Source of the DNA: Anaerolineales bacterium
Lineage (GTDB): Bacteria > Chloroflexota > Anaerolineae > Anaerolineales > Villigracilaceae
Reading direction: 5' to 3'
Length of the DNA stretch: 64,000 nt
Assembly (NCBI GenBank): GCA_030680795.1
Contig: JAUXUL010000028.1
Coordinates: forward strand, 1 to 64,000
Position numbers and translations under genes: made by a program. The notes under the pieces are model-generated. The model worked only from the letters and a program-made list of their open reading frames with translations. It made no database searches and had not been told where the DNA came from. Numbering within the stretch: position 1 is the first letter of the stretch; each line of letters starts with the position of its first letter. Of the stretch, positions 1-64,000 are shown one piece after another.

Positions 1-1148
1 CAATATGCGCCAAGCGCAGTCTTGCTCTTCATCAAACTTTGTGCGCCAATTCGAAAGGCATTCGAAGCTCGATTCTGTGTATGCGGCGTGTGACTACTTT
101 TCACTTTGCCTCCAGTAATTTTGTTATTTGGAGCCAAACACAGCCAGGAAGAAAAATGTTTGACCGTAGGCCATTTGCTCACATCCGCGCCCGTTTCACT
201 CAGGATTTCCTGCACGGTCTGGGCTTCCAACCCATCGATTTTTGTGAGGTCAATGCCGCCTGTCATGCGGTAAAGAGATTCGGATAGGTCAAAATTAGGC
301 TGATTTTTGCGGCGTTTGCGCTTTCGTTTTTCTGGCGCAGGGGTGCCGGGTTGGTCTGGCTCTTCAAATTCATTGTATAGGATTTCGAGTTCCTGATCGC
401 ATTGTTTGATTTGTTGATCGTAAAAGTCGTACAATTCCAAGGCCTGTTTGAGAACAAAAAGATGTTCCAGTTTGTAGTTTCCTTCCAAAGACTTTTCGAT
501 CTCTTCTTCGCTTTTGGCGCACTTGGCATCACGATAACTGGCGAGTATTTTGCGGTTTCGTTCACCGCTGACGATGGCGCGAATGATCTTCATACCCGTC
601 ACACCGCTAATATCGCTCAATACATTCGTGAGACGAACATTCATCAAGGTCAAGGCTTTCTGCATGTGCTGAATATGCGCCGAACGATAGGCGACCAGCA
701 TGTCACGATGACGCACCAAACTGCGGATCGCACAAATCTGTTCTGACGGTCGAAAGGAGGCTCTCAGCAAGCCGTATGTATGTAATTGTTGCAGCCATTG
801 ACAATCTAAAACGTCGGTTTTGCGCCCAGTCACATTCTTCAAATGGCGCGCATTCACCAGATAGACTTCGAAACCACGGTTTTCTAAAATCTCGTACAAT
901 GGGATCCAATAGACCCCTGTCGATTCGAGGGCAACCGTTTTCACTCCACACTGCGCCAGCCAGTCGGCTAACCGATGGATGTCGGCAGTAAATGTTGGAA
1001 ACGAGCGAACGCTCTCTGTGTCACGGCCTTTCGGCACGGCTACATAGAATTCTTTCGCTCCAACATCGATCCCGGCCGCATTATGATTGATTTGCTCAAA
1101 CGCATCCAGCTCAACCACTTTCTGTTCTTTCTTTTTGTCCTTTTTCAT
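1..1148 (-). CDS. IS110-family transposase (3' end outside window)
   Basis: The frame is open from 1148 to the window edge, about 382 codons. The N-terminal DEDD/RuvC-like domain has an IDVGAKEFYVAV strand, the ALESTGVYWIPLYEIL block and the NARHLKNVTGRKTDVLD block. The C-terminal Transposase_20 domain includes MTGGIDLTKIDGLEAQTVQE and then LAPNNKITGGKVKSS, where the catalytic serine region of the family lies. The protein cuts and joins DNA as an RNA-guided recombinase in well studied relatives. An in-frame ATG at 1157 is an alternative start; 1148 has an AGACAGG stretch at better spacing. No frameshift is seen, so the visible part looks intact. Activity cannot be judged without the missing end. 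Confidence 0.88.
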   Translation of the reverse strand, partial: MKKDKKKEQKVVELDAFEQINHNAAGIDVGAKEFYVAVPKGRDTESVRSFPTFTADIHRLADWLAQCGVKTVALESTGVYWIPLYEILENRGFEVYLVNARHLKNVTGRKTDVLDCQWLQQLHTYGLLRASFRPSEQICAIRSLVRHRDMLVAYRSAHIQHMQKALTLMNVRLTNVLSDISGVTGMKIIRAIVSGERNRKILASYRDAKCAKSEEEIEKSLEGNYKLEHLFVLKQALELYDFYDQQIKQCDQELEILYNEFEEPDQPGTPAPEKRKRKRRKNQPNFDLSESLYRMTGGIDLTKIDGLEAQTVQEILSETGADVSKWPTVKHFSSWLCLAPNNKITGGKVKSSHTPHTQNRASNAFRIGAQSLMKSKTALGAY

Positions 1149-1345
1149 ATCAGGCATCCTGTCTTGAAAAATATTTCATGTCCAGACCCGCTTATCTATT
1201 TTGCTCGTACTCTACTAAACGGGGTCCAATTGGCCACCAAACATCAAACCACAGATAATCGGAACCATACTCGCAAACGGGCTCTTTCGCACCATTGGGT
1301 GATCGGTCTCGCTGTCTGTACATGATGACATATTTTATGCCAGAT
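1149..1345 (-). ncRNA. Candidate IS110 bridge RNA / non-coding end
   Basis: About 200 bp without a gene lie on the 5' side of the transposase. In IS110-group elements the bridge RNA is encoded in the non-coding end upstream of the recombinase, transcribed in the same direction. The sequence has repeated short motifs (AAACGGG near 1218 and 1276) and self-complementary parts around 1230-1260. This is position-based inference; no covariance model could be run. Confidence 0.4.
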
Positions 1346-1406
1346 TGTTTCTTTCGCTTTGAACAGCGATTTCTCTTCGCTGTGGTTTTACTCGCAATGA
1401 CGAATT

Positions 1407-2039
1407 ATGAACAAACTCCTCATCGCCACAAACAACCATGGCAAAGTCATTGAATTGCAGGACCTGTTGAAAGTTACAGGTATCCAGCTCCTGACACCGG
1501 TGGATATTCATTTATCTCTCGAGGTGGACGAAGATGGCAGCACTTATGCCGAAAACGCATCCAAGAAAGCGTTGACCTTCGCCCAAGCCAGCGGACTAAT
1601 CTCACTTGCCGATGACTCCGGCCTCGAAGTGGATGCGCTGGATGGCGCGCCTGGGCTTTATTCCGCGCGTTACGCCCCCCTCCGCCTCCCCCCATTTTCA
1701 GGGAAAATGAAAGAGCAAGAGGGGGGTGATGCGGATCGCCGCGCTTTTTTGTTGCAGAATTTAAAATACAAACCCCGCCCTTGGAAGGCTCATTTCCATG
1801 CCACGATTGCCATCGCCACACCATCCGGTGAAGTGGAATTTGCCGAGGGCAATTGCTTTGGCGAGATCATCCCCGCAGAACGCGGCAGTGGCGGTTTTGG
1901 TTATGACCCGATCTTTTTCCTGCCTGAGCTGAACAAAACCATGGCTGAATTGGATATGGAACAAAAAAACCGCCTCAGCCATCGTGCGCTGGCGGTGATG
2001 AATGCAAGGCCTGTCTTAAATAAAATGTTTGGGTTGTAA
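1407..2039 (+). CDS. rdgB: XTP/dITP diphosphatase (non-canonical purine NTP pyrophosphatase)
   Basis: RdgB/HAM1 family, 210 aa. It hydrolyses dITP, dXTP and dHAPTP to monophosphates and keeps deaminated purines out of DNA and RNA in the cytoplasm. Visible motifs are the N-terminal LLIATNNHGKVIEL nucleotide-binding strand, ADDSGLEVDALDGAPGLYSARYA, the GSGGFGYDPIF block and the C-terminal NRLSHRALAV helix. The family is usually about 195-200 aa. The extra length is a loop at residues about 89-107 encoded by a GC-rich palindromic repeat (1674-1727) inserted in frame right after SARYA. No clear Shine-Dalgarno precedes ATG 1407. The upstream leader (1346-1406) holds a short repeat ending in CTCGCAATGAC. 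It reads away from the hydrolase gene downstream. Confidence 0.95.
   Translation: MNKLLIATNNHGKVIELQDLLKVTGIQLLTPVDIHLSLEVDEDGSTYAENASKKALTFAQASGLISLADDSGLEVDALDGAPGLYSARYAPLRLPPFSGKMKEQEGGDADRRAFLLQNLKYKPRPWKAHFHATIAIATPSGEVEFAEGNCFGEIIPAERGSGGFGYDPIFFLPELNKTMAELDMEQKNRLSHRALAVMNARPVLNKMFGL
1674..1727. repeat. Palindromic repeat inserted in frame in rdgB
   Basis: A C6 run at one end and a G6 run at the other enclose a perfect hairpin CATTTTC...GAAAATG at 1693-1709. It encodes an extra loop between the conserved SARYA motif and the following helix. The layout resembles the insert in the GT39 gene at 14151-14195 and the copies at 55846 and 58040. Confidence 0.65.
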
Positions 2040-2070
2040 GAGCAGGCTTGTCCTGAGTTTGATCGAAAGG

Positions 2071-2853
2071 CTAAGGCGCAAAACGAAGCGCTAATGCATC
2101 CATAAATTGCTTTAACAGATTGGCAACCAGATCAGGCTGTTCCAGCATCACCATATGGCCCGCATTTTCCAGCACATGGAACTGGGAGTTGACAATGCCC
2201 TCATGCAAAGACTGTGAATGTTTCAAGGGCATCATCTTATCCTCTGCGCCGCAAACGACCAGCCCGGGGATTTTTATTTTTTCCAATTGATCCGTCACAT
2301 CAAATTCATTACAGGCCAGGAAATCGCCCAGCAAAACAGACGGCCGTATTTTCATCATATTTTGTTTTGAAAGCTGTGCCAAACTTTGCGGGGCATTGGC
2401 ACTGAAACAATTCTCATTGATCATCTCCACAGTGGCTTCAAATGTATTTGAGTTGCCTGCGGTTTCAAGGATATTGGAAGCCACACGCATTTTCGCGCCG
2501 CCGCCCAGTAAAGCCAATCCCACAACTTTATTGGGGTATTTCAAAGCAAGTGTAAGGGCAATGGCACTCCCCATTGAAATACCCGCGAAAACTGCCGCAC
2601 GGATCTTTAATGCCTTCATGAAAGCAAGTACATCATCGGCATACTCATGGATTGAGCGCCTGCCAATCCCTTCAGACAACCCATGCCCGGGCAGGTCGAG
2701 CGCGTAAATTCTTTCGCCAGCCAACCGCCTGATTTGCGGAGGCCAGGTTAAATGATTGCCGCCCGCCCCGTGGATCAAAATCACGGGCGGGCGTTTGAAA
2801 TGTCCTTGTTGTGTTTGATGGGTAAAATAATGACACCCCGCGGATACTGGCAT
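2071..2853 (-). CDS. Alpha/beta-fold hydrolase
   Basis: 260 aa with all canonical alpha/beta-hydrolase marks: an oxyanion HGAGGN loop near residue 28, the GISMGS nucleophile elbow with serine near residue 93, an acidic residue in VVCGAEDKMMP near 206, and the catalytic histidine in NAGHMV near 234. Soluble, no signal peptide. The substrate cannot be read from the sequence; relatives include esterases, haloperoxidases and C-C bond hydrolases. Its ATG overlaps the stop of the sensor kinase by one base (TAATG), so the two are probably translationally coupled. The 31-bp gap to rdgB holds a copy of a repeat containing TTGTCCTGAGTTTGATCG. Confidence 0.85.
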   Translation of the reverse strand: MPVSAGCHYFTHQTQQGHFKRPPVILIHGAGGNHLTWPPQIRRLAGERIYALDLPGHGLSEGIGRRSIHEYADDVLAFMKALKIRAAVFAGISMGSAIALTLALKYPNKVVGLALLGGGAKMRVASNILETAGNSNTFEATVEMINENCFSANAPQSLAQLSKQNMMKIRPSVLLGDFLACNEFDVTDQLEKIKIPGLVVCGAEDKMMPLKHSQSLHEGIVNSQFHVLENAGHMVMLEQPDLVANLLKQFMDALALRFAP

Positions 2854-4604
2854 TATTTATTTTGCGGATTATTTAAACGATCTGCAGCATCTTCGGTGAG
2901 AGGAATATATACCTGTATTTTTGTACCTTTGCCAGGAGCAGAATCGATTTGCAGGAGTCCATTCACAAGTTCAGAGCGTTCGCGCAAGTTGACCATACCA
3001 AGACTACTGTTTGCGCGTTGGTCATATCCCCCTGACATGGATTTCATATCAAAACCTACACCGTTATCCAGGATCTCTAAGAACGCAATACCGGACTCCA
3101 TTTGCCGCAGACGCACTGTAATGGACTCAGCGGAAGCATGTTTGCGCGCATTATTGACCGCTTCTTCAATGATGTAAAAGATGACACCTTGTTTCCCCAT
3201 ATCCAATTGAGTTGTAACTCGTTCGTCAATGTTTACCACCACTTCTTGGGCGTATGTTTCCATCATTTTATCCGCCATAGCTTGCACTGCCGCAGCCAGC
3301 CCCTGAGACTCAAGGATGAGTGGGCGCAAGGTGAAAAGCATGTGACGGATTTCCTTCGTTGTGCGCTGCGCAAGTTCCTCCAGCTTGACGATTTCCTCGC
3401 CTGCGCCTTTGACGTCTTTTATCATTATGTGTCGTATGATATTCAGCCGCATTGCCATCGCCGCAATCGATTGAGTAGGACCGTCGTGCAGGTCCCGCGC
3501 CAGTTTCTTGCGCGCCTCTTCATGCACTTCAATCATGCGTTCCTTCTCTTCGAAAAGGTCCTGATACAAACGCGCATTTTGGAGGGGAATCACTGCTTGT
3601 TTTCCAATAATATCAAGTAGATTCAGGCGTTCTTGATTAAAATAATCAGGTTGGGGATGTGCAAATAATAAAACGCCATAAACATTTAAACCGCTGCGCA
3701 AAGGGAAACAATATCCACTGACGCAGTTCCTGAGCGCGATCACATGCCCAAGTTCAGGGTCATGGCCAATGTCCTTGAAAGAGATTGGCTCACCCTCATC
3801 AAGTGCTTTTTTCAAGACACCATCCGCGCCGTCAAAAGTTGTGCGCATATCTGCGTTCGTGAATCGCCGCGCAGAGCCGATCCGAAGTTTGCCGCTGTTA
3901 AACAACAACACCGCGCCAACCAGCGATTCACTGTCTGATTGTTCAGGGTCAGGATTCAATGCCGTCACGCTTATATCCAAAGTGGATTCAAGTACACGTT
4001 TGTAACTGAGCGTGGAGGATAGAGTTGATGTCAACTCATAAATAGCGCGCATGCGCTCGCTTTGAATGGCACGTGCCTTTTCCTCCGCATCCATAGACAA
4101 GGCGCGGTTTTGTCCCGTATGTACCATCATGCGGCGTCCCAGGAAACCAAATACAAGGCTCAAGCTGGCCAATATCCCGATAACAACCAGAGTAAGAGAC
4201 AAGTCTTCCTGGACCTGGATTCCTGTATAAAAAACCAGACCGGAAAATAGTAATGCGGCGATCAATCCCCCAAAAAATGCAAAGTAAATCGAACCAGTCA
4301 GGATCGGCAGCAACCCTGTCCAAAATGCGGGCCCACGCAGTCCACCCTGCACCAGGAAAAACGCCCCTGCCAAAATCAGGTCCACCAAAAGGCTGATATG
4401 GCGAAGATAGGTGATACGCACATTCAAACCCGCAAGAACGGTCATCGCGAGGTTCCATATAATTATTATGGCCAAGGGCCACATGGAAACCGCGTCAATT
4501 TTTTGAACCAGCCCAAGCGATACGATCAGGCCTACTAGCATGATCCATCGTATTGAAATGGCAAACCAGTCTGCCATGTAGGGTGTGTCAGATTTTTGCA
4601 TCAT
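2853..4604 (-). CDS. Membrane sensor histidine kinase, GAF and HisKA_3 type
   Basis: 583 aa. About five or six transmembrane helices fill residues 12-165, a GAF-like domain follows (about 195-345), then a HisKA_3 dimerisation domain with ARDLHDGPTQS (phospho-histidine near 372) and an HATPase domain with EEAVNNARKHA and LDNGVGFD. This is the NarX/LiaS/DesK class, which normally phosphorylates a NarL-type response regulator. No such regulator is adjacent on either side, so it is an orphan kinase here. The HATPase G2 box reads SSLGMVNLRER. It is coupled to the downstream hydrolase by a TAATG overlap. The signal sensed is unknown. Confidence 0.9.
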   Translation of the reverse strand: MMQKSDTPYMADWFAISIRWIMLVGLIVSLGLVQKIDAVSMWPLAIIIIWNLAMTVLAGLNVRITYLRHISLLVDLILAGAFFLVQGGLRGPAFWTGLLPILTGSIYFAFFGGLIAALLFSGLVFYTGIQVQEDLSLTLVVIGILASLSLVFGFLGRRMMVHTGQNRALSMDAEEKARAIQSERMRAIYELTSTLSSTLSYKRVLESTLDISVTALNPDPEQSDSESLVGAVLLFNSGKLRIGSARRFTNADMRTTFDGADGVLKKALDEGEPISFKDIGHDPELGHVIALRNCVSGYCFPLRSGLNVYGVLLFAHPQPDYFNQERLNLLDIIGKQAVIPLQNARLYQDLFEEKERMIEVHEEARKKLARDLHDGPTQSIAAMAMRLNIIRHIMIKDVKGAGEEIVKLEELAQRTTKEIRHMLFTLRPLILESQGLAAAVQAMADKMMETYAQEVVVNIDERVTTQLDMGKQGVIFYIIEEAVNNARKHASAESITVRLRQMESGIAFLEILDNGVGFDMKSMSGGYDQRANSSLGMVNLRERSELVNGLLQIDSAPGKGTKIQVYIPLTEDAADRLNNPQNK

Positions 4605-4671
4605 TACTTGTCAATCATAACGATTAATCTGCAGGACGACAAGGTCAGGGATGTTACAGCGAGAATACACC

Positions 4672-5403
4672 TCATTCGGCTTCGTATCCCATGCGGGGCA
4701 GGTATTTGGCTAATTTCTCTTTTAGGACCTGCTTTTGCGCGTCATGATAGGCTTCGCGGAATCTGCCGATCTTGCCCTTGAAGAAATGCAGACCCGACTG
4801 CCCGTCGTTTGCCCCCGGACGATACTGCTCGATTACCGCGCGGACCGCGAGCATGTTCCCGTCCAATTTGAGATAATTCACCAGTTTGGCAGATTCCTCA
4901 TCATAGTTTGTCAACAACTCCTCGTAGCGGGCGATGAGCACGTTTTTCTCATCCATCCACTTTTCCCAAACGTGGACATACTGCATCATAAAGTCCGCAC
5001 ATTTTTCAAAATCAGAGAGATGTGAAAAAGCATTAGGTTGTCCTTTTGCAAGCGCGCGCTGACCGAAATCATAGGCGGAAAGCATGGCGTCGCGCGGGTC
5101 ACGATAAATGTATGTGATGCGCAGCAGGCCCACAGTCGAGAGCAGGCGCGAGGCGTTTGTGGGCCCAGCATGTGCTTTGATGACGAAAGTATTTCCCAAC
5201 AAAGCGGGCACGCTCACCATCCCAAGCCTGCGCGCAGACAGTACGCCGATGTTGCTATTGACTTCGGTAAGTATTTTATTCAGGCCGTATTTCTCACGAA
5301 TGTCATGCGCATCAGCACAGCCTGTTGTTTTCATCAGATCATGGATGAGATTATAATGCCAGGCTGAACCTGCGCGCGGCATACCAACGGAAAGAACGAT
5401 CAT
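4672..5403 (-). CDS. Sulfotransferase family protein
   Basis: 243 aa. The N-terminus VGMPRAGSAWHYNLIHDLM is the 5'-phosphosulfate-binding loop of PAPS-dependent sulfotransferases, and YIYRDPRDAMLSAY is the 3'-phosphate-binding motif. The C-terminal part has a basic segment (RFREAYHDAQKQVLKEKL) typical of the family. It would transfer sulfate from PAPS to an acceptor sugar or lipid. Its ATG overlaps the stop of the upstream O-antigen-ligase-like gene (ATGA at 5400-5403), so it is the last gene of the glycan operon and probably modifies that polymer. The acceptor is unknown. Confidence 0.85.
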   Translation of the reverse strand: MIVLSVGMPRAGSAWHYNLIHDLMKTTGCADAHDIREKYGLNKILTEVNSNIGVLSARRLGMVSVPALLGNTFVIKAHAGPTNASRLLSTVGLLRITYIYRDPRDAMLSAYDFGQRALAKGQPNAFSHLSDFEKCADFMMQYVHVWEKWMDEKNVLIARYEELLTNYDEESAKLVNYLKLDGNMLAVRAVIEQYRPGANDGQSGLHFFKGKIGRFREAYHDAQKQVLKEKLAKYLPRMGYEAE

Positions 5404-6848
5404 TTGATTTCCTTTTGCGATGAAGTGGCAGCCAGCCCCACCAGTATGCCAGAGACCAGCCAGATATTTGGCGTTGTGAGCGAATCCTGGGTGAAATTAT
5501 ATAAGGTGATCCCCAGCCCTGCAAATACTCCGGCAGTGGCGGCAAAACGCGCCCAGGGCTCCTTGCGGCCCAAAAGAGAAAGTATTTCGCCAAGCACGTT
5601 GAATTGAAAGGCAGCGAATAAAAAGAATCCGATCAAACCTGTTTCGGCCAGCAGACGTATGTAAAGATTTTTCGGGTTGGGGTACAAACGATTTTCCGGG
5701 TTCAATTGCCGCGCGATCTCCGGCACTGTGGTCAATGACCAATCGGGTAAATTTTGATACATATAAAATCCGCTCGCACCCAGACCCACGCCAGTAAGAG
5801 GATGTTCTTCAAAAGCCGCAATTGCCGCGCTTGAATATGCGCCGCGCGCGCCAGCGCTGATATTCACCATATATTCGCTCAGAGTATGAGCGTCTGTTTC
5901 CCATAAACGGCGGAAGAAGTTCTTCTGTCCGAGAAAAAGAATTGTACCTGCAAACACACCCAGGACAGCAATGATCATGCTGATCCGAAATAAAACATCG
6001 AACATGCCTCCCCGAAAGCCATTGATGAACCAGGTCCATATTGCGCGAATGACATCGCCTCCAAGTAATAAAAAAGTTACTCCAGCCGCGGCGGCTGTGG
6101 TCAATAAACCACCGCGTGAATAGGTCGCTAAAAGCGCCAGCAAGGATAATGCCAAAAGAACAGGCTCCAGCCATTTCACGCGGGTGAGGCGAAAATTTGT
6201 CAGTACCGCGGCAAATAAAAACGGGATAAAGATCGTAGCCAGTTGTCCCGCAAGCCAGGCAGGTTCATAGGCCAGCCCCGAAACGCGATTCGTGCGCACA
6301 AGTTCGCGCATCGAAAATGCAAGCTGCCAATGCGTCACCATTTCTTTTTCAAGCCAATGGGTATAAAACGTAAGCGCCTGCAAACCACTCCAGGCAAGAT
6401 CAAGGCACAAGCCAGCCAGGATCCATTTGACGGTAAAACGAAAGTCGGCTTCCTCTTTGTTCATCCAGACCGCGCTGATGAAGAAAGCCAGCCCGATGAA
6501 AAGTGTTGCCAATGCGCGGATTGTGCGCCCGAGGTAGGTTTGCCCGCGCAGGGGGATCGGATTAATCAGCGCCCCAAAGCTGGTTGCAAAAACTACAAAG
6601 AGCACAAACGCCCCAAGCGCAACGAACACGCCCGTCCAATATAGATTTAATTTTTTGCGGCTTGCTTGAATGAGTAAAAGAGGAAGAAGCAATGCCAGTG
6701 GATACAGCGCCAGTGGACGCACAAGTGTACCTTCACCTAGAAAAGGAAACCAGCGAAAACTGGTGACTGGCAAAGCCAGCAAAGCCGCGCCCCAAAGGAG
6801 GCGGGTAAGGTTTTCCGTGGAGAACAAGGAAAGTGCTGATTTTTTCAT
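5400..6848 (-). CDS. O-antigen ligase/polymerase family membrane protein (Wzy/WaaL-like)
   Basis: 482 aa with about 10-12 hydrophobic helices and a large loop (about residues 325-395) containing LTGVGLGASGFYMYQNLPDW, the hallmark region of the Wzy_C/O-antigen ligase family. A second family mark is LATYSRGGLL near residue 245. It should polymerise or ligate lipid-linked glycan repeat units at the outer face of the cytoplasmic membrane. It overlaps by four bases both the Wzz-like gene upstream (ATGA at 6845-6848) and the sulfotransferase downstream, so the three are one transcription unit. Whether it is a polymerase or a ligase cannot be decided from sequence. Confidence 0.87.
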   Translation of the reverse strand: MKKSALSLFSTENLTRLLWGAALLALPVTSFRWFPFLGEGTLVRPLALYPLALLLPLLLIQASRKKLNLYWTGVFVALGAFVLFVVFATSFGALINPIPLRGQTYLGRTIRALATLFIGLAFFISAVWMNKEEADFRFTVKWILAGLCLDLAWSGLQALTFYTHWLEKEMVTHWQLAFSMRELVRTNRVSGLAYEPAWLAGQLATIFIPFLFAAVLTNFRLTRVKWLEPVLLALSLLALLATYSRGGLLTTAAAAGVTFLLLGGDVIRAIWTWFINGFRGGMFDVLFRISMIIAVLGVFAGTILFLGQKNFFRRLWETDAHTLSEYMVNISAGARGAYSSAAIAAFEEHPLTGVGLGASGFYMYQNLPDWSLTTVPEIARQLNPENRLYPNPKNLYIRLLAETGLIGFFLFAAFQFNVLGEILSLLGRKEPWARFAATAGVFAGLGITLYNFTQDSLTTPNIWLVSGILVGLAATSSQKEIK

Positions 6849-7459
6849 TTATCTTTTGGTTTTATGAACAGCACAACAAAAACAGCAAACGTGAGGAAAC
6901 CAACCGAGCCAGCGAGTAAATATCCGCTGAGAGGTATGCTGCGCTCAACGGGCAAATTATCATATTGGGTTACTTCAAGTTTTACAAACTCATTGATATT
7001 TCCAGCATCTATTTCGGCTTGAACCAGTTGCACAAATATCTCCGCCCAGGCGGAGGCAAGCCCTGCGGCGACCTGTGGGTCATTATCAGCGGCATAAAAA
7101 TGCCAGCCTGCTTCGGCCGGTTGACTGAGCTGTAATGTCTCCCCGCGTAAATCTTCCACTGGAAATGCAAATTCAGAAGATAGCCGGCTCATGATCTCAT
7201 CATGCCAGGCCAGCTCCTCCAATTTACGCGCTTCCCGTTCGAGATAATAGAACTGCTGACGATCTGTATCCTGAGGCCAGGCTTGCTCGAGGTTAAAATC
7301 CACATTAACGGTAGCGCGCGCCCGATACGGAGGCGTGGCAATAAAATAAACAGCTGCGCCGATCAATGCGCCAAGCATTGCGCCTAAAACCCAAAAGCGC
7401 CATGCTTTGAGCAGGCGAATAATGTCATCGAGAGAGGGAGGAGTAAAAAGAAAATTCAT
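6845..7459 (-). CDS. Wzz-like polysaccharide chain-length determinant protein
   Basis: 204 aa. Topology is that of the Wzz/PCP family: a short cytoplasmic N-terminus, transmembrane helix at about 22-42 (WVLGAMLGALIGAAVYFIA), an extracytoplasmic domain with a coiled region, and a second helix at about 178-198 followed by a short tail FIKPKDK. No kinase domain is fused. It probably sets the chain length of the polymer made by the overlapping Wzy-like protein. It is shorter than enterobacterial Wzz (about 325 aa). The gene starts 40 bp after the GT2 gene across a heptamer array. Confidence 0.8.
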   Translation of the reverse strand: MNFLFTPPSLDDIIRLLKAWRFWVLGAMLGALIGAAVYFIATPPYRARATVNVDFNLEQAWPQDTDRQQFYYLEREARKLEELAWHDEIMSRLSSEFAFPVEDLRGETLQLSQPAEAGWHFYAADNDPQVAAGLASAWAEIFVQLVQAEIDAGNINEFVKLEVTQYDNLPVERSIPLSGYLLAGSVGFLTFAVFVVLFIKPKDK

Positions 7460-7467
7460 GGTGAAGT

Positions 7468-7512
7468 GTTTATGTAAATAGTAATCAGTAATTTACAAAT
7501 TACGAATTACTA
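7468..7512. repeat. Heptamer array at the GT2/wzz junction
   Basis: Degenerate 7-bp units (GTAATCA, GTAATTT, ACAAATT, ACGAATT, ACTATTT) fill the gap between the two genes and run into the last codons of the GT2 gene, where they encode the tail INSNS before the stop. Confidence 0.7.
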
Positions 7513-8273
7513 TTTATCCGCCATGTCCAAAGCGGTCCGATTATTTTTCTTAGATAGTATTTTGCCACAATCAAAGAGAAAAAACCACCACCATCGCGAT
7601 AATGCACGCGGATCATTTCAGGCCAGCAGCGGTCATCTGCGGATGTGGTTTTTCCCAAATCGTGAATGCGGAAATTTGCCCAAACTTTCCCCGCCACATA
7701 TTTGATGGGCGCGTGTGCGGCCATACGAGTCCACAGATCATAATCCATTGCGAAATAAAAGGACGGGTCGAGCGGGCCCAGTTTCTGCCAGTATTTGGCG
7801 CGGAAGAACATGGTCTGTTGCGGGATGTGAACATAGCCCTGACGCAGGCGGCGATAATCTGTCTGCGCGGCGTTGAACCTGCCGATGACCTGCCCCTCTG
7901 CATTGATGAAATTACAATCCGCATACACCATTGCAAATCCAGGATTTTCAAGCAGATACTTCACCGCCTCGCCAACCGCGCCTGGATTGTAGGTGTCGTC
8001 AGAATTGATCCATGCCAGGACTTCACCTTTTGCGCGATTGAATCCTTTATTGATCGCATCGGTCTGGCCTTGATCCTGCTCGCTGACCCACCAGGCGAGT
8101 CTACCCTGATGCTTTTTGATCAGCTCCAGACTGCCATCGGTCGAGCCGCCATCCACAATAATGTACTCAATCTGCGGATAATCCTGCCCCAGCACAGATT
8201 GAATCGTCTTCTCAAGGAACTGCGCTTGATTGAAAGACGGAGTAATAATGGAAACAAGAGGAAGAGTGGTCAT
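7500..8273 (-). CDS. Family 2 glycosyltransferase
   Basis: 257 aa GT-A fold enzyme. It begins with PLVSIITPSFNQAQFLEKTI, then the nucleotide-sugar site YIIVDGGSTDGSLE, the AINKGF motif, and the DXD-type metal site WINSDD near residue 92. It would add a sugar from an activated donor to the lipid-linked glycan on the cytoplasmic side. It lies in the same direction as the wzz/wzy/sulfotransferase genes, separated by a heptamer array on each side; the downstream array supplies its final codons. The sugar specificity is not predictable. Confidence 0.9.
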   Translation of the reverse strand: MTTLPLVSIITPSFNQAQFLEKTIQSVLGQDYPQIEYIIVDGGSTDGSLELIKKHQGRLAWWVSEQDQGQTDAINKGFNRAKGEVLAWINSDDTYNPGAVGEAVKYLLENPGFAMVYADCNFINAEGQVIGRFNAAQTDYRRLRQGYVHIPQQTMFFRAKYWQKLGPLDPSFYFAMDYDLWTRMAAHAPIKYVAGKVWANFRIHDLGKTTSADDRCWPEMIRVHYRDGGGFFSLIVAKYYLRKIIGPLWTWRINSNS

Positions 8274-8308
8274 TAGTTACCAGTGATCAGTGATCAGTGA
8301 ATGATTAT
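8274..8308. repeat. Heptamer array AGTGATC
   Basis: Two and a half tandem copies of AGTGATC lie between the GT2 gene and the sulfotransferase. The same heptamer on the opposite strand (GATCACT) recurs at 37303-37338 and 15560. Confidence 0.7.
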
Positions 8309-9228
8309 TACCATTCGTTATCTAAGTAAAACAGATGCGAAACGGATTCGGTCATTTTGCGGATGCGGTTGATCTCATCCGAAGTTAATCGCTTTTTCCA
8401 GTTGTCTATGTTGGCGCGGCTGTCTAATTTTACAGAATAGGTGTTTTTCTGTGAGAGTTCTCGCGGGTTTTCAGAACTGCTGGAATTGATGATGGTGGCT
8501 TCGACTTTTTCATTAAAGGTTAATCCGAGCGTTTCGTACAAGGCTTTATACCCCGCAATCGGGTCAAGGGAAAGGTCTTCGTGGTGGACAATTTTGAAAT
8601 CCGGGAACAGGCCGCGGGCGGAGTCAACGAAGCGGTAGATCATCCGCCAGAGCAATGCAGATTGGCCGATGATGTCGTCAGGTTGGATCGATTCCATGTC
8701 GGCGCGGTCTGCCTCCAAATGATCGCGCATCAGCAGGGGTTGATTTAGCAAGTCACGAAAATCAAAATGCCAATTCAAACGTTTGAGGCTGCTGGCAAAT
8801 GCGGCCGGGTGGCGGACTGTGATCACGATCTGGCAATTCAATGTTTGCGCGAACCAGGGGGTTGAAAAAACAGCAAATGGATCTTTGAGCAGGGCACGCT
8901 GTCCGTGTATACTGCCGATGAAGAAGGTATGAAAGTCGCGCCCCATGCGCAGAAAATCCCTGCGCGAGCGAATGGATTTGATTTCAAGCCAGGTATGATA
9001 TTGAAAATTGAGCAATTCGCGAAAAGCGGGCAGGTATTCCGATGCGTTCTCATTGTTGATATAGGCGTACCAATATTTGACCGGGGCGCGAAATACGCCT
9101 GGACGATGCAGGACATTCAGTGGCTCGCTGATATAGGCGGTATCGGTACCGGCGGCCAGCATTTTGCCAACCCAGCTTGTGCCGCTGCGATGCGCTCCAG
9201 TGACGAGCATGGGAAGATTTTTATTCAC
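8308..9228 (-). CDS. Sulfotransferase family protein (second copy)
   Basis: 306 aa. The PAPS 5'-phosphosulfate loop is VTGAHRSGTSWVGKMLAAG and the 3'-phosphate motif is IVITVRHPAAFASSLKRL. It is longer than the sulfotransferase at 4672 and only distantly similar, so it is not a recent duplicate. It overlaps the DUF6056-like membrane gene by eight bases (9221-9228), showing an operon link. Two different sulfotransferases in one glycan region suggest a polymer or glycolipid sulfated at more than one position. Confidence 0.85.
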   Translation of the reverse strand: MNKNLPMLVTGAHRSGTSWVGKMLAAGTDTAYISEPLNVLHRPGVFRAPVKYWYAYINNENASEYLPAFRELLNFQYHTWLEIKSIRSRRDFLRMGRDFHTFFIGSIHGQRALLKDPFAVFSTPWFAQTLNCQIVITVRHPAAFASSLKRLNWHFDFRDLLNQPLLMRDHLEADRADMESIQPDDIIGQSALLWRMIYRFVDSARGLFPDFKIVHHEDLSLDPIAGYKALYETLGLTFNEKVEATIINSSSSENPRELSQKNTYSVKLDSRANIDNWKKRLTSDEINRIRKMTESVSHLFYLDNEW

Positions 9229-10726
9229 TTAAATATTCCAAAATTTCTTCGCCCGGCACAGTTATACTGCGGATCGAATCCACGCCATAATATTGCGCCG
9301 CACATTTATTGACCCAATGATTTGGGTCGCTGTCCAATTCTTTTATTTGATACACGCCTGAAAAACCTGGAATAACGAGGTCTCTTTCGCCCAAACCTGC
9401 ATGGCGGATGATGTATGTTTCGCGCAGGTCCCACAATTCGGCGCGGGAGCGGTATTCAGGGACATCAAATTCATAAATATTGAATAACGTTCTCAAAGGA
9501 TAAACCATGGCAAGCGCTGCGAATATAACCAAAACTGCCCATTGTCCAAATGCCCGATCGTACTTGAATTGTAAGTCATTTAGCAATAAACCGAACCACA
9601 TGCCCTCCGACATATAGGCTGCAATCATCATGGTGCGAGCTAGAAAACGCATACGCTCAACTGGAAATCCCTGTCCATAAACGCTGGGAGAAAATCCAGC
9701 CGCAATCAACAGCCACACCAAAAAAGGGGTGACGATGATCATGAGGAAAAGCGCACGTTTTTTCTCATGAGATAATTTGGAGGGGTTCCCCTGTTTGTGT
9801 AGCCAAACCAGCAGGAATGGAATGAGCGCGGAAAGAAAGGCTGGAAGAGGAAGAGTCTTCAGTGAATCGATAATAAAGAGGTAACTATATAGAAACGAAG
9901 TGCTTAATATCGCTACAATCCCCATGGTATTTTCGTTTACAACACTCCTGCTCGCTGGAGAAAGGATCATCGCTAATAACCCCAGAACTGCGCCTGCGAA
10001 AGTCCACAAAAGCAGGTTAAGCTGTCTATGTTTGGCGGGTGGCTTTCCCCAAAACCAGATAACAAACATAAGCAAAGGCAGGGCTATGAGCATGGTTATG
10101 GTTGGCGGCTCGGAAAATCCTGCAATGATAAATGCGGCAGCTAAGGCGAACAAATAAACGGGCAGGGAAAGAAATTTATTCTCCGAGCGCTTCGCTTGTT
10201 TCACCAAAAACGCAAAGAGAATTGAGCCGAACACCAACGGCGCAAAATGCGTCATCATGGCTGAACGCCAGTAAATTGTTTGAAAAAGATTTGGGGCTTG
10301 CAATAGGCTAAAAAATCCAAGTGTTGTCCCTAAAAAGATGTCAAATTGATAAAACCAATTTATGTATAGGTATTTTCGGATTTCATGGATACACAAAACC
10401 AGGCTCGCAACCCAGAGCAACACCATGGAAGCGATCGTAATCGGCATATTGTTTTTACCAATCAACTCACTCAACCCGATAAAAAGCAGGTTGGAATAAC
10501 GCATGGTGGCTCTTGGCCAACTCTCAGCAGTATAACGTTCGATTACGGCAGTAACAGGGGAAGAAGACTTGTTTACACGCACAGCCTCACAATAATCATC
10601 CGATAGATAGCGGGAGAAAGTACCCAGATAAACATACATGCCGATCGCAGCCAGCATGGCCAATATACCTATCCACACAATACAACGGAAGAATTCATTC
10701 GCAAACATCTTTTTTTTTAATTGCAT
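9221..10726 (-). CDS. Multi-membrane-spanning GT-C-like protein (DUF6056 type)
   Basis: 501 aa with about 11 hydrophobic helices. The N-terminal helix is followed by TFSRYLSDDYCEAV, an acidic pair in the first external loop, as in GT-C glycosyltransferases and DUF6056 proteins that use polyprenyl-phosphate sugars. Further marks are IYWRSAMMTHFAPL near residue 155 and SEPPTITM. The C-terminal 80 residues are an extracytoplasmic domain. The acceptor is unknown. A decayed relative of its N-terminus lies at 12690-13150, so this family has been duplicated in the region. Confidence 0.65.
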   Translation of the reverse strand: MQLKKKMFANEFFRCIVWIGILAMLAAIGMYVYLGTFSRYLSDDYCEAVRVNKSSSPVTAVIERYTAESWPRATMRYSNLLFIGLSELIGKNNMPITIASMVLLWVASLVLCIHEIRKYLYINWFYQFDIFLGTTLGFFSLLQAPNLFQTIYWRSAMMTHFAPLVFGSILFAFLVKQAKRSENKFLSLPVYLFALAAAFIIAGFSEPPTITMLIALPLLMFVIWFWGKPPAKHRQLNLLLWTFAGAVLGLLAMILSPASRSVVNENTMGIVAILSTSFLYSYLFIIDSLKTLPLPAFLSALIPFLLVWLHKQGNPSKLSHEKKRALFLMIIVTPFLVWLLIAAGFSPSVYGQGFPVERMRFLARTMMIAAYMSEGMWFGLLLNDLQFKYDRAFGQWAVLVIFAALAMVYPLRTLFNIYEFDVPEYRSRAELWDLRETYIIRHAGLGERDLVIPGFSGVYQIKELDSDPNHWVNKCAAQYYGVDSIRSITVPGEEILEYLSE

Positions 10727-10752
10727 TTAGGAACAAATCCTTTATTAATAAT

Positions 10753-10946
10753 TCACTGCCAAATGATATAACCAGCCATCTCTTCAAAAATGGGATACTC
10801 ATCCAATTTTCCCTTGAGGAATGGCTGACGGTTAAAATCGTTGAAATCAGTTACCACAACAAATCTTTTTTGGATGCAATGTCCGCGAATTGTTTTTCCA
10901 AATCACGTTGCTGTGCGGGAGGCGAAAAAGATGAGTTTTCTTTCAT
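10753..10946 (-). pseudogene. Internally deleted, frameshifted remnant of a GT39 gene
   Basis: The remnant starts with the first codons of the GT39 gene at 13186-14712 (MKEN, then FS) and jumps directly to that gene's last 60 codons (QRDxEEQFAxIASKKDLF...). About 440 codons are missing. A one-base deletion in the KKDLFVVTDFN stretch then creates a stop (KKDLLW*). Beyond it the other frame keeps VTDFNDFNRQPFLKGKLD and ends at 10753. Base identity to the intact gene's 3' end is high by eye. The stretch 10947-11138 holds only the leader of the next gene. Confidence 0.8.
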
Positions 10947-11138
10947 AGGGAGAGTTTATTGTATCGTAAAAGTATGAAAGGGATTTAATAATTCCTGAGG
11001 TAAAAAGTTAAGTTGGGTAACCCTTGTCTATAAACCCCTTTGGTATACTATCAACATGGAAGGTAAATCAGACCGGTTTTTCCTGTTGCCATATCTCACC
11101 CAATTATCTATTTTTTCCAAGGTATCCAAATTAAAGGC

Positions 11139-12683
11139 ATGAAATCATTACAAAAAGTCATGGATCGAAGCTGGGAAAAATTACTTGTACTCTGCGGAGC
11201 GCTCGGCGTCTTGCTGCCGGTCAGCCCATTGAATATGCAATTCACCTACAGTGACTCGGGGGTGTTTCTGTATACAGGCTGGCGAATCCTAAATGGCGAA
11301 CTTCCATATCGGGATATATGGGATCATAAACCGCCCGTCGTCTATTACGTCAATGCACTGGGATTGGCTATCGCAGATAATTCACGCTGGGGCGTCTGGC
11401 TGATCGAACTGGCTGCGCTTTTTTTGGCGGCATACATTGGCTTTCAACTACTCAAGAAAACTCTTGGGATTTTCCCGGCCTTATTTAGTTTACTGCTTTG
11501 GCTGATATCCCTTGTGCATGTGCTTCAAGGCGGAAATTTATCCACAGAATATACTCTTTCTTTACAGTTCACCGCATTATGGCTTGTTTATCACGTTGAC
11601 AAAACCAGGCACCCGCACTGGGTTTTTTTCTTAATTGGGCTAACAGGAGCCATCGCTTTCTTTATGAAACAAACCGCTGTAGGAATATGGATTGCAATTG
11701 TGATCTATTTGACCGTCCAGAGATTAATGTCAAAACAAGGCAGGCAATGGCTTGGTGAGTTATCGCTTATTTCCCTTGGAGGTTTGGCCATCAGCATAAT
11801 CATAGCGGCCTTCTTTAGTATCCAGGGCGCATTTCCGCAATTCTGGAGCGCAGCTTTTGAATATAATTTTATCTATTCTTCATTTGGCGATGCTGGTTTT
11901 ACAACCCGATGGGCTTCTTTTATCAACGGAATAAAACCGCTTACAAGAACAGGCCTGTTCCAGTTTTCCATAATCGGATACGCTGCCGGACTTATATTGA
12001 TCCTGTTCAGGAAAAGCTCCATCGAGAAGGCCCTGCCCCTGCTTTTAGTTGGATTGATCAACCTGCCAATTGAGTTAATTCTGATCAACATCCCCAGAAG
12101 AACCTACCCCCATTACTATATGACCTTGCTTCCAGTCCTGGCCCTTTTCACAGGACTAGCCTTTTGGATATTCGTTTCAATGGGTTCTACCTGGAAAATC
12201 CCCAACATGGTGAAGTATGCTCTGGCATTTGGCTCCGCAGGCTTTCTTGTATGGCTTTCTTTTAATGGTTACATGAACACGCTTTACACCTATAGAAAAC
12301 TCTACGATAATAAAAATATGATCAATTACATAAAAGACAACACCAATCCCAATGAGTCTGTTTTATTATGGGGCGGCGAGACATCCATGAATTATTTCAC
12401 GGAGCGAAAAAGCCCGACCCGTTTCACCTATCAAAAACCGCTCCTTCAAGAAGGATATGCGCGCGAAGAATTTATTATTGAGTTTTTAGACGATGTCATT
12501 AATAATCAGCCGCAATTAATAATCATGACAGATACACCAACCCCCATGTACGAATTTCCAATTCATACAGAGGCATTGGCCACAAGAATCGCCTACCTGC
12601 AATCCCATTACTGTATTGTGCAGGAAATCGACACGTGGACAATATATAAATATACAGAAAATGGCTGCGAATCAGGCTTATAA
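11139..12683 (+). CDS. GT-C superfamily (PMT/ArnT-like) membrane glycosyltransferase
   Basis: 514 aa with about 11-12 hydrophobic helices. After the first helix comes FTYSDSGVFLYTGWRILNGE followed by LPYRDIWDHKPPVVYY. The DxG acidic site and the Y-D-W-DxKPP block are typical of ArnT-like and DUF2029-like polyprenyl-phosphate-sugar transferases. A C-terminal soluble domain contains LLWGGETSMNYFTERKSPTRF. It is the only glycan-region gene on the plus strand and has its own start with AAAGG just before ATG. Donor and acceptor are unknown. Confidence 0.75.
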   Translation: MKSLQKVMDRSWEKLLVLCGALGVLLPVSPLNMQFTYSDSGVFLYTGWRILNGELPYRDIWDHKPPVVYYVNALGLAIADNSRWGVWLIELAALFLAAYIGFQLLKKTLGIFPALFSLLLWLISLVHVLQGGNLSTEYTLSLQFTALWLVYHVDKTRHPHWVFFLIGLTGAIAFFMKQTAVGIWIAIVIYLTVQRLMSKQGRQWLGELSLISLGGLAISIIIAAFFSIQGAFPQFWSAAFEYNFIYSSFGDAGFTTRWASFINGIKPLTRTGLFQFSIIGYAAGLILILFRKSSIEKALPLLLVGLINLPIELILINIPRRTYPHYYMTLLPVLALFTGLAFWIFVSMGSTWKIPNMVKYALAFGSAGFLVWLSFNGYMNTLYTYRKLYDNKNMINYIKDNTNPNESVLLWGGETSMNYFTERKSPTRFTYQKPLLQEGYAREEFIIEFLDDVINNQPQLIIMTDTPTPMYEFPIHTEALATRIAYLQSHYCIVQEIDTWTIYKYTENGCESGL

Positions 12684-12689
12684 CCTGCT

Positions 12690-13150
12690 TCTAGTTCCGT
12701 GCACTCATTTCTACTACAGCCATTCAAGCCTTGAGCCAGTCCGAGTAGTATTTCAGCAGGGCTGGGTCTACTGGGAGCAATATTCCCCACTTGATATGGG
12801 TCTTTTTGCAAGCGCACAACCCTGGCGAGAAAAGCGGCCAGAATTTCCGCGGACAACAACAAGGCGGGGAAATTCAGCTTCAAGTCATCGAGGTTGTTAA
12901 TTTCACTGAACAGCCAGTACAAGCAAGCCAACCCATAACACGATCAACAAGGCAGGCAGGTAGGCCACATTATGCGGGCCTAAAAGGTATAAGCCAAGCA
13001 CGAACAGGTTGGAGAAACAGTTTGCCTGAATTCAAATCCACGAGCAGGCAGTAATCGTCAGCCATGCAGCGGGTAAAGGTTCCAAAATACATGTAAACAG
13101 CGAGAGCAGCGGATGTCGCCAGCAAGCTAGGGAAGATATTTTAATATTTG
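12690..13150 (-). pseudogene. Decayed N-terminal remnant of a DUF6056-like GT-C gene
   Basis: On the minus strand the segment 13030-13145 reads ALAVYMYFGTFTRCMADDYC, clearly related to AAIGMYVYLGTFSRYLSDDYC of the intact gene at 9221-10726. Further along are LLIVLWVGLLVLAVQ and RLQKDPYQ in shifted frames, interrupted by stops. No complete frame remains and the 3' two thirds are missing. This explains the 500-bp gap between the two intact GT-C genes. Confidence 0.7.
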
Positions 13151-13185
13151 AGTTCGAGTTGAAGATGAAAGCATAATTTGTAAGT

Positions 13186-14712
13186 CTATTCTTCCCTTAA
13201 GTCATAGATCACGTAGCCAGCGCCCTCTGCAAAAATGGGATACCCATCCAATTTTCCCTTGAGAAATGGCTGACGGTTCAAATCGTTGAAATCGGTTACC
13301 ACGAACAAATCTTTTTTGGAAGCAATGTTCGCAAATTGTTCTTCGAAATCACGCTGCGCGCCGCGCAGGTCATCGTGATAGATCAAGTCGCCATAGGTGG
13401 GCCAGGAGGTGATGTTCCTCCAACCCCAATAGGCCATGCGCGAGCCGTAATCCTGTGTGAGGCCGGCGAGATTATACCCGTCAACTTTTTGGCTGATCTC
13501 GGCCCACATCTGCGCTTCGGGACGATAGTCCACCGATTTCATTTGTGCCCGGGTATTCCAGAGCGATGCGAAGATGCCAAAAAACAGAAGACAGAAGGCC
13601 GAAAAGCGGAGCCAGCGGGTGGTCGTGAGTTTTGCGAGTTGTGCAAATAACAATTCTGCCAGAGGTGCGAGCGATAATGCCACAATCGGAATCAATGGCA
13701 GGGAGTAGTAATCATGGGAGGAGATTTGATAGTTAAAGTGAATGCCGAAGAGGGCGTACCCAGCCCAAAGCGAGAACATGAAACGGCGCTTTTTATCCTC
13801 AAAGAAAAACAAACCAAGCAAGGCGATCATCAAAGGGATGCCGCCGATGACGAGGTTGAGCATCGCAACCCAACCAAAATAATATGATGGATCGAGAAAA
13901 AGCGATGGAATGAAACGTCCGCCAAACTGTTGACCGAGATAGCCCGCGATGAAGACGCCGTAGATGACGTAGGCCGCGCCAGGCAGGATTCCCAGAACGC
14001 TCATGACGTAAACCTGGGGCTGTTTCAGCGCTTCACGCAGTGACCCACGCCCGAGCACTGCCCCCAACCCGCCGCCAATCACAAAGAATGCCGCCACGAA
14101 TTTTATGAAGATGGCCAAGCCGCCGAAGAGGCCGGCGAGGATCGCGAAAGCCCAACCCCTCACCCCTGCTCCTTTCCCTGAGGGAGATGGGCTAGACCAT
14201 TCATAGACTGCCCACCAAAAGAAGATGATGAGCATGACCATCAATGGGTCGGGTTGGAAACTGCGGCTGGCGATGATTGCATAAGGGAGGAAAAGATAAA
14301 AGGCGGTGGAGGCGAGCGCGCCGTCGGTTGAGGTTAATTTGCGCGCAAGCAGAAAAAGGAATACCGCGCCGATGATCCAAAACAGGGACGAGTACGCACG
14401 CGCCACCCAAAGCTCTTCACCTGTGAATTGATAAGTGAACGCCACCACACGCTCCAAGAATTCAGGCTCCACCGAGGCGCGGAACTTCCACTGCTGGATG
14501 GCGAAAGTCCGTTCTTCGGCAGGGACGTCGGTCAGGGTTTGATAGTACATACCGCGCGCTTTGAGCGCTGAAAGCAATTGCCGCGTGGGGTGAAAATCAA
14601 GCGGCAGGTCGGTGAGATCGTACAGACGGATTGCAAAGCCCAGGATGAGAATGACGAGCAGGGACCCAATCCACGCGGCGCGGGAGCTGAAAAATGAGAT
14701 GTTTTCTTTCAT
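13186..14712 (-). CDS. GT39-family (PMT_2) membrane glycosyltransferase
   Basis: 508 aa with about 11 hydrophobic helices. The first external loop has LYDLTDLPLDFHPTRQLLSA, the acidic site region of the family, and the next loop has ARAYSSLFWIIGAVFLFLLAR. IIASRSFQPDPLMV is a PMT_2 hallmark. The C-terminal soluble part is about 120 residues. It would transfer a sugar from a polyprenyl phosphate carrier on the outer face of the membrane. Residues about 172-187 (SSPSPSGKGAGVRG) are encoded by a palindromic repeat inserted between two helices. A truncated copy of this gene lies at 10753-10946. Confidence 0.8.
   Translation of the reverse strand: MKENISFFSSRAAWIGSLLVILILGFAIRLYDLTDLPLDFHPTRQLLSALKARGMYYQTLTDVPAEERTFAIQQWKFRASVEPEFLERVVAFTYQFTGEELWVARAYSSLFWIIGAVFLFLLARKLTSTDGALASTAFYLFLPYAIIASRSFQPDPLMVMLIIFFWWAVYEWSSPSPSGKGAGVRGWAFAILAGLFGGLAIFIKFVAAFFVIGGGLGAVLGRGSLREALKQPQVYVMSVLGILPGAAYVIYGVFIAGYLGQQFGGRFIPSLFLDPSYYFGWVAMLNLVIGGIPLMIALLGLFFFEDKKRRFMFSLWAGYALFGIHFNYQISSHDYYSLPLIPIVALSLAPLAELLFAQLAKLTTTRWLRFSAFCLLFFGIFASLWNTRAQMKSVDYRPEAQMWAEISQKVDGYNLAGLTQDYGSRMAYWGWRNITSWPTYGDLIYHDDLRGAQRDFEEQFANIASKKDLFVVTDFNDLNRQPFLKGKLDGYPIFAEGAGYVIYDLREE
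14151..14195. repeat. Palindromic repeat inserted in frame in the GT39 gene
   Basis: A GC-rich CCCTCACCCC...AGGGAGATGGG stretch with a TCCCTGAGGGA core encodes SPSPSGKGAGVRG in a loop between membrane helices. It belongs to the same type as the repeats at 1674, 55846 and 58040 (AGGGAGAGGG half). Confidence 0.65.
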
Positions 14713-14910
14713 AAGAAGCGGGACAATTGTAACGTAAAAGGATGGGTCACGGATTTATTAATGCGGCTTTCCCCATCAAGTGATGCTTGATACAATGCTG
14801 GGCCGCAACTTTAGGTAAATGACATTACGCAGTCGAACGCTCCTGCGAAGTTGCTTGTAAAACACGGCGGGCTCATCCCGCTTCAGGGCGGAGCAGGTCA
14901 GGTAAGTTAA
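14713..14910. other. Intergenic region without a recognised gene
   Basis: About 200 bp between the GT39 start and the mutL stop. No open frame of interest and no tRNA-like structure was seen. It must hold the GT39 promoter on the minus strand, but no clear -35/-10 pair stood out. Confidence 0.4.
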
Positions 14911-16674
14911 TTACCGCGCTCCTTTTCTTCCAAATTGACGTTCAAGCAGATCCACTGAGAGATGGATCATCGTCGGTCTGCCATGCGGGCAGGTGCGCGG
15001 TGACTGGCAGGCTTCGAGATCGTTCAACAGACTGCGTTGTTCGTCGCTCGTCAGGGTTTGACCGCCTTTTACAGCCAGTCGTTTGCAGACCCGCGCCGCG
15101 AGTCTCGCCTCCACCTCAGCCTGCAGCGGCGTTTCATCCTCTTCAAAATCCTCGACCAGGGCCCGCAGCGCGGACGCAGAATCAGCGCCCGAAAACAGGA
15201 CAGGCATGGCGCGTACCTGGAACGTATTCGCGCCAAACTCTTCCACTTCAAAACCAAAATGATTCAGGAATGGCAATTGTTCGGTGAGCATCTTCGCAGA
15301 TTGCGGCGGCAGGGTGACAACTTCCGGGGAAAGCAAAGCCTGGGCGGGGATGTTCTTTATTGCCCGCTGCGCCATCAGTCTTTCAAACAAGACACGTTCA
15401 TGGGCGGCATGCTGATCTATCAAATACAGTCCATCAGGACCTTCAGCGACAAGATAGGTCGAGCCGATCTGACCGATGAGTCTCAACAAAGGCACACCCG
15501 TTGAAAACGACTTTTGACCTTCGACTTTTGACTCATCACTGGCAACTGGCAACTGATCACTGCCCACTGACGACTGCTCATCATGCGCAATAGACCAATC
15601 AATACCCACATGCCTGTCTGGGAGGTTACTCTGCGAACGGGTTCCCCACAACTGCGGCGAAACGGAGGGCACAGGTGTGTACGCCAGCAAGGCCTTGCGC
15701 ACGGAGCGCTGCACAAAACTGAAAACTTTATCCTGGCTTCTAAAGCGCACTTCCGCCTTGGTGGGATGCACATTCACATCCACATCTTCGGGCGCTATTT
15801 CCAAAAACAAGGCTGTCAGCGGATAACGTCCCACCATCAACAAGGTGTGATAGGCCTGCAACAAGGCCGAGGTTAAAGAGATTGACTGCACCCAGCGCCC
15901 GTTGACGAAGAAGGTAATTTCCTTGCGGTTTGAGCGAGTCAACGAGGTGGGGCTGATAAAGCCAGATAACGATAAGCCTTGTCCTGAGCCATCTTCCTGA
16001 GCCATCACTTCCAGCATTTGTTTCGCGACATCCACGCCATACAATGCGGCGAAAATGGCACGGCGATCACCATCGCCGGCAGTTTGCAAAGTGGACTGCC
16101 GGCCATCCGTTACTTTGAAACGCACATTTGGGTAAGCCAGCGCATAGCGTGTAATCATCGCATCAATGGCGCGCCTTTCAGTCACATCTGTTTTCAAAAA
16201 TTTCAAACGCGCAGGCACGTTGTAAAACAAATTTTCCACGCGCATTACCGTCCCCACGGGCACGCCTGCTTTTTCCACTTTGCCTGCAAGGCCGCCGTCC
16301 ACTTTTAGGCGCGCGCCTTCTTTTGCAGAGGCCACGCGCGAGATCATTGTAAAATGCGAAACGGAACCTATCGAAGCCAGCGCCTCGCCGCGGAAGCCCA
16401 AGGTGGAGATGTGGAACAAGTCCTCGGACTGAACCAGTTTCGAGGTCGCATGACGCGAGGCGGCTAAATCCAATTCAGCGGCGGGAATGCCATCTCCATC
16501 ATCCGCAACCTCGATCAGCGCGCGGCCTGCATCCGCAATTGAAATGGAAATATTTTTCGCGCCCGCATCCAATGAATTTTCAACCAGTTCTTTCACAACC
16601 GAAGCAGGGCGCTCCACCACCTCGCCCGCAGCAATTTGAGAAGACACTTCAGAAGAAAGCAATCGAATTGGCAT
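14911..16674 (-). CDS. mutL: DNA mismatch repair protein MutL (endonuclease type)
   Basis: 587 aa. GHKL ATPase motifs are complete: IAAGEVVERPASVVKELVENSLDA, DDGDGI, ATSKL, and GFRGEAL. The C-terminal domain carries the DQHAAHERVLFE metal-binding motif near residue 420 (DQHAx2Ex4E) and CPHGRP near 561, so it is a nicking MutL as in most bacteria lacking MutH. It acts with MutS in mismatch repair. The ATG at 16674 (MPIRLL) is preferred to the upstream one at 16695 because family proteins start here. The linker (residues about 365-383) is encoded by a heptamer array (15525-15580). Its start is 20 bp from the divergent HAD gene; both share one palindromic -10 element. Confidence 0.95.
   Translation of the reverse strand: MPIRLLSSEVSSQIAAGEVVERPASVVKELVENSLDAGAKNISISIADAGRALIEVADDGDGIPAAELDLAASRHATSKLVQSEDLFHISTLGFRGEALASIGSVSHFTMISRVASAKEGARLKVDGGLAGKVEKAGVPVGTVMRVENLFYNVPARLKFLKTDVTERRAIDAMITRYALAYPNVRFKVTDGRQSTLQTAGDGDRRAIFAALYGVDVAKQMLEVMAQEDGSGQGLSLSGFISPTSLTRSNRKEITFFVNGRWVQSISLTSALLQAYHTLLMVGRYPLTALFLEIAPEDVDVNVHPTKAEVRFRSQDKVFSFVQRSVRKALLAYTPVPSVSPQLWGTRSQSNLPDRHVGIDWSIAHDEQSSVGSDQLPVASDESKVEGQKSFSTGVPLLRLIGQIGSTYLVAEGPDGLYLIDQHAAHERVLFERLMAQRAIKNIPAQALLSPEVVTLPPQSAKMLTEQLPFLNHFGFEVEEFGANTFQVRAMPVLFSGADSASALRALVEDFEEDETPLQAEVEARLAARVCKRLAVKGGQTLTSDEQRSLLNDLEACQSPRTCPHGRPTMIHLSVDLLERQFGRKGAR
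15525..15580. repeat. Heptamer array inside mutL linker
   Basis: Tandem degenerate heptamers (GGCAACT, GGCAACT, GATCACT, GCCCACT) with flanking CTTTTGA-type units encode the unstructured linker between the ATPase and dimerisation domains, where extra residues are tolerated. Confidence 0.65.
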
Positions 16675-16694
16675 GACGCGATTATAATCGCCCA
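16675..16694. promoter_or_regulatory. Shared palindromic -10 element for divergent leaderless mutL and HAD genes
   Basis: The 20 bp between the two start codons read GACGCG, ATTATAAT, CGCCCA. ATTATAAT is its own reverse complement, so TATAAT occurs on both strands and ends exactly six bases before each ATG. With a transcription start at the usual distance, both mRNAs would begin at or next to the A of the start codon. No Shine-Dalgarno fits in the space. Confidence 0.7.
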
Positions 16695-17330
16695 ATGCGA
16701 TTCACAACCATTTTCTTCGACCTCGACGATACGCTTTATCCGCCCAGCACAAATTTATGGAAAGCCATCAAGAAACGCATGAACGATTACATGCGCGAGC
16801 ACATGGATATTCCCGAAAACGAAATTCCATCTTTACGCGAAAAATATTTTTTGGAATACGGCACGACCATGCGCGGCTTGCAGGCCAACCACAACATCAA
16901 TACGGATGATTTCCTGGCCTACGTGCATGACCTGCCCCTGAGGGATTACTTGACTCCCAACCCGACCCTGCACTCGATCATCGCTTCGCTCCCGACCCGC
17001 AACCTGGTCTTTACAAACGCAGACAGGGTCCACGCCCGCAGAGTGTTGACTGCCCTCGAACTCAATGACCTCTTTGATACCATCGTGGATGTAAACACGG
17101 TCGCCCCGTATTGCAAACCAATGCCCGAGTCATTTGAGATCGCCTTGCAGATCGCAGGCGAGACGGATCCCTCGAAATGCGTGATAATAGACGACATCCA
17201 TCGCACCACACGCGCCGCGCGCGAGGCAGGTTTATTCAGCATTTTATACAGGGACTCATGGACAATGGATGACGCCAACGCGCACTTCACAGATTGGAAT
17301 GAGTTGAAGAATATTTTGGAGAATCAGTAA
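16695..17330 (+). CDS. HAD-family hydrolase, pyrimidine 5'-nucleotidase type
   Basis: 211 aa. HAD motif I is FFDLDDTLYPP at the N-terminus, motif II is VFTNADR near residue 98, the lysine is in CKPMPESF near 140, and motif IV is CVIIDDIHRTTRAA near 160. The combination LDDTLYP plus VFTNAD is characteristic of the PpaX/SDT1-like pyrimidine 5'-nucleotidase subgroup, which dephosphorylates pyrimidine monophosphates or related small phosphates. It starts at ATG 16695 only six bases after TATAAT, so translation is probably leaderless. Substrate assignment is by family only. Confidence 0.85.
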   Translation: MRFTTIFFDLDDTLYPPSTNLWKAIKKRMNDYMREHMDIPENEIPSLREKYFLEYGTTMRGLQANHNINTDDFLAYVHDLPLRDYLTPNPTLHSIIASLPTRNLVFTNADRVHARRVLTALELNDLFDTIVDVNTVAPYCKPMPESFEIALQIAGETDPSKCVIIDDIHRTTRAAREAGLFSILYRDSWTMDDANAHFTDWNELKNILENQ

Positions 17331-17464
17331 CATTCTTCCAGATCAGGCGGTAATGGACTCAGGGATCAAAACCAGCTCTCCGCTGGCAATGATATTTTGG
17401 GTTAAGTTCTTTTGTTTTCGTAATCTTTTCCCATACCCCGCAATGCCGACGACGAAGCGTAGGG
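17331..17464. other. Short intergenic region with unassigned minus-strand frame
   Basis: On the minus strand a frame without a start reads GYGKRLRKQKNLTQNIIASG and ends at a stop near 17349. It may be the tail of a lost gene. I do not recognise it. Confidence 0.25.
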
Positions 17465-18244
17465 CTACTCCTGCAAACTCCGCTGAAGCGGACTCGCCGC
17501 GTCCCAGCCGATTTTACGAAAGGAAAATATTATTTTCTCTTTAACATCTTCCATTGCGGGTGCGGGGTTGAGCAGGTCTGCAAGTGAAACAAGCGCTTCG
17601 TTCAAACCGCAGGCGATGATGCCATCCCAATATTCCATATCCGGGTTCACATTCAGCGCAAAGCCGTGACGTGAAATGCCGCGCGCATCCACTTTTACTC
17701 CGATGGCGGCGATCTTGGCTGGTTTCTCTTTGTCTTCAGGGCGGCAGCGCTGACAGCGTGAATGCACATCCGGCTGAACCCACACGCCGGTCAAGCCGGA
17801 GCGTTGACCTGCCGCGATCCCGAAGTGCATCAACGTCCCGATCAGCATTTTCTCCAACTTGCGGACGTAACCGACATAATCAGACCTGACAGGTCTGACC
17901 GAGTCGTCTTCCATAGCAGAAGTCTCATTTTGAGACCTGTCAGGTCTTAGTGGAACAAGAGGAATTAAAGGATATCCCACCAACTGCCCCGGCCCATGAT
18001 AGGTGACATCACCTCCGCGATCCACCCAGTGAATGGATATGCCTTTTTGCTTTAATTGTTTCCCGTCCCACAATAGATTTTCCACCTGGCCTCTTCTTCC
18101 AAATGTGTAGACGTGGGGATGTTCAAGCAAAAGCAAGGTTGGCGGACGTTTCCCCTCCGCAATTTCCGCCGCGTATTGATCCTGTAACTTCCAGGCGCGT
18201 TCGTATTCGATCAAACCGAGATCTTGAACAACAAGTTCTTGCAT
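17465..18244 (-). CDS. lipB: Octanoyl-[ACP]:protein N-octanoyltransferase
   Basis: 259 aa (family usually 210-235). It transfers octanoate from acyl-ACP to lipoyl domains, the first step of lipoate biosynthesis. Motifs: LLLEHPHVYTFGRRG, WVDRGGDVTYHGPGQLVGYP, the acylation lysine in PAKIAAIGVKV, SRHGFALNVNPDMEYWDGI and the catalytic cysteine in IACGL. All catalytic residues are present. Residues about 99-121 are an extra loop encoded by a repeat with two AGACCTGWCAGGTCT palindromes, and a second extra stretch (CQRCRPEDKEKP) lies before the lysine motif. No lipA is adjacent. The start lies next to a heptamer array that fills the gap to the oxidoreductase. Confidence 0.93.
   Translation of the reverse strand: MQELVVQDLGLIEYERAWKLQDQYAAEIAEGKRPPTLLLLEHPHVYTFGRRGQVENLLWDGKQLKQKGISIHWVDRGGDVTYHGPGQLVGYPLIPLVPLRPDRSQNETSAMEDDSVRPVRSDYVGYVRKLEKMLIGTLMHFGIAAGQRSGLTGVWVQPDVHSRCQRCRPEDKEKPAKIAAIGVKVDARGISRHGFALNVNPDMEYWDGIIACGLNEALVSLADLLNPAPAMEDVKEKIIFSFRKIGWDAASPLQRSLQE
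17882..17947. repeat. Double AGACCTG-CAGGTCT palindrome inserted in lipB
   Basis: Two 15-bp palindromes (17882-17896 and 17933-17947), which differ only at the centre, frame 36 bp. Together they add about 22 in-frame codons after LVGYPLIPLVPL, where other LipB proteins go directly to the YVRKLE helix. Confidence 0.75.
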
Positions 18245-18247
18245 GGC

Positions 18248-18311
18248 TCTTTACTCATTACCGATTACCCATCACGGAATACGTATTCCGTAATGCGTAA
18301 TCGGTAACTCA
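18248..18311. repeat. Heptamer array between lipB and the FAD oxidoreductase
   Basis: Units such as ATTACCG, ATTACCC, ATCACGG, AATACGT, ATTCCGT, AATGCGT, AATCGGT run without interruption through the whole gap and include the palindrome GGAATACGTATTCC. The array touches the stop of the oxidoreductase gene. Confidence 0.75.
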
Positions 18312-19703
18312 TCCAAAAATTCTTCTAAATAAATCTGACTCTAATAACCCGTTCGGGTCGCAGCGTTTTTTCAATTTCTTGAATTTTGCCAGCGTTTCTT
18401 TTCCGTAAAATATGAGCGCGGTTTCAGCTGTGGTTTCGCTGTTTTTTGCGAAATAAAATCTTCCACCGTTGGCAAGCACGATCTGGTCGAACTCCTGTAA
18501 CAGCGCATATAACTTTGCGCGGCTGCCCTCGCTCACTTTGAAATCCATGGCAAGTGAGAAACCATCCACGGCGTGGGTCAGCAAAAACTTATCAGGGCGG
18601 TGGCGTTTGGTTACGCCAAGATAGAAAGGCAGGCGGTTGCGGTGCGAAAGTTTCAGCATCTCCGTCCACGCGGATTCGGCGCTCTCTTTTGGCAGAAAGG
18701 ATTGATATTGGATCAAGCCGCTGCGACCGTAGGAAAGTTCCCAGTCGGGGATGTAATCCAGAAGAAAATGAAACGCCGCATGAGACTGCCGGAAGGTATG
18801 TTTTCTTAATGAAGCGATGTATTTCGCAGTGTTGACTCCCCATGTGCCCAGGTTATTCGTAAATGGTGATATAAAATAATATAGCAGCCCCTTTGGGAAA
18901 ACGCCAAAGATGCGCGGCGGTAAAATCTGATTCTTGATCTGCATCGTCTCCTGTGGATTTTTATCCTCGCCTTCTTGCAGATAGCGCGCGGCGTGGATCT
19001 GACCTCGCCCCAGAGATTTTCCGCCCGCGATCCCATCCATCCAGCCGACGATATAATCGTAATCGGGAGCGCCATCGCGCAGGCTGGAGAGTTGTCTGCC
19101 TAGATTCTGCACAGGCCACGCATCAACAGTTAGAAGTCCGGAATGGATGCGTTTCATCTGCAAGGTGATAGATGTAAAAATTCCAAGCATCCCCAATCCG
19201 CCGATCATGGCGTAAAACAAATCCGCATTCTTTTTTTGGGAGCAGGTGATCTCTGCGCCCGTCGGCAAAATAGCGGTGAACTCGATCACGTGCTCGCCAA
19301 TCGTGCCCATCTTGAAATTATTTTTGCCGTGAATATTTGCGGCCAGGCATCCGCCCAATGTGGTTTTCATGGTGCCTGAAACAACCGGCGGCCACCAGCC
19401 CTGCGGCTCGACTTTTTTCCAAAGCTGTTCCAATGTGACGCCGGGTTCGCAGCGTACCTGATCTTTGGCCTGATCCCACTTAATGATCCGGTTCATCGCT
19501 GACATATCGAGCGTGATCCCGCCGCCGTTCAAAGCGGCGTCGTTGTAACTGCGCCCTGCCCCTCGCGCCGTGACGGTCAGCTCCATCTGCTTTGCAAGTT
19601 TGAAGGCTGAATAAATTTCTTCGGCAGATTTGGGCTGGATGAGATAGGATGCCGCGCTGAGCGAATGTCCAAAGTTGTCGAGTTGGGTGAAAGTTTTTCG
19701 CAT
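18309..19703 (-). CDS. FAD-linked oxidase, DprE1-like
   Basis: 464 aa. The N-terminal FAD_binding_4 (PCMH) domain has TARGAGRSYNDAALN near residue 48, VSGTMKTTLGGCLAANIHGKN near 108 and GTIGEHVIEFT. The C-terminal half has YQSFLP and the DprE1-like FAKNS and DPNGLLESDLFRR tail. DprE1 oxidises decaprenylphosphoryl-ribose to the 2-keto intermediate. The next gene upstream is a DprE2-like SDR, so together they could epimerise a polyprenylphosphate pentose. No UbiA-type DprA partner is seen. Alternatives are other aldonolactone oxidases. The gene is separated from the SDR by 54 bp holding a hairpin. Confidence 0.78.
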   Translation of the reverse strand: MRKTFTQLDNFGHSLSAASYLIQPKSAEEIYSAFKLAKQMELTVTARGAGRSYNDAALNGGGITLDMSAMNRIIKWDQAKDQVRCEPGVTLEQLWKKVEPQGWWPPVVSGTMKTTLGGCLAANIHGKNNFKMGTIGEHVIEFTAILPTGAEITCSQKKNADLFYAMIGGLGMLGIFTSITLQMKRIHSGLLTVDAWPVQNLGRQLSSLRDGAPDYDYIVGWMDGIAGGKSLGRGQIHAARYLQEGEDKNPQETMQIKNQILPPRIFGVFPKGLLYYFISPFTNNLGTWGVNTAKYIASLRKHTFRQSHAAFHFLLDYIPDWELSYGRSGLIQYQSFLPKESAESAWTEMLKLSHRNRLPFYLGVTKRHRPDKFLLTHAVDGFSLAMDFKVSEGSRAKLYALLQEFDQIVLANGGRFYFAKNSETTAETALIFYGKETLAKFKKLKKRCDPNGLLESDLFRRIFG

Positions 19704-19714
19704 GGTTGTTTAAG

Positions 19715-19747
19715 AAACCCTAAAGGTCTTTAAGAACTTTAGGGTTT
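19715..19747. repeat. Inverted repeat AAACCCTAAAG ... CTTTAGGGTTT
   Basis: A perfect 11-bp inverted repeat between the SDR and DprE1-like genes. The same motif, extended to 15 bp per arm, forms the palindrome at 60297-60359, so it is a dispersed repeat, although it could also act as a weak attenuator here. Confidence 0.7.
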
Positions 19748-19757
19748 TTGGATGGAA

Positions 19758-20600
19758 TTAGAACGACATGCGGCGGAAGATCACCGACGGCACATGTTGA
19801 ATGATGAGCATGATCCAGCGCCAAATGGATGCCGTGTAGATCAGTTGTTTGCGTTGGCGCATGGCTTTGTAAATATCGTCTGCGGCTTTTTCGGGTGTGA
19901 TCGCAAATGGTGTCGCGCCCTGGGCGGCTTTGAGCATTTCAGTTTTTACGAAACCGGGTTTGACGGTTAACACGTTCACACCGTGACGTGAAAGCCGGTT
20001 GCGAAGCGCTTCGAGATAAGTCGTCAGCCCGGCTTTGGAGGTGTTATAGCCGGGGTTGGCAATCCGCCCGCGGTCACCGGCAACGGAGGAGATGCCGACG
20101 ATCTGTCCCGCTTTTGCATTTTGGAACATCTCTGCCACTGGGCTGAGCCAGGCCATTGCTCCGATCAGATTGACTTCGACCATTTTGCGGTCGCCTTCAA
20201 AGTTGTAGTTGTTCAGCCCGGGTGGGTAGTTGATGCCGGCCATGAAGACGATCAGGTCGAGGCCGCCGAGATCTGCAACGATCTTGCGCAGCAAGGCCGG
20301 CACTTCATCATAATTCGCCGCGTCATGTGCATAAGCCAGAGCGCGGGTTTCATTTAATGTTGAGTTGATTTCCTTGCAAAGCGTTTTTAGTTTACTTTTT
20401 CTGCGCGCGATCACGGCCAGGGTGTAGCCCTCTTTTACCAGTTTTTGGGCAAGGACGGCGCCGATCCCCTCGGATGCGCCGACGATGATCCCGCGTCGGC
20501 GTGGAGTCAGCGGCGTGGCAGGAGCAGGCTTGCCTTGCGGAGTCCCCGAAGGGGGAGTATGATCGAAGGGCTTGGGTGAGTCAGACACGGGAGACCTCAT
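19758..20600 (-). CDS. Short-chain dehydrogenase/reductase, DprE2-like
   Basis: 280 aa. The Rossmann motif is GIIVGASEGIGAVLAQKL near residue 39, and the catalytic set is SS in VGISSVAGDRG followed by YNTSK (Y-x3-K). VNVLTVKPGFVKTEM follows. It would reduce the keto sugar made by the DprE1-like partner, or act as an independent reductase. The first 30 residues (proline-rich, PPSGTPQGKPAPATPLTPRRR) look like an extension partly encoded by a repeat containing GAAGGGGGAGTATGATCGAAGG; the true start may lie at an internal codon near 20500. The C-terminus contains a hydrophobic segment (WRWIMLIIQHVPSVIF). Confidence 0.85.
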   Translation of the reverse strand: MRSPVSDSPKPFDHTPPSGTPQGKPAPATPLTPRRRGIIVGASEGIGAVLAQKLVKEGYTLAVIARRKSKLKTLCKEINSTLNETRALAYAHDAANYDEVPALLRKIVADLGGLDLIVFMAGINYPPGLNNYNFEGDRKMVEVNLIGAMAWLSPVAEMFQNAKAGQIVGISSVAGDRGRIANPGYNTSKAGLTTYLEALRNRLSRHGVNVLTVKPGFVKTEMLKAAQGATPFAITPEKAADDIYKAMRQRKQLIYTASIWRWIMLIIQHVPSVIFRRMSF

Positions 20601-20915
20601 AAAAAGTTTGAGAATGTCATTCTAACACAGTCCATTTATTGTCGAAAACAGACGCTGTAATTCATCAACCTCTTGTATAATGGTAAAAATTATATGTGAT
20701 TACCCACTGCAAAAAGGTCAAGAGCATAACTCAAAGCCGCCAAGATTCAAAGTCGCAAAGAGACTGCGCAGCGTGCGCTATTTGGCGGTAAAGTTTTCAA
20801 GATTTTCAAACCATATTTCAGATTTTCTATGCGTCTTTGCGCCTTCGTGTTAAGTTTATAGTTTTTGCAGTAGACTCATATGTTATACCGTATCAGTGAA
20901 TGATCCAAAGGATAT
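20601..20915. other. Intergenic region with CTTTGCG-type repeat copies
   Basis: It holds repetitive pieces such as CAAAGCCGCCAAGATTCAAAG and CGTCTTTGCGCCTTCGTG, similar to repeats at 35783-35840, and the divergent promoter space for the SDR and the GGDEF gene. AAAGGA precedes the GGDEF start by 6 bp. No gene was found. Confidence 0.45.
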
Positions 20916-22184
20916 ATGAATAATATAAATGAAGACCGGAACGACGTGTTCCATGGTGCCAGGGAAATCATTAACCAGGATGCTTCGATCCCACCTGAAG
21001 AAAAAGAAGGGATATTGAAATTAATTCAGATGTTGATTGAAGTCGCCGAAGCCTCTCCCTATCCACAAAATAAGAATAATCTAATAAAGATCTTTACCCA
21101 GGAGATCATTTACAAACATTCCCTGATGGTTCTGGTGAAACAGCAGGCGGATGAACTGGATGCCTTGAAAAGCATCGGCATGAATTTGACCTCCAGCCTG
21201 GACTTGCAGACTGTGCTTGATTCAGTAGTAACCGAGGCGCTCAGGCTGATAAAGAATGCGCACGCGGCCCACATTTATTTGTATTCACACGGGACTCTGG
21301 ATTTTGGAGCCTCCTTAAATATGGACGGTGTCAGGAACAAAGCCATTTCTGTGCTAAGGCCGCATGGTCTTACTTATTCTGTGGCAAACAGCGGCGAACG
21401 GATCATCGTTGAGGATCTTTCCCGTCATCCGCTTTATAAGGATACTCCTCCTGATTGGGCAGGTTCCATAATCGGTATTCCGCTCAAATTCAACAACTCC
21501 ATTGTTGGCGTAATGAATCTCTCGAGAACCATTTCGGGAGGTTTTACAATGGCTGAGTTGCGCCTGATCGGCTTGTTGGCAGAGAAGGCCGCAGCGGCGA
21601 TCTCGAATGCGAGTTTGCATAAAGTTGTATCCGGGCTGGCCAACACAGACAGTGTCACCGGCCTGCCCAACCGCCGTGCACTGGATGAACGCCTGCAGGA
21701 GGATATTCGCGTTGCAAAGCGTAATTCATCGCAATTTTCCGTGGTGATGATGGATCTGGATGGATTTAAAAATGTGAACGATACTTATGGACATGTTATT
21801 GGTGATGAGATCCTTCGCTCGCTTTTCAATTATCTCGCCGAAAATATCCGCCCCACAGACTTTCTCGCCCGCTATGGCGGTGATGAACTCACTTTGATCA
21901 CACGTGATGCAGACCAGGGTGTTGCCGAGATCGTTACGCAGAAGATCATTCAGTTGGTCAAGGATTACACTCCCCCCGTCCCAGAACATAAATATGCCAG
22001 GTTGGGTATTACAGGTGGCATTGCTTTGTATCCCACACACGCGCGCAATGCAGGCGATCTTTTGCGCGCGGCCGACACGGCCTTGTATCAAGCCAAAAAA
22101 CATCACCGCGGTTCATTCAGTATCGCAAGAGGGATGACGGGGGATTTAAATCCGATAACAGCTCCACGGTCTAATAAGAGTTGA
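20916..22184 (+). CDS. GAF domain diguanylate cyclase
   Basis: 422 aa. An N-terminal helical region (1-85) is followed by a GAF domain (about 95-240; ALRLIKNAHAAHIYLY, SIIGIPLKFNNSIVGVMNL) and a GGDEF domain (about 245-405) beginning DSVTGLPNRRALDERL. The active-site loop reads RYGGDEL near residue 320; GGDEL is a known active variant of GGDEF. An allosteric I-site RPTD lies five residues upstream of it, so feedback inhibition by c-di-GMP is possible. It makes c-di-GMP from two GTP in response to an unknown signal at the GAF domain. No EAL domain is attached. A terminator follows at 22200. Confidence 0.92.
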   Translation: MNNINEDRNDVFHGAREIINQDASIPPEEKEGILKLIQMLIEVAEASPYPQNKNNLIKIFTQEIIYKHSLMVLVKQQADELDALKSIGMNLTSSLDLQTVLDSVVTEALRLIKNAHAAHIYLYSHGTLDFGASLNMDGVRNKAISVLRPHGLTYSVANSGERIIVEDLSRHPLYKDTPPDWAGSIIGIPLKFNNSIVGVMNLSRTISGGFTMAELRLIGLLAEKAAAAISNASLHKVVSGLANTDSVTGLPNRRALDERLQEDIRVAKRNSSQFSVVMMDLDGFKNVNDTYGHVIGDEILRSLFNYLAENIRPTDFLARYGGDELTLITRDADQGVAEIVTQKIIQLVKDYTPPVPEHKYARLGITGGIALYPTHARNAGDLLRAADTALYQAKKHHRGSFSIARGMTGDLNPITAPRSNKS

Positions 22185-22199
22185 ACAATTCATTGGAAT

Positions 22200-22223
22200 G
22201 CCGCGCTTATGCGGCGTTTTTTT
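22200..22223 (+). terminator. Rho-independent terminator after the GGDEF gene
   Basis: GCCGC stem, GCTTAT loop, GCGGC stem, then G and a run of seven T. Confidence 0.75.
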
Positions 22224-22284
22224 CTTGCAACCAAAGAGATACACGCGGGGTTGTATTCATACAAAACCAAACGCAGGAGCCGAT

Positions 22285-23208
22285 ATGCCCCACAAAGTAA
22301 AACTCATTCTCAACCCCATGGCAGACATGGGACGCGCCTGGAAGACCGCCAATGACCTGCGTCCGATTGCGCAGGAGTTCAAAGGCGAATTGACCTGGAG
22401 TGGAACGGTCTACCCAACCCATGCAATTGAACTTGCCAAACAAGCCGTTGAAGAAGGCTGTGACCTGGTCATTGCGATTGGCGGGGATGGCACTGTCCAT
22501 GAAGTGATGAATGGTCTCATGCAGGTTCCTGAAAACAAACGGCCCATCATGGGCATTGTCCCCATCGGTTCAGGCAATGACTTTGCCTACTCCATGAGCA
22601 TCACCCAGAAATCCGCGCATGCACTTGCGCACGCGCTCAAAGCGGAGAATAGTCAACTGGTGGATATTGGCTTGATGACCGACGAACATGGCCGCAAGGA
22701 ATATTTTGATAACACCCTCGGCATCGGCTTTGACGCCGTCGTCACCATCCGTTCACATAAACTGCCCATTGTCAAAGGTTTTCTGATGTACCTCACGGCA
22801 GTTATTCAAACCATCATCTTAAATCACAATCCTGCCAAAGTGGTCATAGAAACAGATTCAGAAAAAATACAAGACGGCGTCCTCATGGTCACGCTCTGCA
22901 ATGGCCCGCGTGAAGGCGGCGGCTTTATGCTTTCGCCCAACTCACAGAACAACGACGGCAAAATGGAATATGTCATTGTCAACAAGGTTTCACGCCTCAT
23001 GATGTTCCGCCTCGTGCCTGAATTCATGCAAGGCACACACATGCGTTTCAAACAGGTCCGTATGGGCGAATTCAATAAATTAACCCTTTCTTCAGACCTC
23101 CCGCTTTACATCCACGCCGACGGTGAAATATTTACAAGTTTCGGAAGCAACCTTCGTAAAGTAAGTTTCGAAATTTTGCCAGGGGCTTTGAGAGTAGTTA
23201 AAGGCTAA
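22285..23208 (+). CDS. Diacylglycerol kinase family lipid kinase (YegS/DgkB-like)
   Basis: 307 aa. The DAGK catalytic domain has KLILNPMADMG at the N-terminus, AIGGDGTVHEVMNGL near residue 67 and VPIGSGNDFA near 95; GGDGT is the ATP-binding signature. The C-terminal beta domain contains PREGGGFMLSPNSQNNDGKMEY and HADGE. It phosphorylates diacylglycerol or a related lipid at the membrane. ATG 22285 is chosen over 22198 because AGGAG lies six bases before it, family proteins start here, and the upstream 87 bp include the terminator. Confidence 0.9.
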   Translation: MPHKVKLILNPMADMGRAWKTANDLRPIAQEFKGELTWSGTVYPTHAIELAKQAVEEGCDLVIAIGGDGTVHEVMNGLMQVPENKRPIMGIVPIGSGNDFAYSMSITQKSAHALAHALKAENSQLVDIGLMTDEHGRKEYFDNTLGIGFDAVVTIRSHKLPIVKGFLMYLTAVIQTIILNHNPAKVVIETDSEKIQDGVLMVTLCNGPREGGGFMLSPNSQNNDGKMEYVIVNKVSRLMMFRLVPEFMQGTHMRFKQVRMGEFNKLTLSSDLPLYIHADGEIFTSFGSNLRKVSFEILPGALRVVKG

Positions 23209-23209
23209 A

Positions 23210-23292
23210 ACCGTAAATACGTAGACACGCAAACAGGCAGGCAGGTACAATACGTGTGTACTTGTTTACCTGTTTACATTTGTACTTGTCTC
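23210..23292. repeat. Heptamer array between the lipid kinase and the XPB-like gene
   Basis: Units such as GTAAATA, CGTAGAC, ACGCAAA, CAGGCAG, then GTACTTG, TTTACCT, GTTTACA, TTTGTAC, TTGTCTC continue up to the ATG at 23293. The two halves are partly complementary, so the region could fold into a long hairpin. Confidence 0.65.
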
Positions 23293-24918
23293 ATGCCTGA
23301 CCTTTATCACAGCCTCCTCAAATACGATATTGGACATCTCCGCATCATTGCAGGATTATGGGGACTTGAACTCGACTCGCAGGATGCGGATTCGGCCGCC
23401 CAAGAACTCTCTGCCTCTCTTCTGGATCTTGAAGCTGTTACCGAAACAATGGACATTCTCCCCGCTGATGCGCGCACCGCCCTGACAACCCTCGTTGAGT
23501 CAGGCGGCAGGAGCGAGTGGGTGACTTTCGCCCGCAAGTATGGCGAGATGCGCGAGATGGGCGAGGCAAAACGAGACAGGGAACGTCCGCATCTAAAACC
23601 TATTTCGCCTGCGGAGACTCTCTTCTACCGCGGACTGCTTGCCAAAGCATTTTTCGACACCGAGAAAGGCGCGCAGGAATTCGCATACATTCCCGATGAT
23701 TTGTTTGAACTAATTAAACTTGAGATGCGCGAAGAATCATTCACGCCAAAAGAAGAACCGTTGGGCCGCCCTGCGGCTCCGGTTGAAAAAACATTTAAGA
23801 TCGCAGCATCAGACCGCGTGCTTGATGATGCGACAACCTATCTTGCCGCCTTGCGCACGGGTAGGTCACACTTCAAGCGTGACCTACAGGATTTATTAAC
23901 TTCAGCTGGGATTATCAAGAAGGATATTCCCCAAACCGAAGCGGTAAAAAAATTCCTCGAAGACTCCCGCCCCCAAGCATTGGACACGCTCTTCAAAGCC
24001 TGGCTCGATTCGCAAACCTTTGATGAATTACGATTACTTCCTGGCTTGGTCTGCGAGGGCGAGTGGCAGAACCAGCCTTTGGTCACACGCGGGTTTTTGA
24101 TGAATTTGGTTAATTCCATTCCATATAATAAATGGTGGAGTCTGCCCGCATTTCTGCGTGCAATCAAGGAAAAATATCCCGATTTCCAAAGACCCGCTGG
24201 CGATTATGACTCGTGGTTCATTAAACGCGAAGCGGATGGACAGTATTTGCGCGGTTTCGCCTATTGGGACTCAGTGGATGGCGCGCTGGTCAAATATTTT
24301 ATTCAAGTGCTGCATTGGTTGGGAAAGGTGGATCTGGCTTCGCCTGAGGAGGGGAAAGAGGCAACGGCGTTTCGGATTCATCCTTTTGCTCAAGACGGCG
24401 TCCCCGCCGCCGAGGACGGCGGCAAGAGCAAAGGAGTAGGTGGAAAAATCGTGGTCTCTTCCAACGGAAAAATTACAGTATCTCGATTCTTTTCACGAGC
24501 CGTGCGGTATCAAATTGCGCGGTTCTGTGAATGGGACGAAGATGGTCTCGATCACTCGGCCACCAATGAGTATGTTTACTCGGTCAACTCACAGTCTTTG
24601 AAGCGCGCCGGTCAGCAGGGATTAAAAACCGAGCAATTGCTTGCACTGCTGGTGAAATACACGAATAGCAATGTCCCGCCGGCTTTGGTGAAAGCGCTTA
24701 AACGCTGGGAGATGCACGGCAGCGAGGCGCGGGTGGAGAGTCTGCACCTGCTAAGAGTCAGCCAGCCCGAGGTTATGGAAGAGCTGCGAAGCTCGAAGGC
24801 AGGAAAATTTTTAGGTGAATTATTAAGTCCAACGGCGGTAGTGGTCAAGGAAGGAGCCATCCAAAAAGTAATGGCCGCTCTGGCGGAGTTGGGTTTGCTT
24901 GCGGAAGTAAGGGAGTAA
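23293..24918 (+). CDS. Helicase-associated (XPB/Ssl2 N-terminal-like) domain protein
   Basis: 541 aa from ATG 23293. No Walker motifs are present. Helical N-terminal part (LLKYDIGHLRIIAGLWGLEL), then winged-helix-like segments, and a C-terminal region with KIVVSSNGKITVSRFF, RYQIARFCEW and QGLKTEQLLALLVKYTNS, which resembles the Helicase_C_3/XPB-associated domain of stand-alone actinobacterial and Chloroflexota proteins. The molecular role is unknown; a nucleic-acid processing function is suggested by the family name only. Two palindromic repeats lie inside the frame, at about residues 189-198 and 363-380. A terminator follows directly. Confidence 0.6.
   Translation: MPDLYHSLLKYDIGHLRIIAGLWGLELDSQDADSAAQELSASLLDLEAVTETMDILPADARTALTTLVESGGRSEWVTFARKYGEMREMGEAKRDRERPHLKPISPAETLFYRGLLAKAFFDTEKGAQEFAYIPDDLFELIKLEMREESFTPKEEPLGRPAAPVEKTFKIAASDRVLDDATTYLAALRTGRSHFKRDLQDLLTSAGIIKKDIPQTEAVKKFLEDSRPQALDTLFKAWLDSQTFDELRLLPGLVCEGEWQNQPLVTRGFLMNLVNSIPYNKWWSLPAFLRAIKEKYPDFQRPAGDYDSWFIKREADGQYLRGFAYWDSVDGALVKYFIQVLHWLGKVDLASPEEGKEATAFRIHPFAQDGVPAAEDGGKSKGVGGKIVVSSNGKITVSRFFSRAVRYQIARFCEWDEDGLDHSATNEYVYSVNSQSLKRAGQQGLKTEQLLALLVKYTNSNVPPALVKALKRWEMHGSEARVESLHLLRVSQPEVMEELRSSKAGKFLGELLSPTAVVVKEGAIQKVMAALAELGLLAEVRE
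23861..23887. repeat. GTAGGTCAC palindrome inside the XPB-like gene
   Basis: A 27-bp palindrome, GTAGGTCAC on one arm and GTGACCTAC on the other, with one mismatch. A related copy is in dnaE (30289-30353). Confidence 0.75.
24384..24432. repeat. GCCGCCG/CGGCGGC palindrome inside the XPB-like gene
   Basis: TTTTGCTC ... GAGCAAA flanks a core with GACGGCG and GCCGCCGAGGACGGCGGC. It encodes QDGVPAAEDGGKSKGV, an insertion-like loop. The same core is present in dnaE at 29325-29363. Confidence 0.7.
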
Positions 24919-24955
24919 ATGGAAGTCATGGTGAATTCGTGACTTCCATTTTTTG
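24919..24955 (+). terminator. Rho-independent terminator
   Basis: ATGGAAGTCA and TGACTTCCAT form a perfect 10-bp stem followed by TTTTTG; it begins on the base after the stop codon. Confidence 0.85.
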
Positions 24956-24971
24956 TTAAGTCGCTATAATA

Positions 24972-25120
24972 ATTTTGTGAATGAGCTGGTGGTCGAGTAT
25001 ATCGAGCGATAGCGAGACCGTATCGAGACCACACAGATCAATTTTATGTTCATTATTTATGGGTGGTTTCGATACGCCCTTCGACGAACTCTCAGGGCTA
25101 CTCAACCACCATAGACAATA
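24972..25120. repeat. Dispersed repeat GGTGGTCGAGTA / TACGCCCTTCGACGAA
   Basis: The stretch from GAGCTGGTGGTCGAGTATATCG to GGGCTACTCAACCACC has ends that are inverted copies of each other. Parts (GGTCTCGATACGCCC, ACTCGACC) recur inside allH at 62218-62275, where they are translated. Confidence 0.65.
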
Positions 25121-25138
25121 CAAAATATAGGAGTTCCC

Positions 25139-26317
25139 ATGTCTAAAACAGATTGGATCCAGCAGGAGATTGAGGGCCTGAAATCGCAGGGACTGTATAA
25201 CAACATCCGCACGATTGGTTCGCCGCAGGGCGCATGGCTGAGCGTGGACGGAAAGAAGGTTTTGAATTTCTGCTCGAACAATTATTTGGGGTTGGCGAAT
25301 CATCCCGCGCTGATTGCGGCCGCGAAAAAAGCGACCGATGAAATGGGCGTGGGACCTGCCGCCGTGCGCTCGATAGCCGGGACGATGACCCTGCATGTTG
25401 AGTTGGAAAAGCGTCTCGCAGAATTCAAAGGCGTGGAAGCCGCGCTCACATTTCAATCGGGCTTTACTGCCAATCTTGCAACTGTGCCAGCCCTGGCGAG
25501 CAAGGAAGATGTGATCTTTTCAGACAAACTAAATCACGCATCCATTATTGATGGCTGTCGTTTATCAGGCGCGAAAATCATCGCGTATGAACACATTGAC
25601 GTGAAATCTTTGGAAGAACAGATCAAGGCGAATTTGAGTCAGTACCGCCGTGCGTTGATCATCACGGACGGCGTCTTCAGCATGGACGGTGACATTGCGC
25701 CCCTGCCCGATATTTATGAAGTGGCGAAGAAGTACGATATTCTTTTGATGGTGGATGACGCGCACGGCGAAGGCGTGCTTGGCAAAGGCGGACGCGGTAT
25801 TGTTGATCACTTCGGTTTGCACGGCAAAGTGGATGTGGAAGTTGGTACGATGTCCAAGGCTTTTGGCGTGGTGGGTGGAATCGTCGCGGGCAAAGCGGTC
25901 ATCATTGAATGGCTGCGTCAGCGCGGACGCCCGTTCCTGTTCTCGTCAGCAGTCACTGTGCCAGATGCGGCGGCTTGCCTCGCGGCGGTGGACTTGCTCG
26001 AAGACTCCACTCAACTCGTGGATAAACTTTGGGATAACGCCAATTATTTCAAAGCCGAAATGAAGACCCTCGGATTCAATACAGGCGTAAGTGAGACACC
26101 CATCACCCCGGTCATGCTCGGCGAAGCGCCACTCGCGCAGCAATTCAGCCGCGAGTTATTTGACGCAGGCGTCTTCGCCATGGCGCTTGGATTTCCAACC
26201 GTGCCGCAAGGCAAGGCACGCATTAGAGTTATGATCTCCGCCGCACATTCGAAGGATGATCTGGATAAAGGTTTGGCGGCGTTTAAGAGTGTGGGGAAGA
26301 AATTGCGTGTAATTTAG
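25139..26317 (+). CDS. kbl: Glycine C-acetyltransferase (2-amino-3-ketobutyrate CoA ligase)
   Basis: 392 aa alpha-oxoamine synthase family, PLP-dependent. Motifs: [13 protein letters not shown] near residue 43, [44 protein letters not shown] and the PLP lysine in GTMSKAFG near residue 240. Kbl converts 2-amino-3-ketobutyrate and CoA to glycine and acetyl-CoA. The family also contains serine palmitoyltransferase and KAPA synthase; the SIAGT and HGEGVLG signatures favour Kbl. Threonine dehydrogenase (tdh) is not adjacent. GGAG lies seven bases before ATG. The protein is soluble and of normal length. Confidence 0.88.
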
Positions 26318-26373
26318 TTTGGTGGTTGAGGGGCGAAGGTGGTTTTGATATATGGTAAAATCTCGTCCGCATT

Positions 26374-26458
26374 GGAGGGATGGCCGAGCGGCTGAAGGCG
26401 CATGTCTTGAAAACATGTTTGGGTCACACCAACGTGGGTTCGAATCCCACTCCCTCCG
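26374..26458 (+). tRNA. tRNA-Ser (anticodon TGA)
   Basis: The acceptor stem GGAGGGA pairs with TCCCTCC, discriminator G. The anticodon loop CTTGAAA holds TGA. A long variable arm (class II) and a T-arm GTGGG-TTCGAAT-CCCAC are present. The CCA is not encoded. Confidence 0.95.
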
Positions 26459-26459
26459 C

Positions 26460-26537
26460 TGGATTTACGATTGCCGATTTTGAATTGACGATTAGTTAAT
26501 CGTGTAAAATCGTAAATCTAGGGTCGTAAATCGTCAT
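26460..26537. repeat. Heptamer array between the two tRNA genes
   Basis: Units ACGATTG, CCGATTT, TGAATTG, ACGATTA, GTTAATC, GTGTAAA, then ATCGTAAATC repeats. Its two halves are partly complementary. Any promoter for the second tRNA would lie in it. Confidence 0.65.
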
Positions 26538-26544
26538 TTGAATT

Positions 26545-26631
26545 GGGGAGGTGCCAGAGTGGCTGAATGGGCTCGCCTGCTAAGTGAGTGCTGGGTTAAA
26601 CCAGTCGCGGGTTCGAATCCCGCCCTCTCCG
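26545..26631 (+). tRNA. tRNA-Ser (anticodon GCT)
   Basis: Acceptor GGGGAGG pairs with CCTCTCC with one G-T pair; anticodon loop CTGCTAA holds GCT on a CTCGC/GTGAG stem; a long variable arm and T-arm GCGGG-TTCGAAT-CCCGC follow. Class II serine tRNA. The CCA is not encoded. Confidence 0.95.
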
Positions 26632-26640
26632 CTAGCAAAG

Positions 26641-26669
26641 ACACGCTCGATTTTCGGGTGTGTTTTTGT
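26641..26669 (+). terminator. Terminator after tRNA-Ser(GCT)
   Basis: ACACGCTCGA and TCGGGTGTGT form a 10-bp stem with two wobble pairs and a TTT loop, followed by TTTTGTTTT. Confidence 0.75.
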
Positions 26670-26754
26670 TTTCCAGTCGCGGGTCCCCACCTGGGGGATG
26701 ATATGCCCTGCGGGTACGATGTTCGAAGCCGCCCAATTCATTCTTGAACATGCG

Positions 26755-26763
26755 TGCTATAAT
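26755..26763 (+). promoter_or_regulatory. Extended -10 promoter candidate for dnaE
   Basis: TGC followed by TATAAT (26758-26763) is a perfect extended -10 element. No good -35 is found at 16-18 bp. The rest of the leader (26770-26852) includes a heptamer array (TAGTTTG, ATAGTTA, TGTAGTT). Confidence 0.5.
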
Positions 26764-26852
26764 GAATATTAGTTTGATAGTTATGTAGTTTATTAGTTTT
26801 GTAGTTCGACCCCCCAGCCATTAAACCGCTTCGCGCGACTACTACATTAACC

Positions 26853-29800
26853 ATGTCCTTCGCCCACTTACACGTTCACACTGAATATTCCCTGCTCGAC
26901 GGCTTCTCGAACATCAAGAAGCTTGTTCAACGCGTTAAAGAAATGGACATGCCAGCCGTGGCCATCACCGACCATGGCACCATGTTCGGGGTGATTGATT
27001 TTTACAAGGCCGCTCAAGCGGAAGGGATCAAGCCGATCATCGGGCTGGAAGCGTACATGGCCGCGCGCGGCATGAAGGATAAGGATTCAAAACTCGATCG
27101 CTCTTCCTTTCATCTGCTCCTGCTGGCCGAGAATGAAACTGGCTACAAGAATCTTCTAAAGATCGCCTCCGCCGCGCAGCTGGAAGGCTTCTATTATTAT
27201 CCGCGCATTGACCGTGAATTCATCAGCGCACATTCCGAGGGATTGATCTGCACCTCGGGCTGTATGTCCGCAGAGATACCACGGGCGTTGTTGAACGACA
27301 ATCCCGAAGAAGCCGTGCGCCGCATGAACTGGTATTACGATGTCTTCGGCAAAGACAACTTCTTTGTCGAGTTACAGCAGCACAACATCAAAGAGATCAC
27401 AGACTTAAATAAAAAACTGCTGGAGATGGGCGTACGCTATGAGGCGAATTACGTCGCCACTAATGATGTGCATTACGTTAATCCGGAGGATGCGCGCCTG
27501 CAGGATATTCTGCTCGCGATCCAAACCAACTCCACAGTCAACGACCCGGACCGCATGCGCATGACGGACGATTCATACTTCCTGCGTTCACCCGCAGAAA
27601 TGGATCAACTTTTCGCTGAGGTGCCCTCCTCGCTTTCAAATACATTGCTGATTGCCGAACGCTGTAATGTCGATCTCGGCTTCAAAGGGTATCACCTGCC
27701 CGAGTTCACCGTCCCTGAAGGATATACAGGCGAGACCTATCTGCGCTGGTTGTGCGAGGCCGGGGCCAGGAAAAGATATCAGGATGACGCGGCCAGTCAA
27801 AAGGTTAAAGAAAGACTCGATTATGAATTAAGCGTCGTCCACAGGATGGGATTCGATGCCTATTTCCTGATCGTGTGGGATCTGTGCCGCTTCGCCCGGG
27901 AAAATGGGATCTGGTACAACGCGCGCGGTTCCGCGGCTGGTTCGATCATCGCGTACACGCTTGAGATCACGATGGTGGATCCCCTTGAATATGCGCTCAT
28001 CTTTGAACGCTTCCTCAATCCCGGCCGTATCTCCATGCCTGATATTGACCTCGACTTCCGCGATGACCGCCGCTCGGAAATGCTTGAATATTGCGCCAAC
28101 AAATACGGCGCGGATAAGGTCGCACAGATCATCACCTTTGGCACAATGGCGACAAAAGCCGCCATTCGTGATGTGGCGCGAGTGATGGAAATTCCATTAC
28201 CCGAAGTGGATCGTGTTGCCAAACTGGTGCCTTTTACGTCCGGCAAAGGCTCTTCCATGGAAGATGCGCTGGCGATAAAAGAATTCAAAGAGATTTACGA
28301 TAACAATCCAAAAATGCGCGAAGTGATCGACATCGCCGCAAAAATGGAAGGGACGGTCCGCAACGCTGGCACGCACGCGGCAGGCGTGGTGATTTCAGAC
28401 CAGCCGATTGTGGATTATCTGCCGCTGCACCGCCCGACTTCGAATTCAGAAGATACGCCCATCAAATCGGTGACCCAGTTTGAAATGGGCATTCTCGATT
28501 CGCTGGGCATGTTGAAGGTGGATTTCCTCGGCCTCATCACCCTAACGGTGATGGCGCGCGCCTGTGACATGATCGAAAAACGTCACGGCATCAAATTTGA
28601 TCTGAACAACATTCCGATTGATGATCCCAAATCATTTGAATTGATGGGCGCAGGCCAAACCGCTGGAGTGTTCCAGGTTGAGGGTGGAGGCATGACGCGC
28701 TGGCTCATTCAAATGAAGCCAAAGACCTTGGATAACATCATCGCGATGGTCGCGTTGTATCGTCCGGGCCCAATGCAATTTATTCCCGATTACATCGCGC
28801 GCATGCACGGCGAAGCGGAAGTAAAATATCGCCATCCAGACATGGCGCCCATTTTCCAGGACACGTATGGCATTCCCGTCTATCAGGAACAACTCATGCG
28901 CGCCGCCGTGGAACTTGCAGGCTATACCCCATCCGAATCAGATGAATTGCGCAAGGCAATTTCAAAGAAGAAAAAAGGGGACATTGAAAAACATCGTGCC
29001 AAGTTCGTAAAAGGCGCAGTCGAAAAAGGCATGGATCAATCCACCGCCGATGCGATTTATATGGATTGGGAAGAGTTTGCGCGTTACGGCTTCAATAAAT
29101 CTCATGCGGCCGATTATGGTGTCATCGCGGTTCAAACGGCCTATCTCAAAGCCCATTACCCAGCTGAATACATGACCGCGCTCATGTCTGCATCGGCGGG
29201 ACAAATTGAAAAGGTCGCGCTGTATGTTGCCGACGCGCGCAGTATGGACGTGCCTGTGCTCGCGCCGGATATCAACGCATCCATGTGGGACTTCAACATT
29301 GAAGAGGTAGAAGAAGGTGCTCAAGCCGCCGTCCTTCGCGAAGCATCCCTTGGGGACGGCGGCGATGAAAGTGCCTCACAAGGGTACGCCGCCTCAAGCC
29401 AAAATAAAAAAATATCAAGCATTCGTTTTGGTTTTGGTGCGGTAAAAAATGTCAGCGAAGGCGCGGTGAATATCATCGTTGAAGTGCGCAAGGAGGGCAA
29501 ATTCACCGACCTGAACGACTTTGCCCGCCGTGTGGATTTGCGCACCGTCGGCAAACGCTCACTCGAATGTCTGATCAAAGTGGGCGCGCTCGATCGATTC
29601 GGTAATCGCGCCTCCATGCTGGCAGCATTGGATCGCATCGTTGCCATCAGTAGTAATCACTTCCGCGCGGCAGATGCGGGACAAATGAGTCTTTTCGGAG
29701 CGAACACAGGTGTAGTGGAAGAAATTCAACTACCCGAAGTAAAAGATGTTGAAAAAAGAGACATGCTCAATTGGGAGCGTGAACTGATCGGACTTTACAT

Positions 29801-30902
29801 CTCCGATCATCCGCTCAACGAATTCCAAACACAACTCGTGCAGATCGTCAGCTACTTCTCTGGTCAACTGGTCGAAGCCAATCACGAAGAAAAAGTCTGC
29901 GTGGCGGGGCTCATCACGGGCGTTCGTCCGTACACCACCAAAACAGGCAAGCCCATGGGCTTCGTCACCATGGAAGATATTCAAGGCAGCATCGAACTCG
30001 TGCTCTTCCCCAAGACCTGGGAAAAATTCCGCAAGGGGATGAACGTCGGTCAGATCATCGTCGTCGAAGGCAAAGTTGATCAAAGCAATCCGCCGTCCAA
30101 AATTTTGGTGGATACGATCAAAACTGAGATCAAGGTGACAGTGGCGGCGGATGACCCATACGCCAAACAGGATGCGACTCCCCAGCCTTTGCTTCCGCGC
30201 ATAGAATTAGACTCACCCCGCCGCCCCGCTGCGCCTCAACCCAAGCCGATGACTGCTCCTGCGCCCAAACAGAATCAACCCTCAAACGTAGGGCATGCTT
30301 CCAGCGTGACAAAGCCAGCCAAGCCATTAAGTCACGTTGAAAACGTGACCTACCAAATCGCAGACTCAAAACCTGATTATGATCCCAACAAGATGCCGCT
30401 TCCGCCAGATAACTTCCCCGATGGCTGGGACAATGAATGGCAGCCTTCCTTTGATGAAGTTGCAATTGCCGCAAAACCTGAACCGGAATTCAAGAAGAAT
30501 GAAGAAGTGACCCCGCCCTTGGTGACTCGCGCTGTTTCAGTGTTGGCAAATGTCGAAGAACTGGAGCAGGCTGGAGAGCGGCGCGAAGCGCTCCTTCCAT
30601 CTTTGTATGTCCCGCTGGTGAAGGAGAACAAAGATAAGGAACATCCGCCGCAGCAGATCACCGTCACCCTGCGCTCGACGGGGGACCACGAACGCGATAA
30701 GCGCCGCATTAAGACCTTATACGGTACGTTGATCTCGCATCATGGACGTGATAAGTTCAACTTCCAGATCTTTGAAAACGGCAAAGGCCACCTGATTGAT
30801 TTTCCCAACGACACCACGCGCATTTGCCCTGAACTGCTGGAGCGGCTCAAGAAGCTGATGGGCACAGAAAGCTGGAATGTGGAACCAATTACGTTTCAAT
30901 AA
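26853..30902 (+). CDS. dnaE: DNA polymerase III alpha subunit
   Basis: 1349 aa, DnaE1 type, the replicative polymerase. An N-terminal PHP domain (HLHVHTEYSLLDG, ITDHGTM, TNDVHYV) is followed by the PolIIIAc catalytic domain with RGSAAGS near residue 355 and the catalytic aspartates in PDIDLDF near 398. Thumb and fingers contain ALYRPGPM and FNKSHAADYGV, then a helix-hairpin-helix region and an OB fold (VAGLITGVRPYTTKTGKPMG near 1015). The long C-terminal linker and tail are atypical of E. coli DnaE. Two palindromic repeats are translated: residues about 824-837 (29325-29363) and 1145-1167 (30289-30353), both in variable or linker regions. A strong terminator follows. Confidence 0.96.
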   Translation: MSFAHLHVHTEYSLLDGFSNIKKLVQRVKEMDMPAVAITDHGTMFGVIDFYKAAQAEGIKPIIGLEAYMAARGMKDKDSKLDRSSFHLLLLAENETGYKNLLKIASAAQLEGFYYYPRIDREFISAHSEGLICTSGCMSAEIPRALLNDNPEEAVRRMNWYYDVFGKDNFFVELQQHNIKEITDLNKKLLEMGVRYEANYVATNDVHYVNPEDARLQDILLAIQTNSTVNDPDRMRMTDDSYFLRSPAEMDQLFAEVPSSLSNTLLIAERCNVDLGFKGYHLPEFTVPEGYTGETYLRWLCEAGARKRYQDDAASQKVKERLDYELSVVHRMGFDAYFLIVWDLCRFARENGIWYNARGSAAGSIIAYTLEITMVDPLEYALIFERFLNPGRISMPDIDLDFRDDRRSEMLEYCANKYGADKVAQIITFGTMATKAAIRDVARVMEIPLPEVDRVAKLVPFTSGKGSSMEDALAIKEFKEIYDNNPKMREVIDIAAKMEGTVRNAGTHAAGVVISDQPIVDYLPLHRPTSNSEDTPIKSVTQFEMGILDSLGMLKVDFLGLITLTVMARACDMIEKRHGIKFDLNNIPIDDPKSFELMGAGQTAGVFQVEGGGMTRWLIQMKPKTLDNIIAMVALYRPGPMQFIPDYIARMHGEAEVKYRHPDMAPIFQDTYGIPVYQEQLMRAAVELAGYTPSESDELRKAISKKKKGDIEKHRAKFVKGAVEKGMDQSTADAIYMDWEEFARYGFNKSHAADYGVIAVQTAYLKAHYPAEYMTALMSASAGQIEKVALYVADARSMDVPVLAPDINASMWDFNIEEVEEGAQAAVLREASLGDGGDESASQGYAASSQNKKISSIRFGFGAVKNVSEGAVNIIVEVRKEGKFTDLNDFARRVDLRTVGKRSLECLIKVGALDRFGNRASMLAALDRIVAISSNHFRAADAGQMSLFGANTGVVEEIQLPEVKDVEKRDMLNWERELIGLYISDHPLNEFQTQLVQIVSYFSGQLVEANHEEKVCVAGLITGVRPYTTKTGKPMGFVTMEDIQGSIELVLFPKTWEKFRKGMNVGQIIVVEGKVDQSNPPSKILVDTIKTEIKVTVAADDPYAKQDATPQPLLPRIELDSPRRPAAPQPKPMTAPAPKQNQPSNVGHASSVTKPAKPLSHVENVTYQIADSKPDYDPNKMPLPPDNFPDGWDNEWQPSFDEVAIAAKPEPEFKKNEEVTPPLVTRAVSVLANVEELEQAGERREALLPSLYVPLVKENKDKEHPPQQITVTLRSTGDHERDKRRIKTLYGTLISHHGRDKFNFQIFENGKGHLIDFPNDTTRICPELLERLKKLMGTESWNVEPITFQ
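29325..29363. repeat. GCCGCCGTCC palindrome inside dnaE
   Basis: A perfect 10-bp inverted repeat GCCGCCGTCC / GGACGGCGGC, with further related sequence to about 29400, lies between SMWDFNIEEVEEG and the conserved IRFGFGAVKNV strand. It adds about 30 residues there. Confidence 0.75.
30289..30353. repeat. GTAGGTCACG-type palindrome inside dnaE
   Basis: GTCACGTT-GAA-AACGTGAC followed by CTAC is a perfect hairpin (30331-30349). A diverged first half (GTAGGGCATGCTTCCAGCG) lies upstream. It is translated in the disordered C-terminal linker. Confidence 0.75.
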
Positions 30903-30948
30903 TCCGAAGGGTCGCGGCCTCACCGTTTCCCTCCTAAATATATATGGA

Positions 30949-30994
30949 TTCACAAGACCCCCGAGTTTTTTTGAAATCTCGGGGGTCTTGTGAA
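30949..30994. terminator. Strong bidirectional hairpin after dnaE
   Basis: A perfect 17-bp inverted repeat, TTCACAAGACCCCCGAG / CTCGGGGGTCTTGTGAA, with a T-rich loop. It sits between converging dnaE and the small minus-strand gene. Confidence 0.85.
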
Positions 30995-31000
30995 TAAACA

Positions 31001-31210
31001 TTATTTTTCAGGAGGAGAGGGCGGAGGCGGAGTCTCTTTTGGCGCTTGTGTCTCTTGCGTCTTTTGAGTCTCTTCAGTTACTTGCGGCTCTTGTGTCCCT
31101 TGAGATTGAGAATTCTTTCTGATCTGCTTGAGCCTTTCTTTCTGCTCTTTTTTACGTTTCTTTTGCAATTCTTTTTGACGTTTTTCGTATTGATAGTTTA
31201 CCTTTGCCAC
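31001..31210 (-). CDS. Small charged protein with repetitive tail
   Basis: 69 aa. The N-terminal half MAKVNYQYEKRQKELQKKRK is a highly basic helix, as in small conserved bacterial proteins of unknown function that begin MAKVNYxxEKRQ. The C-terminal half is a low-complexity TQETQAPKET tail ending in prolines, encoded by CTCTT-rich repeats. GGAATCC before the ATG is a weak ribosome site. Probably expressed; the function is unknown, and nucleic-acid binding is only a guess from charge. Confidence 0.6.
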   Translation of the reverse strand: MAKVNYQYEKRQKELQKKRKKEQKERLKQIRKNSQSQGTQEPQVTEETQKTQETQAPKETPPPPSPPEK

Positions 31211-31315
31211 TTGGATTCCTTTCCTATTATAAATTTGATCGAACTCGATAAAACATTATAGCATTCAAGTTGCCGATTTCCTTCTCAATTGGCTTAAAAA
31301 CCCATTTACTATCCA

Positions 31316-31813
31316 TTAATCATCCAATAAATCCGCCAGAAAACTGAATAAACCGTCTGATTCTGGTGTTTCCTCCTGGGCCTGCCCTGGCAGGTCGCTG
31401 GCCACAATTCCGCTTTGACCGTTGATAAGCACCAAATGTTCTCGTCCGCCGAATGGGATTTCGGTCATCCACACGGGCAGTAAATTGAGTTTGAACGACT
31501 CGATCACAAGATTTGCAGATGAAGTGTGAATGATCTTTATCTCATTCAAGAGAGATGGCAGTTCGTTTTTATATTTCCGAAAAGCCTGACTGCGCGCATG
31601 GCGCAGATCATGTGAAAGACAATTCTCCAACGCTTTGCGTTTTTCAACCGGCTCATCTGTGATGGCACTCATCCAAAACCATGCTTCGGCAAGCACATCA
31701 TGCGAGCCAGCCATGTAAATGGCATGGTCTAAATAGCTGCGGGCAGTGCTTTGATTGCCCGCTTTCGCTTCGATGATTCCAGTACGCAGAAGTTCTTTGC
31801 TGTAATTTTCCAT
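31316..31813 (-). CDS. Hypothetical protein with TPR-like N-terminus
   Basis: 165 aa, soluble. Residues 1-75 look like two helical repeats: KELLRTGIIEAKAGNQSTARSYL and DVLAEAWFWMSAITDEPVEKRKALENCL. The W-W and A patterns are those of TPR units common in Chloroflexota proteins. The C-terminal half (VWMTEIPFGGREHLVLINGQ) is beta-rich and ends in an acidic tail. No catalytic motif was recognised. The 100-bp gap to the dnaE-side small gene and the 150-bp gap to nrfA show no other gene. Confidence 0.6.
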   Translation of the reverse strand: MENYSKELLRTGIIEAKAGNQSTARSYLDHAIYMAGSHDVLAEAWFWMSAITDEPVEKRKALENCLSHDLRHARSQAFRKYKNELPSLLNEIKIIHTSSANLVIESFKLNLLPVWMTEIPFGGREHLVLINGQSGIVASDLPGQAQEETPESDGLFSFLADLLDD

Positions 31814-31963
31814 GTTTTTATAAAAATGTGGCTCACTGGGGTTTGGTGGGGTTCCCCATTCTTTTTACCACTGAAGGCACGGAATTCACACATCGTCCCG
31901 ATCTACGTTCCTTTAAATATAAACTCCCCGTCAGAAATGGCGGGGAGTTGGCTAAAGTGGTTT

Positions 31964-33307
31964 TTATGGAGTGGTTTCTTCGACAGGATAGTATGTGCCG
32001 GTTGCAAGCAGGGACGTATCACCCACTGATTGTGCGGCGAGCATTTGCGCCTGGCGTGCAAGGTTTGCAGATTTGGCTAGAACTTCCAACGCATATTCAG
32101 GATTGTGGAAACCTGTGCTGTTCTCGGCAGAGATAAAATCCCACATGAATTGTGCTTCGCGATGCAGTTTGCGGGCTTCATCAAGCAGGGCTGTATCGGC
32201 ATTTCCAGCGGCTACTGAGGTTTTGATGGCATTCATCGCATCAATGATCGCATCTTCGGTGTCAATCTTTGTTTCAGCAACCTGCTTTTGGATTATGTTG
32301 ACACGATCGACGACATAGTCTGTATCGGTATGGCATTGGCCACAAGCCTGTTCTGGATTAAGCAAGGGACTGTGGACATCGTGGGATGAATATTTACTGG
32401 CGCCATCACGGACGTATGGCATGTGGCAATCTGCGCAGGAAACACCGGCGTTGTAATGTGTGGAGCCAGCAGTGAAGAATTCATACTCAGGGTGTTGTGC
32501 CTTGAGCATGGGGGTCTCCGTTTCAGGATACGCCCAATCCTTGAAACCAAATTCTTCATAGTAGGAGATGATCTCGTCAACTTTCGTGCCATTATCCCAG
32601 GGGAAGGTAAGATATTTGCCCTCGCCCTTGAAATAATATTCAACATGGCAGTTCGCGCAGACAACTGTGCGCATTTCCTGGCGGGTGAAAGTGGTCCAAT
32701 CCTTGCCCTGGCGTTCCAGGGCTTCCTCGAGCGCGGGGTTGGTCACGATCAAGCGCATGGTTTCGGTCTCATGGCAATTGGCACATCCTATTGAATCATT
32801 GATGTTGGGCGTCATTTCATTGAATGACATGGCATCATAAGCTTGCATGCCCAACTCGGCCCACAAGCCAGGGTTAGCAGACGATTTACATGAATAGCAA
32901 GTGGCCGGCGTGTGTTTGGGGTCCCGATCATTCAAGTTCAAACGCTTGGTGGCGCGCACATCCTCCAGCGCATTGGCATGACCACGGTCATCGTTGTAAT
33001 CCTTGCTGAAACCATAACCAGCAAAAAGGATCACCTGGCGCGGATCGCGTTCCAACCAGGAAAACTGTGAAGAGCCGGCATAGGTTGTATCAATGTTATT
33101 GGTCTTTGTCTTCATCAATGTATCATATTGGTTGGGGAAATTTATGCCCCATATGGACGAATCCGGCTCCATTGGCGTAATCTTCACCAACGGTTCAACC
33201 GTGCGTACTTCCGCGGGCTGATTCCTGACATAAGTCAAAACGCCCACCAGCGCAGCCGCCAAAACAATAACAAGGCCAGCCAGAATAAGTGTAGTGTAAT
33301 TTTTCAT
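31964..33307 (-). CDS. nrfA: Ammonia-forming cytochrome c nitrite reductase, catalytic subunit
   Basis: 447 aa pentahaem cytochrome. One CxxCK motif (TCYSCKSS, near residue 135) provides the lysine-ligated active haem; four CxxCH motifs follow (CANCHETE, CANCHVEY, CADCHMPY, CGQCHTD). The N-terminus MKNYTTLILAGLVIVLAAAL is a signal or anchor sequence, so it works outside the membrane. It reduces nitrite to ammonium with six electrons supplied by NrfH. ATG 33307 is chosen over 33382 because AAGGAG lies at good spacing and the upstream part is not a signal sequence. It is 13 bp from nrfH; one operon. Confidence 0.96.
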   Translation of the reverse strand: MKNYTTLILAGLVIVLAAALVGVLTYVRNQPAEVRTVEPLVKITPMEPDSSIWGINFPNQYDTLMKTKTNNIDTTYAGSSQFSWLERDPRQVILFAGYGFSKDYNDDRGHANALEDVRATKRLNLNDRDPKHTPATCYSCKSSANPGLWAELGMQAYDAMSFNEMTPNINDSIGCANCHETETMRLIVTNPALEEALERQGKDWTTFTRQEMRTVVCANCHVEYYFKGEGKYLTFPWDNGTKVDEIISYYEEFGFKDWAYPETETPMLKAQHPEYEFFTAGSTHYNAGVSCADCHMPYVRDGASKYSSHDVHSPLLNPEQACGQCHTDTDYVVDRVNIIQKQVAETKIDTEDAIIDAMNAIKTSVAAGNADTALLDEARKLHREAQFMWDFISAENSTGFHNPEYALEVLAKSANLARQAQMLAAQSVGDTSLLATGTYYPVEETTP

Positions 33308-33320
33308 TGGATCATTCTCC

Positions 33321-33806
33321 TTACTTGGTAGGATAGATAGTTGAGTCTTGATAGGGAACACCTGAAGCGCCGCGCAAACCATGTGCTACAGCGCGGTGAC
33401 AATCCCAGCAAGAGCGTTCAAACGGCTGTTCGCCCATCACAATATCTTCCACTGAATCCTCATGACAGTGGATGCAATTGGCTTGCACGATTTCCTTTGT
33501 CTTGTCACTGGCGCGGATCGCAATAGGAATGTTGTTCGTTACAAAGGCGTAAGTATCTTTCATGCCTTGCCTGCCCTTTTCCGCGTAATACACTGCAAAA
33601 TTTTCATGCGGTAAATGACAATCGGTGCACTTCGCCCAATTTCCGTGTGTGCCGTGATACCAGTTTTCGTATTGCGAGTCCATCGTATGACAGTTCGCGC
33701 AGGTCTCAGGCGCACTGCCCCCATAAGCAGCGGCATCCGTTACAAACGCAAAATATCCCATCGCAATGACCGCAGCGACAATAGCAATGACAGGAATTTT
33801 TGACAT
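33321..33806 (-). CDS. nrfH: Cytochrome c nitrite reductase, membrane quinol-oxidising subunit
   Basis: 161 aa, NapC/NirT family. One N-terminal membrane anchor (VIAIVAAVIAMGYFAFV) and four haem motifs (CANCHTMD, CTDCHLPH, CIHCHEDS, CWDCHRAV). It takes electrons from menaquinol and passes them to NrfA in a membrane-bound NrfHA complex. AGAGGT precedes ATG. A TGTGA-N6-TCACA operator lies about 60 bp upstream with a TATATT -10 at class II spacing, so expression is probably controlled by a CRP/FNR-family regulator. Confidence 0.95.
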   Translation of the reverse strand: MSKIPVIAIVAAVIAMGYFAFVTDAAAYGGSAPETCANCHTMDSQYENWYHGTHGNWAKCTDCHLPHENFAVYYAEKGRQGMKDTYAFVTNNIPIAIRASDKTKEIVQANCIHCHEDSVEDIVMGEQPFERSCWDCHRAVAHGLRGASGVPYQDSTIYPTK

Positions 33807-33866
33807 AGGCTTGACCTCTTATAAGATTAACGTGCGCTTAATATACAATTATTTTTAAAAATATGT

Positions 33867-33882
33867 TGTGATATTTATCACA
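33867..33882 (-). promoter_or_regulatory. CRP/FNR-family operator and promoter for nrfHA
   Basis: TGTGA-TATTTA-TCACA is a perfect palindrome matching the CRP consensus and close to FNR/DNR-type sites. On the minus strand TATATT follows 21 bases after the site, which puts the operator centre near -41.5 relative to the inferred start, the standard class II activator position. Confidence 0.75.
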
Positions 33883-34045
33883 TTTTAGCATTAAAACATA
33901 GTTTTACACTAAAGATAAATTCACTTAAAATTATCGAATTTCAAAAGTGACAATCCTCCCTTGCGTGATGTGACTCCCGCCTCATTCCCGTGCGGAGCTT
34001 GCTGCAAAATATTTATTTTCTTCCCCGCTCAGTGACACACAAAAT

Positions 34046-34076
34046 AACTTCCCGCTATATCATATAGCGGGAAGTT
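34046..34076. terminator. 15-bp hairpin between nrfH promoter region and fabI cluster
   Basis: AACTTCCCGCTATAT and ATATAGCGGGAAGTT are a perfect inverted repeat with a one-base centre. It lies downstream of the minus-strand fabI cluster and could end that transcript. Confidence 0.6.
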
Positions 34077-34110
34077 TATGAGGAGAGCGCAGCGGCGATA
34101 AGGCGAATTC

Positions 34111-34290
34111 TTAAGGCATCATATTATGACCATCCGTGCCAGAGCCACCCATATCTGCAGCATCCTGCACAGGGACAGTCAAATTAATATCTTCGTAGTT
34201 CTTAAAGTGAAGCGTAAGCGTTCTATTGTCGCCCATGTTCAAATTTTTCTTGAGACCAATCGCCATAGATTCCTGCTGCATCATCTGCAT
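34111..34290 (-). pseudogene. C-terminal fragment of a PCu(A)C-like copper chaperone
   Basis: A 59-codon frame starting at 34290 reads MQMMQQESMAIGLKKNLNMG then DNRTLTLHFKNYEDINLTVPV and ends HNMMP. The GLKKxLxxGDxxxLTLHF pattern is the C-terminal half of the PCu(A)C beta-barrel; the N-terminal half with the usual signal peptide and first Met/His ligands is missing, with a stop just upstream. It lies 27 bp after fabI. It could be a relic or a short copper-binding peptide. Confidence 0.5.
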
Positions 34291-34317
34291 CCTGACTCAC
34301 TATTCTTGAATAGCTAT

Positions 34318-35115
34318 CTATTCACTCTGCTCTTCTTTGCCGCTCATCTGAACGCCGACGGTATTGAAGCCAGAGTCTACATACAACACCTCGCCCGTAA
34401 TGCGCTTTGAAAGGTCAGATGCCAGGAACACAGCCGAGTTACCCACATCTTCGATGGTGATATTCTCGCGCATGGGGGACATATCCGCAAAATGCTTGTA
34501 CATATCGCGGAAACCGCCCACGCCTGCCGCCGCCAATGTGCGGATCGGTCCCGCTGAAATCGCGTTTACACGAATCTTTTGCGGACCCAAATCATAAGCC
34601 AGATAACGAGTTGATGATTCTAACGCTGCCTTGGCCACGCCCATCACGTTGTAATGCGGCGCAACCTTTACCGAGCCATAATAAGTAAGGCACATGATCG
34701 AAGCATTGGGATTCAAGATCGGCAGGAACGCATTGGTCAATGCGACCAAGGAAAACACGCTGATTTCCATCGCAGTTTTGAATCCCTCGCGGCTGGTTTC
34801 GTGATACGGCTTGCTCAATTCATCTCGCCCAGCGAAGGCAATCGAATGAACGAGCACGTCAATCTTCCCAAAATGCTTCGCGGCTTTCTCTGCCGCCAAT
34901 GCGATCTGGTCGTCCCTGGTCACGTCACATTCTTCGACCCATTTGCAGTCCACTTTCTCAGCCAGCGGCTTCACGCGCTTCTCGAGCATTTCACCTGCAT
35001 AACTGATACCAATATTCGCGCCTTCGCGTTTGAAGGCTTGTGTAATGCCCCATGCAATCGAGCGTTCATTTGCAAGACCAAAAATTAAAGCGTTTTTTCC
35101 ATCGAGTAATCCCAT
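34318..35115 (-). CDS. fabI: Enoyl-[acyl-carrier-protein] reductase (NADH)
   Basis: 265 aa, the last step of each fatty-acid elongation cycle. FabI-type marks: LIFGLANERSIAWGI at the N-terminus, DVTRDDQI, HSIAFAGRDEL, and the catalytic Y-x6-K in HYNVMGVAKAALE near residue 160, which separates FabI from ordinary SDRs. GPIRTLAAAGVGGF is the substrate-binding loop. GGAGGAACA precedes ATG. The C-terminal extension QMSGKEEQSE is longer than usual by a few residues. Soluble tetramer in the known family. It stands alone, away from other fab genes. Confidence 0.95.
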   Translation of the reverse strand: MGLLDGKNALIFGLANERSIAWGITQAFKREGANIGISYAGEMLEKRVKPLAEKVDCKWVEECDVTRDDQIALAAEKAAKHFGKIDVLVHSIAFAGRDELSKPYHETSREGFKTAMEISVFSLVALTNAFLPILNPNASIMCLTYYGSVKVAPHYNVMGVAKAALESSTRYLAYDLGPQKIRVNAISAGPIRTLAAAGVGGFRDMYKHFADMSPMRENITIEDVGNSAVFLASDLSKRITGEVLYVDSGFNTVGVQMSGKEEQSE

Positions 35116-35159
35116 TGTTCCTCCAAAATAAGAAAATACAGAAAGCAGATGACTGGTTT

Positions 35160-35753
35160 CTAATCACCAGTCTCTATTCTCGAACCCTTCACTAAGAATC
35201 TCCAGGGCTTGGATAACCACGGTTCTGGTGTTTTATTTAAACCCACTCGAGGGCCAATCGTCACGCTTTTATCTGGGATGACTTGCCCCGCTTCGATTCT
35301 TAAGCTGGAGCCTGCTTCCGTCAAATTGACAAGGTTCTCGCTTTGGGTGATTCCCATGGCCTGGGTCAGTTTGCCCGGACCAAAAGTATCCCGTCCCTGA
35401 CGGCGCTTGATCAATACTTCAACTCCTTCAATGGGCTGAATTGCGCGGATCAACACCGCCGCAGGAAAACCCTCGCGCTCAGTGACTGCGTTCAGCATCC
35501 AATGATTGCCGTAGGTGAAATAGACATACGCATGTCCAGGCGGACCATACATGGGGGCAGTGCGTGGCGTGAGTCCCGCTTTTGCATGGCAGGCCATATC
35601 CTGCTCGCCAATGTAGGCTTCGGTTTCGGTGATCAGGCCCACCAACTTCACTCCATTGAGAATCCGCACGAGTCGCGCGCCAAGGAGTTCGCGTGCAACG
35701 GTCAATGTGGGGCGGTCATAAAAGTCGGATGGAAGCAGAGTCATATTAAACAT
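35160..35753 (-). CDS. DNA-3-methyladenine glycosylase (AAG/MPG family)
   Basis: 197 aa from ATG 35753. Motifs: PSDFYDRPTLTVARELLGA at the N-terminus, ETEAYIGEQDMACHA with the catalytic glutamate, PPGHAYVYFTYGNHWMLNAV, AAVLIRAIQPIEG and GPGKLTQAMGI. It removes alkylated and deaminated purines in base excision repair. An upstream in-frame ATG at 35795 would add MNFVPFRQAQRIAF, which is encoded by a dispersed repeat (family with CTGAGCCTGTCGAA), so the later start is preferred. ATG 35744 is a further candidate. No clear Shine-Dalgarno. Confidence 0.92.
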   Translation of the reverse strand: MFNMTLLPSDFYDRPTLTVARELLGARLVRILNGVKLVGLITETEAYIGEQDMACHAKAGLTPRTAPMYGPPGHAYVYFTYGNHWMLNAVTEREGFPAAVLIRAIQPIEGVEVLIKRRQGRDTFGPGKLTQAMGITQSENLVNLTEAGSSLRIEAGQVIPDKSVTIGPRVGLNKTPEPWLSKPWRFLVKGSRIETGD

Positions 35754-35782
35754 GAAGGCGATGCGTTGAGCCTGCCGAAATG

Positions 35783-35840
35783 GCACAAAGTTCACGAAGG
35801 AAAAAGCTTTAAAGCATTGTGTCCTTCGTGTCCTTTGTGT
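35783..35840. repeat. Inverted repeat CACAAAG..CACGAAGGA
   Basis: An 18-bp imperfect inverted repeat (CACAAAGTTCACGAAGGA and TCCTTCGTGTCCTTTGTG) lies between the glycosylase and epimerase genes. Copies of its half are found near 20830. Confidence 0.65.
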
Positions 35841-35844
35841 TTAA

Positions 35845-36768
35845 TCATTTAAATCTAGGATCTCGTTGAAGTGTCAGCCTCAACCCATCTTCCAACTTGA
35901 TCGAAGGCGCAAATCGCAATTTCTCTTTGGCGAGGCTTAAGTCTGCTCTCATGCGTGAGACGCCGCCGGAGGTTTGGGAATTGTAGACTACGTTGGCTTT
36001 GCTGTCTGTGACTTCCAAAACGATGCGGACCAGATCCTTTATTGAAGTATCTCTACCGGAGCCGACATTGATGACCAGTCCATTGATGTTTGGCGAGGTT
36101 GCGGCGGCCACCATCGCGCTGACAACATCATCCACGTAAATGTAATCCCGTGTCTGTGCTCCATCGCCGTGCGCGACCAATGTCCCGCCGCGCAGGGCTT
36201 GATGCAGGTAATGCGGCACCACAGGCGGATGCGAAGGCGGCAGGCGTTGACCGGGCCCATAGGCGTTGAAAATTCTTAAGCTGACAGTTTCAATGCCCCA
36301 CAACCCGCCGATCGTGCGCACGTAATACTCCGCCGCGAGTTTTGAGACGGCATACGGCGAGCGTGGATTCGGCGTGGCGGACTCTGTCAGTGTTAAGTCG
36401 CCCAGGTCGCCGTAGACAGCCCCGGACGAAGCCAGAACGACGCGTTTGACTCCCACGTCGCGCATGGCTTCCATCAAAGCCACTGTCCCGCCCACGTTGA
36501 CGGTATTATAGTCGCGTGGATATAAAATGGATTCCTGTACTGATACGCGCGCGGCGAGGTGATAGACCACATCCACATCCTGAAGAAGAGTCCACAACTT
36601 GGGACGGTCGCTCACGTCCCCGCGCGTAAAATGGACATCCGGCGCGAGCGCCTGCGGGTCGCCGGTGGAGATGTCATCGAGACCGCGCACTTGATGTCCC
36701 TCGCGGGCCAGGGAATTTGCAAGAGAAGAGCCGAGGAATCCCGCGGCTCCGGTGATTAAGAAGTTCAT
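35845..36768 (-). CDS. NAD-dependent epimerase/dehydratase (GalE-like extended SDR)
   Basis: 307 aa. NAD site LITGAAGFLGSSLANSL at the N-terminus, DISTGDP, HLAARVSVQESI, the catalytic ASSGAVYGD with serine, and YAVSKLAAE (Y-x3-K) near residue 145. RDYIYVDDVVSAM is typical of UDP-sugar 4-epimerases. It probably interconverts UDP-hexoses for glycan synthesis; exact substrate unknown. TATAAT lies nine bases before ATG on the minus strand, so the mRNA leader should be only two or three bases long. Confidence 0.88.
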   Translation of the reverse strand: MNFLITGAAGFLGSSLANSLAREGHQVRGLDDISTGDPQALAPDVHFTRGDVSDRPKLWTLLQDVDVVYHLAARVSVQESILYPRDYNTVNVGGTVALMEAMRDVGVKRVVLASSGAVYGDLGDLTLTESATPNPRSPYAVSKLAAEYYVRTIGGLWGIETVSLRIFNAYGPGQRLPPSHPPVVPHYLHQALRGGTLVAHGDGAQTRDYIYVDDVVSAMVAAATSPNINGLVINVGSGRDTSIKDLVRIVLEVTDSKANVVYNSQTSGGVSRMRADLSLAKEKLRFAPSIKLEDGLRLTLQRDPRFK

Positions 36769-36809
36769 AGGGAAAGGATTATACTCGCAATATTGACGCT
36801 CACTTTTGA

Positions 36810-36838
36810 TTGACTTGCGAAAGGTAGTGTGTTATCTT
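36810..36838 (+). promoter_or_regulatory. Promoter of cspA with long 5' leader
   Basis: TTGACT at 36810-36815 and TATCTT at 36833-36838 are separated by exactly 17 bp. Transcription would begin near 36845, giving a leader of about 137 bases, as in known cspA mRNAs. The leader holds the hairpin CACGGT-TTG-ACCGTG at 36892-36906. Confidence 0.65.
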
Positions 36839-36981
36839 TAACGCTGATAGGAAAACAGTAAGTTACGTTGGTATGAAGAACATCAACAGCTCACGGTTTG
36901 ACCGTGGGTTGTTTTGTTTTGACCTCCGATGGAACAAACAGATTTACCTAAAATATTTTTTAATTGCCAAAGGAGGCAAAA

Positions 36982-37194
36982 ATGTCTGACAGAATAATTG
37001 GTACAGTTAAGTGGTTCAATGGTGACAAAGGCTTCGGCTTCATTGAGCGCGAAGGCGGAGCGGACGTGTTCGTCCATTTCTCCGCCATTCAAGGTGACGG
37101 TTTCCGTAACCTGCAAGAAGGCCAGAAGGTCGAATTCGTCGTTGAAAAGGGTCCCAAGGGACCGCAAGCCACGAACGTTACTGTTCTGAGCTAG
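36982..37194 (+). CDS. cspA: Cold shock protein, CspA family
   Basis: 70 aa, a single cold-shock domain OB fold. RNP1 (KGFGFIE) and RNP2 (VFVHFSAI) motifs are present, with the aromatic surface residues intact. It binds single-stranded RNA and DNA and melts structured RNA, especially in the cold. ATG 36982 is preferred to 36964 because AAAGGAGG lies just upstream and [13 protein letters not shown] is the normal start. A long structured leader and a strong terminator bracket the gene. A DEAD-box helicase, often a cold-shock partner, lies next on the opposite strand. Confidence 0.95.
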
Positions 37195-37201
37195 TCAACA
37201 A

Positions 37202-37236
37202 AAAAGAGCCTGATGCGAAAGCGTCAGGCTCTTTTA
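37202..37236 (+). terminator. Rho-independent terminator of cspA
   Basis: AAAAGAGCCTGATGC, GAAA tetraloop, GCGTCAGGCTCTTTT: a 15-bp stem with one G-T pair ending in T4. Confidence 0.9.
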
Positions 37237-37302
37237 GATTCATGGATAAAGAGGGAGATATTGTATTGATGATAACAAAACCCGCCTCTCATCGAGATGG
37301 GT

Positions 37303-37338
37303 TTACTGTTCACTGATTACTGATCACTAATCACTAAC
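37303..37338. repeat. Heptamer array CTGATCA-type
   Basis: CTGTTCA, CTGATTA, CTGATCA, CTAATCA, CTAACC in tandem directly downstream of the helicase gene's stop. The same unit is seen at 8274-8308. Confidence 0.75.
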
Positions 37339-37339
37339 C

Positions 37340-38596
37340 TTATCTGCTTTTCCTCGGGGCGAGTCTATTTCTTCCATAACTCTTCGGCGTGGGAGCGGGG
37401 CGCGGTGGGCGGCGAGAATCCTCTCGCGGGGCGCCTCTGCCTCTTCCGCCAGAGTCAGATCTCGGTGGGGCGGGAGCCGTGTAGTCGAATCCATCCAATG
37501 TCTCGCGTTTAAGCGGACTTCCCATTATGCGTTCAAGAATCCGAATCATGTCGTTATCTTCGTGTGTAACTAAAGTGAACGCGTCCCCTGTGCGTTGTGC
37601 GCGGCCTGTGCGCCCAATTCTATGAATGTATGCGTCGGCGGTGTCGGGCATGTCGAAGTTGATGACGTGCGAGATTCTTTCCACATCTAAGCCGCGCGCG
37701 GCGATGTCGGTGGCGACCATGATCTGATGCGTGCCGTCTTTGAAACCCTTAAGCGCGGACTGGCGTTGTCCCTGTGAACGGTCGCCGTGCAAACTCGTCA
37801 CCTGATGTCCTGCGCGCTCAATTTGTTGCGCTACTTTTTGCGCGCGATATTTTGTGCGCGCGAAGATTAGCACAGAATGGGTATCCGTTTTTTTGAGCAG
37901 CGCCAGCAGCAACTGCGACTTCAAATGCGGCGGCACAGGATACAGCGCGTGCGTGACAGTATGCGCGGGGCGGCTGATGCCCATCGCGATCTTCTGCGGA
38001 TTCTTGAGCGTGCTCGATGCGAGAAATTCCACTTCAGATGGGAACGTCGCCGAGAACAACATCGTTTGTCGCTGCGCGGGCAGCACCTTGATGATGCGTT
38101 TCACATCGGGCAGAAAACCCATGTCGAACATGCGGTCGCCTTCATCCAGCACAAGGATTTCGATTTTCCCCAGGCGCGCATGGCCTTGATTGACGAGGTC
38201 CAGAAAACGACCTGGGCAAACGATGATGATTTCAGCGCCCTCACGCAGCGCCTTGACCTGGGGCGCGGGTCCGACTCCCCCGTAGATGGTTGCACTGCGG
38301 AGCCTGGTCCCAGCTGACAGAGCCTTGACGACATCGTGAATCTGCTCAGCCAGTTCGCGCGTCGGCGTGACGATCAGCGCGCGCGTGACATGGCGCGGAC
38401 CTTCAAGCAGTTTGTTTAAGATGGGGAGCACGAATGCGGCGGTCTTGCCTGTGCCCGTCATCGCGGTGCCGATAATGTCACGTCCGCGCAGGGCGGCTGG
38501 GATAGCTGCCTCCTGGATGGGCGTGGCGGTATCATAGCCAGCCTTTTTGATTCCCTGCATAAGGCGAGAATCCAGATTAAATTGTTCGAAATTCAA
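37340..38596 (-). CDS. DEAD-box ATP-dependent RNA helicase (RhlE-like)
   Basis: 418 aa. Complete helicase motifs: Q motif (GYDTATPIQ), AMTGTGKTAAF, PTRELAEQI, DEGD in place of DEAD near residue 145, SAT, ARTKYRAQKV, ATDIAARGLDVERI and HRIGRTGRAQRTG. The C-terminal 60 residues form a basic, Arg/Gly/Pro-rich tail typical of RhlE. It unwinds RNA duplexes in ribosome assembly and cold adaptation. DEGD instead of DEAD keeps the two acidic residues of motif II. The 210-bp leader (38597-38806) is on the minus strand and includes a TGAGC-GAAT-GCTCA hairpin. Confidence 0.93.
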   Translation of the reverse strand: MNFEQFNLDSRLMQGIKKAGYDTATPIQEAAIPAALRGRDIIGTAMTGTGKTAAFVLPILNKLLEGPRHVTRALIVTPTRELAEQIHDVVKALSAGTRLRSATIYGGVGPAPQVKALREGAEIIIVCPGRFLDLVNQGHARLGKIEILVLDEGDRMFDMGFLPDVKRIIKVLPAQRQTMLFSATFPSEVEFLASSTLKNPQKIAMGISRPAHTVTHALYPVPPHLKSQLLLALLKKTDTHSVLIFARTKYRAQKVAQQIERAGHQVTSLHGDRSQGQRQSALKGFKDGTHQIMVATDIAARGLDVERISHVINFDMPDTADAYIHRIGRTGRAQRTGDAFTLVTHEDNDMIRILERIMGSPLKRETLDGFDYTAPAPPRSDSGGRGRGAPREDSRRPPRPAPTPKSYGRNRLAPRKSR

Positions 38597-38806
38597 AATA
38601 TTCCTTTTCTTCAGAAGTCTATCAATGTTGGGAAAATGAGCGAATGCTCAAGTAAAAACAGCGCGGACTGCTGATATAAGTGAGTCAGCGGATTATATAA
38701 ATCAGGGACTCGATAAGTTGGTTATATAAGGATTATAGCACTGAAAAGAACCCATACTTGTTTTTTTACCACGAAGACATACTAAAAAAACGACGGTATT
38801 AAGTTT
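38597..38806. other. Leader and intergenic region of the DEAD-box gene
   Basis: About 210 bp, AT-rich, with the perfect small hairpin TGAGCGAATGCTCA near 38640. Leader of the helicase mRNA on the minus strand. No gene seen. Confidence 0.4.
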
Positions 38807-39092
38807 TTATTCCACTTTGCTTGTCAAATCCTGTCGGTCTCCAATAAAAGCCGCTTCTTCCAATTCAATGCGTTCTTCAATGGCCCGCCTTAGCCATTCT
38901 TCCATATTTTTGGTTCGATGTAACTGGGTGAGAAACGCGGCACGGAGCGAGTCCTGGCGGTATGGAAAGGGATTCAGGTTTTGCCTTGCGAATGTGGATG
39001 GGTTTATCCCACGCAGAATCATCATCGGCTTGGGCAATGACAAGACGGTCAATCTCTTTTTCTGTAAGATTCTTTTTGGTTATTACGCTCAT
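38807..39092 (-). pseudogene. Frameshifted antitoxin of a BrnT-like toxin pair
   Basis: The start at 39092 reads MSVITKKNLTEKEIDRLVIA then KPIHIRKAKPESLSIP, an antitoxin pattern. After that point the frame is lost and the matching continuation is in another frame: RAAFLTQLHRTKNMEEWLRR, then AIEERIELEEAAFIG. A small indel near 38955 (within PPGLA / PYRQDSL) joins the two. The N-terminal half is probably a DNA-binding module and the second half the toxin-binding helix. Its ATG overlaps the toxin stop (ATGA). Confidence 0.65.
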
Positions 39093-39297
39093 ATTTGCCA
39101 ACCTGAAATAATGCAAACAGAATTTCCTGCTTTTAGTTGAAAGATGATTTTCAATCGTCTTCCGCTGATGGTTTATCCAATTATTTGAAAACGGGCATGG
39201 TACGATTTTTTGCGCCGGATTTCAAAGTCTGAAAAGAAACATTCCACCGCTTCGTTGAATGTGACATGATGAGCATCTAATTCATCAATTAATAATC
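39089..39297 (-). pseudogene. BrnT-like toxin broken by a nonsense codon
   Basis: Reading on the minus strand: LLIDELDAHHVTFNEAVECF, DFEIRRKKSYHARFQIIG, then a TAA stop at 39173, then in the same frame TISGRRLKIIFQLKAGNSVC and a second stop at 39089. The intact family pattern is RFQIIGRT..GRRLKIIF, so the internal TAA is a nonsense mutation. The start has been lost at the junction with the transporter gene. With the frameshifted antitoxin next to it, the whole module is dead. Confidence 0.65.
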
Positions 39298-40155
39298 GCT
39301 TTTCTTCAATTCCGCCTTCGTCAACAAAATCACCGCAACCAAAATCAATCCACCACCGACCATCACGATTGGCATTAATCTCTCGCCAAACAGCCACGCC
39401 GCAAGCAAAACGGTGACGACTGGCTCCAGTGTCGAGAGCATGGCTGCGTTGGTGGGACCAATCCGCTCCAAACCTGCCAAGAATGTGACGACGGGAATAA
39501 TGGTCGAGATCCCGATCATGCCAAGTATGGCAAGCCAGCCTGCGTTACTTGCGGGGAGGTGTGCGCCGTTGACAAAGGTCAATATCCCATAGACTGAGCC
39601 GGCGGACGCAAAAATGATCGCCGAAGATTGAACGGCTGAGACATGCTTCATCACGTTCGTGCCGACGATGATGTAGACGGAGTAGATGAGCGCAGCCGCG
39701 ATTGCCATGAGTGCACCGATGAGCTGCCCGCCATTTGGGTCAACGGTCAGCGCTGAGCCGACGAGCGCGAGGATCAATGCTATGACCTTTACGGAGGTTG
39801 CTTTTTCATGCAACACAAGAACGGAAAGTATAAAAACAAACATCGGATAGAGATATAAAAGCAGCGCAACCAATCCAGAGGATGCGTATTTGATGGCGGT
39901 CATGTAAAAGAACGACTGCCCAACATAACCTAATGCGCCCATGCCGACGAGTTGCGCGAAGATCTGTCGGCTTGGGAAATGCTCCTTGCGCAGAAGCAGG
40001 ATGATGATCATTACTATTGCGGCAATGCCGAAGCGCATAAAGAGTACAGTAAAAATATCCATCCCGTCTGCGTAGACATAGCGCCCAAAGATAGCGAGAG
40101 TCCCAAACGAGGTGGCAGAGATGGCGATGAGCAGGATGCCGGTGAGTTTTTTCAT
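39289..40155 (-). CDS. EamA/DMT-family membrane transporter
   Basis: 288 aa with ten predicted helices in two EamA repeats (about 1-140 and 148-283). Marks: FGTLAIFGRYVY, MRFGIAAIVM, and in the second half ERIGPTNAAMLSTLEPVVTV, the typical EamA signature. It exports or imports small metabolites; the substrate is unknown. It starts two bases after the stop of the GT4 gene, so they are probably co-transcribed. Its 3' end abuts the truncated toxin gene, and its last codons overlap that remnant. Confidence 0.85.
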   Translation of the reverse strand: MKKLTGILLIAISATSFGTLAIFGRYVYADGMDIFTVLFMRFGIAAIVMIIILLLRKEHFPSRQIFAQLVGMGALGYVGQSFFYMTAIKYASSGLVALLLYLYPMFVFILSVLVLHEKATSVKVIALILALVGSALTVDPNGGQLIGALMAIAAALIYSVYIIVGTNVMKHVSAVQSSAIIFASAGSVYGILTFVNGAHLPASNAGWLAILGMIGISTIIPVVTFLAGLERIGPTNAAMLSTLEPVVTVLLAAWLFGERLMPIVMVGGGLILVAVILLTKAELKKSDY

Positions 40156-40156
40156 A

Positions 40157-41209
40157 TTATCCGATCATGGATTGCAGAAAAGCGCGGATCTGACTTGCGC
40201 TCTCATTCCACGATGGTTGTTGAATGTAACGCTTGCGCGCGTTAAGGGAAAGTTCGGTGAGCAGATTTCGATCAGATGCGAGTTGCGAGATATGAGTTGC
40301 GAACGTTTGATGGTCATTTGGTTTTATCAGGTAGCCAGTTTTTCCATGTTCGATAATTTCACCCGCTGCACCAGCCGTTGTGCCGATGGCCGGCAGGCCA
40401 AATGCCATGCCTTCGAGATAAACAATCCCAAAGCCTTCATACGATGATGGGACGATCAGCACGTTCGCTTGCTTGAGCTTTTCGACGAGAGGTTCATTGT
40501 CAAGTGATGAGTGAAACGTGACCGTGGACGATAGACCATTGACCATGACTAACTCTTGCATTTGTTTGGCATAAGTGGGTTCGGTGGTTAATGAGCCGAC
40601 AACATCAAGGATGAATGATGAAGGCTGAAGGCTGACGAGAGCCTGCAGTAACGTGTGAAGCCCTTTACGTTCGATGATATTTCCTAAAAACAAAATCCGT
40701 AATGAATTTTGTGATGCGCGCGCTTTGATCTCTTCTTCCGAAATTGCTTCGCCAAACCTGTCTGTGGGTGGATAGGCTACAACTGATGGTTTCACACTAA
40801 TCATTAATCCATTAACCACATCCTTTGTCGTCTGCGAATTAAAGATAAATCCATCTACGCTTTGCAGGTATTTCTTTTCAACCACACGATAAAGATCATT
40901 TTGCCATTTTGGGCGTAATTCAGAACATCTTAAATGATGGGCAAGCGAAACAATGGGGCAGGGGTGTTTCCCGCGATTTGCGGCAATGAGGGATGAATGA
41001 TTGAGCTCATCTTGAATCAGAATATCGAGATTGGCTGGTGTCTTAAATGAAAAATTGTCCGTGAGATGCGCGGCGTAATTTCGCCAGGGGAGGCTGATGA
41101 TCTCAACTGTATCCCCCTGCGCGCGCAAATATTCAACTAATTTGTGATCATACATGTATCCGCCGCTGAGGGTATCGAGCGAGCCGTAGATGATTAAACC
41201 CAGTTTCAT
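40157..41209 (-). CDS. Family 4 glycosyltransferase
   Basis: 350 aa GT-B fold. The N-terminal domain begins LIIYGSLDTLSGGYMYDHKL; the C-terminal domain has ILFLGNIIERKGLHTLLQAL near residue 190 and the GT4 donor site SYEGFGIVYLEGMAFGLPAIGTTAGAAGEII (E-x7-E). It transfers a sugar from a nucleotide donor; the acceptor is unknown. Heptamer arrays are found inside the frame at about 40265-40300 and 40610-40640. It is the upstream partner of the transporter and is separated from the PTPS-like gene by a heptamer array. Confidence 0.88.
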   Translation of the reverse strand: MKLGLIIYGSLDTLSGGYMYDHKLVEYLRAQGDTVEIISLPWRNYAAHLTDNFSFKTPANLDILIQDELNHSSLIAANRGKHPCPIVSLAHHLRCSELRPKWQNDLYRVVEKKYLQSVDGFIFNSQTTKDVVNGLMISVKPSVVAYPPTDRFGEAISEEEIKARASQNSLRILFLGNIIERKGLHTLLQALVSLQPSSFILDVVGSLTTEPTYAKQMQELVMVNGLSSTVTFHSSLDNEPLVEKLKQANVLIVPSSYEGFGIVYLEGMAFGLPAIGTTAGAAGEIIEHGKTGYLIKPNDHQTFATHISQLASDRNLLTELSLNARKRYIQQPSWNESASQIRAFLQSMIG

Positions 41210-41212
41210 AGT

Positions 41213-41316
41213 TTTATGGTTAGGTGGTTATATAGTTACCTAGTTGAGTGTTTGGCAGTTCAAAATTTCCCAACTATCAAACTACCAAACTAATAACCTA
41301 TCTAACTACCCGATAC
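41213..41316. repeat. Heptamer array upstream of GT4, entering the PTPS-like gene
   Basis: CCAACTA, TCAAACT, ACCAAAC, TAATAAC, CTATCTA and related units, and on the other side GGTTAGG, TGGTTAT, ATAGTTA. The two halves are complementary, giving a possible hairpin. It supplies the last codons of the PTPS-like gene. Confidence 0.7.
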
Positions 41317-41675
41317 GCCGCCCAAGCGTTCTCATGTTCCCAGAGTACAACTTTGAGTGCGGAGATATTCTTTGCTTTGATTCTTTCATTCAATGTTGTG
41401 GCAAGAATACGTGCAAAATGTTCGATGGATGGATTCAATCCCGTAAACCCGGGTTTTTCATTGAGCATTTGCTCTTTGTAATAACCGATCACGTCCTCGA
41501 GATGTTTTTCCACATCCACGATATCCACGAGATAGCCGTGTTGATCGAGTTCTGCTCCCTCGAGTTGCAGTTCAAGAATATAGTGGTGCGAGTTGGGGAA
41601 GTTCTCTGCTCCCCAATCTCCGCCAATCAGGAAATGGCGGGCGATGAATTCTCTTCGTACTGCGAGGATATACAT
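41298..41675 (-). CDS. 6-pyruvoyl-tetrahydropterin synthase/QueD family protein
   Basis: 125 aa T-fold protein. Zinc histidines are seen in ARHFLIGG and NSHHYILEL, the acidic motif in VDIVDVEKHLEDVIGYY, NPSIEHFARIL, and the substrate-binding glutamate in VVLWEHENAWAAY. The nucleophilic cysteine that precedes the HGH motif in QueD and PTPS is not present (the stretch reads GGDWGAENFPNSHH). It acts on dihydroneopterin triphosphate in known relatives; here the product is uncertain. Other queuosine genes (queE, queC) are absent nearby; GT4 and MDR genes are the neighbours. Confidence 0.8.
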   Translation of the reverse strand: MYILAVRREFIARHFLIGGDWGAENFPNSHHYILELQLEGAELDQHGYLVDIVDVEKHLEDVIGYYKEQMLNEKPGFTGLNPSIEHFARILATTLNERIKAKNISALKVVLWEHENAWAAYRVVR

Positions 41676-41684
41676 GAATACTCC

Positions 41685-43154
41685 TTAAGGATTATTTGTT
41701 TTTGATAACGCCAGTTTTTGTTCAACGAGCGCAAAAGTTTCTTTATCTGCCAGCACGATCAAGATATCCCCTGCCAGCAAAGTAATTCCTCCGCTGGGGG
41801 TGATGAATTCATGACTGCGCGCGATCAGGATGATGAGAAATTCTTGGGGCAGGGATAACTCCACGATGGTTTTCCCGTCCATGCTGGAGCCTGCCGGGAT
41901 TGCAAGTTCCTTCAATTCGTTTTTGTATCCGCTGACGGGCGTATATTCTATCGGATAGATCGGCTTCTTGACCACAGGCGCATCCACGCCCAGCAATTTG
42001 GTGACATAGGGGATTGAAGCGCCTTGCAATAAGGCGGAAGTCAAAACGACGAAGAAAACGATATTGAAAATGGATTCAGCCTGCGGCAGTCCCGCAAGCA
42101 GCGGAAAGGTGGCGAGAATGATCGGCACCGCGCCGCGCAGACCCACCCACGAGATGAGCGTCTTTTCCTGGATGCTGAACTTTGACGACAATAGACTGAT
42201 GAAAACACTGATCGGGCGGGCGATGAACATCAAAGCGACGGCGATCAGCAAGCCTGTGCCGATGATGGGAATGAGTTCTGAAGGGTAGACCAGCAAACCA
42301 AGCGTGAGGAACATGGTGATCTGCATCAGCCATGCTACGCCATCGTGAAAGCGGGTGACACTGCGCCGATGCACAAAGTCCTGATGTCCCGCTACGATGC
42401 CAGCCAGATAAACCGCCAGAAAGCCGCTTCCATAGGCGGCGTTGGTCAGGCTATAGGTTAGAAAAACAATCGAAAGTGTGAGAACTGGATATAAACCTTC
42501 AAACCCAAGTTGTATGCGGTTGGCGAGAAAGACAATGATCTTGCCAAAGACAAATCCGAATAGAACGCCAACTGCAATTTGAAGAATGAATGAGCCGAAC
42601 AGGTCTATTATCTGAACATCTGGCTGTGTGAGCATTTGAATCATCCCGATAGTTAAGAACACAGCCATCGGATCGTTACTGCCCGATTCAAGTTCGATCA
42701 AAGGGCGCAGTTTGCCTTTCAACCCCACACTTTTGGAGCGCAGGATTGAAAACACCGCTGCCGCATCTGTGGATGAGACGATGGCACCGAGCAGTAATCC
42801 TTGCAACAGTGAGAAACCCAGTAAAACCTGCGCAATTAATCCCACTATAACGGCGGTGAGAAGAACGCCAATCGTGGAAAGCGCAACGCCTTCTTTTAGC
42901 GCCGGGCGAATATCCTTCCACTCGGTTTCAAGCCCGCCCGCAAACAGGATCAAATTCAACGCAACAATGCCGATGAATTGAGACAATGCGGGGTCGTCAA
43001 AATAAACCCCTCCAAACCCTTCTGAACCCGCCATCATTCCCAATGCAAGAAAAAGAAGCAGAGCGGGAATCCCAAAGTGGTCTGAAACTTTGCTTACCAA
43101 AACGCTGATAAGCAATAGACCGGCAACGCTGATGAGGATCAATTCAAAGGACAT
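41685..43154 (-). CDS. Cation/proton antiporter, CPA1/NhaP2 type with TrkA-C domain
   Basis: 489 aa from ATG 43154. Twelve or thirteen hydrophobic helices; the ion site is SSTDAAAVFS near residue 130, followed by SGSNDPMAVFLTIG (ND motif). A C-terminal TrkA-C like domain (about 405-485) has DGKTIVELSLPQEFLIILIAR and DILIVLADKETF. It exchanges K+ or Na+ for protons at the cytoplasmic membrane, gated by the TrkA-C domain. The ATG at 43229 is rejected because the extra basic residues are encoded by the end of the upstream MDR gene. The start overlaps that gene by 11 bp. Confidence 0.9.
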   Translation of the reverse strand: MSFELILISVAGLLLISVLVSKVSDHFGIPALLLFLALGMMAGSEGFGGVYFDDPALSQFIGIVALNLILFAGGLETEWKDIRPALKEGVALSTIGVLLTAVIVGLIAQVLLGFSLLQGLLLGAIVSSTDAAAVFSILRSKSVGLKGKLRPLIELESGSNDPMAVFLTIGMIQMLTQPDVQIIDLFGSFILQIAVGVLFGFVFGKIIVFLANRIQLGFEGLYPVLTLSIVFLTYSLTNAAYGSGFLAVYLAGIVAGHQDFVHRRSVTRFHDGVAWLMQITMFLTLGLLVYPSELIPIIGTGLLIAVALMFIARPISVFISLLSSKFSIQEKTLISWVGLRGAVPIILATFPLLAGLPQAESIFNIVFFVVLTSALLQGASIPYVTKLLGVDAPVVKKPIYPIEYTPVSGYKNELKELAIPAGSSMDGKTIVELSLPQEFLIILIARSHEFITPSGGITLLAGDILIVLADKETFALVEQKLALSKTNNP

Positions 43155-44187
43155 TTTTATACTCGAAGATAATCTGTATCGTCTCTTGCGGATTTTCATC
43201 CAGCAGGCGGTAGGCTTTTTCCGCATCACTTAGCGCAAATCTGTGCGTGATCCATTTTTCTGGTTTGATCCTTTCCAAAGCCTTCCAGGCTACATCAAAC
43301 CGCCGTGATTTATCCCACCTGCCGGATAATTCAGGTGAAATTGTACTGACTTGCGAAGAAATAAGTTTGATGCGCGAGCGATGGAACGCGCCGCCAAGAT
43401 CGATCTCCGCGCGTTTTTGTCCATACCATGAGCCGATTACCACGCGTCCGCTGAAAGCGGTCAAGGCAATTGCATCGTTCAAAGCAGAGGGGGAGCCGCT
43501 TAGCTCAAAGGTCAAGTCTGCGCCGCTTTGTAAAAGGTCAAAGGCATTGCCCTGAGCCTGTCGAAGGGTCAAAGGTTGAAGGTCATATGGCGGGAGACTT
43601 TTGATTTTTAATCTTTGACTTTCAACCTTCAACGCATTCCTCCTCAATTCATAATGATCCACCGTAACCAAACTCTCCAGCGGAAATTCACTTAATAATG
43701 AAGCAGTTAGCAAACCTACAACGCCTTGTCCGAGTACAAGAACGCGCTCGCCTACGATTGGCGCACCGTCCTGCACCAAATTCACGGCGGTCTCTATATT
43801 GGGTAGGAAGCAGGCAGTTTCGGGTGTCAGGGAATCGGGTATCAAAATTAGGGATTCGATTTTTATGACAAAGTGTGAACTGTGCGGTCGAAAAGAAAAT
43901 ACCAACCTATTCAACCAGGCACTATTTACCGATTTACCAATATCCATGACTTTTCCCACACACGCATACCCGTACGCCAGCGGATAGTTCAAGTCACTGC
44001 TCACGCTATCGTGTGAATTCGCTAGGTGAGGAAATTCTCCGCGATAGACCAGCATCTCCGTCCCTGCGCTAATGGCAGAGCAAATGGTATTTACCAATAC
44101 CTCATCATCTTTTAGCGCAGGCAGGCTGGTTTCACGGATCTCAACTTTTTTTGGCGCAGTAAAAAACAAGGTGTGGGTTTTTGGCAT
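43144..44187 (-). CDS. Medium-chain (zinc-type) dehydrogenase/reductase
   Basis: 347 aa. GroES-like N-terminal domain (VLVNTICSAISAGTEMLVYRGEFP) and Rossmann domain (VLVLGQGVVGLLTASLLSEF). SAISAGTE is typical of a subgroup related to threonine/sorbitol dehydrogenase-like and BchC-like MDR proteins. The usual structural zinc cysteines are lacking. The substrate is unknown. Residues about 182-212 (KVESQRLKIKSLPPYDLQPL and TLRQAQGN) come from a heptamer array and the CCCTGAGCCTGTCGAAGGG repeat. A further array lies at 43815-43870. It is coupled to the antiporter gene by overlap. Confidence 0.8.
   Translation of the reverse strand: MPKTHTLFFTAPKKVEIRETSLPALKDDEVLVNTICSAISAGTEMLVYRGEFPHLANSHDSVSSDLNYPLAYGYACVGKVMDIGKSVNSAWLNRLVFSFRPHSSHFVIKIESLILIPDSLTPETACFLPNIETAVNLVQDGAPIVGERVLVLGQGVVGLLTASLLSEFPLESLVTVDHYELRRNALKVESQRLKIKSLPPYDLQPLTLRQAQGNAFDLLQSGADLTFELSGSPSALNDAIALTAFSGRVVIGSWYGQKRAEIDLGGAFHRSRIKLISSQVSTISPELSGRWDKSRRFDVAWKALERIKPEKWITHRFALSDAEKAYRLLDENPQETIQIIFEYKNVL
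43549..43640. repeat. CTGAGCCTGTCGAAGG repeat plus heptamer array inside the MDR gene
   Basis: GCCCTGAGCCTGTCGAAGGGTC (two near-palindromic halves) is followed by CTTTTGA, TTTTTAA, TCTTTGA, CTTTCAA, CCTTCAA units. Together they add about 30 codons in the Rossmann domain. Confidence 0.7.
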
Positions 44188-44206
44188 GGACGAAGTTTAA
44201 CATAAA

Positions 44207-44236
44207 AGGTGACAGTCACTTTCGCAACTGTCACCT
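44207..44236. repeat. Inverted repeat AGGTGACAGT / ACTGTCACCT
   Basis: Perfect 10-bp arms around a CACTTTCGCA loop, just upstream of the MDR start. No T run; more likely a dispersed palindrome than a terminator. Confidence 0.6.
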
Positions 44237-44465
44237 GAATCTCACTAAATTGCCCACCTTACCGCTTACGCGGAACGTCCCGCAGGTGCGTTGTCCTGGC
44301 GGTTCGACCCTAGCTCACCGTGCCGAAGAGTTGCTGTAATTCTAGTCCGTTATTGAAGTAAATCTGCGAACGGCTTCCCCACTTCCCTTGTGGACATCTG
44401 TTCTTTTGGGTAGTAAGAAAGTCTTTATTGTAGAGTCGGTGTATAATTTTCGCAGGTAATCACCC
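44237..44465. other. Unassigned intergenic region, possible structured RNA
   Basis: The first 110 bp are GC-rich with short self-complementary stretches (CGCTTACGCG, CCGCAGGTGCGTTG, GGTTCGACC), unlike the AT-rich rest. I could not match it to SRP RNA, 6S RNA, tmRNA or a tRNA. No open frame of interest. Confidence 0.25.
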
Positions 44466-44618
44466 ATGGAAATATTCGTCTTTGCTGGCAGTCTCTGGAA
44501 GGGAGAAAAAGAATTCAGCGTACTCTGCCCTGCATTGGATGTTGCCTCACAGGGAAAAACATCCGCTGAAGCCGCCACCCTTCATCTTGAAGGTTCTTTT
44601 GAAGGCGGAAGAATTTGA
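44466..44618 (+). pseudogene. Truncated HicB-like antitoxin fragment
   Basis: 50 codons from ATG 44466: MEIFVFAGSLWKGEKEFSVL, CPALDVASQGKTSAEAATLH and a short tail LEGSFEGGRI before TGA. The first 40 residues match the N-terminal half of HicB-type antitoxins (GSLWKE....CPELDVASQG.T.EEA). The C-terminal DNA-binding part and any HicA toxin are missing. Confidence 0.55.
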
Positions 44619-44635
44619 ATCCTTGTTGAAATAAG

Positions 44636-45925
44636 ATGCTCAATCAACATCGGTTACCGTGCGTCTTTCGCTCTGGCGAATTACCAATTACCAATTACAT
44701 TTCCAATTTCCAGTCTCTTTTTGAAGAGTGCGAACCTTCTGTCCTGTCGTTCATCCCTGAAGAGAATCGCTTTAGCCGATTACGCAAAGAAGCAGAAGCG
44801 CTCATCTCCCGTTTTCCAAATCCAGCAAAACGCCCTGCTCTTTTTGGGATGTTCGTCGGCGTGAAGGATATTTTTCATGTGGATGGATTCATCACACAGG
44901 CAGGAAGTCGCTTGCCATCGCAAGATCTGCAAGGCAATGAAGCCGAAAGCGTAACAAAATTAAAAAACGCGGGCGCGCTCATCATGGGCAAAACCGTCAC
45001 CACTGAATTTGCATACTTCACGCCTGGTCCCACGCGCAACCCGCATAACCACGAGCACACACCTGGCGGTTCGAGCAGTGGTTCGGCGGCGGCGGTTGGC
45101 GCGGGTCTTTGCAAGCTCACACTTGGCACTCAGACCATCGGCTCCATTATTCGTCCCGCCGCTTTTTGTGGAGTTGTCGGCGTGAAGCCAACCTATGAAC
45201 GCATTTCAAGGGCTGGTGTCATCCCGCTATCGCCATCTTTTGATCACATTGGATTTTTTACTCCCAATGTCACTACAACAAAACTTGTTGCTCCTTCTTT
45301 ATATAAGGATTGGAACGATTTAATCTCATTGGATAGAAAACCGACTCTTGGGATTCCTGATGGTGCATATATTAATTCCGCTTCTGACTACGCCTTAGAC
45401 TGCTTCAATACAATTTGCGACTCCCTGGCTGACGCAGGATACGAACTACGCCGAGTCCAGGTTATGGACGATTACCAGGAAATCCGTGCACGTCACGATG
45501 TCATCATGTCTGCCGAAGCCGCGCGGGTTCACGAACAATGGTTCAATAAATACGGTAACCTTTATTCATCCAAGTTTACTGAGTTAATCCATCGTGGCAA
45601 ATCAATTACCAATTCCCAATTACAGTCCGCGCTCTCTACCCGTAATAAATTCCGCGAGGAAATGACACAAACCATGAACGATAACAATATTGATTTATGG
45701 ATTTCCCCGCCAACCATCGGTCCCGCGCCCAAGGGACTCGACAGTACGGGCGACCCCGTCATGAACCTCCCCTGGACTCAAATTGGTTTCCCTGCCATCA
45801 ACCTGCCCGCAGGAAAAGATCAAGATGGTTTGCCAATGGGATTTCAAATAATTGGTAAATGGAATAAGGATGAAGCATTATTGGCTTGGGCAGAAGACCT
45901 TGAGAAAGTTGTGAGTCATCTATGA
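44636..45925 (+). CDS. Amidase signature family hydrolase
   Basis: 429 aa. The Ser-Ser-Lys catalytic system is visible: lysine in FVGVKDIFHV near residue 82, and TPGGSSSGSAAAVGAG near 143 with both serines. GSIIRPAAFCGVVGVKPTY follows. The family cleaves amide bonds; members include allophanate hydrolase, biuret hydrolase, ureidomalonase and Glu-tRNA amidotransferase A. The operon (AllF/AllG, cyclase, Mo-hydroxylase) suggests a ureido or malonamate-type substrate, by inference. Heptamer arrays encode LPITNYISN near residue 16 and residues about 322-330. The stop overlaps the allF start by four bases. Confidence 0.88.
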   Translation: MLNQHRLPCVFRSGELPITNYISNFQSLFEECEPSVLSFIPEENRFSRLRKEAEALISRFPNPAKRPALFGMFVGVKDIFHVDGFITQAGSRLPSQDLQGNEAESVTKLKNAGALIMGKTVTTEFAYFTPGPTRNPHNHEHTPGGSSSGSAAAVGAGLCKLTLGTQTIGSIIRPAAFCGVVGVKPTYERISRAGVIPLSPSFDHIGFFTPNVTTTKLVAPSLYKDWNDLISLDRKPTLGIPDGAYINSASDYALDCFNTICDSLADAGYELRRVQVMDDYQEIRARHDVIMSAEAARVHEQWFNKYGNLYSSKFTELIHRGKSITNSQLQSALSTRNKFREEMTQTMNDNNIDLWISPPTIGPAPKGLDSTGDPVMNLPWTQIGFPAINLPAGKDQDGLPMGFQIIGKWNKDEALLAWAEDLEKVVSHL

Positions 45926-47616
45926 CCGTTGTTAAGTGGAATGTCCGTGCCGGCGCTTATTATGACTCGGTCGTGTTGATGCAGTTGCAACGTGGTTTGT
46001 TGGGATTGCCTGGCGTGCTTGACGCAGGAGTCGTGATGGCAACCCCTGCCAACCGTGACCTACTCGCCGCCAACAACCTCCTGCCTAATTCAATTTCCGC
46101 CAGCCCCGACGACTTGCTGATCGTAGTCAAAGCTGATACAGAAAAATCTGCCTTGGATGCAATCGATAAAGTAGACGAATTGCTCACACGCAGAAAATCA
46201 GCCACAGTTTCAGAAGATTTCCGCCCGCGCAGTTTGAGCGCAGCGGTCAAACAATTACCCGGCGCAAATTGGGTGTTGATATCCGTCCCGGGTCGTTATG
46301 CTGCGGGTGTTGCGCGCGAAGCACTCGAACTTGATAAACACGTCTTTCTTTACAGCGATAATGTCTCGCTTGAAGATGAGATTGCATTGAAGAAGACCGC
46401 GCGCAAAAAAGGACTGCTTGTGATGGGGCCAGATTGCGGCACAGCCATCATCAACGGCGTTGGGCTGGGATTCGCCAACCGCGTCCGCCGCGGGGCGATT
46501 GGGGTGGTCGGCGCTTCAGGGACAGGGACCCAAGCCGTGACGAGTCACATCCACGAATTGGGTGGCGGCATCTCTCACGCCATCGGCACTGGCGGACGTG
46601 ATCTTAAGTCTGAAGTTGGGGCGATCACTGCCCATCAAGCACTTGACCTGCTCGCACACGACCCCGAAACGAAAGTCATTGTGCTGGTATCCAAGCCTCC
46701 ATCACCAGATGTTGCCACACAATTAATCTCTGCCGCGCAAGGGACAGGCAAACCTGTTGTGATCTATTTCATTGGCTATCCACTGCCAGCGAGGAAGATT
46801 GGTAATTTACACTTTGCGATTAGTTTGAGAGAGGCAGCGGAGGTTGCTGTTAGGGAATTGGAGGATTGGGAATTAGAGACTAGAGACGCCAAGTCTCCAA
46901 TCTCCAGTCTCTACCTTCGTGGTTTGTTCTCTGGCGGAACCCTCGCCTACGAAACGATGGTTGGATTGCAGGCAATTCTTTCCCCACTTTACTCCAATTC
47001 TCCAATCTCTAATATTCAAGCCCTCTCTGATCCGCTACACAGCCGCGCCCACACCATCATTGACCTAGGCGACGAGTTCTTCATGGTCGGCCGCTTACAT
47101 CCCATGATCGACAACGATTTGCGAATCCGTCGCATCAAACAGGAAGCGGCTGACCCAGAAGTTGGGATGATCCTTTTCGATGTGGTTCTTGGTGAAGGTT
47201 CGCATGTAGATCCTGTGAGAGAATTAGCGCCTGTGATAAAGGAAATTCGAGAGCAGAGAATTGGAGAATTGGAGTTTGTAACGATTGTGATTGGCACGGA
47301 TGATGATCCGCAAAACCTTCAATTGCAAATTGAGCAATTAAAAGAAGTAGGCACAATCATGTTTCGTAGTGTGACCGAAGCGGTGGAATATATCAGTTTA
47401 CGATTTGGTCATCATGCGTCCAACGAGTACCCACCTGTCAACCTTGAACAATTGAAACAACCTCTTGCCGCCATCAACGTTGGACTGGAATCCTTTTACG
47501 AAAGCCTCATAACACAAGACGCGGAAGCAGTTCACGTGGAGTGGCGTCCGCCTGCAGGTGGGAATGAAAAGCTAGCCGCGTTGCTGGCGAAGATGAAGAG
47601 TAAAAAAGAGAAGTAG
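45922..47616 (+). CDS. allF: FdrA/AllF-family acyl-CoA synthetase-like subunit (oxamate carbamoyltransferase-type)
   Basis: 564 aa. Two succinyl-CoA-synthetase-alpha-like halves: GVVGASGTGTQAVTSHIHELGGGISHAIGTGGRD near residue 195, and a C-terminal flavodoxin-like domain (TIIDLGDEFFMVGRLHPMID). In E. coli, FdrA (AllF), YlbE (AllG) and YlbF (AllH) together form the oxamate carbamoyltransferase that makes carbamoyl phosphate late in anaerobic allantoin breakdown. The next gene is AllG-like and an AllH-like gene lies at 61849. Residues about 309-333 (LEDWELETRDAKSPISSLYL) are encoded by a heptamer array inserted in frame. ATGA overlap with the amidase. Confidence 0.88.
   Translation: MTVVKWNVRAGAYYDSVVLMQLQRGLLGLPGVLDAGVVMATPANRDLLAANNLLPNSISASPDDLLIVVKADTEKSALDAIDKVDELLTRRKSATVSEDFRPRSLSAAVKQLPGANWVLISVPGRYAAGVAREALELDKHVFLYSDNVSLEDEIALKKTARKKGLLVMGPDCGTAIINGVGLGFANRVRRGAIGVVGASGTGTQAVTSHIHELGGGISHAIGTGGRDLKSEVGAITAHQALDLLAHDPETKVIVLVSKPPSPDVATQLISAAQGTGKPVVIYFIGYPLPARKIGNLHFAISLREAAEVAVRELEDWELETRDAKSPISSLYLRGLFSGGTLAYETMVGLQAILSPLYSNSPISNIQALSDPLHSRAHTIIDLGDEFFMVGRLHPMIDNDLRIRRIKQEAADPEVGMILFDVVLGEGSHVDPVRELAPVIKEIREQRIGELEFVTIVIGTDDDPQNLQLQIEQLKEVGTIMFRSVTEAVEYISLRFGHHASNEYPPVNLEQLKQPLAAINVGLESFYESLITQDAEAVHVEWRPPAGGNEKLAALLAKMKSKKEK
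46850..46920. repeat. Heptamer array inside allF
   Basis: GGGAATT, GGAGGAT, TGGGAAT, TAGAGAC, TAGAGAC, then the complementary CCAATCT, CCAGTCT. A second array in the gene lies at 47240-47290. Confidence 0.7.
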
Positions 47617-47666
47617 ACGCTTCGCGTGGAGAATTCTCCAATTCTCTACCAATCATGGAGATAATT

Positions 47667-48911
47667 ATGGATATTGATACCGCTAATCAAACCGCCGTTG
47701 AACGAATGATGTCAGCCCGACCGATCTTGAAAGCCGTCGCAACTGCACGTGATGTCATCCCTGGGATGAAAGACAACCTTTTCCTGCACGCGGGCCCGCC
47801 AATTGAGTGGGCGCGCATGTCAGGTCCGTTACGGGGGGCGATCATCGGGGCAATGCTGTTCGAGGGATTTGCCAAATCGGAGGCAGAAGCAACCTCAATG
47901 GTCGAAAGAGGCGAGATCGAATTCGATGCCTGTCACCATCACGGCACAGTCGGACCGATGGCAGGCGTCACATCCGCTTCGATGAAAGTCTATGTTGTCG
48001 AGAATGTTGAGCATGGAAATAAGTCCTTCTCCAATTTGAATGAAGGTTACGGAAAAGTTTTGCGCTACGGAGCGTACAGCGCAGACGTGTTGAAGAAGTT
48101 GCATTGGATGAACGATGTGCTTGGCAGGGCGCTGGCAGATGCACTGGCACAGTCTAATGGGATTGACTTGCGTGCGCTGATCGCAGAAGCCTTGCATATG
48201 GGTGATGAGGGACACAACCGCAACAAGGCTGGCTCGCTGATCTATTTGAAGTTACTCTCGCCGTTGATCGCAAAGGTTGTAAAGGATGATGTGGTTGAAG
48301 CAGAAATATTGCAATTTCTTGGCGATAACGCGTTGAGTGTGTTGAATCCTGTCATGGCGGCGTGCAAAGCAATGACTGATGCCGCGCTAGGCGTGGAAGG
48401 AAGTACGATTGTCACGACAATGGCGCGCAACGGCACGGACTTCGGCATCCGCGTCAGCGGACTTGGCGAGAAGCAATGGTTCACCGCGCCCGCTGAAATT
48501 CCAGTAGGCTTGTTCTTTCCTGGTTTTACGCAGGATGATGCGAACCCAGATATTGGTGATAGTGCAATAACTGAAACGGCAGGCATTGGCGGATTCGCGA
48601 TGGCGACCGCGCCCGCGATTGTCACCTTTGTGGGCGGCTCACCGAAAGATGCGATGAATGCGACGCTCGAAATGTATGAGATCACTTTTGCCGAAAGCAA
48701 ATATTTCACCATGCCATCATTGGATTTCCGCGGCACACCAACTGGGATTGACATCCGCAAGGTTGTTGAATTAGGAATCACCCCGCGTATCAATACAGGC
48801 ATCGCTCACAAGGATGCAGGTGTTGGTCAGGTGGGCGCGGGATTGGTGAGACCGCCGCTTGTTATTTTTGAGAAGGCGTTATTGGCTTATGCTGAAAAAT
48901 ATGGTTTGTGA
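47667..48911 (+). CDS. allG: DUF1116 family protein (AllG/YlbE-like)
   Basis: 414 aa. Family marks: ARMSGPLRGAIIGAMLFEG, CHHHGTVGPMAGVTSASM, MGDEGHNRNKAGSLIY, ARNGTDFGIRVSG and INTGIAHKDAGVGQVGAGLV. The length and order match the DUF1116 partner of FdrA. In E. coli it is one of three subunits of oxamate carbamoyltransferase. GGAG lies at good spacing before ATG 47667, so this start is preferred to 47655. The gene follows allF by 50 bp; the gap contains part of a heptamer array. Confidence 0.88.
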   Translation: MDIDTANQTAVERMMSARPILKAVATARDVIPGMKDNLFLHAGPPIEWARMSGPLRGAIIGAMLFEGFAKSEAEATSMVERGEIEFDACHHHGTVGPMAGVTSASMKVYVVENVEHGNKSFSNLNEGYGKVLRYGAYSADVLKKLHWMNDVLGRALADALAQSNGIDLRALIAEALHMGDEGHNRNKAGSLIYLKLLSPLIAKVVKDDVVEAEILQFLGDNALSVLNPVMAACKAMTDAALGVEGSTIVTTMARNGTDFGIRVSGLGEKQWFTAPAEIPVGLFFPGFTQDDANPDIGDSAITETAGIGGFAMATAPAIVTFVGGSPKDAMNATLEMYEITFAESKYFTMPSLDFRGTPTGIDIRKVVELGITPRINTGIAHKDAGVGQVGAGLVRPPLVIFEKALLAYAEKYGL

Positions 48912-48938
48912 AAAGAGACTGGAGACTAGAGACTGAGG
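48909..48938 (+). repeat. Heptamer array GAGACTG, left flank of the four-helix-bundle gene
   Basis: GAGACTG, GAGACTA, GAGACTG, then AGGAGG. The array runs directly into the Shine-Dalgarno of the next gene. Confidence 0.8.
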
Positions 48939-48947
48939 AGGCAGGTG

Positions 48948-49451
48948 ATGGCAACGGAGCTTGAGGATTTGAAGATTTTGAAAAATGCAGAAAACATTGC
49001 GGACTCTGTATGGAAACGCGTTGTTCAGTGGGAGCAATTTGCGAAGGATGTCGTTGGCAAACAGATCACTCGAGCTGTAGATTCTGTTGGCGCAAACATC
49101 GCCGAATCTTATGGTCGCTTCAACTATGGGGAGAAACTCCAGTTTCTGTATTATTCGCGCGGTAGTTTATTTGAAACAAAATACTGGTTGAACCGCGCGC
49201 TTGCACGCGAACTCATGCAAGCGGATGAAGTGAAAGGCTACGCGGCTCGTTTGTCTGATGTGGCGCGTCAATTGAATACATTTGCCGGCAGTTTGAAATC
49301 TCAACGAAAGGACACCAAAGCCCAATCGAAAACTGTTCGCGAGCCAGGCGCAGAATATATAGTTGAAGACTGGTTTGACGATTCAGCGCCTCTTTTTACC
49401 AATACCGAACTCGACTGGTTAATGACTTTGCCGTCAGTCTCCAGTCTCTAG
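48948..49451 (+). CDS. Four-helix bundle protein (23S rRNA intervening-sequence/Avd-like)
   Basis: 167 aa. Signature of the family: ADSVWKRVVQWEQFAKDVVGKQITRAVDSVGANIAESYGR, then YSRGSLFETKYWLNRAL and a helical tail. Relatives are encoded in rRNA intervening sequences and, as Avd, next to diversity-generating retroelement reverse transcriptases. No reverse transcriptase is present here. The gene is flanked by inverted heptamer arrays (48909-48938 and 49434-49466), and the right array forms its last codons. It looks like a cassette placed inside the catabolic operon; its biological role is unknown. GAGGAGG is six bases before ATG. Confidence 0.82.
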   Translation: MATELEDLKILKNAENIADSVWKRVVQWEQFAKDVVGKQITRAVDSVGANIAESYGRFNYGEKLQFLYYSRGSLFETKYWLNRALARELMQADEVKGYAARLSDVARQLNTFAGSLKSQRKDTKAQSKTVREPGAEYIVEDWFDDSAPLFTNTELDWLMTLPSVSSL

Positions 49452-49466
49452 TCTCTCAATCACTCA
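49434..49466 (-). repeat. Heptamer array, right flank of the four-helix-bundle gene
   Basis: CAGTCTC, CAGTCTC, TAGTCTC, TCAATCA: the reverse complement of the left array, making the gene flanked by inverted arrays. Confidence 0.8.
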
Positions 49467-49486
49467 ACAAACCCAAAGGAGTTAAC

Positions 49487-50269
49487 ATGACCAAAATCTA
49501 CGACCTATCCCAAGACCTCAATCAAGACTGCTCGTTCTGGCCCTTCTATCCGCCATTTGAAGTGAAATATATCAAGCGCAAGTCTGAACAAGGAGTGAAC
49601 GCGCAGTACATTCAGACTTCGAACCACATGGGCACGCATCTCGATGCGCCGCGGCATTTTGTGACCAATGGCAAGACGATTGACCAAATCCCGATTGAAT
49701 GGTGCTACGGTCCGGGCGTCATCGTTGACTTGAGCGACATGCTCGATGACGTGGGACTCTTCACCCCCGAAGATATCGAAAAGCGCGCGGACATACACGA
49801 TGGTGACATCTTGTTCATCCATACTGGTTGGCACAAGTATTCTTTCTTTAGTCCCGATGGGGACGAAGAAAGATACATTCAGCGTCACCCAGGTCCGCAT
49901 TTCAGCATTTGTGACTGGCTTTTGAAGAAGAAGATTCACATATGGGGCGTGGACATGATCTCGACCGACCACCCGATGAACCTGCCCATCGGTCGCTTCC
50001 TCGGCAAGGGCGGGCTGGAACACTGGCAGAAAGTCCGCGCGAAGACCGTAGAAAAATTTGGCGAAAATCAAATGGATGTGCTATTCCCCGACTCCGCTTA
50101 TCAATTGACGCATAACGCACTGTTCCCTAAGGATTGTATCCATGTGGAAAATCTCGGCGGCGACATTGGCTTGAAGGAATTGCACAACAAACGCATCACC
50201 CTCGGCGTCTTCCCGTGGAAGTTCAAAGGCGGCGAAGCGGCGTTTTGTAGAGCGGTGGCTTGGGCGTAA
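49487..50269 (+). CDS. Cyclase-family metal-dependent hydrolase
   Basis: 260 aa. The metal-binding motif HMGTHLDAPRHF near residues 46-57 is the PF04199 signature (HxGTHxDxPxH). The family includes kynurenine formamidase and isatin hydrolase, which open or cleave cyclic and N-acyl amides. GDILFIHTGWHKY and WGVDMISTDHPMN are further family blocks. Position between AllG and a molybdenum hydroxylase suggests opening of a heterocyclic ring or hydrolysis of a ureide; this is inference. GGAG precedes the start by seven bases. No signal peptide; the length is normal. Confidence 0.87.
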   Translation: MTKIYDLSQDLNQDCSFWPFYPPFEVKYIKRKSEQGVNAQYIQTSNHMGTHLDAPRHFVTNGKTIDQIPIEWCYGPGVIVDLSDMLDDVGLFTPEDIEKRADIHDGDILFIHTGWHKYSFFSPDGDEERYIQRHPGPHFSICDWLLKKKIHIWGVDMISTDHPMNLPIGRFLGKGGLEHWQKVRAKTVEKFGENQMDVLFPDSAYQLTHNALFPKDCIHVENLGGDIGLKELHNKRITLGVFPWKFKGGEAAFCRAVAWA

Positions 50270-50271
50270 GC

Positions 50272-50342
50272 AAAAGTCTCCAGTCTCTAGTCTCGAGTTA
50301 AAAAGAGACTAGAGACTGGAGATTAGACTGACTGGAGACTTC
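50272..50342. repeat. Inverted heptamer arrays upstream of the Mo-hydroxylase gene
   Basis: TCTCCAGTCTCTAGTCTC (50277-50294) and its exact reverse complement (50305-50322) form an 18-bp perfect hairpin made of heptamers. The last units supply GGAG as the Shine-Dalgarno of the next gene. Confidence 0.85.
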
Positions 50343-52676
50343 ATGGCAACTCGATACTTCGGCGAACGGATTAAACGTAACGAAGACCCACGTCTCCTCA
50401 CGGGGCAGGGATTGTTTGTGGACGATGTAAAATTACCGGACATGCTCCACGTGGCTTTCGTGCGGAGTCCGTATGCGCACGCGCGGATTAATAACATTGA
50501 CGTATCTCAAGCCTTACTGCGTGAAGGTGTCGTTGCCGTATACACTGCGAATGACTTGGGCGATTACTGGAAGCCTGGACCACTGCTCGTCTCACCGCCG
50601 CCTGTGGATGATATAGTCTTCAACGAGAAGACGCAGGTTCCGCTTGCGAAAGATAAGGTCAAGTTTGCGGGTGAGCCGATCGTGATGGTGCTGGCAGAGA
50701 GTCGCTACATCGCCGAAGATGCGCTGGCTGATATTCAAGTGGATTACGAACCCTTGGATGCCGTCGTTGATCTTGAGAAAGCAATTCAACCTGACAGCAC
50801 TCTTATCCATGACGAACTCGGAACAAACGTCGCCGCGCATTTGGTGCAGAGAAAAGGCGATTACGAATCAGCGAAGAAAAATGCCGCGCTGGTATTTCAG
50901 CGTCGTTTTCTTTATGAACATGGATGCGCGGCGGCAATCGAGAACCGCGGCATCGTCGCGGAATGGGATGCGCGCGCGGGACGGCTAACTGTCTGGGATA
51001 CCACACAGGCTCCCGTTGTGATCCGAAACGGACTGGCGGGTATGCTCGGGCTATCGGAACGACAAGTCCGCGTCATCGCTCCATTCATCGGCGGCGGATT
51101 CGGTCCGAAGATCATGATGTTCTATCAGGAGGAAGTGCTCGTCCCGTGGGTGGCGATGAAGTTGAACCGCCCCGTCAAATGGATCGAAGACCGCGCCGAA
51201 AATTTCGTCGCTACCACGCACGAACGCGGACAAATCCACGATGCGGAAATTGCGTTCGATAAGGATGGTCGCATTCTCGGCGTGCATGACGTCTTTTTGC
51301 ATGATACGGGTGCGTATGCGCCTTATGGCTTGACTGTGGCACTCAACTCGCAAGCCAACGTGCTCGGACCTTACGACATCAAAAACTATTACAGCGAATT
51401 CACGGCGGTCTTCACCAACAAAACCATCGTCACACCCTATCGCGGCGCGGGACGTCAACATGGCGTATTCGTCATCGAACGTTTGTTGGATATTGCCGCG
51501 AAAGAATTAAAGATTGACCGCGCCGAAATCCGCCGACGCAATTTCATCCCGCCTGATCAATTCCCATACAACAACGAAATCATCTATCAGGATTTCGCTC
51601 CGCTTGTGTATGACAGCGGCAACTACGAACCGTTGTTGGATCAAGCGATGGAAAAGATCGGCTATCACAAATTCATCAATGAGACTCAACCGAAATTGCG
51701 CGCCGAAGGAAAACACGTTGGCATTGGCATTGTCGCGTATGTGGAAGGCACAGGCATCGGACCGTACGAAGGCGCGAAGGTGCAGGTGATGAGCAGCGGA
51801 CGTGTCTCGGTCGTCACGGGTGTTGGCACACAGGGACAGGGTCACTTCACGAGTTTCGCGCAAATCGTCGCAGAGCAGATCGGCGTGGATGTAAATAAAA
51901 TAGATGTCGTCACGGGCGACACCGACCAATTCTATTGGGGCGCGGGGACGTTCGCCAGCCGTGGCGCGGTCGTTGCGGGCAATGCCATCAACGAAGCCGC
52001 GAAAGTTGTGCGCAAGAAAATTCTCAAACTCGCCTCCGAACATTTCAACGCGCCCGAAGATGAACTCGAACTCGCCGATGGCATGGTGAAAGTGCAGGAT
52101 CTTCCGCGCATGTCCATTTCGTTGGGTGAACTCGCAGGCAAAGCCAATCCGATGCGCGGCGCGGTCAAGCCTGGGACAGAGCCTGGTTTGGAAGCGACCA
52201 GCTATTTCGGTCCAGAAAGAGGCGCTACTGCCAGCGGCATCCACGCCATGATCGTGGAGGTCGATCCCGAGACGCTGCAGATCCACATCCAAAAATATCT
52301 CGTCGTGCACGATTGCGGCAAGGTCATCAATCCGCTGATCCTCGATGGGCAGATCCATGGCGGCGTGGCGCAGGGCATTGGCAATGCGTTTTATGAGCGG
52401 CTCGCCTACGACGAAAACGGGCAACTGCTCAACGGCACGTTCATGGATTATCACCTGCCCACGAGCCTGGATGTGCCGCGCATCGAAACGGGACATGGCG
52501 TAACGCTTTCGCCGCTCAACCCGATGGGCGTGAAGGGCGCGGGTGAAGCGGGCGCGATTCCCGTCGGTCCGCTTTTTGCGCAGGCATTGGAAGACGCGTT
52601 ACATGATGCCGATTTTGAGATTTTGGAGATTCCGTTGAACTCGAACAGATTATGGGAATTGGTGAGTGGGAAGTAG
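50343..52676 (+). CDS. Xanthine dehydrogenase-family molybdopterin-binding subunit
   Basis: 777 aa large subunit of the molybdenum hydroxylases. N-terminal GERIKRNEDPRLLTGQGLFVDD, Mo-cofactor loops GGGFGPK near residue 250, PYRGAGRQ near 362, GTQGQGHFTSFAQI near 498, and the catalytic glutamate in GVKGAGEAG near 729. It hydroxylates a carbon in an N-heterocycle or aldehyde. The FeS and FAD subunits that carry electrons away are not in this window, so they must be elsewhere or the protein uses another partner. It is the last gene of the operon before a terminator. Confidence 0.93.
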   Translation: MATRYFGERIKRNEDPRLLTGQGLFVDDVKLPDMLHVAFVRSPYAHARINNIDVSQALLREGVVAVYTANDLGDYWKPGPLLVSPPPVDDIVFNEKTQVPLAKDKVKFAGEPIVMVLAESRYIAEDALADIQVDYEPLDAVVDLEKAIQPDSTLIHDELGTNVAAHLVQRKGDYESAKKNAALVFQRRFLYEHGCAAAIENRGIVAEWDARAGRLTVWDTTQAPVVIRNGLAGMLGLSERQVRVIAPFIGGGFGPKIMMFYQEEVLVPWVAMKLNRPVKWIEDRAENFVATTHERGQIHDAEIAFDKDGRILGVHDVFLHDTGAYAPYGLTVALNSQANVLGPYDIKNYYSEFTAVFTNKTIVTPYRGAGRQHGVFVIERLLDIAAKELKIDRAEIRRRNFIPPDQFPYNNEIIYQDFAPLVYDSGNYEPLLDQAMEKIGYHKFINETQPKLRAEGKHVGIGIVAYVEGTGIGPYEGAKVQVMSSGRVSVVTGVGTQGQGHFTSFAQIVAEQIGVDVNKIDVVTGDTDQFYWGAGTFASRGAVVAGNAINEAAKVVRKKILKLASEHFNAPEDELELADGMVKVQDLPRMSISLGELAGKANPMRGAVKPGTEPGLEATSYFGPERGATASGIHAMIVEVDPETLQIHIQKYLVVHDCGKVINPLILDGQIHGGVAQGIGNAFYERLAYDENGQLLNGTFMDYHLPTSLDVPRIETGHGVTLSPLNPMGVKGAGEAGAIPVGPLFAQALEDALHDADFEILEIPLNSNRLWELVSGK

Positions 52677-52706
52677 AAATTGGATGAAGTGCACCGCTTC
52701 TTTCTT

Positions 52707-52740
52707 AGCCGATGGTTGATTCTGACCATCGGCTTTTAAT
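52707..52740 (+). terminator. Rho-independent terminator of the catabolic operon
   Basis: AGCCGATGGT and ACCATCGGCT form a perfect 10-bp stem with an 8-base loop, then TTTTAATTTTA. Confidence 0.85.
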
Positions 52741-52772
52741 TTTACAAAAGATGTTGGCAATGGACAAAATAA

Positions 52773-55565
52773 CTAAGCATAATTTTCAACAACTCTTCTA
52801 ACTAAATAATTATTATCAATTTTTGCCTTTCCAACTATGTAATTATAAGTAAGTTCATTAATCTTCTTTATCATAGACACTTGATGTAAAACAGCCCACC
52901 TAACCTTGTAATCATCATCGTCTATCATTTTTGACAATCGATTAACTACAAAATCTGCATATCGCGATTCTATCAACATATATAGAGCTTGCACTGTACG
53001 ATATCTAACATCATGACTTTCATGGAAACAGAAAGATGATATATATTGAACTAATATAGGCATTACAGGGTTTTCAACTAGGTTTTTTATTTCAAAGCTC
53101 AAGAAATCTTTTAGAGAGATTAGCGAAGATATTATTTCATATTCCTCACTGCTGTTAATTAAAGCCAGTATCTCTAGAAGTTCTTGCAGGCAATCTACAT
53201 CAAAGTTTATTCGGATAAATATTAGGTGTAATCGTAATGAAAGAGACTCGTCTTTCATAAAGAATCCAGAGTGCCCTTTTTCTATTTCCGAAAAATGCTG
53301 CTCAAGTTTTGAGTAGTAGTCATCCCAATTGTAAATATATGATAATTCCTGTCTCTTCAAGGTCATCATTAATTCAATTGCGTCGATTTTTTCTGCGTGT
53401 GTTTGGGTTTCAAGGCTCAAGGTGTTAAAAATTGTTTCGAGTAAATCATCAAGAAGCTCTTCTGACAGCAAGGGGTTTTCAAGCTCTATGATTCTTCTTA
53501 CTATGTAATATGGACGGTCGACAAAACCAATAAATCTACCACCTTCACCTTGTGTTTTATTTCTAATTTTGATGTTAGAAATATATCTTTGAATATGTGT
53601 ATCTCGTTTTTCTGGAAAAATTTCTAAGTTGTAATCTCTTTTATAAAACTCGGGGTAATACCTCTCTGCAATTTCATCTATTTCAGTGTGGAAATTATCT
53701 TGCCCTCTTCTCATATTAATAAGAAGGTTTTTTATATGCTGGTAATCCCGCTTCTTATCCTCGTTGCCCAGTGCAATATCAATTTGTGATAACAGTCTCT
53801 TAGTAAGTTCTTTTGATAGTTTTGGAAAATCTAAATCTGATAATAATTCAAAAACAGAATCAAAAAATCGATAATATTTTTTGTCTAGAATTTCCATTGA
53901 GAAGACAACAACTGTTTCTTGTGAAAGCCTCCTAATATTAGATTTTAGAGCCTTAAATAGCTTTTCACCTAAAAAGATATTTGTATTATCTTCTTGTATC
54001 CACTCACGCGAAAAACCAAGCAGCTCATTTGAAATAATTTCATAATCAGTATCCGAAAAATAATACCCAAACTCTCTAAATAGAATAATTTTCCATTTTA
54101 TTTTTTCGTATCGCAATGGTTTTGTGTTGGCGAGCTCATACAGCTCAAGAATTTCTCTTGTTGTGCTATGAGACAGTGAAGACCCATATTTACTCGCGAT
54201 ATTATTAAAACTTGATTCGTCGCCAAGTAATATACTAATCTTCATTAACTGAATTTTATACAGCAGATTATTTTCTATTTGTATTAAATCAAATAGCGCT
54301 TTCTGAATTTCCTTCAACGTAAACACAATGTGTGTATATGATCCGTAATAAATTGCCCCAAATAGATAATTCGAAATATAGCCAAAAAGATGTTCTAAAT
54401 TGTAATAAGTAGTCGAATAGGGGGAGCCTGTTACTGCCTTGAAATTTCTGTCCCAAATATCATCATTTATATTTGTGCTAAATCTGTCAGTCAGAGGGAA
54501 GAATATTAATGAATTTTGTTGATTAATTTTTTCTTGAACTAAAGAATCGTAAACTATATTCTTGATTTGGATGTCAATAGTTTTTAGGTTACGCCAGTCT
54601 ATTAAAATGTCATTAATCAACCACTTTGGAATAGACACGTCTTCGGAAAAAGTGTTATAAGCAGCCTCAATATTTGTTAGTGCAGCGTCTAAATCCCCGT
54701 TGAAAAGACTTGCGATTATTGCCCATCTTCGACTTACGACTTCATGCACTTTAGGAGACTGGATTTCGCTCAAAGTTTTCAACAAGGATGGTAAATTGAC
54801 ATCTTCAAACTTTTTTTCACCGAGTAGAACTTCTAAAATAGATAAACACAATTTATCTAAGTCGGATGTTTGAGTTTCTTTTTCATCGGGATGGTAAATC
54901 AAACTGATTATTTTGTTTTTTGTTTCCCCTAAGTTTTTGAATATTTGTTTATCAATATCGATGGTGTCAATTGGAAAACTTTCGTTTGTTATCTCAACAG
55001 AGGGGGGAGTTTTATCAACAAGATCAATTTTCCCGTCACAGTAATTTTGATATTTTTTTACGATATCGTTTGTTATCGACTGATAACCTTTGTCAATAAA
55101 TTCTCTAATATCTCTTACCTCATAAAAATGGGCGCCTCTTACTCCCAAGATATTTTCTTGAATACTTGTAATCTCGCGATTGGGATCATTTAAGAAAAGA
55201 TAGAAAGATTTTTTGTTCGTTTTTTGAGCTCGAGTAATCTCGTTTAGTAGTCCCTCTGATATCTTTTCATCAAAATTGTCTATTAGAAACAAGCAGACAT
55301 GACTATTATCAAGTTCGATTATATAATCCTCCCCCGCTGCAGATGTAGACGCATGATCATCTTCAAATATATAGACCTTGAATAAACCAGTCTCTTCAAG
55401 AGATGTTTTTAATGCTCTTCTGATAAGATCGTAACTAGTTCTGACAGCTTTGCTTGCGACGGCTTTTTTATCGCTTGATTCAGCCTCAACTAATTTATCA
55501 TAGTTTATTCGTTCGCCGCCGCATTTCGAACTTATGAATACTTTGATTTTCTCTTTACTTCTCAT
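52773..55565 (-). CDS. Large DUF4062/TIR-like plus HEAT-repeat protein, candidate defence effector
   Basis: About 930 aa (939 from an alternative ATG at 55592). Residues about 5-170 (KEKIKVFISSKCGGE, SYDLIRRALKTSLEE, YIIELDNSHVCLFLIDNFDE, KSFYLFLNDPN) have the alternating strands and the KVFISS start of DUF4062/TIR-like domains. The middle 500 residues are helical without Walker or nuclease motifs I can see. The last 100 residues (HESHDVRYRTVQALYMLIES, DDDDYKVRWAVLHQVSMIKK) are HEAT repeats. Base composition is much more AT-rich than the neighbours, a sign of recent transfer. DUF4062 proteins are often found in anti-phage islands; the role here is inferred. Confidence 0.6.
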   Translation of the reverse strand: MRSKEKIKVFISSKCGGERINYDKLVEAESSDKKAVASKAVRTSYDLIRRALKTSLEETGLFKVYIFEDDHASTSAAGEDYIIELDNSHVCLFLIDNFDEKISEGLLNEITRAQKTNKKSFYLFLNDPNREITSIQENILGVRGAHFYEVRDIREFIDKGYQSITNDIVKKYQNYCDGKIDLVDKTPPSVEITNESFPIDTIDIDKQIFKNLGETKNKIISLIYHPDEKETQTSDLDKLCLSILEVLLGEKKFEDVNLPSLLKTLSEIQSPKVHEVVSRRWAIIASLFNGDLDAALTNIEAAYNTFSEDVSIPKWLINDILIDWRNLKTIDIQIKNIVYDSLVQEKINQQNSLIFFPLTDRFSTNINDDIWDRNFKAVTGSPYSTTYYNLEHLFGYISNYLFGAIYYGSYTHIVFTLKEIQKALFDLIQIENNLLYKIQLMKISILLGDESSFNNIASKYGSSLSHSTTREILELYELANTKPLRYEKIKWKIILFREFGYYFSDTDYEIISNELLGFSREWIQEDNTNIFLGEKLFKALKSNIRRLSQETVVVFSMEILDKKYYRFFDSVFELLSDLDFPKLSKELTKRLLSQIDIALGNEDKKRDYQHIKNLLINMRRGQDNFHTEIDEIAERYYPEFYKRDYNLEIFPEKRDTHIQRYISNIKIRNKTQGEGGRFIGFVDRPYYIVRRIIELENPLLSEELLDDLLETIFNTLSLETQTHAEKIDAIELMMTLKRQELSYIYNWDDYYSKLEQHFSEIEKGHSGFFMKDESLSLRLHLIFIRINFDVDCLQELLEILALINSSEEYEIISSLISLKDFLSFEIKNLVENPVMPILVQYISSFCFHESHDVRYRTVQALYMLIESRYADFVVNRLSKMIDDDDYKVRWAVLHQVSMIKKINELTYNYIVGKAKIDNNYLVRRVVENYA

Positions 55566-55787
55566 TTTCTCACCCATTATCAATTTCCACACGTTTTATT
55601 CAATGTTTGAATTGTACTCTTTTTTCTTATACAAGCTAACAATAGGCTTCATAAATTAAGGGAAATAGAATAGGAAGAGATGAGCGTGGGACCTATCCCC
55701 CTGCCCTTCCTATTTGGGAAGAGGCATGTCGGTTGAAGGGGCTAGTAACTTCCCGTGGCAAGATCATCTTGTGTTTGAGGAGGCGTT
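55566..55787. other. Intergenic region with possible IS remnant
   Basis: From about 55680 the sequence (ACTTCCCGTGGCAAGATCATC, then GAGGAGGCGTT before an ATG at 55788) looks like the leader and ribosome site of a lost gene, perhaps a transposase. The frame after the ATG (MNKLNRPVQGLVKYP) stops after 26 codons. Confidence 0.35.
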
Positions 55788-55968
55788 ATGAATAAATTAA
55801 ATCGCCCAGTCCAGGGGTTGGTGAAATATCCCTGCGCTTCTAAGACTTATCCCACGCTTGCATCGTAAGAGACCTCACCCCGATTGTGACGAATGATCGG
55901 CGTGTCCATTTGCCCCTTCGCGAAGCACCCTGTGGGCTCCCAGGGGAGAGGGCATGGAGTCTGCTTCT
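55788..55968. repeat. Composite repeat: VOC 3'-end copy plus AGGGAGAGGG element
   Basis: 55788-55813 (GAATAAATTAAATCGCCCAGTC) recurs at 56472-56495. 55846-55868 (CTTATCCCACGCTTGCATCG) recurs at 56499 (3' end of the VOC gene) and 58040. From there to 55968 the sequence, including GATCGGCGTGTCC and GAGAGGGCATGGAGTC, matches 58040-58144. Confidence 0.75.
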
Positions 55969-56029
55969 GTTCTTGGCAGATGAGGCTGGTTGGTTTTCTA
56001 AGGCAATGTTTTGGCGTATTGAAAATTAT

Positions 56030-56245
56030 TTATGCAGGAACCGCGATATATTCTGCGTAGGCAGTGCTTTCAGGAATTGGCAATTGATCTTCAATCATTC
56101 CGTGAATGTGCATTTCCACGGCTTCGTGCATATTGCGTTCGGTTTCTTCGCGGGTTTTGCCCGTTGCCACACAGCCAGGTAAATCTGGTGAATAAGCTGA
56201 ATAATTATTTTCTGTTTTTTCGATTACGATAAGAAAGCGATACAT
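56030..56245 (-). CDS. hicB: HicB-family antitoxin
   Basis: 71 aa. A partial RNase-H-like HicB fold: MYRFLIVIEKTENNYSAYSPDLPGCVATGKTREE followed by a helix MHEAVEMHIHGMIED and LPIPESTAYAEYIAV. No DNA-binding ribbon-helix-helix tail follows, so it is the short type of HicB. It binds and neutralises HicA. The toxin gene is immediately upstream (2-bp gap), giving the usual toxin-first hicAB order. Confidence 0.85.
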   Translation of the reverse strand: MYRFLIVIEKTENNYSAYSPDLPGCVATGKTREETERNMHEAVEMHIHGMIEDQLPIPESTAYAEYIAVPA

Positions 56246-56247
56246 GG

Positions 56248-56451
56248 TTACCTCTTGCCTTTAGGCTTTTCTACTTGAGCTTGCTTGAAAATACTGTTCT
56301 CGGTTCCTGGTGCAAGGTCATCGCTTGGATGTCCTGCAATGGTCACTCGACCAGTTTTCTTAGGGTGTTTATATTGTCTATGGCTCCCTTTGGTTGTGAC
56401 CAAATACCAGCCATCGGCTTCAATGAGTTTGATAATGTCTCGAACCTTCAT
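56248..56451 (-). CDS. hicA: HicA-family mRNA interferase toxin
   Basis: 67 aa dsRBD-like fold. MKVRDIIKLIEADGWYLVTTKGSHRQYKHP contains the catalytic histidine in GSHRQY, and GTENSIFKQA is the C-terminal family mark. It degrades mRNA when not bound by HicB. It is complete and upstream of an intact antitoxin, so the module is probably functional. The C-terminus QVEKPKGKR is basic. Confidence 0.88.
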   Translation of the reverse strand: MKVRDIIKLIEADGWYLVTTKGSHRQYKHPKKTGRVTIAGHPSDDLAPGTENSIFKQAQVEKPKGKR

Positions 56452-56499
56452 GCCTAGATTTTAGCATATGTGAATAAATCAAATCGCCCAGTCCACGGC

Positions 56500-56913
56500 T
56501 TATCCCACGCTTGCATCGTAACAGACAAATTCCAGCAGATTCCCTTCTGGGTCGGGGAAGTACAGCGAGCGAACATGCAACCACTCGTGTATGGTCGCAT
56601 TGACCTTCAATCCCAAACCATCAAGACGTATTTTCTCAGATTCGAAGTCTTCAAGCGCTACATTGAGCACAATAAGATGGAGCGTCGTCTCTTGTAGATT
56701 CAACTGCACAGCCTTGTTATCAAGAAACATCGTGTTAGATGCCTCAAAGAGGGCGAGATTCTGAGTATGACCATAGCCTTCGGCGATCTTGAATAACACA
56801 AAACTCTCTTCCCGCTTAAGCATTTCGAGTTCCACCACTTCTTCGTAAAACTTGTGCATCGCGTCCAGAGGAGAGGAAACGCGACGTAAAATAACGCCCC
56901 CGTTTTTCACGAG
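56500..56913 (-). CDS. VOC (glyoxalase/bleomycin-resistance) family protein
   Basis: About 137 aa from a GTG at 56913 (an ATG at 57024 would overlap the neighbouring small gene in another frame). VOC-fold pattern: VSSPLDAMHKFYEEVVELEM, FKIAEGYGHTQNLALFEAS, LHLIVLNVALEDFESEKIRL and the terminal YFPDPEGNLLEFVCYD. Metal-binding glutamate in NLLEFV is present. The substrate is unknown. Its last codons (CYDASVG) lie in a sequence that is repeated at 55846 and 58040, so the 3' end has been copied elsewhere. Confidence 0.75.
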   Translation of the reverse strand, partial: LVKNGGVILRRVSSPLDAMHKFYEEVVELEMLKREESFVLFKIAEGYGHTQNLALFEASNTMFLDNKAVQLNLQETTLHLIVLNVALEDFESEKIRLDGLGLKVNATIHEWLHVRSLYFPDPEGNLLEFVCYDASVG

Positions 56914-56924
56914 GGCTGGCAATG

Positions 56925-57137
56925 TTATTTGGATTTCTGTCGTTCTTTGACAATCTGTTTGCCGATTTCCTGCACGCTTTTCTTTGGCAGCCATTTTCTG
57001 CGCTCCTGCGTGTAATCGCCCCACCCCGTTTCGTATTGCTGGATAAAGCGAATTGTTCCTGCGGGTCCGAGTTCGCGGAGCAGGGCTTCGAATCCAATGG
57101 TTCGGATTTCGTTGAGGGTTAAGTAAGTGGTCGTCAT
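56925..57137 (-). CDS. Small protein of unknown function, overlapping a PIN remnant
   Basis: 70 aa from ATG 57137: MTTTYLTLNEIRTIGFEALL, RELGPAGTIRFIQQYETGWG, DYTQERRKWLPKKSVQEIGK, ending in a basic tail. This type is often found beside PIN-domain toxins as a likely partner. Its ATG overlaps the stop (ATGA) of the truncated PIN gene, which supports this pairing. Its partner is broken, so its present role is unknown. Confidence 0.6.
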   Translation of the reverse strand: MTTTYLTLNEIRTIGFEALLRELGPAGTIRFIQQYETGWGDYTQERRKWLPKKSVQEIGKQIVKERQKSK

Positions 57138-57279
57138 TTCAAAACCTCTTCCAGCCATTTTACTGGATTTTCTACGGTGAAGGAGAACAAACTTTTCTTT
57201 CGAGCGGCAACTTTCAAAATCTGATCGTCGGTGGTCAGGAAAACATCAGCTTTGCCGAGTTCGGCTGACGAGAGATGGG
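57136..57279 (-). pseudogene. C-terminal remnant of a PIN-domain toxin
   Basis: A frame without a start reads HLSSAELGKADVFLTTDDQI, LKVAARKKSLFSFTVENPVK and WLEEVLK before TGA. The TTDDQIL motif is the C-terminal acidic site of PIN nucleases. The N-terminal two thirds are missing; a stop and the 3' end of another PIN gene lie directly upstream. Confidence 0.7.
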
Positions 57280-57282
57280 GAG

Positions 57283-57708
57283 TCAGTCAGCCAAATACCT
57301 ATCCACAAACTCGCGCGGCTTCAGGACTTCAATTCCTTCATAGCCTGAAACCTTCAATAAGTGTTTGTCTCCACTAACAATAACTGTGCTTCCGCTTGCC
57401 AGCGCGCAGGCGAAAAACTTGTCATCGTCGGGATCTTCACAAACAGGCTCTTTGAGTTTGGCAGGCTTGTATACTTTTGCATGTTCAATGATAAAGTTCA
57501 AGATGGGATTCAAGTCAATGGTAGGGCGTTCCACAGACAAAACCTCCCCAACCCGTCGATACTCATCCAGAATTTCCTGTGAAACCGCGAGTTCAAACTC
57601 GCCCGATTGCCATGCTTTCAGGATTTGATAGGGAGGTCCGCTGAAAAAGACTCCTGAGACGAACACATTAGTGTCCATCACCACCTTCAAATCCAAAATG
57701 ATTTTCAT
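57283..57708 (-). CDS. VapC-like PIN-domain ribonuclease toxin
   Basis: 141 aa. PIN-fold acids: VMDTNVFVSGVF (first Asp near residue 12), ILDEYRRVGE, EDPDDDKFFACALA (near 92) and VSGDKHLL (near 110). COG1569-type PIN. It cleaves RNA when free. The AbrB-type antitoxin gene overlaps by four bases upstream (57705-57708). All acidic residues are in place, so the toxin appears intact. Its 3' end abuts another PIN remnant. Confidence 0.88.
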   Translation of the reverse strand: MKIILDLKVVMDTNVFVSGVFFSGPPYQILKAWQSGEFELAVSQEILDEYRRVGEVLSVERPTIDLNPILNFIIEHAKVYKPAKLKEPVCEDPDDDKFFACALASGSTVIVSGDKHLLKVSGYEGIEVLKPREFVDRYLAD

Positions 57709-57968
57709 TTACCTCCCCGTGCCTTGGCAACGGCTGACGCAATATCTTTTGGTTTTAATCCCGCCTCTCTTGCCTGTTGGCGCGCTTGTTTGATCAGGGC
57801 GTCAAACTCGTTCATATCAGGCGGAACAACCATCTTAAGGATGACAACATCTGCATCGCCGACGACGAGAAATTGCGCTCCCTCTTTCAGGTCAAGGCGC
57901 TTGCGAATGGATTCAGGAATGACAACCTGTCCTTTGGACGACATGCGAGTGGTCGCTAGTGTTTCCAT
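57705..57968 (-). CDS. VapB-like AbrB-family antitoxin
   Basis: 87 aa. The N-terminal AbrB/MazE swapped-hairpin DNA-binding domain is ATTRMSSKGQVVIPESIRKR followed by LDLKEGAQFLVVGD. The C-terminal helix (FDALIKQARQQAREAGLKPK) should wrap the PIN toxin. It autoregulates the operon in known pairs. A Shine-Dalgarno GGAG lies before ATG. The PIN toxin overlaps its stop. Confidence 0.9.
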   Translation of the reverse strand: METLATTRMSSKGQVVIPESIRKRLDLKEGAQFLVVGDADVVILKMVVPPDMNEFDALIKQARQQAREAGLKPKDIASAVAKARGGK

Positions 57969-58039
57969 GATTTACTCCTTTCTTACCAGTAAGATTATAA
58001 CATGGAAGGCAGTAAATCACCCTTCCCACCCCCACTCTG

Positions 58040-58144
58040 CTTATCCCACACTTGCATCGTAACAGACCTCACCCTCATTGTTATGATTGATCGGCGTGTC
58101 CGTTTGCCCCTCTCTTAAGGGAGAGGGCATGGAGTCGGCTTCTT
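58040..58144. repeat. Second copy of the VOC-3'-end/AGGGAGAGGG composite repeat
   Basis: It matches 55846-55968 over about 105 bp with small differences: CTTATCCCACACTTGCATCG, GACCTCACCC, GATCGGCGTGTCC and GGGAGAGGGCATGGAGTC. The 360 bp from here to the kinase gene hold a short frame MAKISITPEWAKLFDFVTRD ending in a stop, of unknown origin. Confidence 0.75.
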
Positions 58145-58512
58145 TTCTGCGCTGATGTTGGTCAGACTCTTTTATGCGTACCTGTATTTCCATCTCCGTG
58201 TTGTAGGACATTGAATAAAAATTCATTTTAATAGTAGGAGCTTCCATGTTCAAAGCAGGTACGCCAAAGCTATCGGCAGATGGCGAAGATTTCGATTACG
58301 CCGGAATGGGCTAAGCTGTTCGACTTTGTGACGCGCGATCCATCGGTGGCTCAGTGATAAGCAACTTGCGAAAATTGAGGTATTGACTTGGGGATTATCC
58401 CTTAGAGCACATTTGGAGGATGATGTGGTAGAGAATATATGTTTATCTGCACCGAACCCGAAGTATCGAAGAACGGGGTACTTCTGGAGCCAACCCCGAC
58501 GAGGTAAGAACA

Positions 58513-59004
58513 ATGGGTAAGAGAAATTATCTTATTGAGGGAGTCTCCGGCACCGGCAAAAGCTCGGTATGGCAAGAGCTGCGCCGACGCGGTTACGCAG
58601 CCATAAATGGTGATAGAGAACTTGCCTACCAAGGAGACCCAACGACTGGCGAGAAAACCGAAGGCTTTAGCCACGAACATCATATTTGGGATGTAGAAGA
58701 AGTGAGGAGGTTGGCAGCAAATCAGGACGACGAAGTCACTTTCTTCTGTGGCGGTTCTCGAAATTTCAATCAGTTCATAGACCTTTTTGATGAAATCTTC
58801 ATCTTAGACGTTGATGCAGAGACACTCAATGAACGGCTCGACAACCGTACTGATAATGACACGGGCAAGAGCAAGAGCGAGCGGGAACTCATCCTCCGTT
58901 TACACGCCACAAAAGAAGACCTACCCAGCAGTGGCATCGTAATCGATGCAACACAGCCGCTTGTCAGCGTCGTGGACGAAATCCTTAGCCATGTCCGAGC
59001 TTAG
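58513..59004 (+). CDS. P-loop nucleotide kinase-like protein
   Basis: 163 aa. Walker A GVSGTGKSSVW near residue 10, DRELAYQGDP, a CGGSRNF motif near 78, and DEIFILDVDAETLNERLDNR near 92; the last part looks like the LID/NMP region of small-molecule kinases. It would phosphorylate a nucleoside or other small molecule; the substrate is unknown. It is the only plus-strand gene of the accessory island. Normal length for this class. It is probably acquired singly. Confidence 0.7.
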   Translation: MGKRNYLIEGVSGTGKSSVWQELRRRGYAAINGDRELAYQGDPTTGEKTEGFSHEHHIWDVEEVRRLAANQDDEVTFFCGGSRNFNQFIDLFDEIFILDVDAETLNERLDNRTDNDTGKSKSERELILRLHATKEDLPSSGIVIDATQPLVSVVDEILSHVRA

Positions 59005-59043
59005 AGAGGCGATACTTAATTTTCAAACAGGCTCTAATGACAA

Positions 59044-59063
59044 GGGCACAGCGCGCTGTGCCC
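59044..59063. repeat. 20-bp palindrome GGGCACAGC-GC-GCTGTGCCC
   Basis: A perfect palindrome followed by CTACAAT, between the kinase and the SRPBCC gene. It is likely a dispersed repeat; it could also act in termination. Confidence 0.6.
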
Positions 59064-59084
59064 CTACAATGATTATCCCATCAT

Positions 59085-59516
59085 TTACTCTTCCAATACC
59101 TTCTTCACTCTCTGCAAATGATCGCCATCCTCTTTCTTAAGGATGGATGCGACCAGGGGAAGCATCAATTTCTTAATACCTTTTGCTTTGACTTCACACA
59201 CCAGGTCAATACGCGTGCCGTCCCTTTCGGGTTGGAAGTTGTAGCGATAAACCGTTTCGATTCCACTGGTCACATTTTGCACGGCATATTTCTGAGTCGG
59301 CTCGAATTCAACGATTTCCAACTCAGCTTGCTGTTCCTTGCCGCTCATTAAACGGGTTTCGCGATAGCGCGTCCCAACGCGGGGAGGACCCTCCGTCAAC
59401 TTAACCATGCTTGTTACTGAGTTAACAATTTTCGGCGCGTTTTCAGAAGCGGCGATAAAGTCAAAGACTTCTTTGGGTGGACGGGCAACCCACTCACTCA
59501 TATTAAATCCAGTCAT
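59085..59516 (-). CDS. SRPBCC (polyketide cyclase/START-like) family protein
   Basis: 143 aa from ATG 59516. Helix-grip fold: WVARPPKEVFDFIAASENAP, GTRYRETRLMSGKEQQAELE and IETVYRYNFQPERDGTRIDL, ending in a long C-terminal helix. Members bind hydrophobic ligands; this one is a stand-alone domain of unknown ligand. AAGGAG lies eight bases before the ATG, so this start is chosen over 59606, which would cross the neighbouring remnant. Confidence 0.82.
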   Translation of the reverse strand: MTGFNMSEWVARPPKEVFDFIAASENAPKIVNSVTSMVKLTEGPPRVGTRYRETRLMSGKEQQAELEIVEFEPTQKYAVQNVTSGIETVYRYNFQPERDGTRIDLVCEVKAKGIKKLMLPLVASILKKEDGDHLQRVKKVLEE

Positions 59517-59535
59517 TTTGTTCTCCTTATTAAAT

Positions 59536-59632
59536 TCAATTCTTTTGGTTTGATTGTTTTTTTTCAACAGGCAGGTACACATCCGTGAAATGGATGCGTA
59601 TATCACCTTTTATCTGGGAATAACCATAAACT
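59536..59632 (-). pseudogene. C-terminal remnant, possibly of a GyrI-like ligand-binding domain
   Basis: Minus-strand frame FEVYGYSQIKGDIRIHFTDV YLPVEKK ends at 59536. The pattern FEVY...TDVYLPV resembles the end of GyrI-like effector-binding domains. It is fused by deletion to the MDR N-terminal remnant upstream. Confidence 0.35.
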
Positions 59633-59728
59633 TCAAAAGGCGTTTGTGTCCGCAGGGGTCGGCTTTTGAACCTCTTCAAGATTAAGAACATCGGGTGAAC
59701 CATATTCGTGATAAACAATTGCCTTCAT
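59633..59728 (-). pseudogene. N-terminal remnant of an MDR/quinone oxidoreductase gene
   Basis: 31 codons from ATG 59728: MKAIVYHEYGSPDVLNLEEV, QKPTPADTNAF, then TGA. This is the typical start of zinc-type quinone oxidoreductases. The remaining 300 codons are missing and are replaced by the tail of another gene. Confidence 0.65.
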
Positions 59729-59752
59729 GAGTATTCTCCAAGATTGGCTCAA

Positions 59753-60253
59753 TCACTTTGATATCGGGATGAGCGCATTTGCAACTTCTCCATAGTCCCA
59801 GCCGTCAATGGACGGAGGAGTTATTCCCATGGCGGTGAGCATACTCTTGATCTGCTCGCGGTGTTCAGTGGCATGGTTGATGATCTGCACCATGATGACC
59901 CACGGTTCTACATGGTATCCATCCCGTGTTTGGATGCGGGTCGCGGGAAGTTTGCTCTGATCTTTGGCGAGTTCCAACAACCTCTCTCCGCTATTCTTCA
60001 AAGATTCCTGTATTTCAGCAAACCCTACTGTGACACGGTCCTGTCTCTCTTCGAGGGGCAGGGTCAACAGTCTCAGGTAGCTAGATTGTGCCGATACAAG
60101 ATGCAGCAAGGTACTGCGAATACTCCCCTCCGTCGCGGACTGAGGCGGCGTATCCAACTGGTCATCGCTTAATGAGGAACAGGCTTGAATGATCTGTCCG
60201 TTCGCCCAGTTGTTGTGCACAAATAACTTTGCAAGAATATTCTCGGTCATCAA
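59753..60253 (-). CDS. DinB-family (DinB/YfiT four-helix) protein
   Basis: 166 aa. Metal-binding histidines of the family: one in FVHNNWANGQI or LLHLVSAQ near residue 50 and two in NHATEHREQI near 130. TPPSIDGWDYG closes the fold. DinB-like proteins are metal-dependent transferases or thiol-dependent enzymes; the substrate is unknown. A clear AGGAG precedes ATG 60253. The gene is a single unit. Confidence 0.85.
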   Translation of the reverse strand: MMTENILAKLFVHNNWANGQIIQACSSLSDDQLDTPPQSATEGSIRSTLLHLVSAQSSYLRLLTLPLEERQDRVTVGFAEIQESLKNSGERLLELAKDQSKLPATRIQTRDGYHVEPWVIMVQIINHATEHREQIKSMLTAMGITPPSIDGWDYGEVANALIPISK

Positions 60254-60283
60254 AAGACTCCTTTTTTGTTTAGCCCGATTTCT

Positions 60284-60382
60284 CTACCGTACATCCAAAC
60301 CCTAAAGGTCTGTTTGGCGTTCGTAAAAACCCGATTAACAAAAAAGACCTTTAGGGTTTCTTGCGAAGGATATATACGGTAG
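60284..60382. repeat. Nested palindrome with AAACCCTAAAGGTCT arms
   Basis: Perfect 15-bp arms (60297-60311 and 60345-60359) sit inside outer 8-bp arms CTACCGTA / TACGGTAG. The inner motif also occurs at 19715-19747. MITE-like size (about 99 bp) with no coding content. Confidence 0.75.
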
Positions 60383-60446
60383 CGAGAGCCTGATAATAGA
60401 CTTTATCTGGAATTAAATGGACTTAATCTACCAATTTACGCTTAAC

Positions 60447-60839
60447 TTATTTTTTCTTACTTGATTTTATCCTAGCTTTTTCCAGATTGTCGGCAATTCT
60501 CATTTTAACAATTTTACCGATCAATTTCAGCGGCAATGGTTTGTCGAGCGGGAATTTTAGAGTGCCTTTACCGCCCGCATATTGCGATACTTCTTTATCG
60601 AACGCTTCACTACCTGAGGGAATCGGGTACATTGCAATATGATTTTTCCACCCGGCAAAATGAACTAAATTTCTGCCGTTCAGTTCGAATGCGGCAATTT
60701 GATAACTGATTTTTTCCCGTGCGTCAGGTGCGGCGGCTTTTATGGTTGCCCGTACTTCTTCCAGTAGTTTTTGTATATCTGCGGGGAAAGTTGCAATGTA
60801 CTCATCAATTGAATTAAAGCGAACTTTGTTGCTTTTCAT
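60447..60839 (-). CDS. DUF1801 family protein (YdhG-like)
   Basis: 130 aa. Family pattern: VRFNSIDEYIATFPADIQKL, LEEVRATIKAAAPDAREKIS, YQIAAFELNGRNLVHFAGWK and MYPIPSGSEAF, then GGKGTLKFPLDKPLPLKLI. DUF1801 proteins share a frataxin-like fold; their function is not settled. Basic C-terminal tail. AGGAG lies just before ATG. Diverges from the NmrA-like gene across a 160-bp AT-rich promoter region that contains TATAAT. Confidence 0.85.
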   Translation of the reverse strand: MKSNKVRFNSIDEYIATFPADIQKLLEEVRATIKAAAPDAREKISYQIAAFELNGRNLVHFAGWKNHIAMYPIPSGSEAFDKEVSQYAGGKGTLKFPLDKPLPLKLIGKIVKMRIADNLEKARIKSSKKK

Positions 60840-61001
60840 AGGGACTCCTTTTTAACAGAACTATTCTGTATAATAGGCTTTATTCAGAATTATACGCACT
60901 TGTCGGTTCAGTTTGCAGGAGAATTGGGTTTTTATTATTTGTTGGTTTCGAAACACGGACAGGGAACACGCTTGTCCTGCTCGACCAACGGAGAATATAT
61001 T

Positions 61002-61862
61002 ATGATCCTCATCACAGGCGCCGGCGGTAAGACAGGCAGGACTCTGATTAAAAGGCTCTCGAAAATCGAGGGCGTATGCGCGTTCGCGCATCGCGAAGAA
61101 CATGTCTCTGTCCTAAAGTGTTTGGGCGCGGAGAAAGTCATCGTAGGCGATCTACACGACGAATCCGCAATTCATTCCGCCGTGCAAGGCGCGCGGAGTG
61201 TTTATCACATTTGCCCAAATATGAATCCCGATGAAGTGGAAATCGGAAAATTGGTCATTGACGAGGCACGAAAAGCTGGTGTTGAACATTTTGCCTATCA
61301 TTCCGTCCTGCATCCGCAAACGGAGCAGATGAACCACCACTGGCAAAAATCGCGCGTGGAAGAAATGATCTTCGAGTCAGGATTGCCTTTCACCATCCTG
61401 CAACCCGCGCCGTATATGCAAAACTTGTCCGCAGGTTGGAAGAGCATCGTCGAAGATGGAGTGTTGCGAATTCCATATTCTGTCCACTCAAAATTCAGCT
61501 TCGTTGACCTTGAAGACGTCACCGAAGCCGCTAAAATTGTGTTGACCGAACCAAATCATAAGAACGCAGTTTATGAAATCGTTGGAACATTACCAATGTC
61601 ACATGTAGAGGTTGCAGAGATATTGAGTCGTGTTTTGAATCGTGATGTGCGGGTTGAAAGAGAAGAGATTAGCGACTGGAGATTGCGAGTTACGGGGCTG
61701 AGCGAGTATGCGCTTGAGAATTTAATCAGGATGTTCGAGTATTATGATCAATGGGGCTTGATGGGAAATCCCAATGTGTTGAAATGGATTTTGCGCCGCG
61801 AGCCGACAACGCTTGGAACATTTGTTGAGAGATTAGCAAAGGAACGTAATGCAACCCATTAA
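61002..61862 (+). CDS. NmrA-like NAD(P)-binding protein
   Basis: 286 aa from ATG 61002. The Rossmann motif ILITGAGGKTGRTLIKRL is at the N-terminus; VIVGDLHDESAIHSAVQGA and VYHICPNMNPDEVEIGKLVI follow. It is an atypical SDR (NmrA/HSCARG or azoreductase-like) without the catalytic YxxxK, so it may be a redox sensor or a quinone reductase. GGAG lies eight bases before the ATG. It overlaps the AllH-like gene by 14 bases and may only drive its transcription. A short heptamer array lies at about 61665-61695. Confidence 0.82.
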   Translation: MILITGAGGKTGRTLIKRLSKIEGVCAFAHREEHVSVLKCLGAEKVIVGDLHDESAIHSAVQGARSVYHICPNMNPDEVEIGKLVIDEARKAGVEHFAYHSVLHPQTEQMNHHWQKSRVEEMIFESGLPFTILQPAPYMQNLSAGWKSIVEDGVLRIPYSVHSKFSFVDLEDVTEAAKIVLTEPNHKNAVYEIVGTLPMSHVEVAEILSRVLNRDVRVEREEISDWRLRVTGLSEYALENLIRMFEYYDQWGLMGNPNVLKWILRREPTTLGTFVERLAKERNATH

Positions 61863-62751
61863 CGCCCTCTCCCTTGCTCCCAATGTAAAAAATTGGCTGG
61901 CGAATTCGCATCACCCGCACATTTTGCATGTCTTTGACCATGCCTGCAATTTGATCAACGAACACAGGGAAGTTTTATCTGTCGTCAGGCAACAAATCAG
62001 CAACGGGCCATTCAACCTTGTTATTAAAGAGGATGTTTGCTTCTCCGAACATCTCAGTCTCGAGTCTCTAATCTCTAATTACTCAAATCGCCTGCATCTC
62101 GGAAATTTAACCATCAACACAGCGGACGCAAAACTCTGGATGCCACGCCCCGATTGGGAAGCGTTACACGCCAAGAAGGATGATATTCTCAATCCCATTG
62201 CCAATTTGGAGATTGCTTCGTCGCCTCGGTCTCGATACGCCCCGACGAACACGAGACTACTCGACCAGCGGCTCCTGGCAATGACATTATCGCAATTACC
62301 AATTACCAATTACAAATTCTCCAATTCTCTAATCTCTTCTCTCGCAAACGCAGACCTTCCATCCTCCCTCATCGCCACCCAAAAAATCGCCGGCTTAGGC
62401 ATTGGTCTCACCCCCGCAGGTGACGACTTAATTATGGGCGCAATTCTTGCGGCGTGGATCATACATCCACATGAAGTTGCGAGTGTGCTTGCTAAAGAAA
62501 TAACTGATACTGCCGTGCCGTTGACTACGTCGCTTTCGGCGGCGTGGCTGAGGTCAGCGGGGAGGGGGGATGCAGGAATCTTGTGGCATGAATTTTTCGA
62601 TGCGTTGATTTCGGGCGATGCTTCTGGTATCCAATTACAAATTACTAAATTACTTTCGGTAGGCGAGACATCAGGTGCCGACGCGCTGGCTGGATTCTTT
62701 GGGGTGCTTTCCGCGTTCAATGAACGTATAATTGGCGAATGTCCTTTCTAA
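61849..62751 (+). CDS. allH: DUF2877 family protein (AllH/YlbF-like)
   Basis: 300 aa. Family marks: GPFNLVIKEDVCF, HLGNLTINTADAKLW with P-x-W, IAGLGIGLTPAGDDLIMGAI near residue 180 and SVGETSGADALAGF near the C-terminus. It is the third component, with AllF and AllG, of the oxamate carbamoyltransferase of E. coli. Residues about 122-165 (SSPRSRYAPTNTRLLDQRL, then LPITNYKFSNSLISS) are encoded by a dispersed repeat and a heptamer array inserted in frame. It overlaps NmrA by 14 and the acyl-CoA synthetase by 13 bases. About 13 kb of accessory DNA separates it from allFG. Confidence 0.85.
   Translation: MQPINALSLAPNVKNWLANSHHPHILHVFDHACNLINEHREVLSVVRQQISNGPFNLVIKEDVCFSEHLSLESLISNYSNRLHLGNLTINTADAKLWMPRPDWEALHAKKDDILNPIANLEIASSPRSRYAPTNTRLLDQRLLAMTLSQLPITNYKFSNSLISSLANADLPSSLIATQKIAGLGIGLTPAGDDLIMGAILAAWIIHPHEVASVLAKEITDTAVPLTTSLSAAWLRSAGRGDAGILWHEFFDALISGDASGIQLQITKLLSVGETSGADALAGFFGVLSAFNERIIGECPF
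62218..62345. repeat. Dispersed repeat plus heptamer array inside allH
   Basis: GGTCTCGATACGCCCCGACG and ACTCGACCAGCGGCTCC match the repeat at 24972-25120. AATTACC, AATTACC, AATTACA, AATTCTC, TAATCTC units follow. Both are translated in frame. Confidence 0.75.
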
Positions 62752-64000
62752 ACTCCTTCATTGAAAACGTCCGCAAGTACCCAAATAAAACTGCCCTCGA
62801 ATTCATTGACCCGCCGCTTCAACGCCTCACCTATGCAGAATTGGATCAGTTAGTTCAGCGCACGGCGGGTTATTTGCAGAGTCTTGGACTTCAGCCCGGC
62901 GACCGCGTCGCTTTGCAACTATCCAAATGCCTCGAGTTCATCCTTCTGCATTTGGGGACTGTGGGTTTGGGAGCCATCACCCTCCCGCTCAACCTTGCCT
63001 ATCCGCCCGATGAACTAAAATATTTTCTCGAAGACTCTGGCGCAAAATTATTCTTTGCGCTCGAATCGTCCGAAGAAAAAATCCAATCCATTCTCCCCAA
63101 CTTGCCCGATCTGCAGGAATGTATCTTCCTCAATCCATCAGAACCCAACCAATTCAATTCTCTAATCGCTAATTCTCTAATTACTAATTACCAATCTCCA
63201 ATCTCTAGTCTCCAAGACACCGCCGTCATCATCTACACCAGTGGCACAACGGGACGGCCCAAAGGCGCGCAGATTACGCATGGCAACCTGATCTCCAACC
63301 TCCAAGCTCTTCATGAAGCCTGGGGCTGGCAGCATGATGACATCCTCCTGCACGTTCTGCCCATCTTTCACGTCCACGGATTGTTTGTCGCTTTGCACGG
63401 TGCATTGAACACGGGTGCGACCACTTTGTTGATGCGCGATTTCGATGGACGCAAGACTCTGCAAACCCTCGTTGAGCGGCGCTGCACAGTCTTCATGGCA
63501 GTCCCCACCATTCATCAGCGTTTGTTGGATGTGCCCGATGCGAAAACCTTTGATCTCTCTCACCTCCGACTGATCACCTCTGGCTCAGACCGCCTGCCTG
63601 ATGAAGTGTTCACGGGTTTTCAGGGTACCTTTGGTCACACCCTGCTTGAACGCTATGGCATGACCGAAACGGGCATGAACTGTTCCAATCCCTTGCATGG
63701 CGAGCGGCGCATCGGTTCGGTGGGACTTCCCCTCCCTGGAGTCGAAGTGAGATTAGTCGATCCTGAATCCCGCGCTCCGCTTCCAGATGGAGAGATTGGA
63801 GAATTGGAGATGCGCGGACCCAACGTTTTCAAAGGATACTGGCGCCAACCAGACAAAACATCCGCTTCTTTCTCAGCCGACGGTTGGTTCCGCACTGGTG
63901 ATTTGGGCTTCCGCGAGAAGGACGGCTACATCACCTTGTGCGGCCGCTCCAAAGATTTGATCATCAGCGGCGGACTCAACATTTATCCACCCGAAGTTGA
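62739..64000 (+). CDS. Acyl-CoA synthetase, malonyl-CoA synthetase (MatB)-like (3' end outside window)
   Basis: At least 420 codons, running off the window end. The AMP-binding motif YTSGTTGRPKGAQITH is near residue 168, LPIFHVHGLFVALHGAL near 205 is characteristic of MatB-type enzymes, RYGMTETGMN near 304, and GWFRTGDLGF near 382. It would activate an acid, by family preference malonate or methylmalonate, to the CoA ester. Residues about 140-160 (NSLIANSLITNYQSPISSLQ) are encoded by a long heptamer array (63160-63220). The start overlaps allH by 13 bases, so the two are translated together. Confidence 0.85.
   Translation, partial: MSFLNSFIENVRKYPNKTALEFIDPPLQRLTYAELDQLVQRTAGYLQSLGLQPGDRVALQLSKCLEFILLHLGTVGLGAITLPLNLAYPPDELKYFLEDSGAKLFFALESSEEKIQSILPNLPDLQECIFLNPSEPNQFNSLIANSLITNYQSPISSLQDTAVIIYTSGTTGRPKGAQITHGNLISNLQALHEAWGWQHDDILLHVLPIFHVHGLFVALHGALNTGATTLLMRDFDGRKTLQTLVERRCTVFMAVPTIHQRLLDVPDAKTFDLSHLRLITSGSDRLPDEVFTGFQGTFGHTLLERYGMTETGMNCSNPLHGERRIGSVGLPLPGVEVRLVDPESRAPLPDGEIGELEMRGPNVFKGYWRQPDKTSASFSADGWFRTGDLGFREKDGYITLCGRSKDLIISGGLNIYPPEV
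63160..63220. repeat. Heptamer array inside the acyl-CoA synthetase gene
   Basis: Nine units with the pattern YAATYNC, spaced seven bases apart with two spacings of eight (CTAATTC, ACTAATT, ACCAATC, TCCAATC, TCTAGTC). It is translated just before the conserved DTAVIIYTSGTTG strand. A further short array is at 63788-63812. Confidence 0.8.

Follow-up and report, generated by a model that had tools for sequence, protein, structure and literature searches.

A 20-bp palindromic spacer between mutL and a nucleotidase gene as a putative shared promoter for two leaderless mRNAs in Anaerolineales

Within the window, the 64,000-nucleotide stretch of an Anaerolineales genome (family Villigracilaceae) that we analysed, mutL and a gene for a HAD-family pyrimidine 5′-nucleotidase (hereafter HAD) lie divergently, with start codons 20 bp apart. 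Read directly from the window, positions 16672-16697 are CAT GACGCG ATTATAAT CGCCCA ATG; the spacer has the form N6-ATTATAAT-N6, and each of its two TATAATs ends 6 bases ahead of its own ATG. An earlier note on this DNA had described the 20-bp length, the palindromic core and the 6-base distances, all of which are exact at these coordinates. The features of the locus are as follows.

14911..16674, minus strand: mutL, with its ATG at 16674-16672 (profile match, alignment of relatives)
16695..17330, plus strand: HAD-family pyrimidine 5′-nucleotidase gene (TIGR01993), with its ATG at 16695
16675..16694, no strand: whole spacer between both start codons, 20 bp (sequence, relatives)
16681..16688, no strand: palindromic core ATTATAAT, two overlapping putative -10 hexamers
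16683..16688, plus strand: putative -10 element of HAD, TATAAT
16681..16686, minus strand (reads 16686-16681): putative -10 element of mutL, TATAAT
16675..16680, minus strand: six bases from -10 to ATG of mutL, G+C-rich among relatives
16689..16694, plus strand: six bases from -10 to ATG of HAD, G+C-rich among relatives
16678..16691: perfect 14-bp palindrome GCGATTATAATCGC in the window species, its outer part not kept as a palindrome

Both gene assignments are well above their profile cut-offs: the minus-strand product matches MutL (TIGR00585) with 539.9 bits (cut-off 180), and the plus-strand product matches pyrimidine 5′-nucleotidase (TIGR01993) with 192.8 bits (cut-off 142.9). The nearest named loci, from metagenome assemblies, show 82% protein identity. 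Both start codons are supported by relatives, whose proteins align from residue 1 in 31 of 31 loci for HAD and in 30 of 31 for MutL. An open reading frame that extends mutL to an upstream TTG was rejected, as relatives align from the ATG at MPIRLL and the added stretch would be the spacer itself.

The two TATAAT hexamers within ATTATAAT are both perfect consensus sequences, offset by 2 bp. Neither 6-base stretch of the window spacer contains a visible Shine-Dalgarno sequence, and a TATAAT about 12 bp ahead of a start codon that lacks a Shine-Dalgarno sequence is the sequence signature of a leaderless gene. The arrangement also has the geometry of a bidirectional promoter, in which -10 elements on opposite strands overlap; the implied starts are 21 bp apart, inside the range of 7-25 bp that is applied to such promoters. 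A consensus scan detected no sigma-70-type promoter with a -35 element near the site, including inside the opposite gene. The best matches to TTGACA averaged 2.4 of 6 for HAD and 3.2 of 6 for mutL in 35 short forms of the spacer (2.8 and 2.9 when shuffled), and 2.8 and 3.2 in 13 long forms (2.8 and 2.8 when shuffled). In E. coli, a promoter that lacks a -35 element is weak unless helped. A table of the first 18 codons, compared by eye, does not clearly set short forms apart from long ones.

The six-base stretches from -10 element to ATG have a G+C fraction of 0.84 for mutL and 0.75 for HAD (35 short forms), compared with 0.49 at 60 other leaderless-type sites of the window's own genome. G+C-rich discriminators have been linked to stringent control elsewhere. 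Across 28 distinct 20-bp spacers, which were selected for this form, the core ATTATAAT is invariant, and complementarity of the flanks exceeds expectation at none of six position pairs. The 14-bp palindrome of the window species is thus not a conserved operator. The description of the locus as fully symmetric holds for the 8-bp core and both distances and goes too far beyond them.

The mutL/HAD spacer pattern is not a product of chance. Of 57 genomes of the genus, 46 contain the pattern CAT-N6-ATTATAAT-N6-ATG (6/6), at 57 places in all, and a reversed control has no match. With one more base on one side (6/7) there are 26 places in 19 genus genomes (control, 1), whereas two more bases on both sides (8/8) give one place, as does the control; the 10-bp palindrome ATTATATAAT, which is perfect in both directions, is found nowhere in the genus genomes. 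Enrichment of the 6/6 and 6/7 patterns without that of 8/8 or ATTATATAAT indicates that the distance to the ATG matters. Allowing one mismatch, the 6/6 pattern has one match in the window, with 0.02 expected from shuffles, and it occurs once in the window's own genome. One-sided TATAAT-N6-ATG sites number 62 in that genome, compared with 11 for the reversed control.

The layout is concentrated in one family. In a class-wide sample of 298 genomes, matches were found in 9 of 14 genomes of the same family (6 of 6 in the genus, 3 of 8 in other genera) and in 1 of 284 others, where the site lies between an ABC transporter gene and a gene with a methylguanine methyltransferase DNA-binding domain. 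In a sample of genome G026, TATAAT-like hexamers before in-frame ATGs peak at distances of 6 bp (10 cases) and 7 bp (8 cases); a further 8 at 12 bp count against the leaderless reading. In 464 kb of the window's genome a crude gene caller listed 55 divergent adjacent pairs, of which mutL/HAD alone has this spacer; none of the 43 pairs that it listed in 360 kb of G026 has it.

The most informative evidence comes from the same locus in relatives. From 57 genus genomes, 54 readable loci were obtained; G069 was dropped because no HAD match was found at E 1e-30, and G063 and G071 are outside the 54 because no mutL was found beside HAD. The earlier note had proposed conservation of the spacer as a check and would have taken a lack of it as refuting its reading; the check came out in favour of that reading, core and length being kept in 36 of the 54 (35 spacers of 20 bp, one of 21). 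The spacer is long (58 bp or more) in 16 genomes and intermediate in two (39 and 40 bp), and in these forms each gene has a separate TATAAT. HAD has its TATAAT at N6 in 53 of 54 genomes, the exception being G026 with N8. For mutL, a script placed it at N6 in 52 of 54; G014 has N7, and in G017 the script misplaced the mutL start and the distance is N6 by eye. No observation speaks more strongly for use of both directions, and for leaderless mRNAs on both sides, than this splitting of one palindrome into two TATAATs with the distance to each start codon kept.

Outside the genus the picture is more varied. Among eight genomes from other genera of the family, four have the 20-bp spacer, one of them with a HAD gene that starts with GTG, and four have 55-154 bp. 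The other families of the order are mixed: L040 and L048 carry separate TATAATs near both starts, and at others HAD lacks a neighbouring mutL or no signal of this kind is present. At L164, L165, L166 and L171, named loci of greater distance, there are 27-bp mutL/HAD spacers in which two hexamers are neighbours without overlap (ATTCTA CCG TATAAT), a second ultra-compact solution. More than 1 kb separates mutL from HAD at L030 (G027), where it includes coding-like sequence, and at L162; HAD still has a TATAAT next to its start codon at both.

The same layout recurs between other genes. All 22 of the 6/6 places away from mutL were fetched, and 19 of them are flanked in both directions by an open frame of 91 aa or longer; two have such a frame on one side only and one on neither. 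Fourteen of the 22 lie between a gene with an aminoacyl-tRNA editing domain, which we take to be YbaK-like, and a methyltransferase gene. A gene whose product begins MLKPTD (no Pfam match) is paired twice with a DUF6962 gene and once with a GH18 gene, and single places were found for PAPS reductase/methyltransferase and for cobalamin adenosyltransferase/VWA7_N-domain gene pairs. Of 26 places with the 6/7 pattern, 14 were fetched; eight are flanked on each side by a frame of at least 140 aa (four YbaK/methyltransferase, two MLKPTD/GH18, one PriA pair and one alanine racemase pair), and the other six are not two-sided. That other gene pairs share it argues for a general layout with no particular tie to mutL. 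The two-sided form, which the earlier note had called unusual, is recurrent and not unique within the window's family.

A second site of this kind in the window's own genome is of the 6/7 type and lies between YbaK-like and methyltransferase genes (L122, G000:C11:16090-16116). At L077, L079, L081, L123 and L127, the MLKPTD gene shares a 20- or 21-bp palindromic promoter-like spacer with a partner that varies by species, being either the DUF6962 or the GH18 gene.

A 70-bp query taken from a long-spacer inverted repeat led to an element of about 77 bp with dispersed copies. Most of those matches listed for the query that lie near E = 1 are probably fortuitous. The element reads TATATAATACCC(T)CGGTCACAAATTGCG, a loop of about 20 bp, then CGCAATTTGTGACCGTGATGGGTATAATC, with outward-facing TATAAT ends. 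Twenty element places in 12 genus genomes were picked from the query's match list, some with the right half only. Copies lie at non-orthologous places, as is characteristic of mobile elements, and two were found in 360 kb of G026. Of 25 element ends away from mutL that a script recognised, 13 have a frame-opening ATG 6-8 bp past the TATAAT; in eight of the remaining 12 a start lies 11-31 bp past it, and in four there is none within 45 bp. The dispersed inverted repeat may be a mobile leaderless promoter. Outward-facing TATAAT ends are seen at the element places L211-L230, L097 and L107. At L227 (G019), the element's GGGTATTATATAAT end precedes the YbaK-like gene in place of the palindromic form, and the methyltransferase gene is absent from the 1-kb stretch examined.

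A profile built from 14 non-mutL element sequences matches all 15 long mutL/HAD spacers scanned (G027 left out), with scores of 5.8-30.7 compared with at most 4.4 in 300 shuffles; among short and intermediate spacers it listed none. Judged by this profile, the long spacers are degenerate copies of the dispersed inverted repeat with outward putative -10 elements. In the window's genome the mutL/HAD spacer is of the short form, and no clear copy of the element was found in the 464 kb examined, where the only two hits (E 0.7) were taken as chance. A simple pattern for the mutL hairpin is not high-copy, with 0-7 places per genome in five genomes.

Short and long forms have replaced each other repeatedly. 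On a MutL+HAD tree of 53 rows, built from two linked genes without G027 and with weak branches, the short/not-short label requires at least 11 changes, and a quick tree with outgroups gave 12 changes for three states. The fully supported sisters G008 (short) and G074 (long) are 93% identical in DNA over 3 kb, and the same pair of forms is seen in the named records L157 and L156, which are 92.5% identical over 5.6 kb. Short forms mostly read GAT-TATA-ATC and long forms mostly GAT-TATA-[...]-TATA-ATC, so that either a deletion between TATA repeats around the hairpin or an insertion that duplicates TATA could account for the change. Parsimony from a chosen root does not separate the two, with 10 changes as gains only (root short), 17 as losses only (root long), or one gain plus 15 losses. 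The best profile hits in all 15 long spacers scanned have one orientation, a pattern that favours losses or an orientation-biased gain. In another lineage, L161 carries the element in the opposite orientation. Four ortholog comparisons were made in a look-up of empty sites: L218/L105 showed ATTATAAT without the element, L217/L107 the element in both, L225/L096 a TATAAT only and L222/L099 no promoter-like site.

A tentative account, which we consider possible though doubtful, is that an inverted-repeat element with leaderless -10 ends enters and leaves the TATA centre of palindromic -10 elements and so converts a shared promoter into two separate ones and back, with the ATG distances nearly always kept. 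Such an element would offer a natural way to toggle a gene pair between coupled and uncoupled expression, and it would spread through genomes as a ready-made leaderless promoter.

A shared -10 element with leaderless starts on both sides, as the earlier note had proposed, appears to be the best fit to these comparative data, and we put the probability that the 20-bp spacer is one bidirectional promoter yielding two leaderless mRNAs at about 0.75. A housekeeping-type RNA polymerase holoenzyme would bind the palindrome ATTATAAT facing either way, though never both ways at once, and would use a perfect TATAAT each way without a recognisable -35 element. RNA would begin at the A of each ATG, and the resulting leaderless mRNAs would presumably be translated by ribosomes that accept a 5′-terminal AUG. 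From the sequence we infer transcription both ways, an RNA start at the AUG, exclusive binding and coupled expression of the two genes. Counted against this reading are the missing -35 element on either side and the implied start distance of 21 bp, which lies within 7-25 bp but differs from the commonest E. coli values of 18, 10 and 23.

It is rather improbable, though the strongest of the competing explanations, that the element serves one direction only, the other gene being transcribed from a promoter within the adjoining gene, and that the palindrome is a coincidence. Single TATAAT-N6-ATG sites are indeed frequent on their own in the window's genome, as one-sided use would have it, but both genes retain a TATAAT close to the start codon in long spacers, and such use leaves unexplained both the exact 6 bp on the second side at 57 places and the recurrence at other divergent pairs. 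That the palindrome serves a dimeric regulator as its operator, with promoter function secondary, strikes us as very unlikely: the perfect 14-bp palindrome of the window species would suit an operator, and operators over shared -10 elements exist, CsoR being an example (PMC5057107), yet flank complementarity in the 28 spacers is not above chance, and the long forms split or lose the palindromic core while a TATAAT stays before each ATG. We give equally little credence to the view that the 20-bp form is a scar left by the inverted-repeat element, or its empty site, without any special role as a shared promoter. Such a history fits the TATA layout of most short and long forms and the match of every long spacer scanned to the element profile above the best of 300 shuffles; it explains interconversion but not why both distances were kept through at least 11 changes, nor the gene pairs for which no long form was seen. 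A scar origin and a shared promoter are compatible with each other.

Bidirectional promoters and leaderless genes are themselves known; what is new is the two-sided, conserved and recurrent form. Among the papers listed in keyword searches of an open-licence library, none was seen on a shared -10 element with leaderless starts on both sides. Shared--10 bidirectional promoters are described as common in E. coli, with starts mostly 18 and also 10 or 23 bp apart (PMC12825309). The promoters of Warman, Grainger and co-workers, as these reports present them (PMC12825309, PMC10268837), resemble the mutL/HAD proposal in a near-symmetric -10 element read both ways, in mutual exclusion and in commonly poor -35 elements. 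They differ in that the mutL/HAD hexamers are perfect, are offset by 2 bp and imply a start distance of 21 bp, and in that this site serves two protein genes whose mRNAs would both be leaderless. Among Chloroflexi, 4 of 12 genomes were inferred to contain leaderless genes, on average 4.7% of all genes (PMC3160421); these likewise have a TATAAT about 12 bp before the start codon and lack a Shine-Dalgarno sequence, but the account concerns single genes, and the word 'divergent' occurs nowhere in its available text.

According to its published description, the csoR-cueA divergon of Bradyrhizobium liaoningense (PMC5057107) also has overlapping -10 elements of divergent genes, and its csoR mRNA was mapped to the A of its ATG; unlike the present site, its other side has a 42-nt leader, and it has -35 elements and the CsoR operator TATACCC-N5-GGGTATA. 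That operator is absent from the window spacer, and in the long forms its halves lie tens of bases apart; the published CsoR box (PMC5057107) resembles the ends of the ~77-bp element. Mycobacterium tuberculosis lysG-lysE, as reported in PMC5648196, shares overlapping divergent promoters and has a second lysE promoter that gives a leaderless transcript, but it has a 108-bp intergenic region and a LysR-type regulator, and its leaderless promoter is not the shared one. With MITEs, REPINs and mobile promoters, as generally described, the ~77-bp element shares the form of a dispersed short inverted repeat with promoter-like parts; it differs from them in that its ends resemble -10 elements, about half of those examined being at leaderless distance.

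Pyrimidine nucleotidases of this kind could clear abnormal pyrimidine nucleotides, and a link between mismatch repair and the nucleotidase could be attractive, if hypothetical. If transcription follows the sequence, a divergent promoter serving two protein genes could hardly be smaller than the mutL/HAD spacer: all bases between the start codons would be core promoter, and the ratio of the two mRNAs would depend solely on which way the polymerase faces. Species as close as G008 and G074, with shared or separate promoters, would then offer natural alleles for testing how polymerases compete at bidirectional promoters and how this competition affects coupling and noise.
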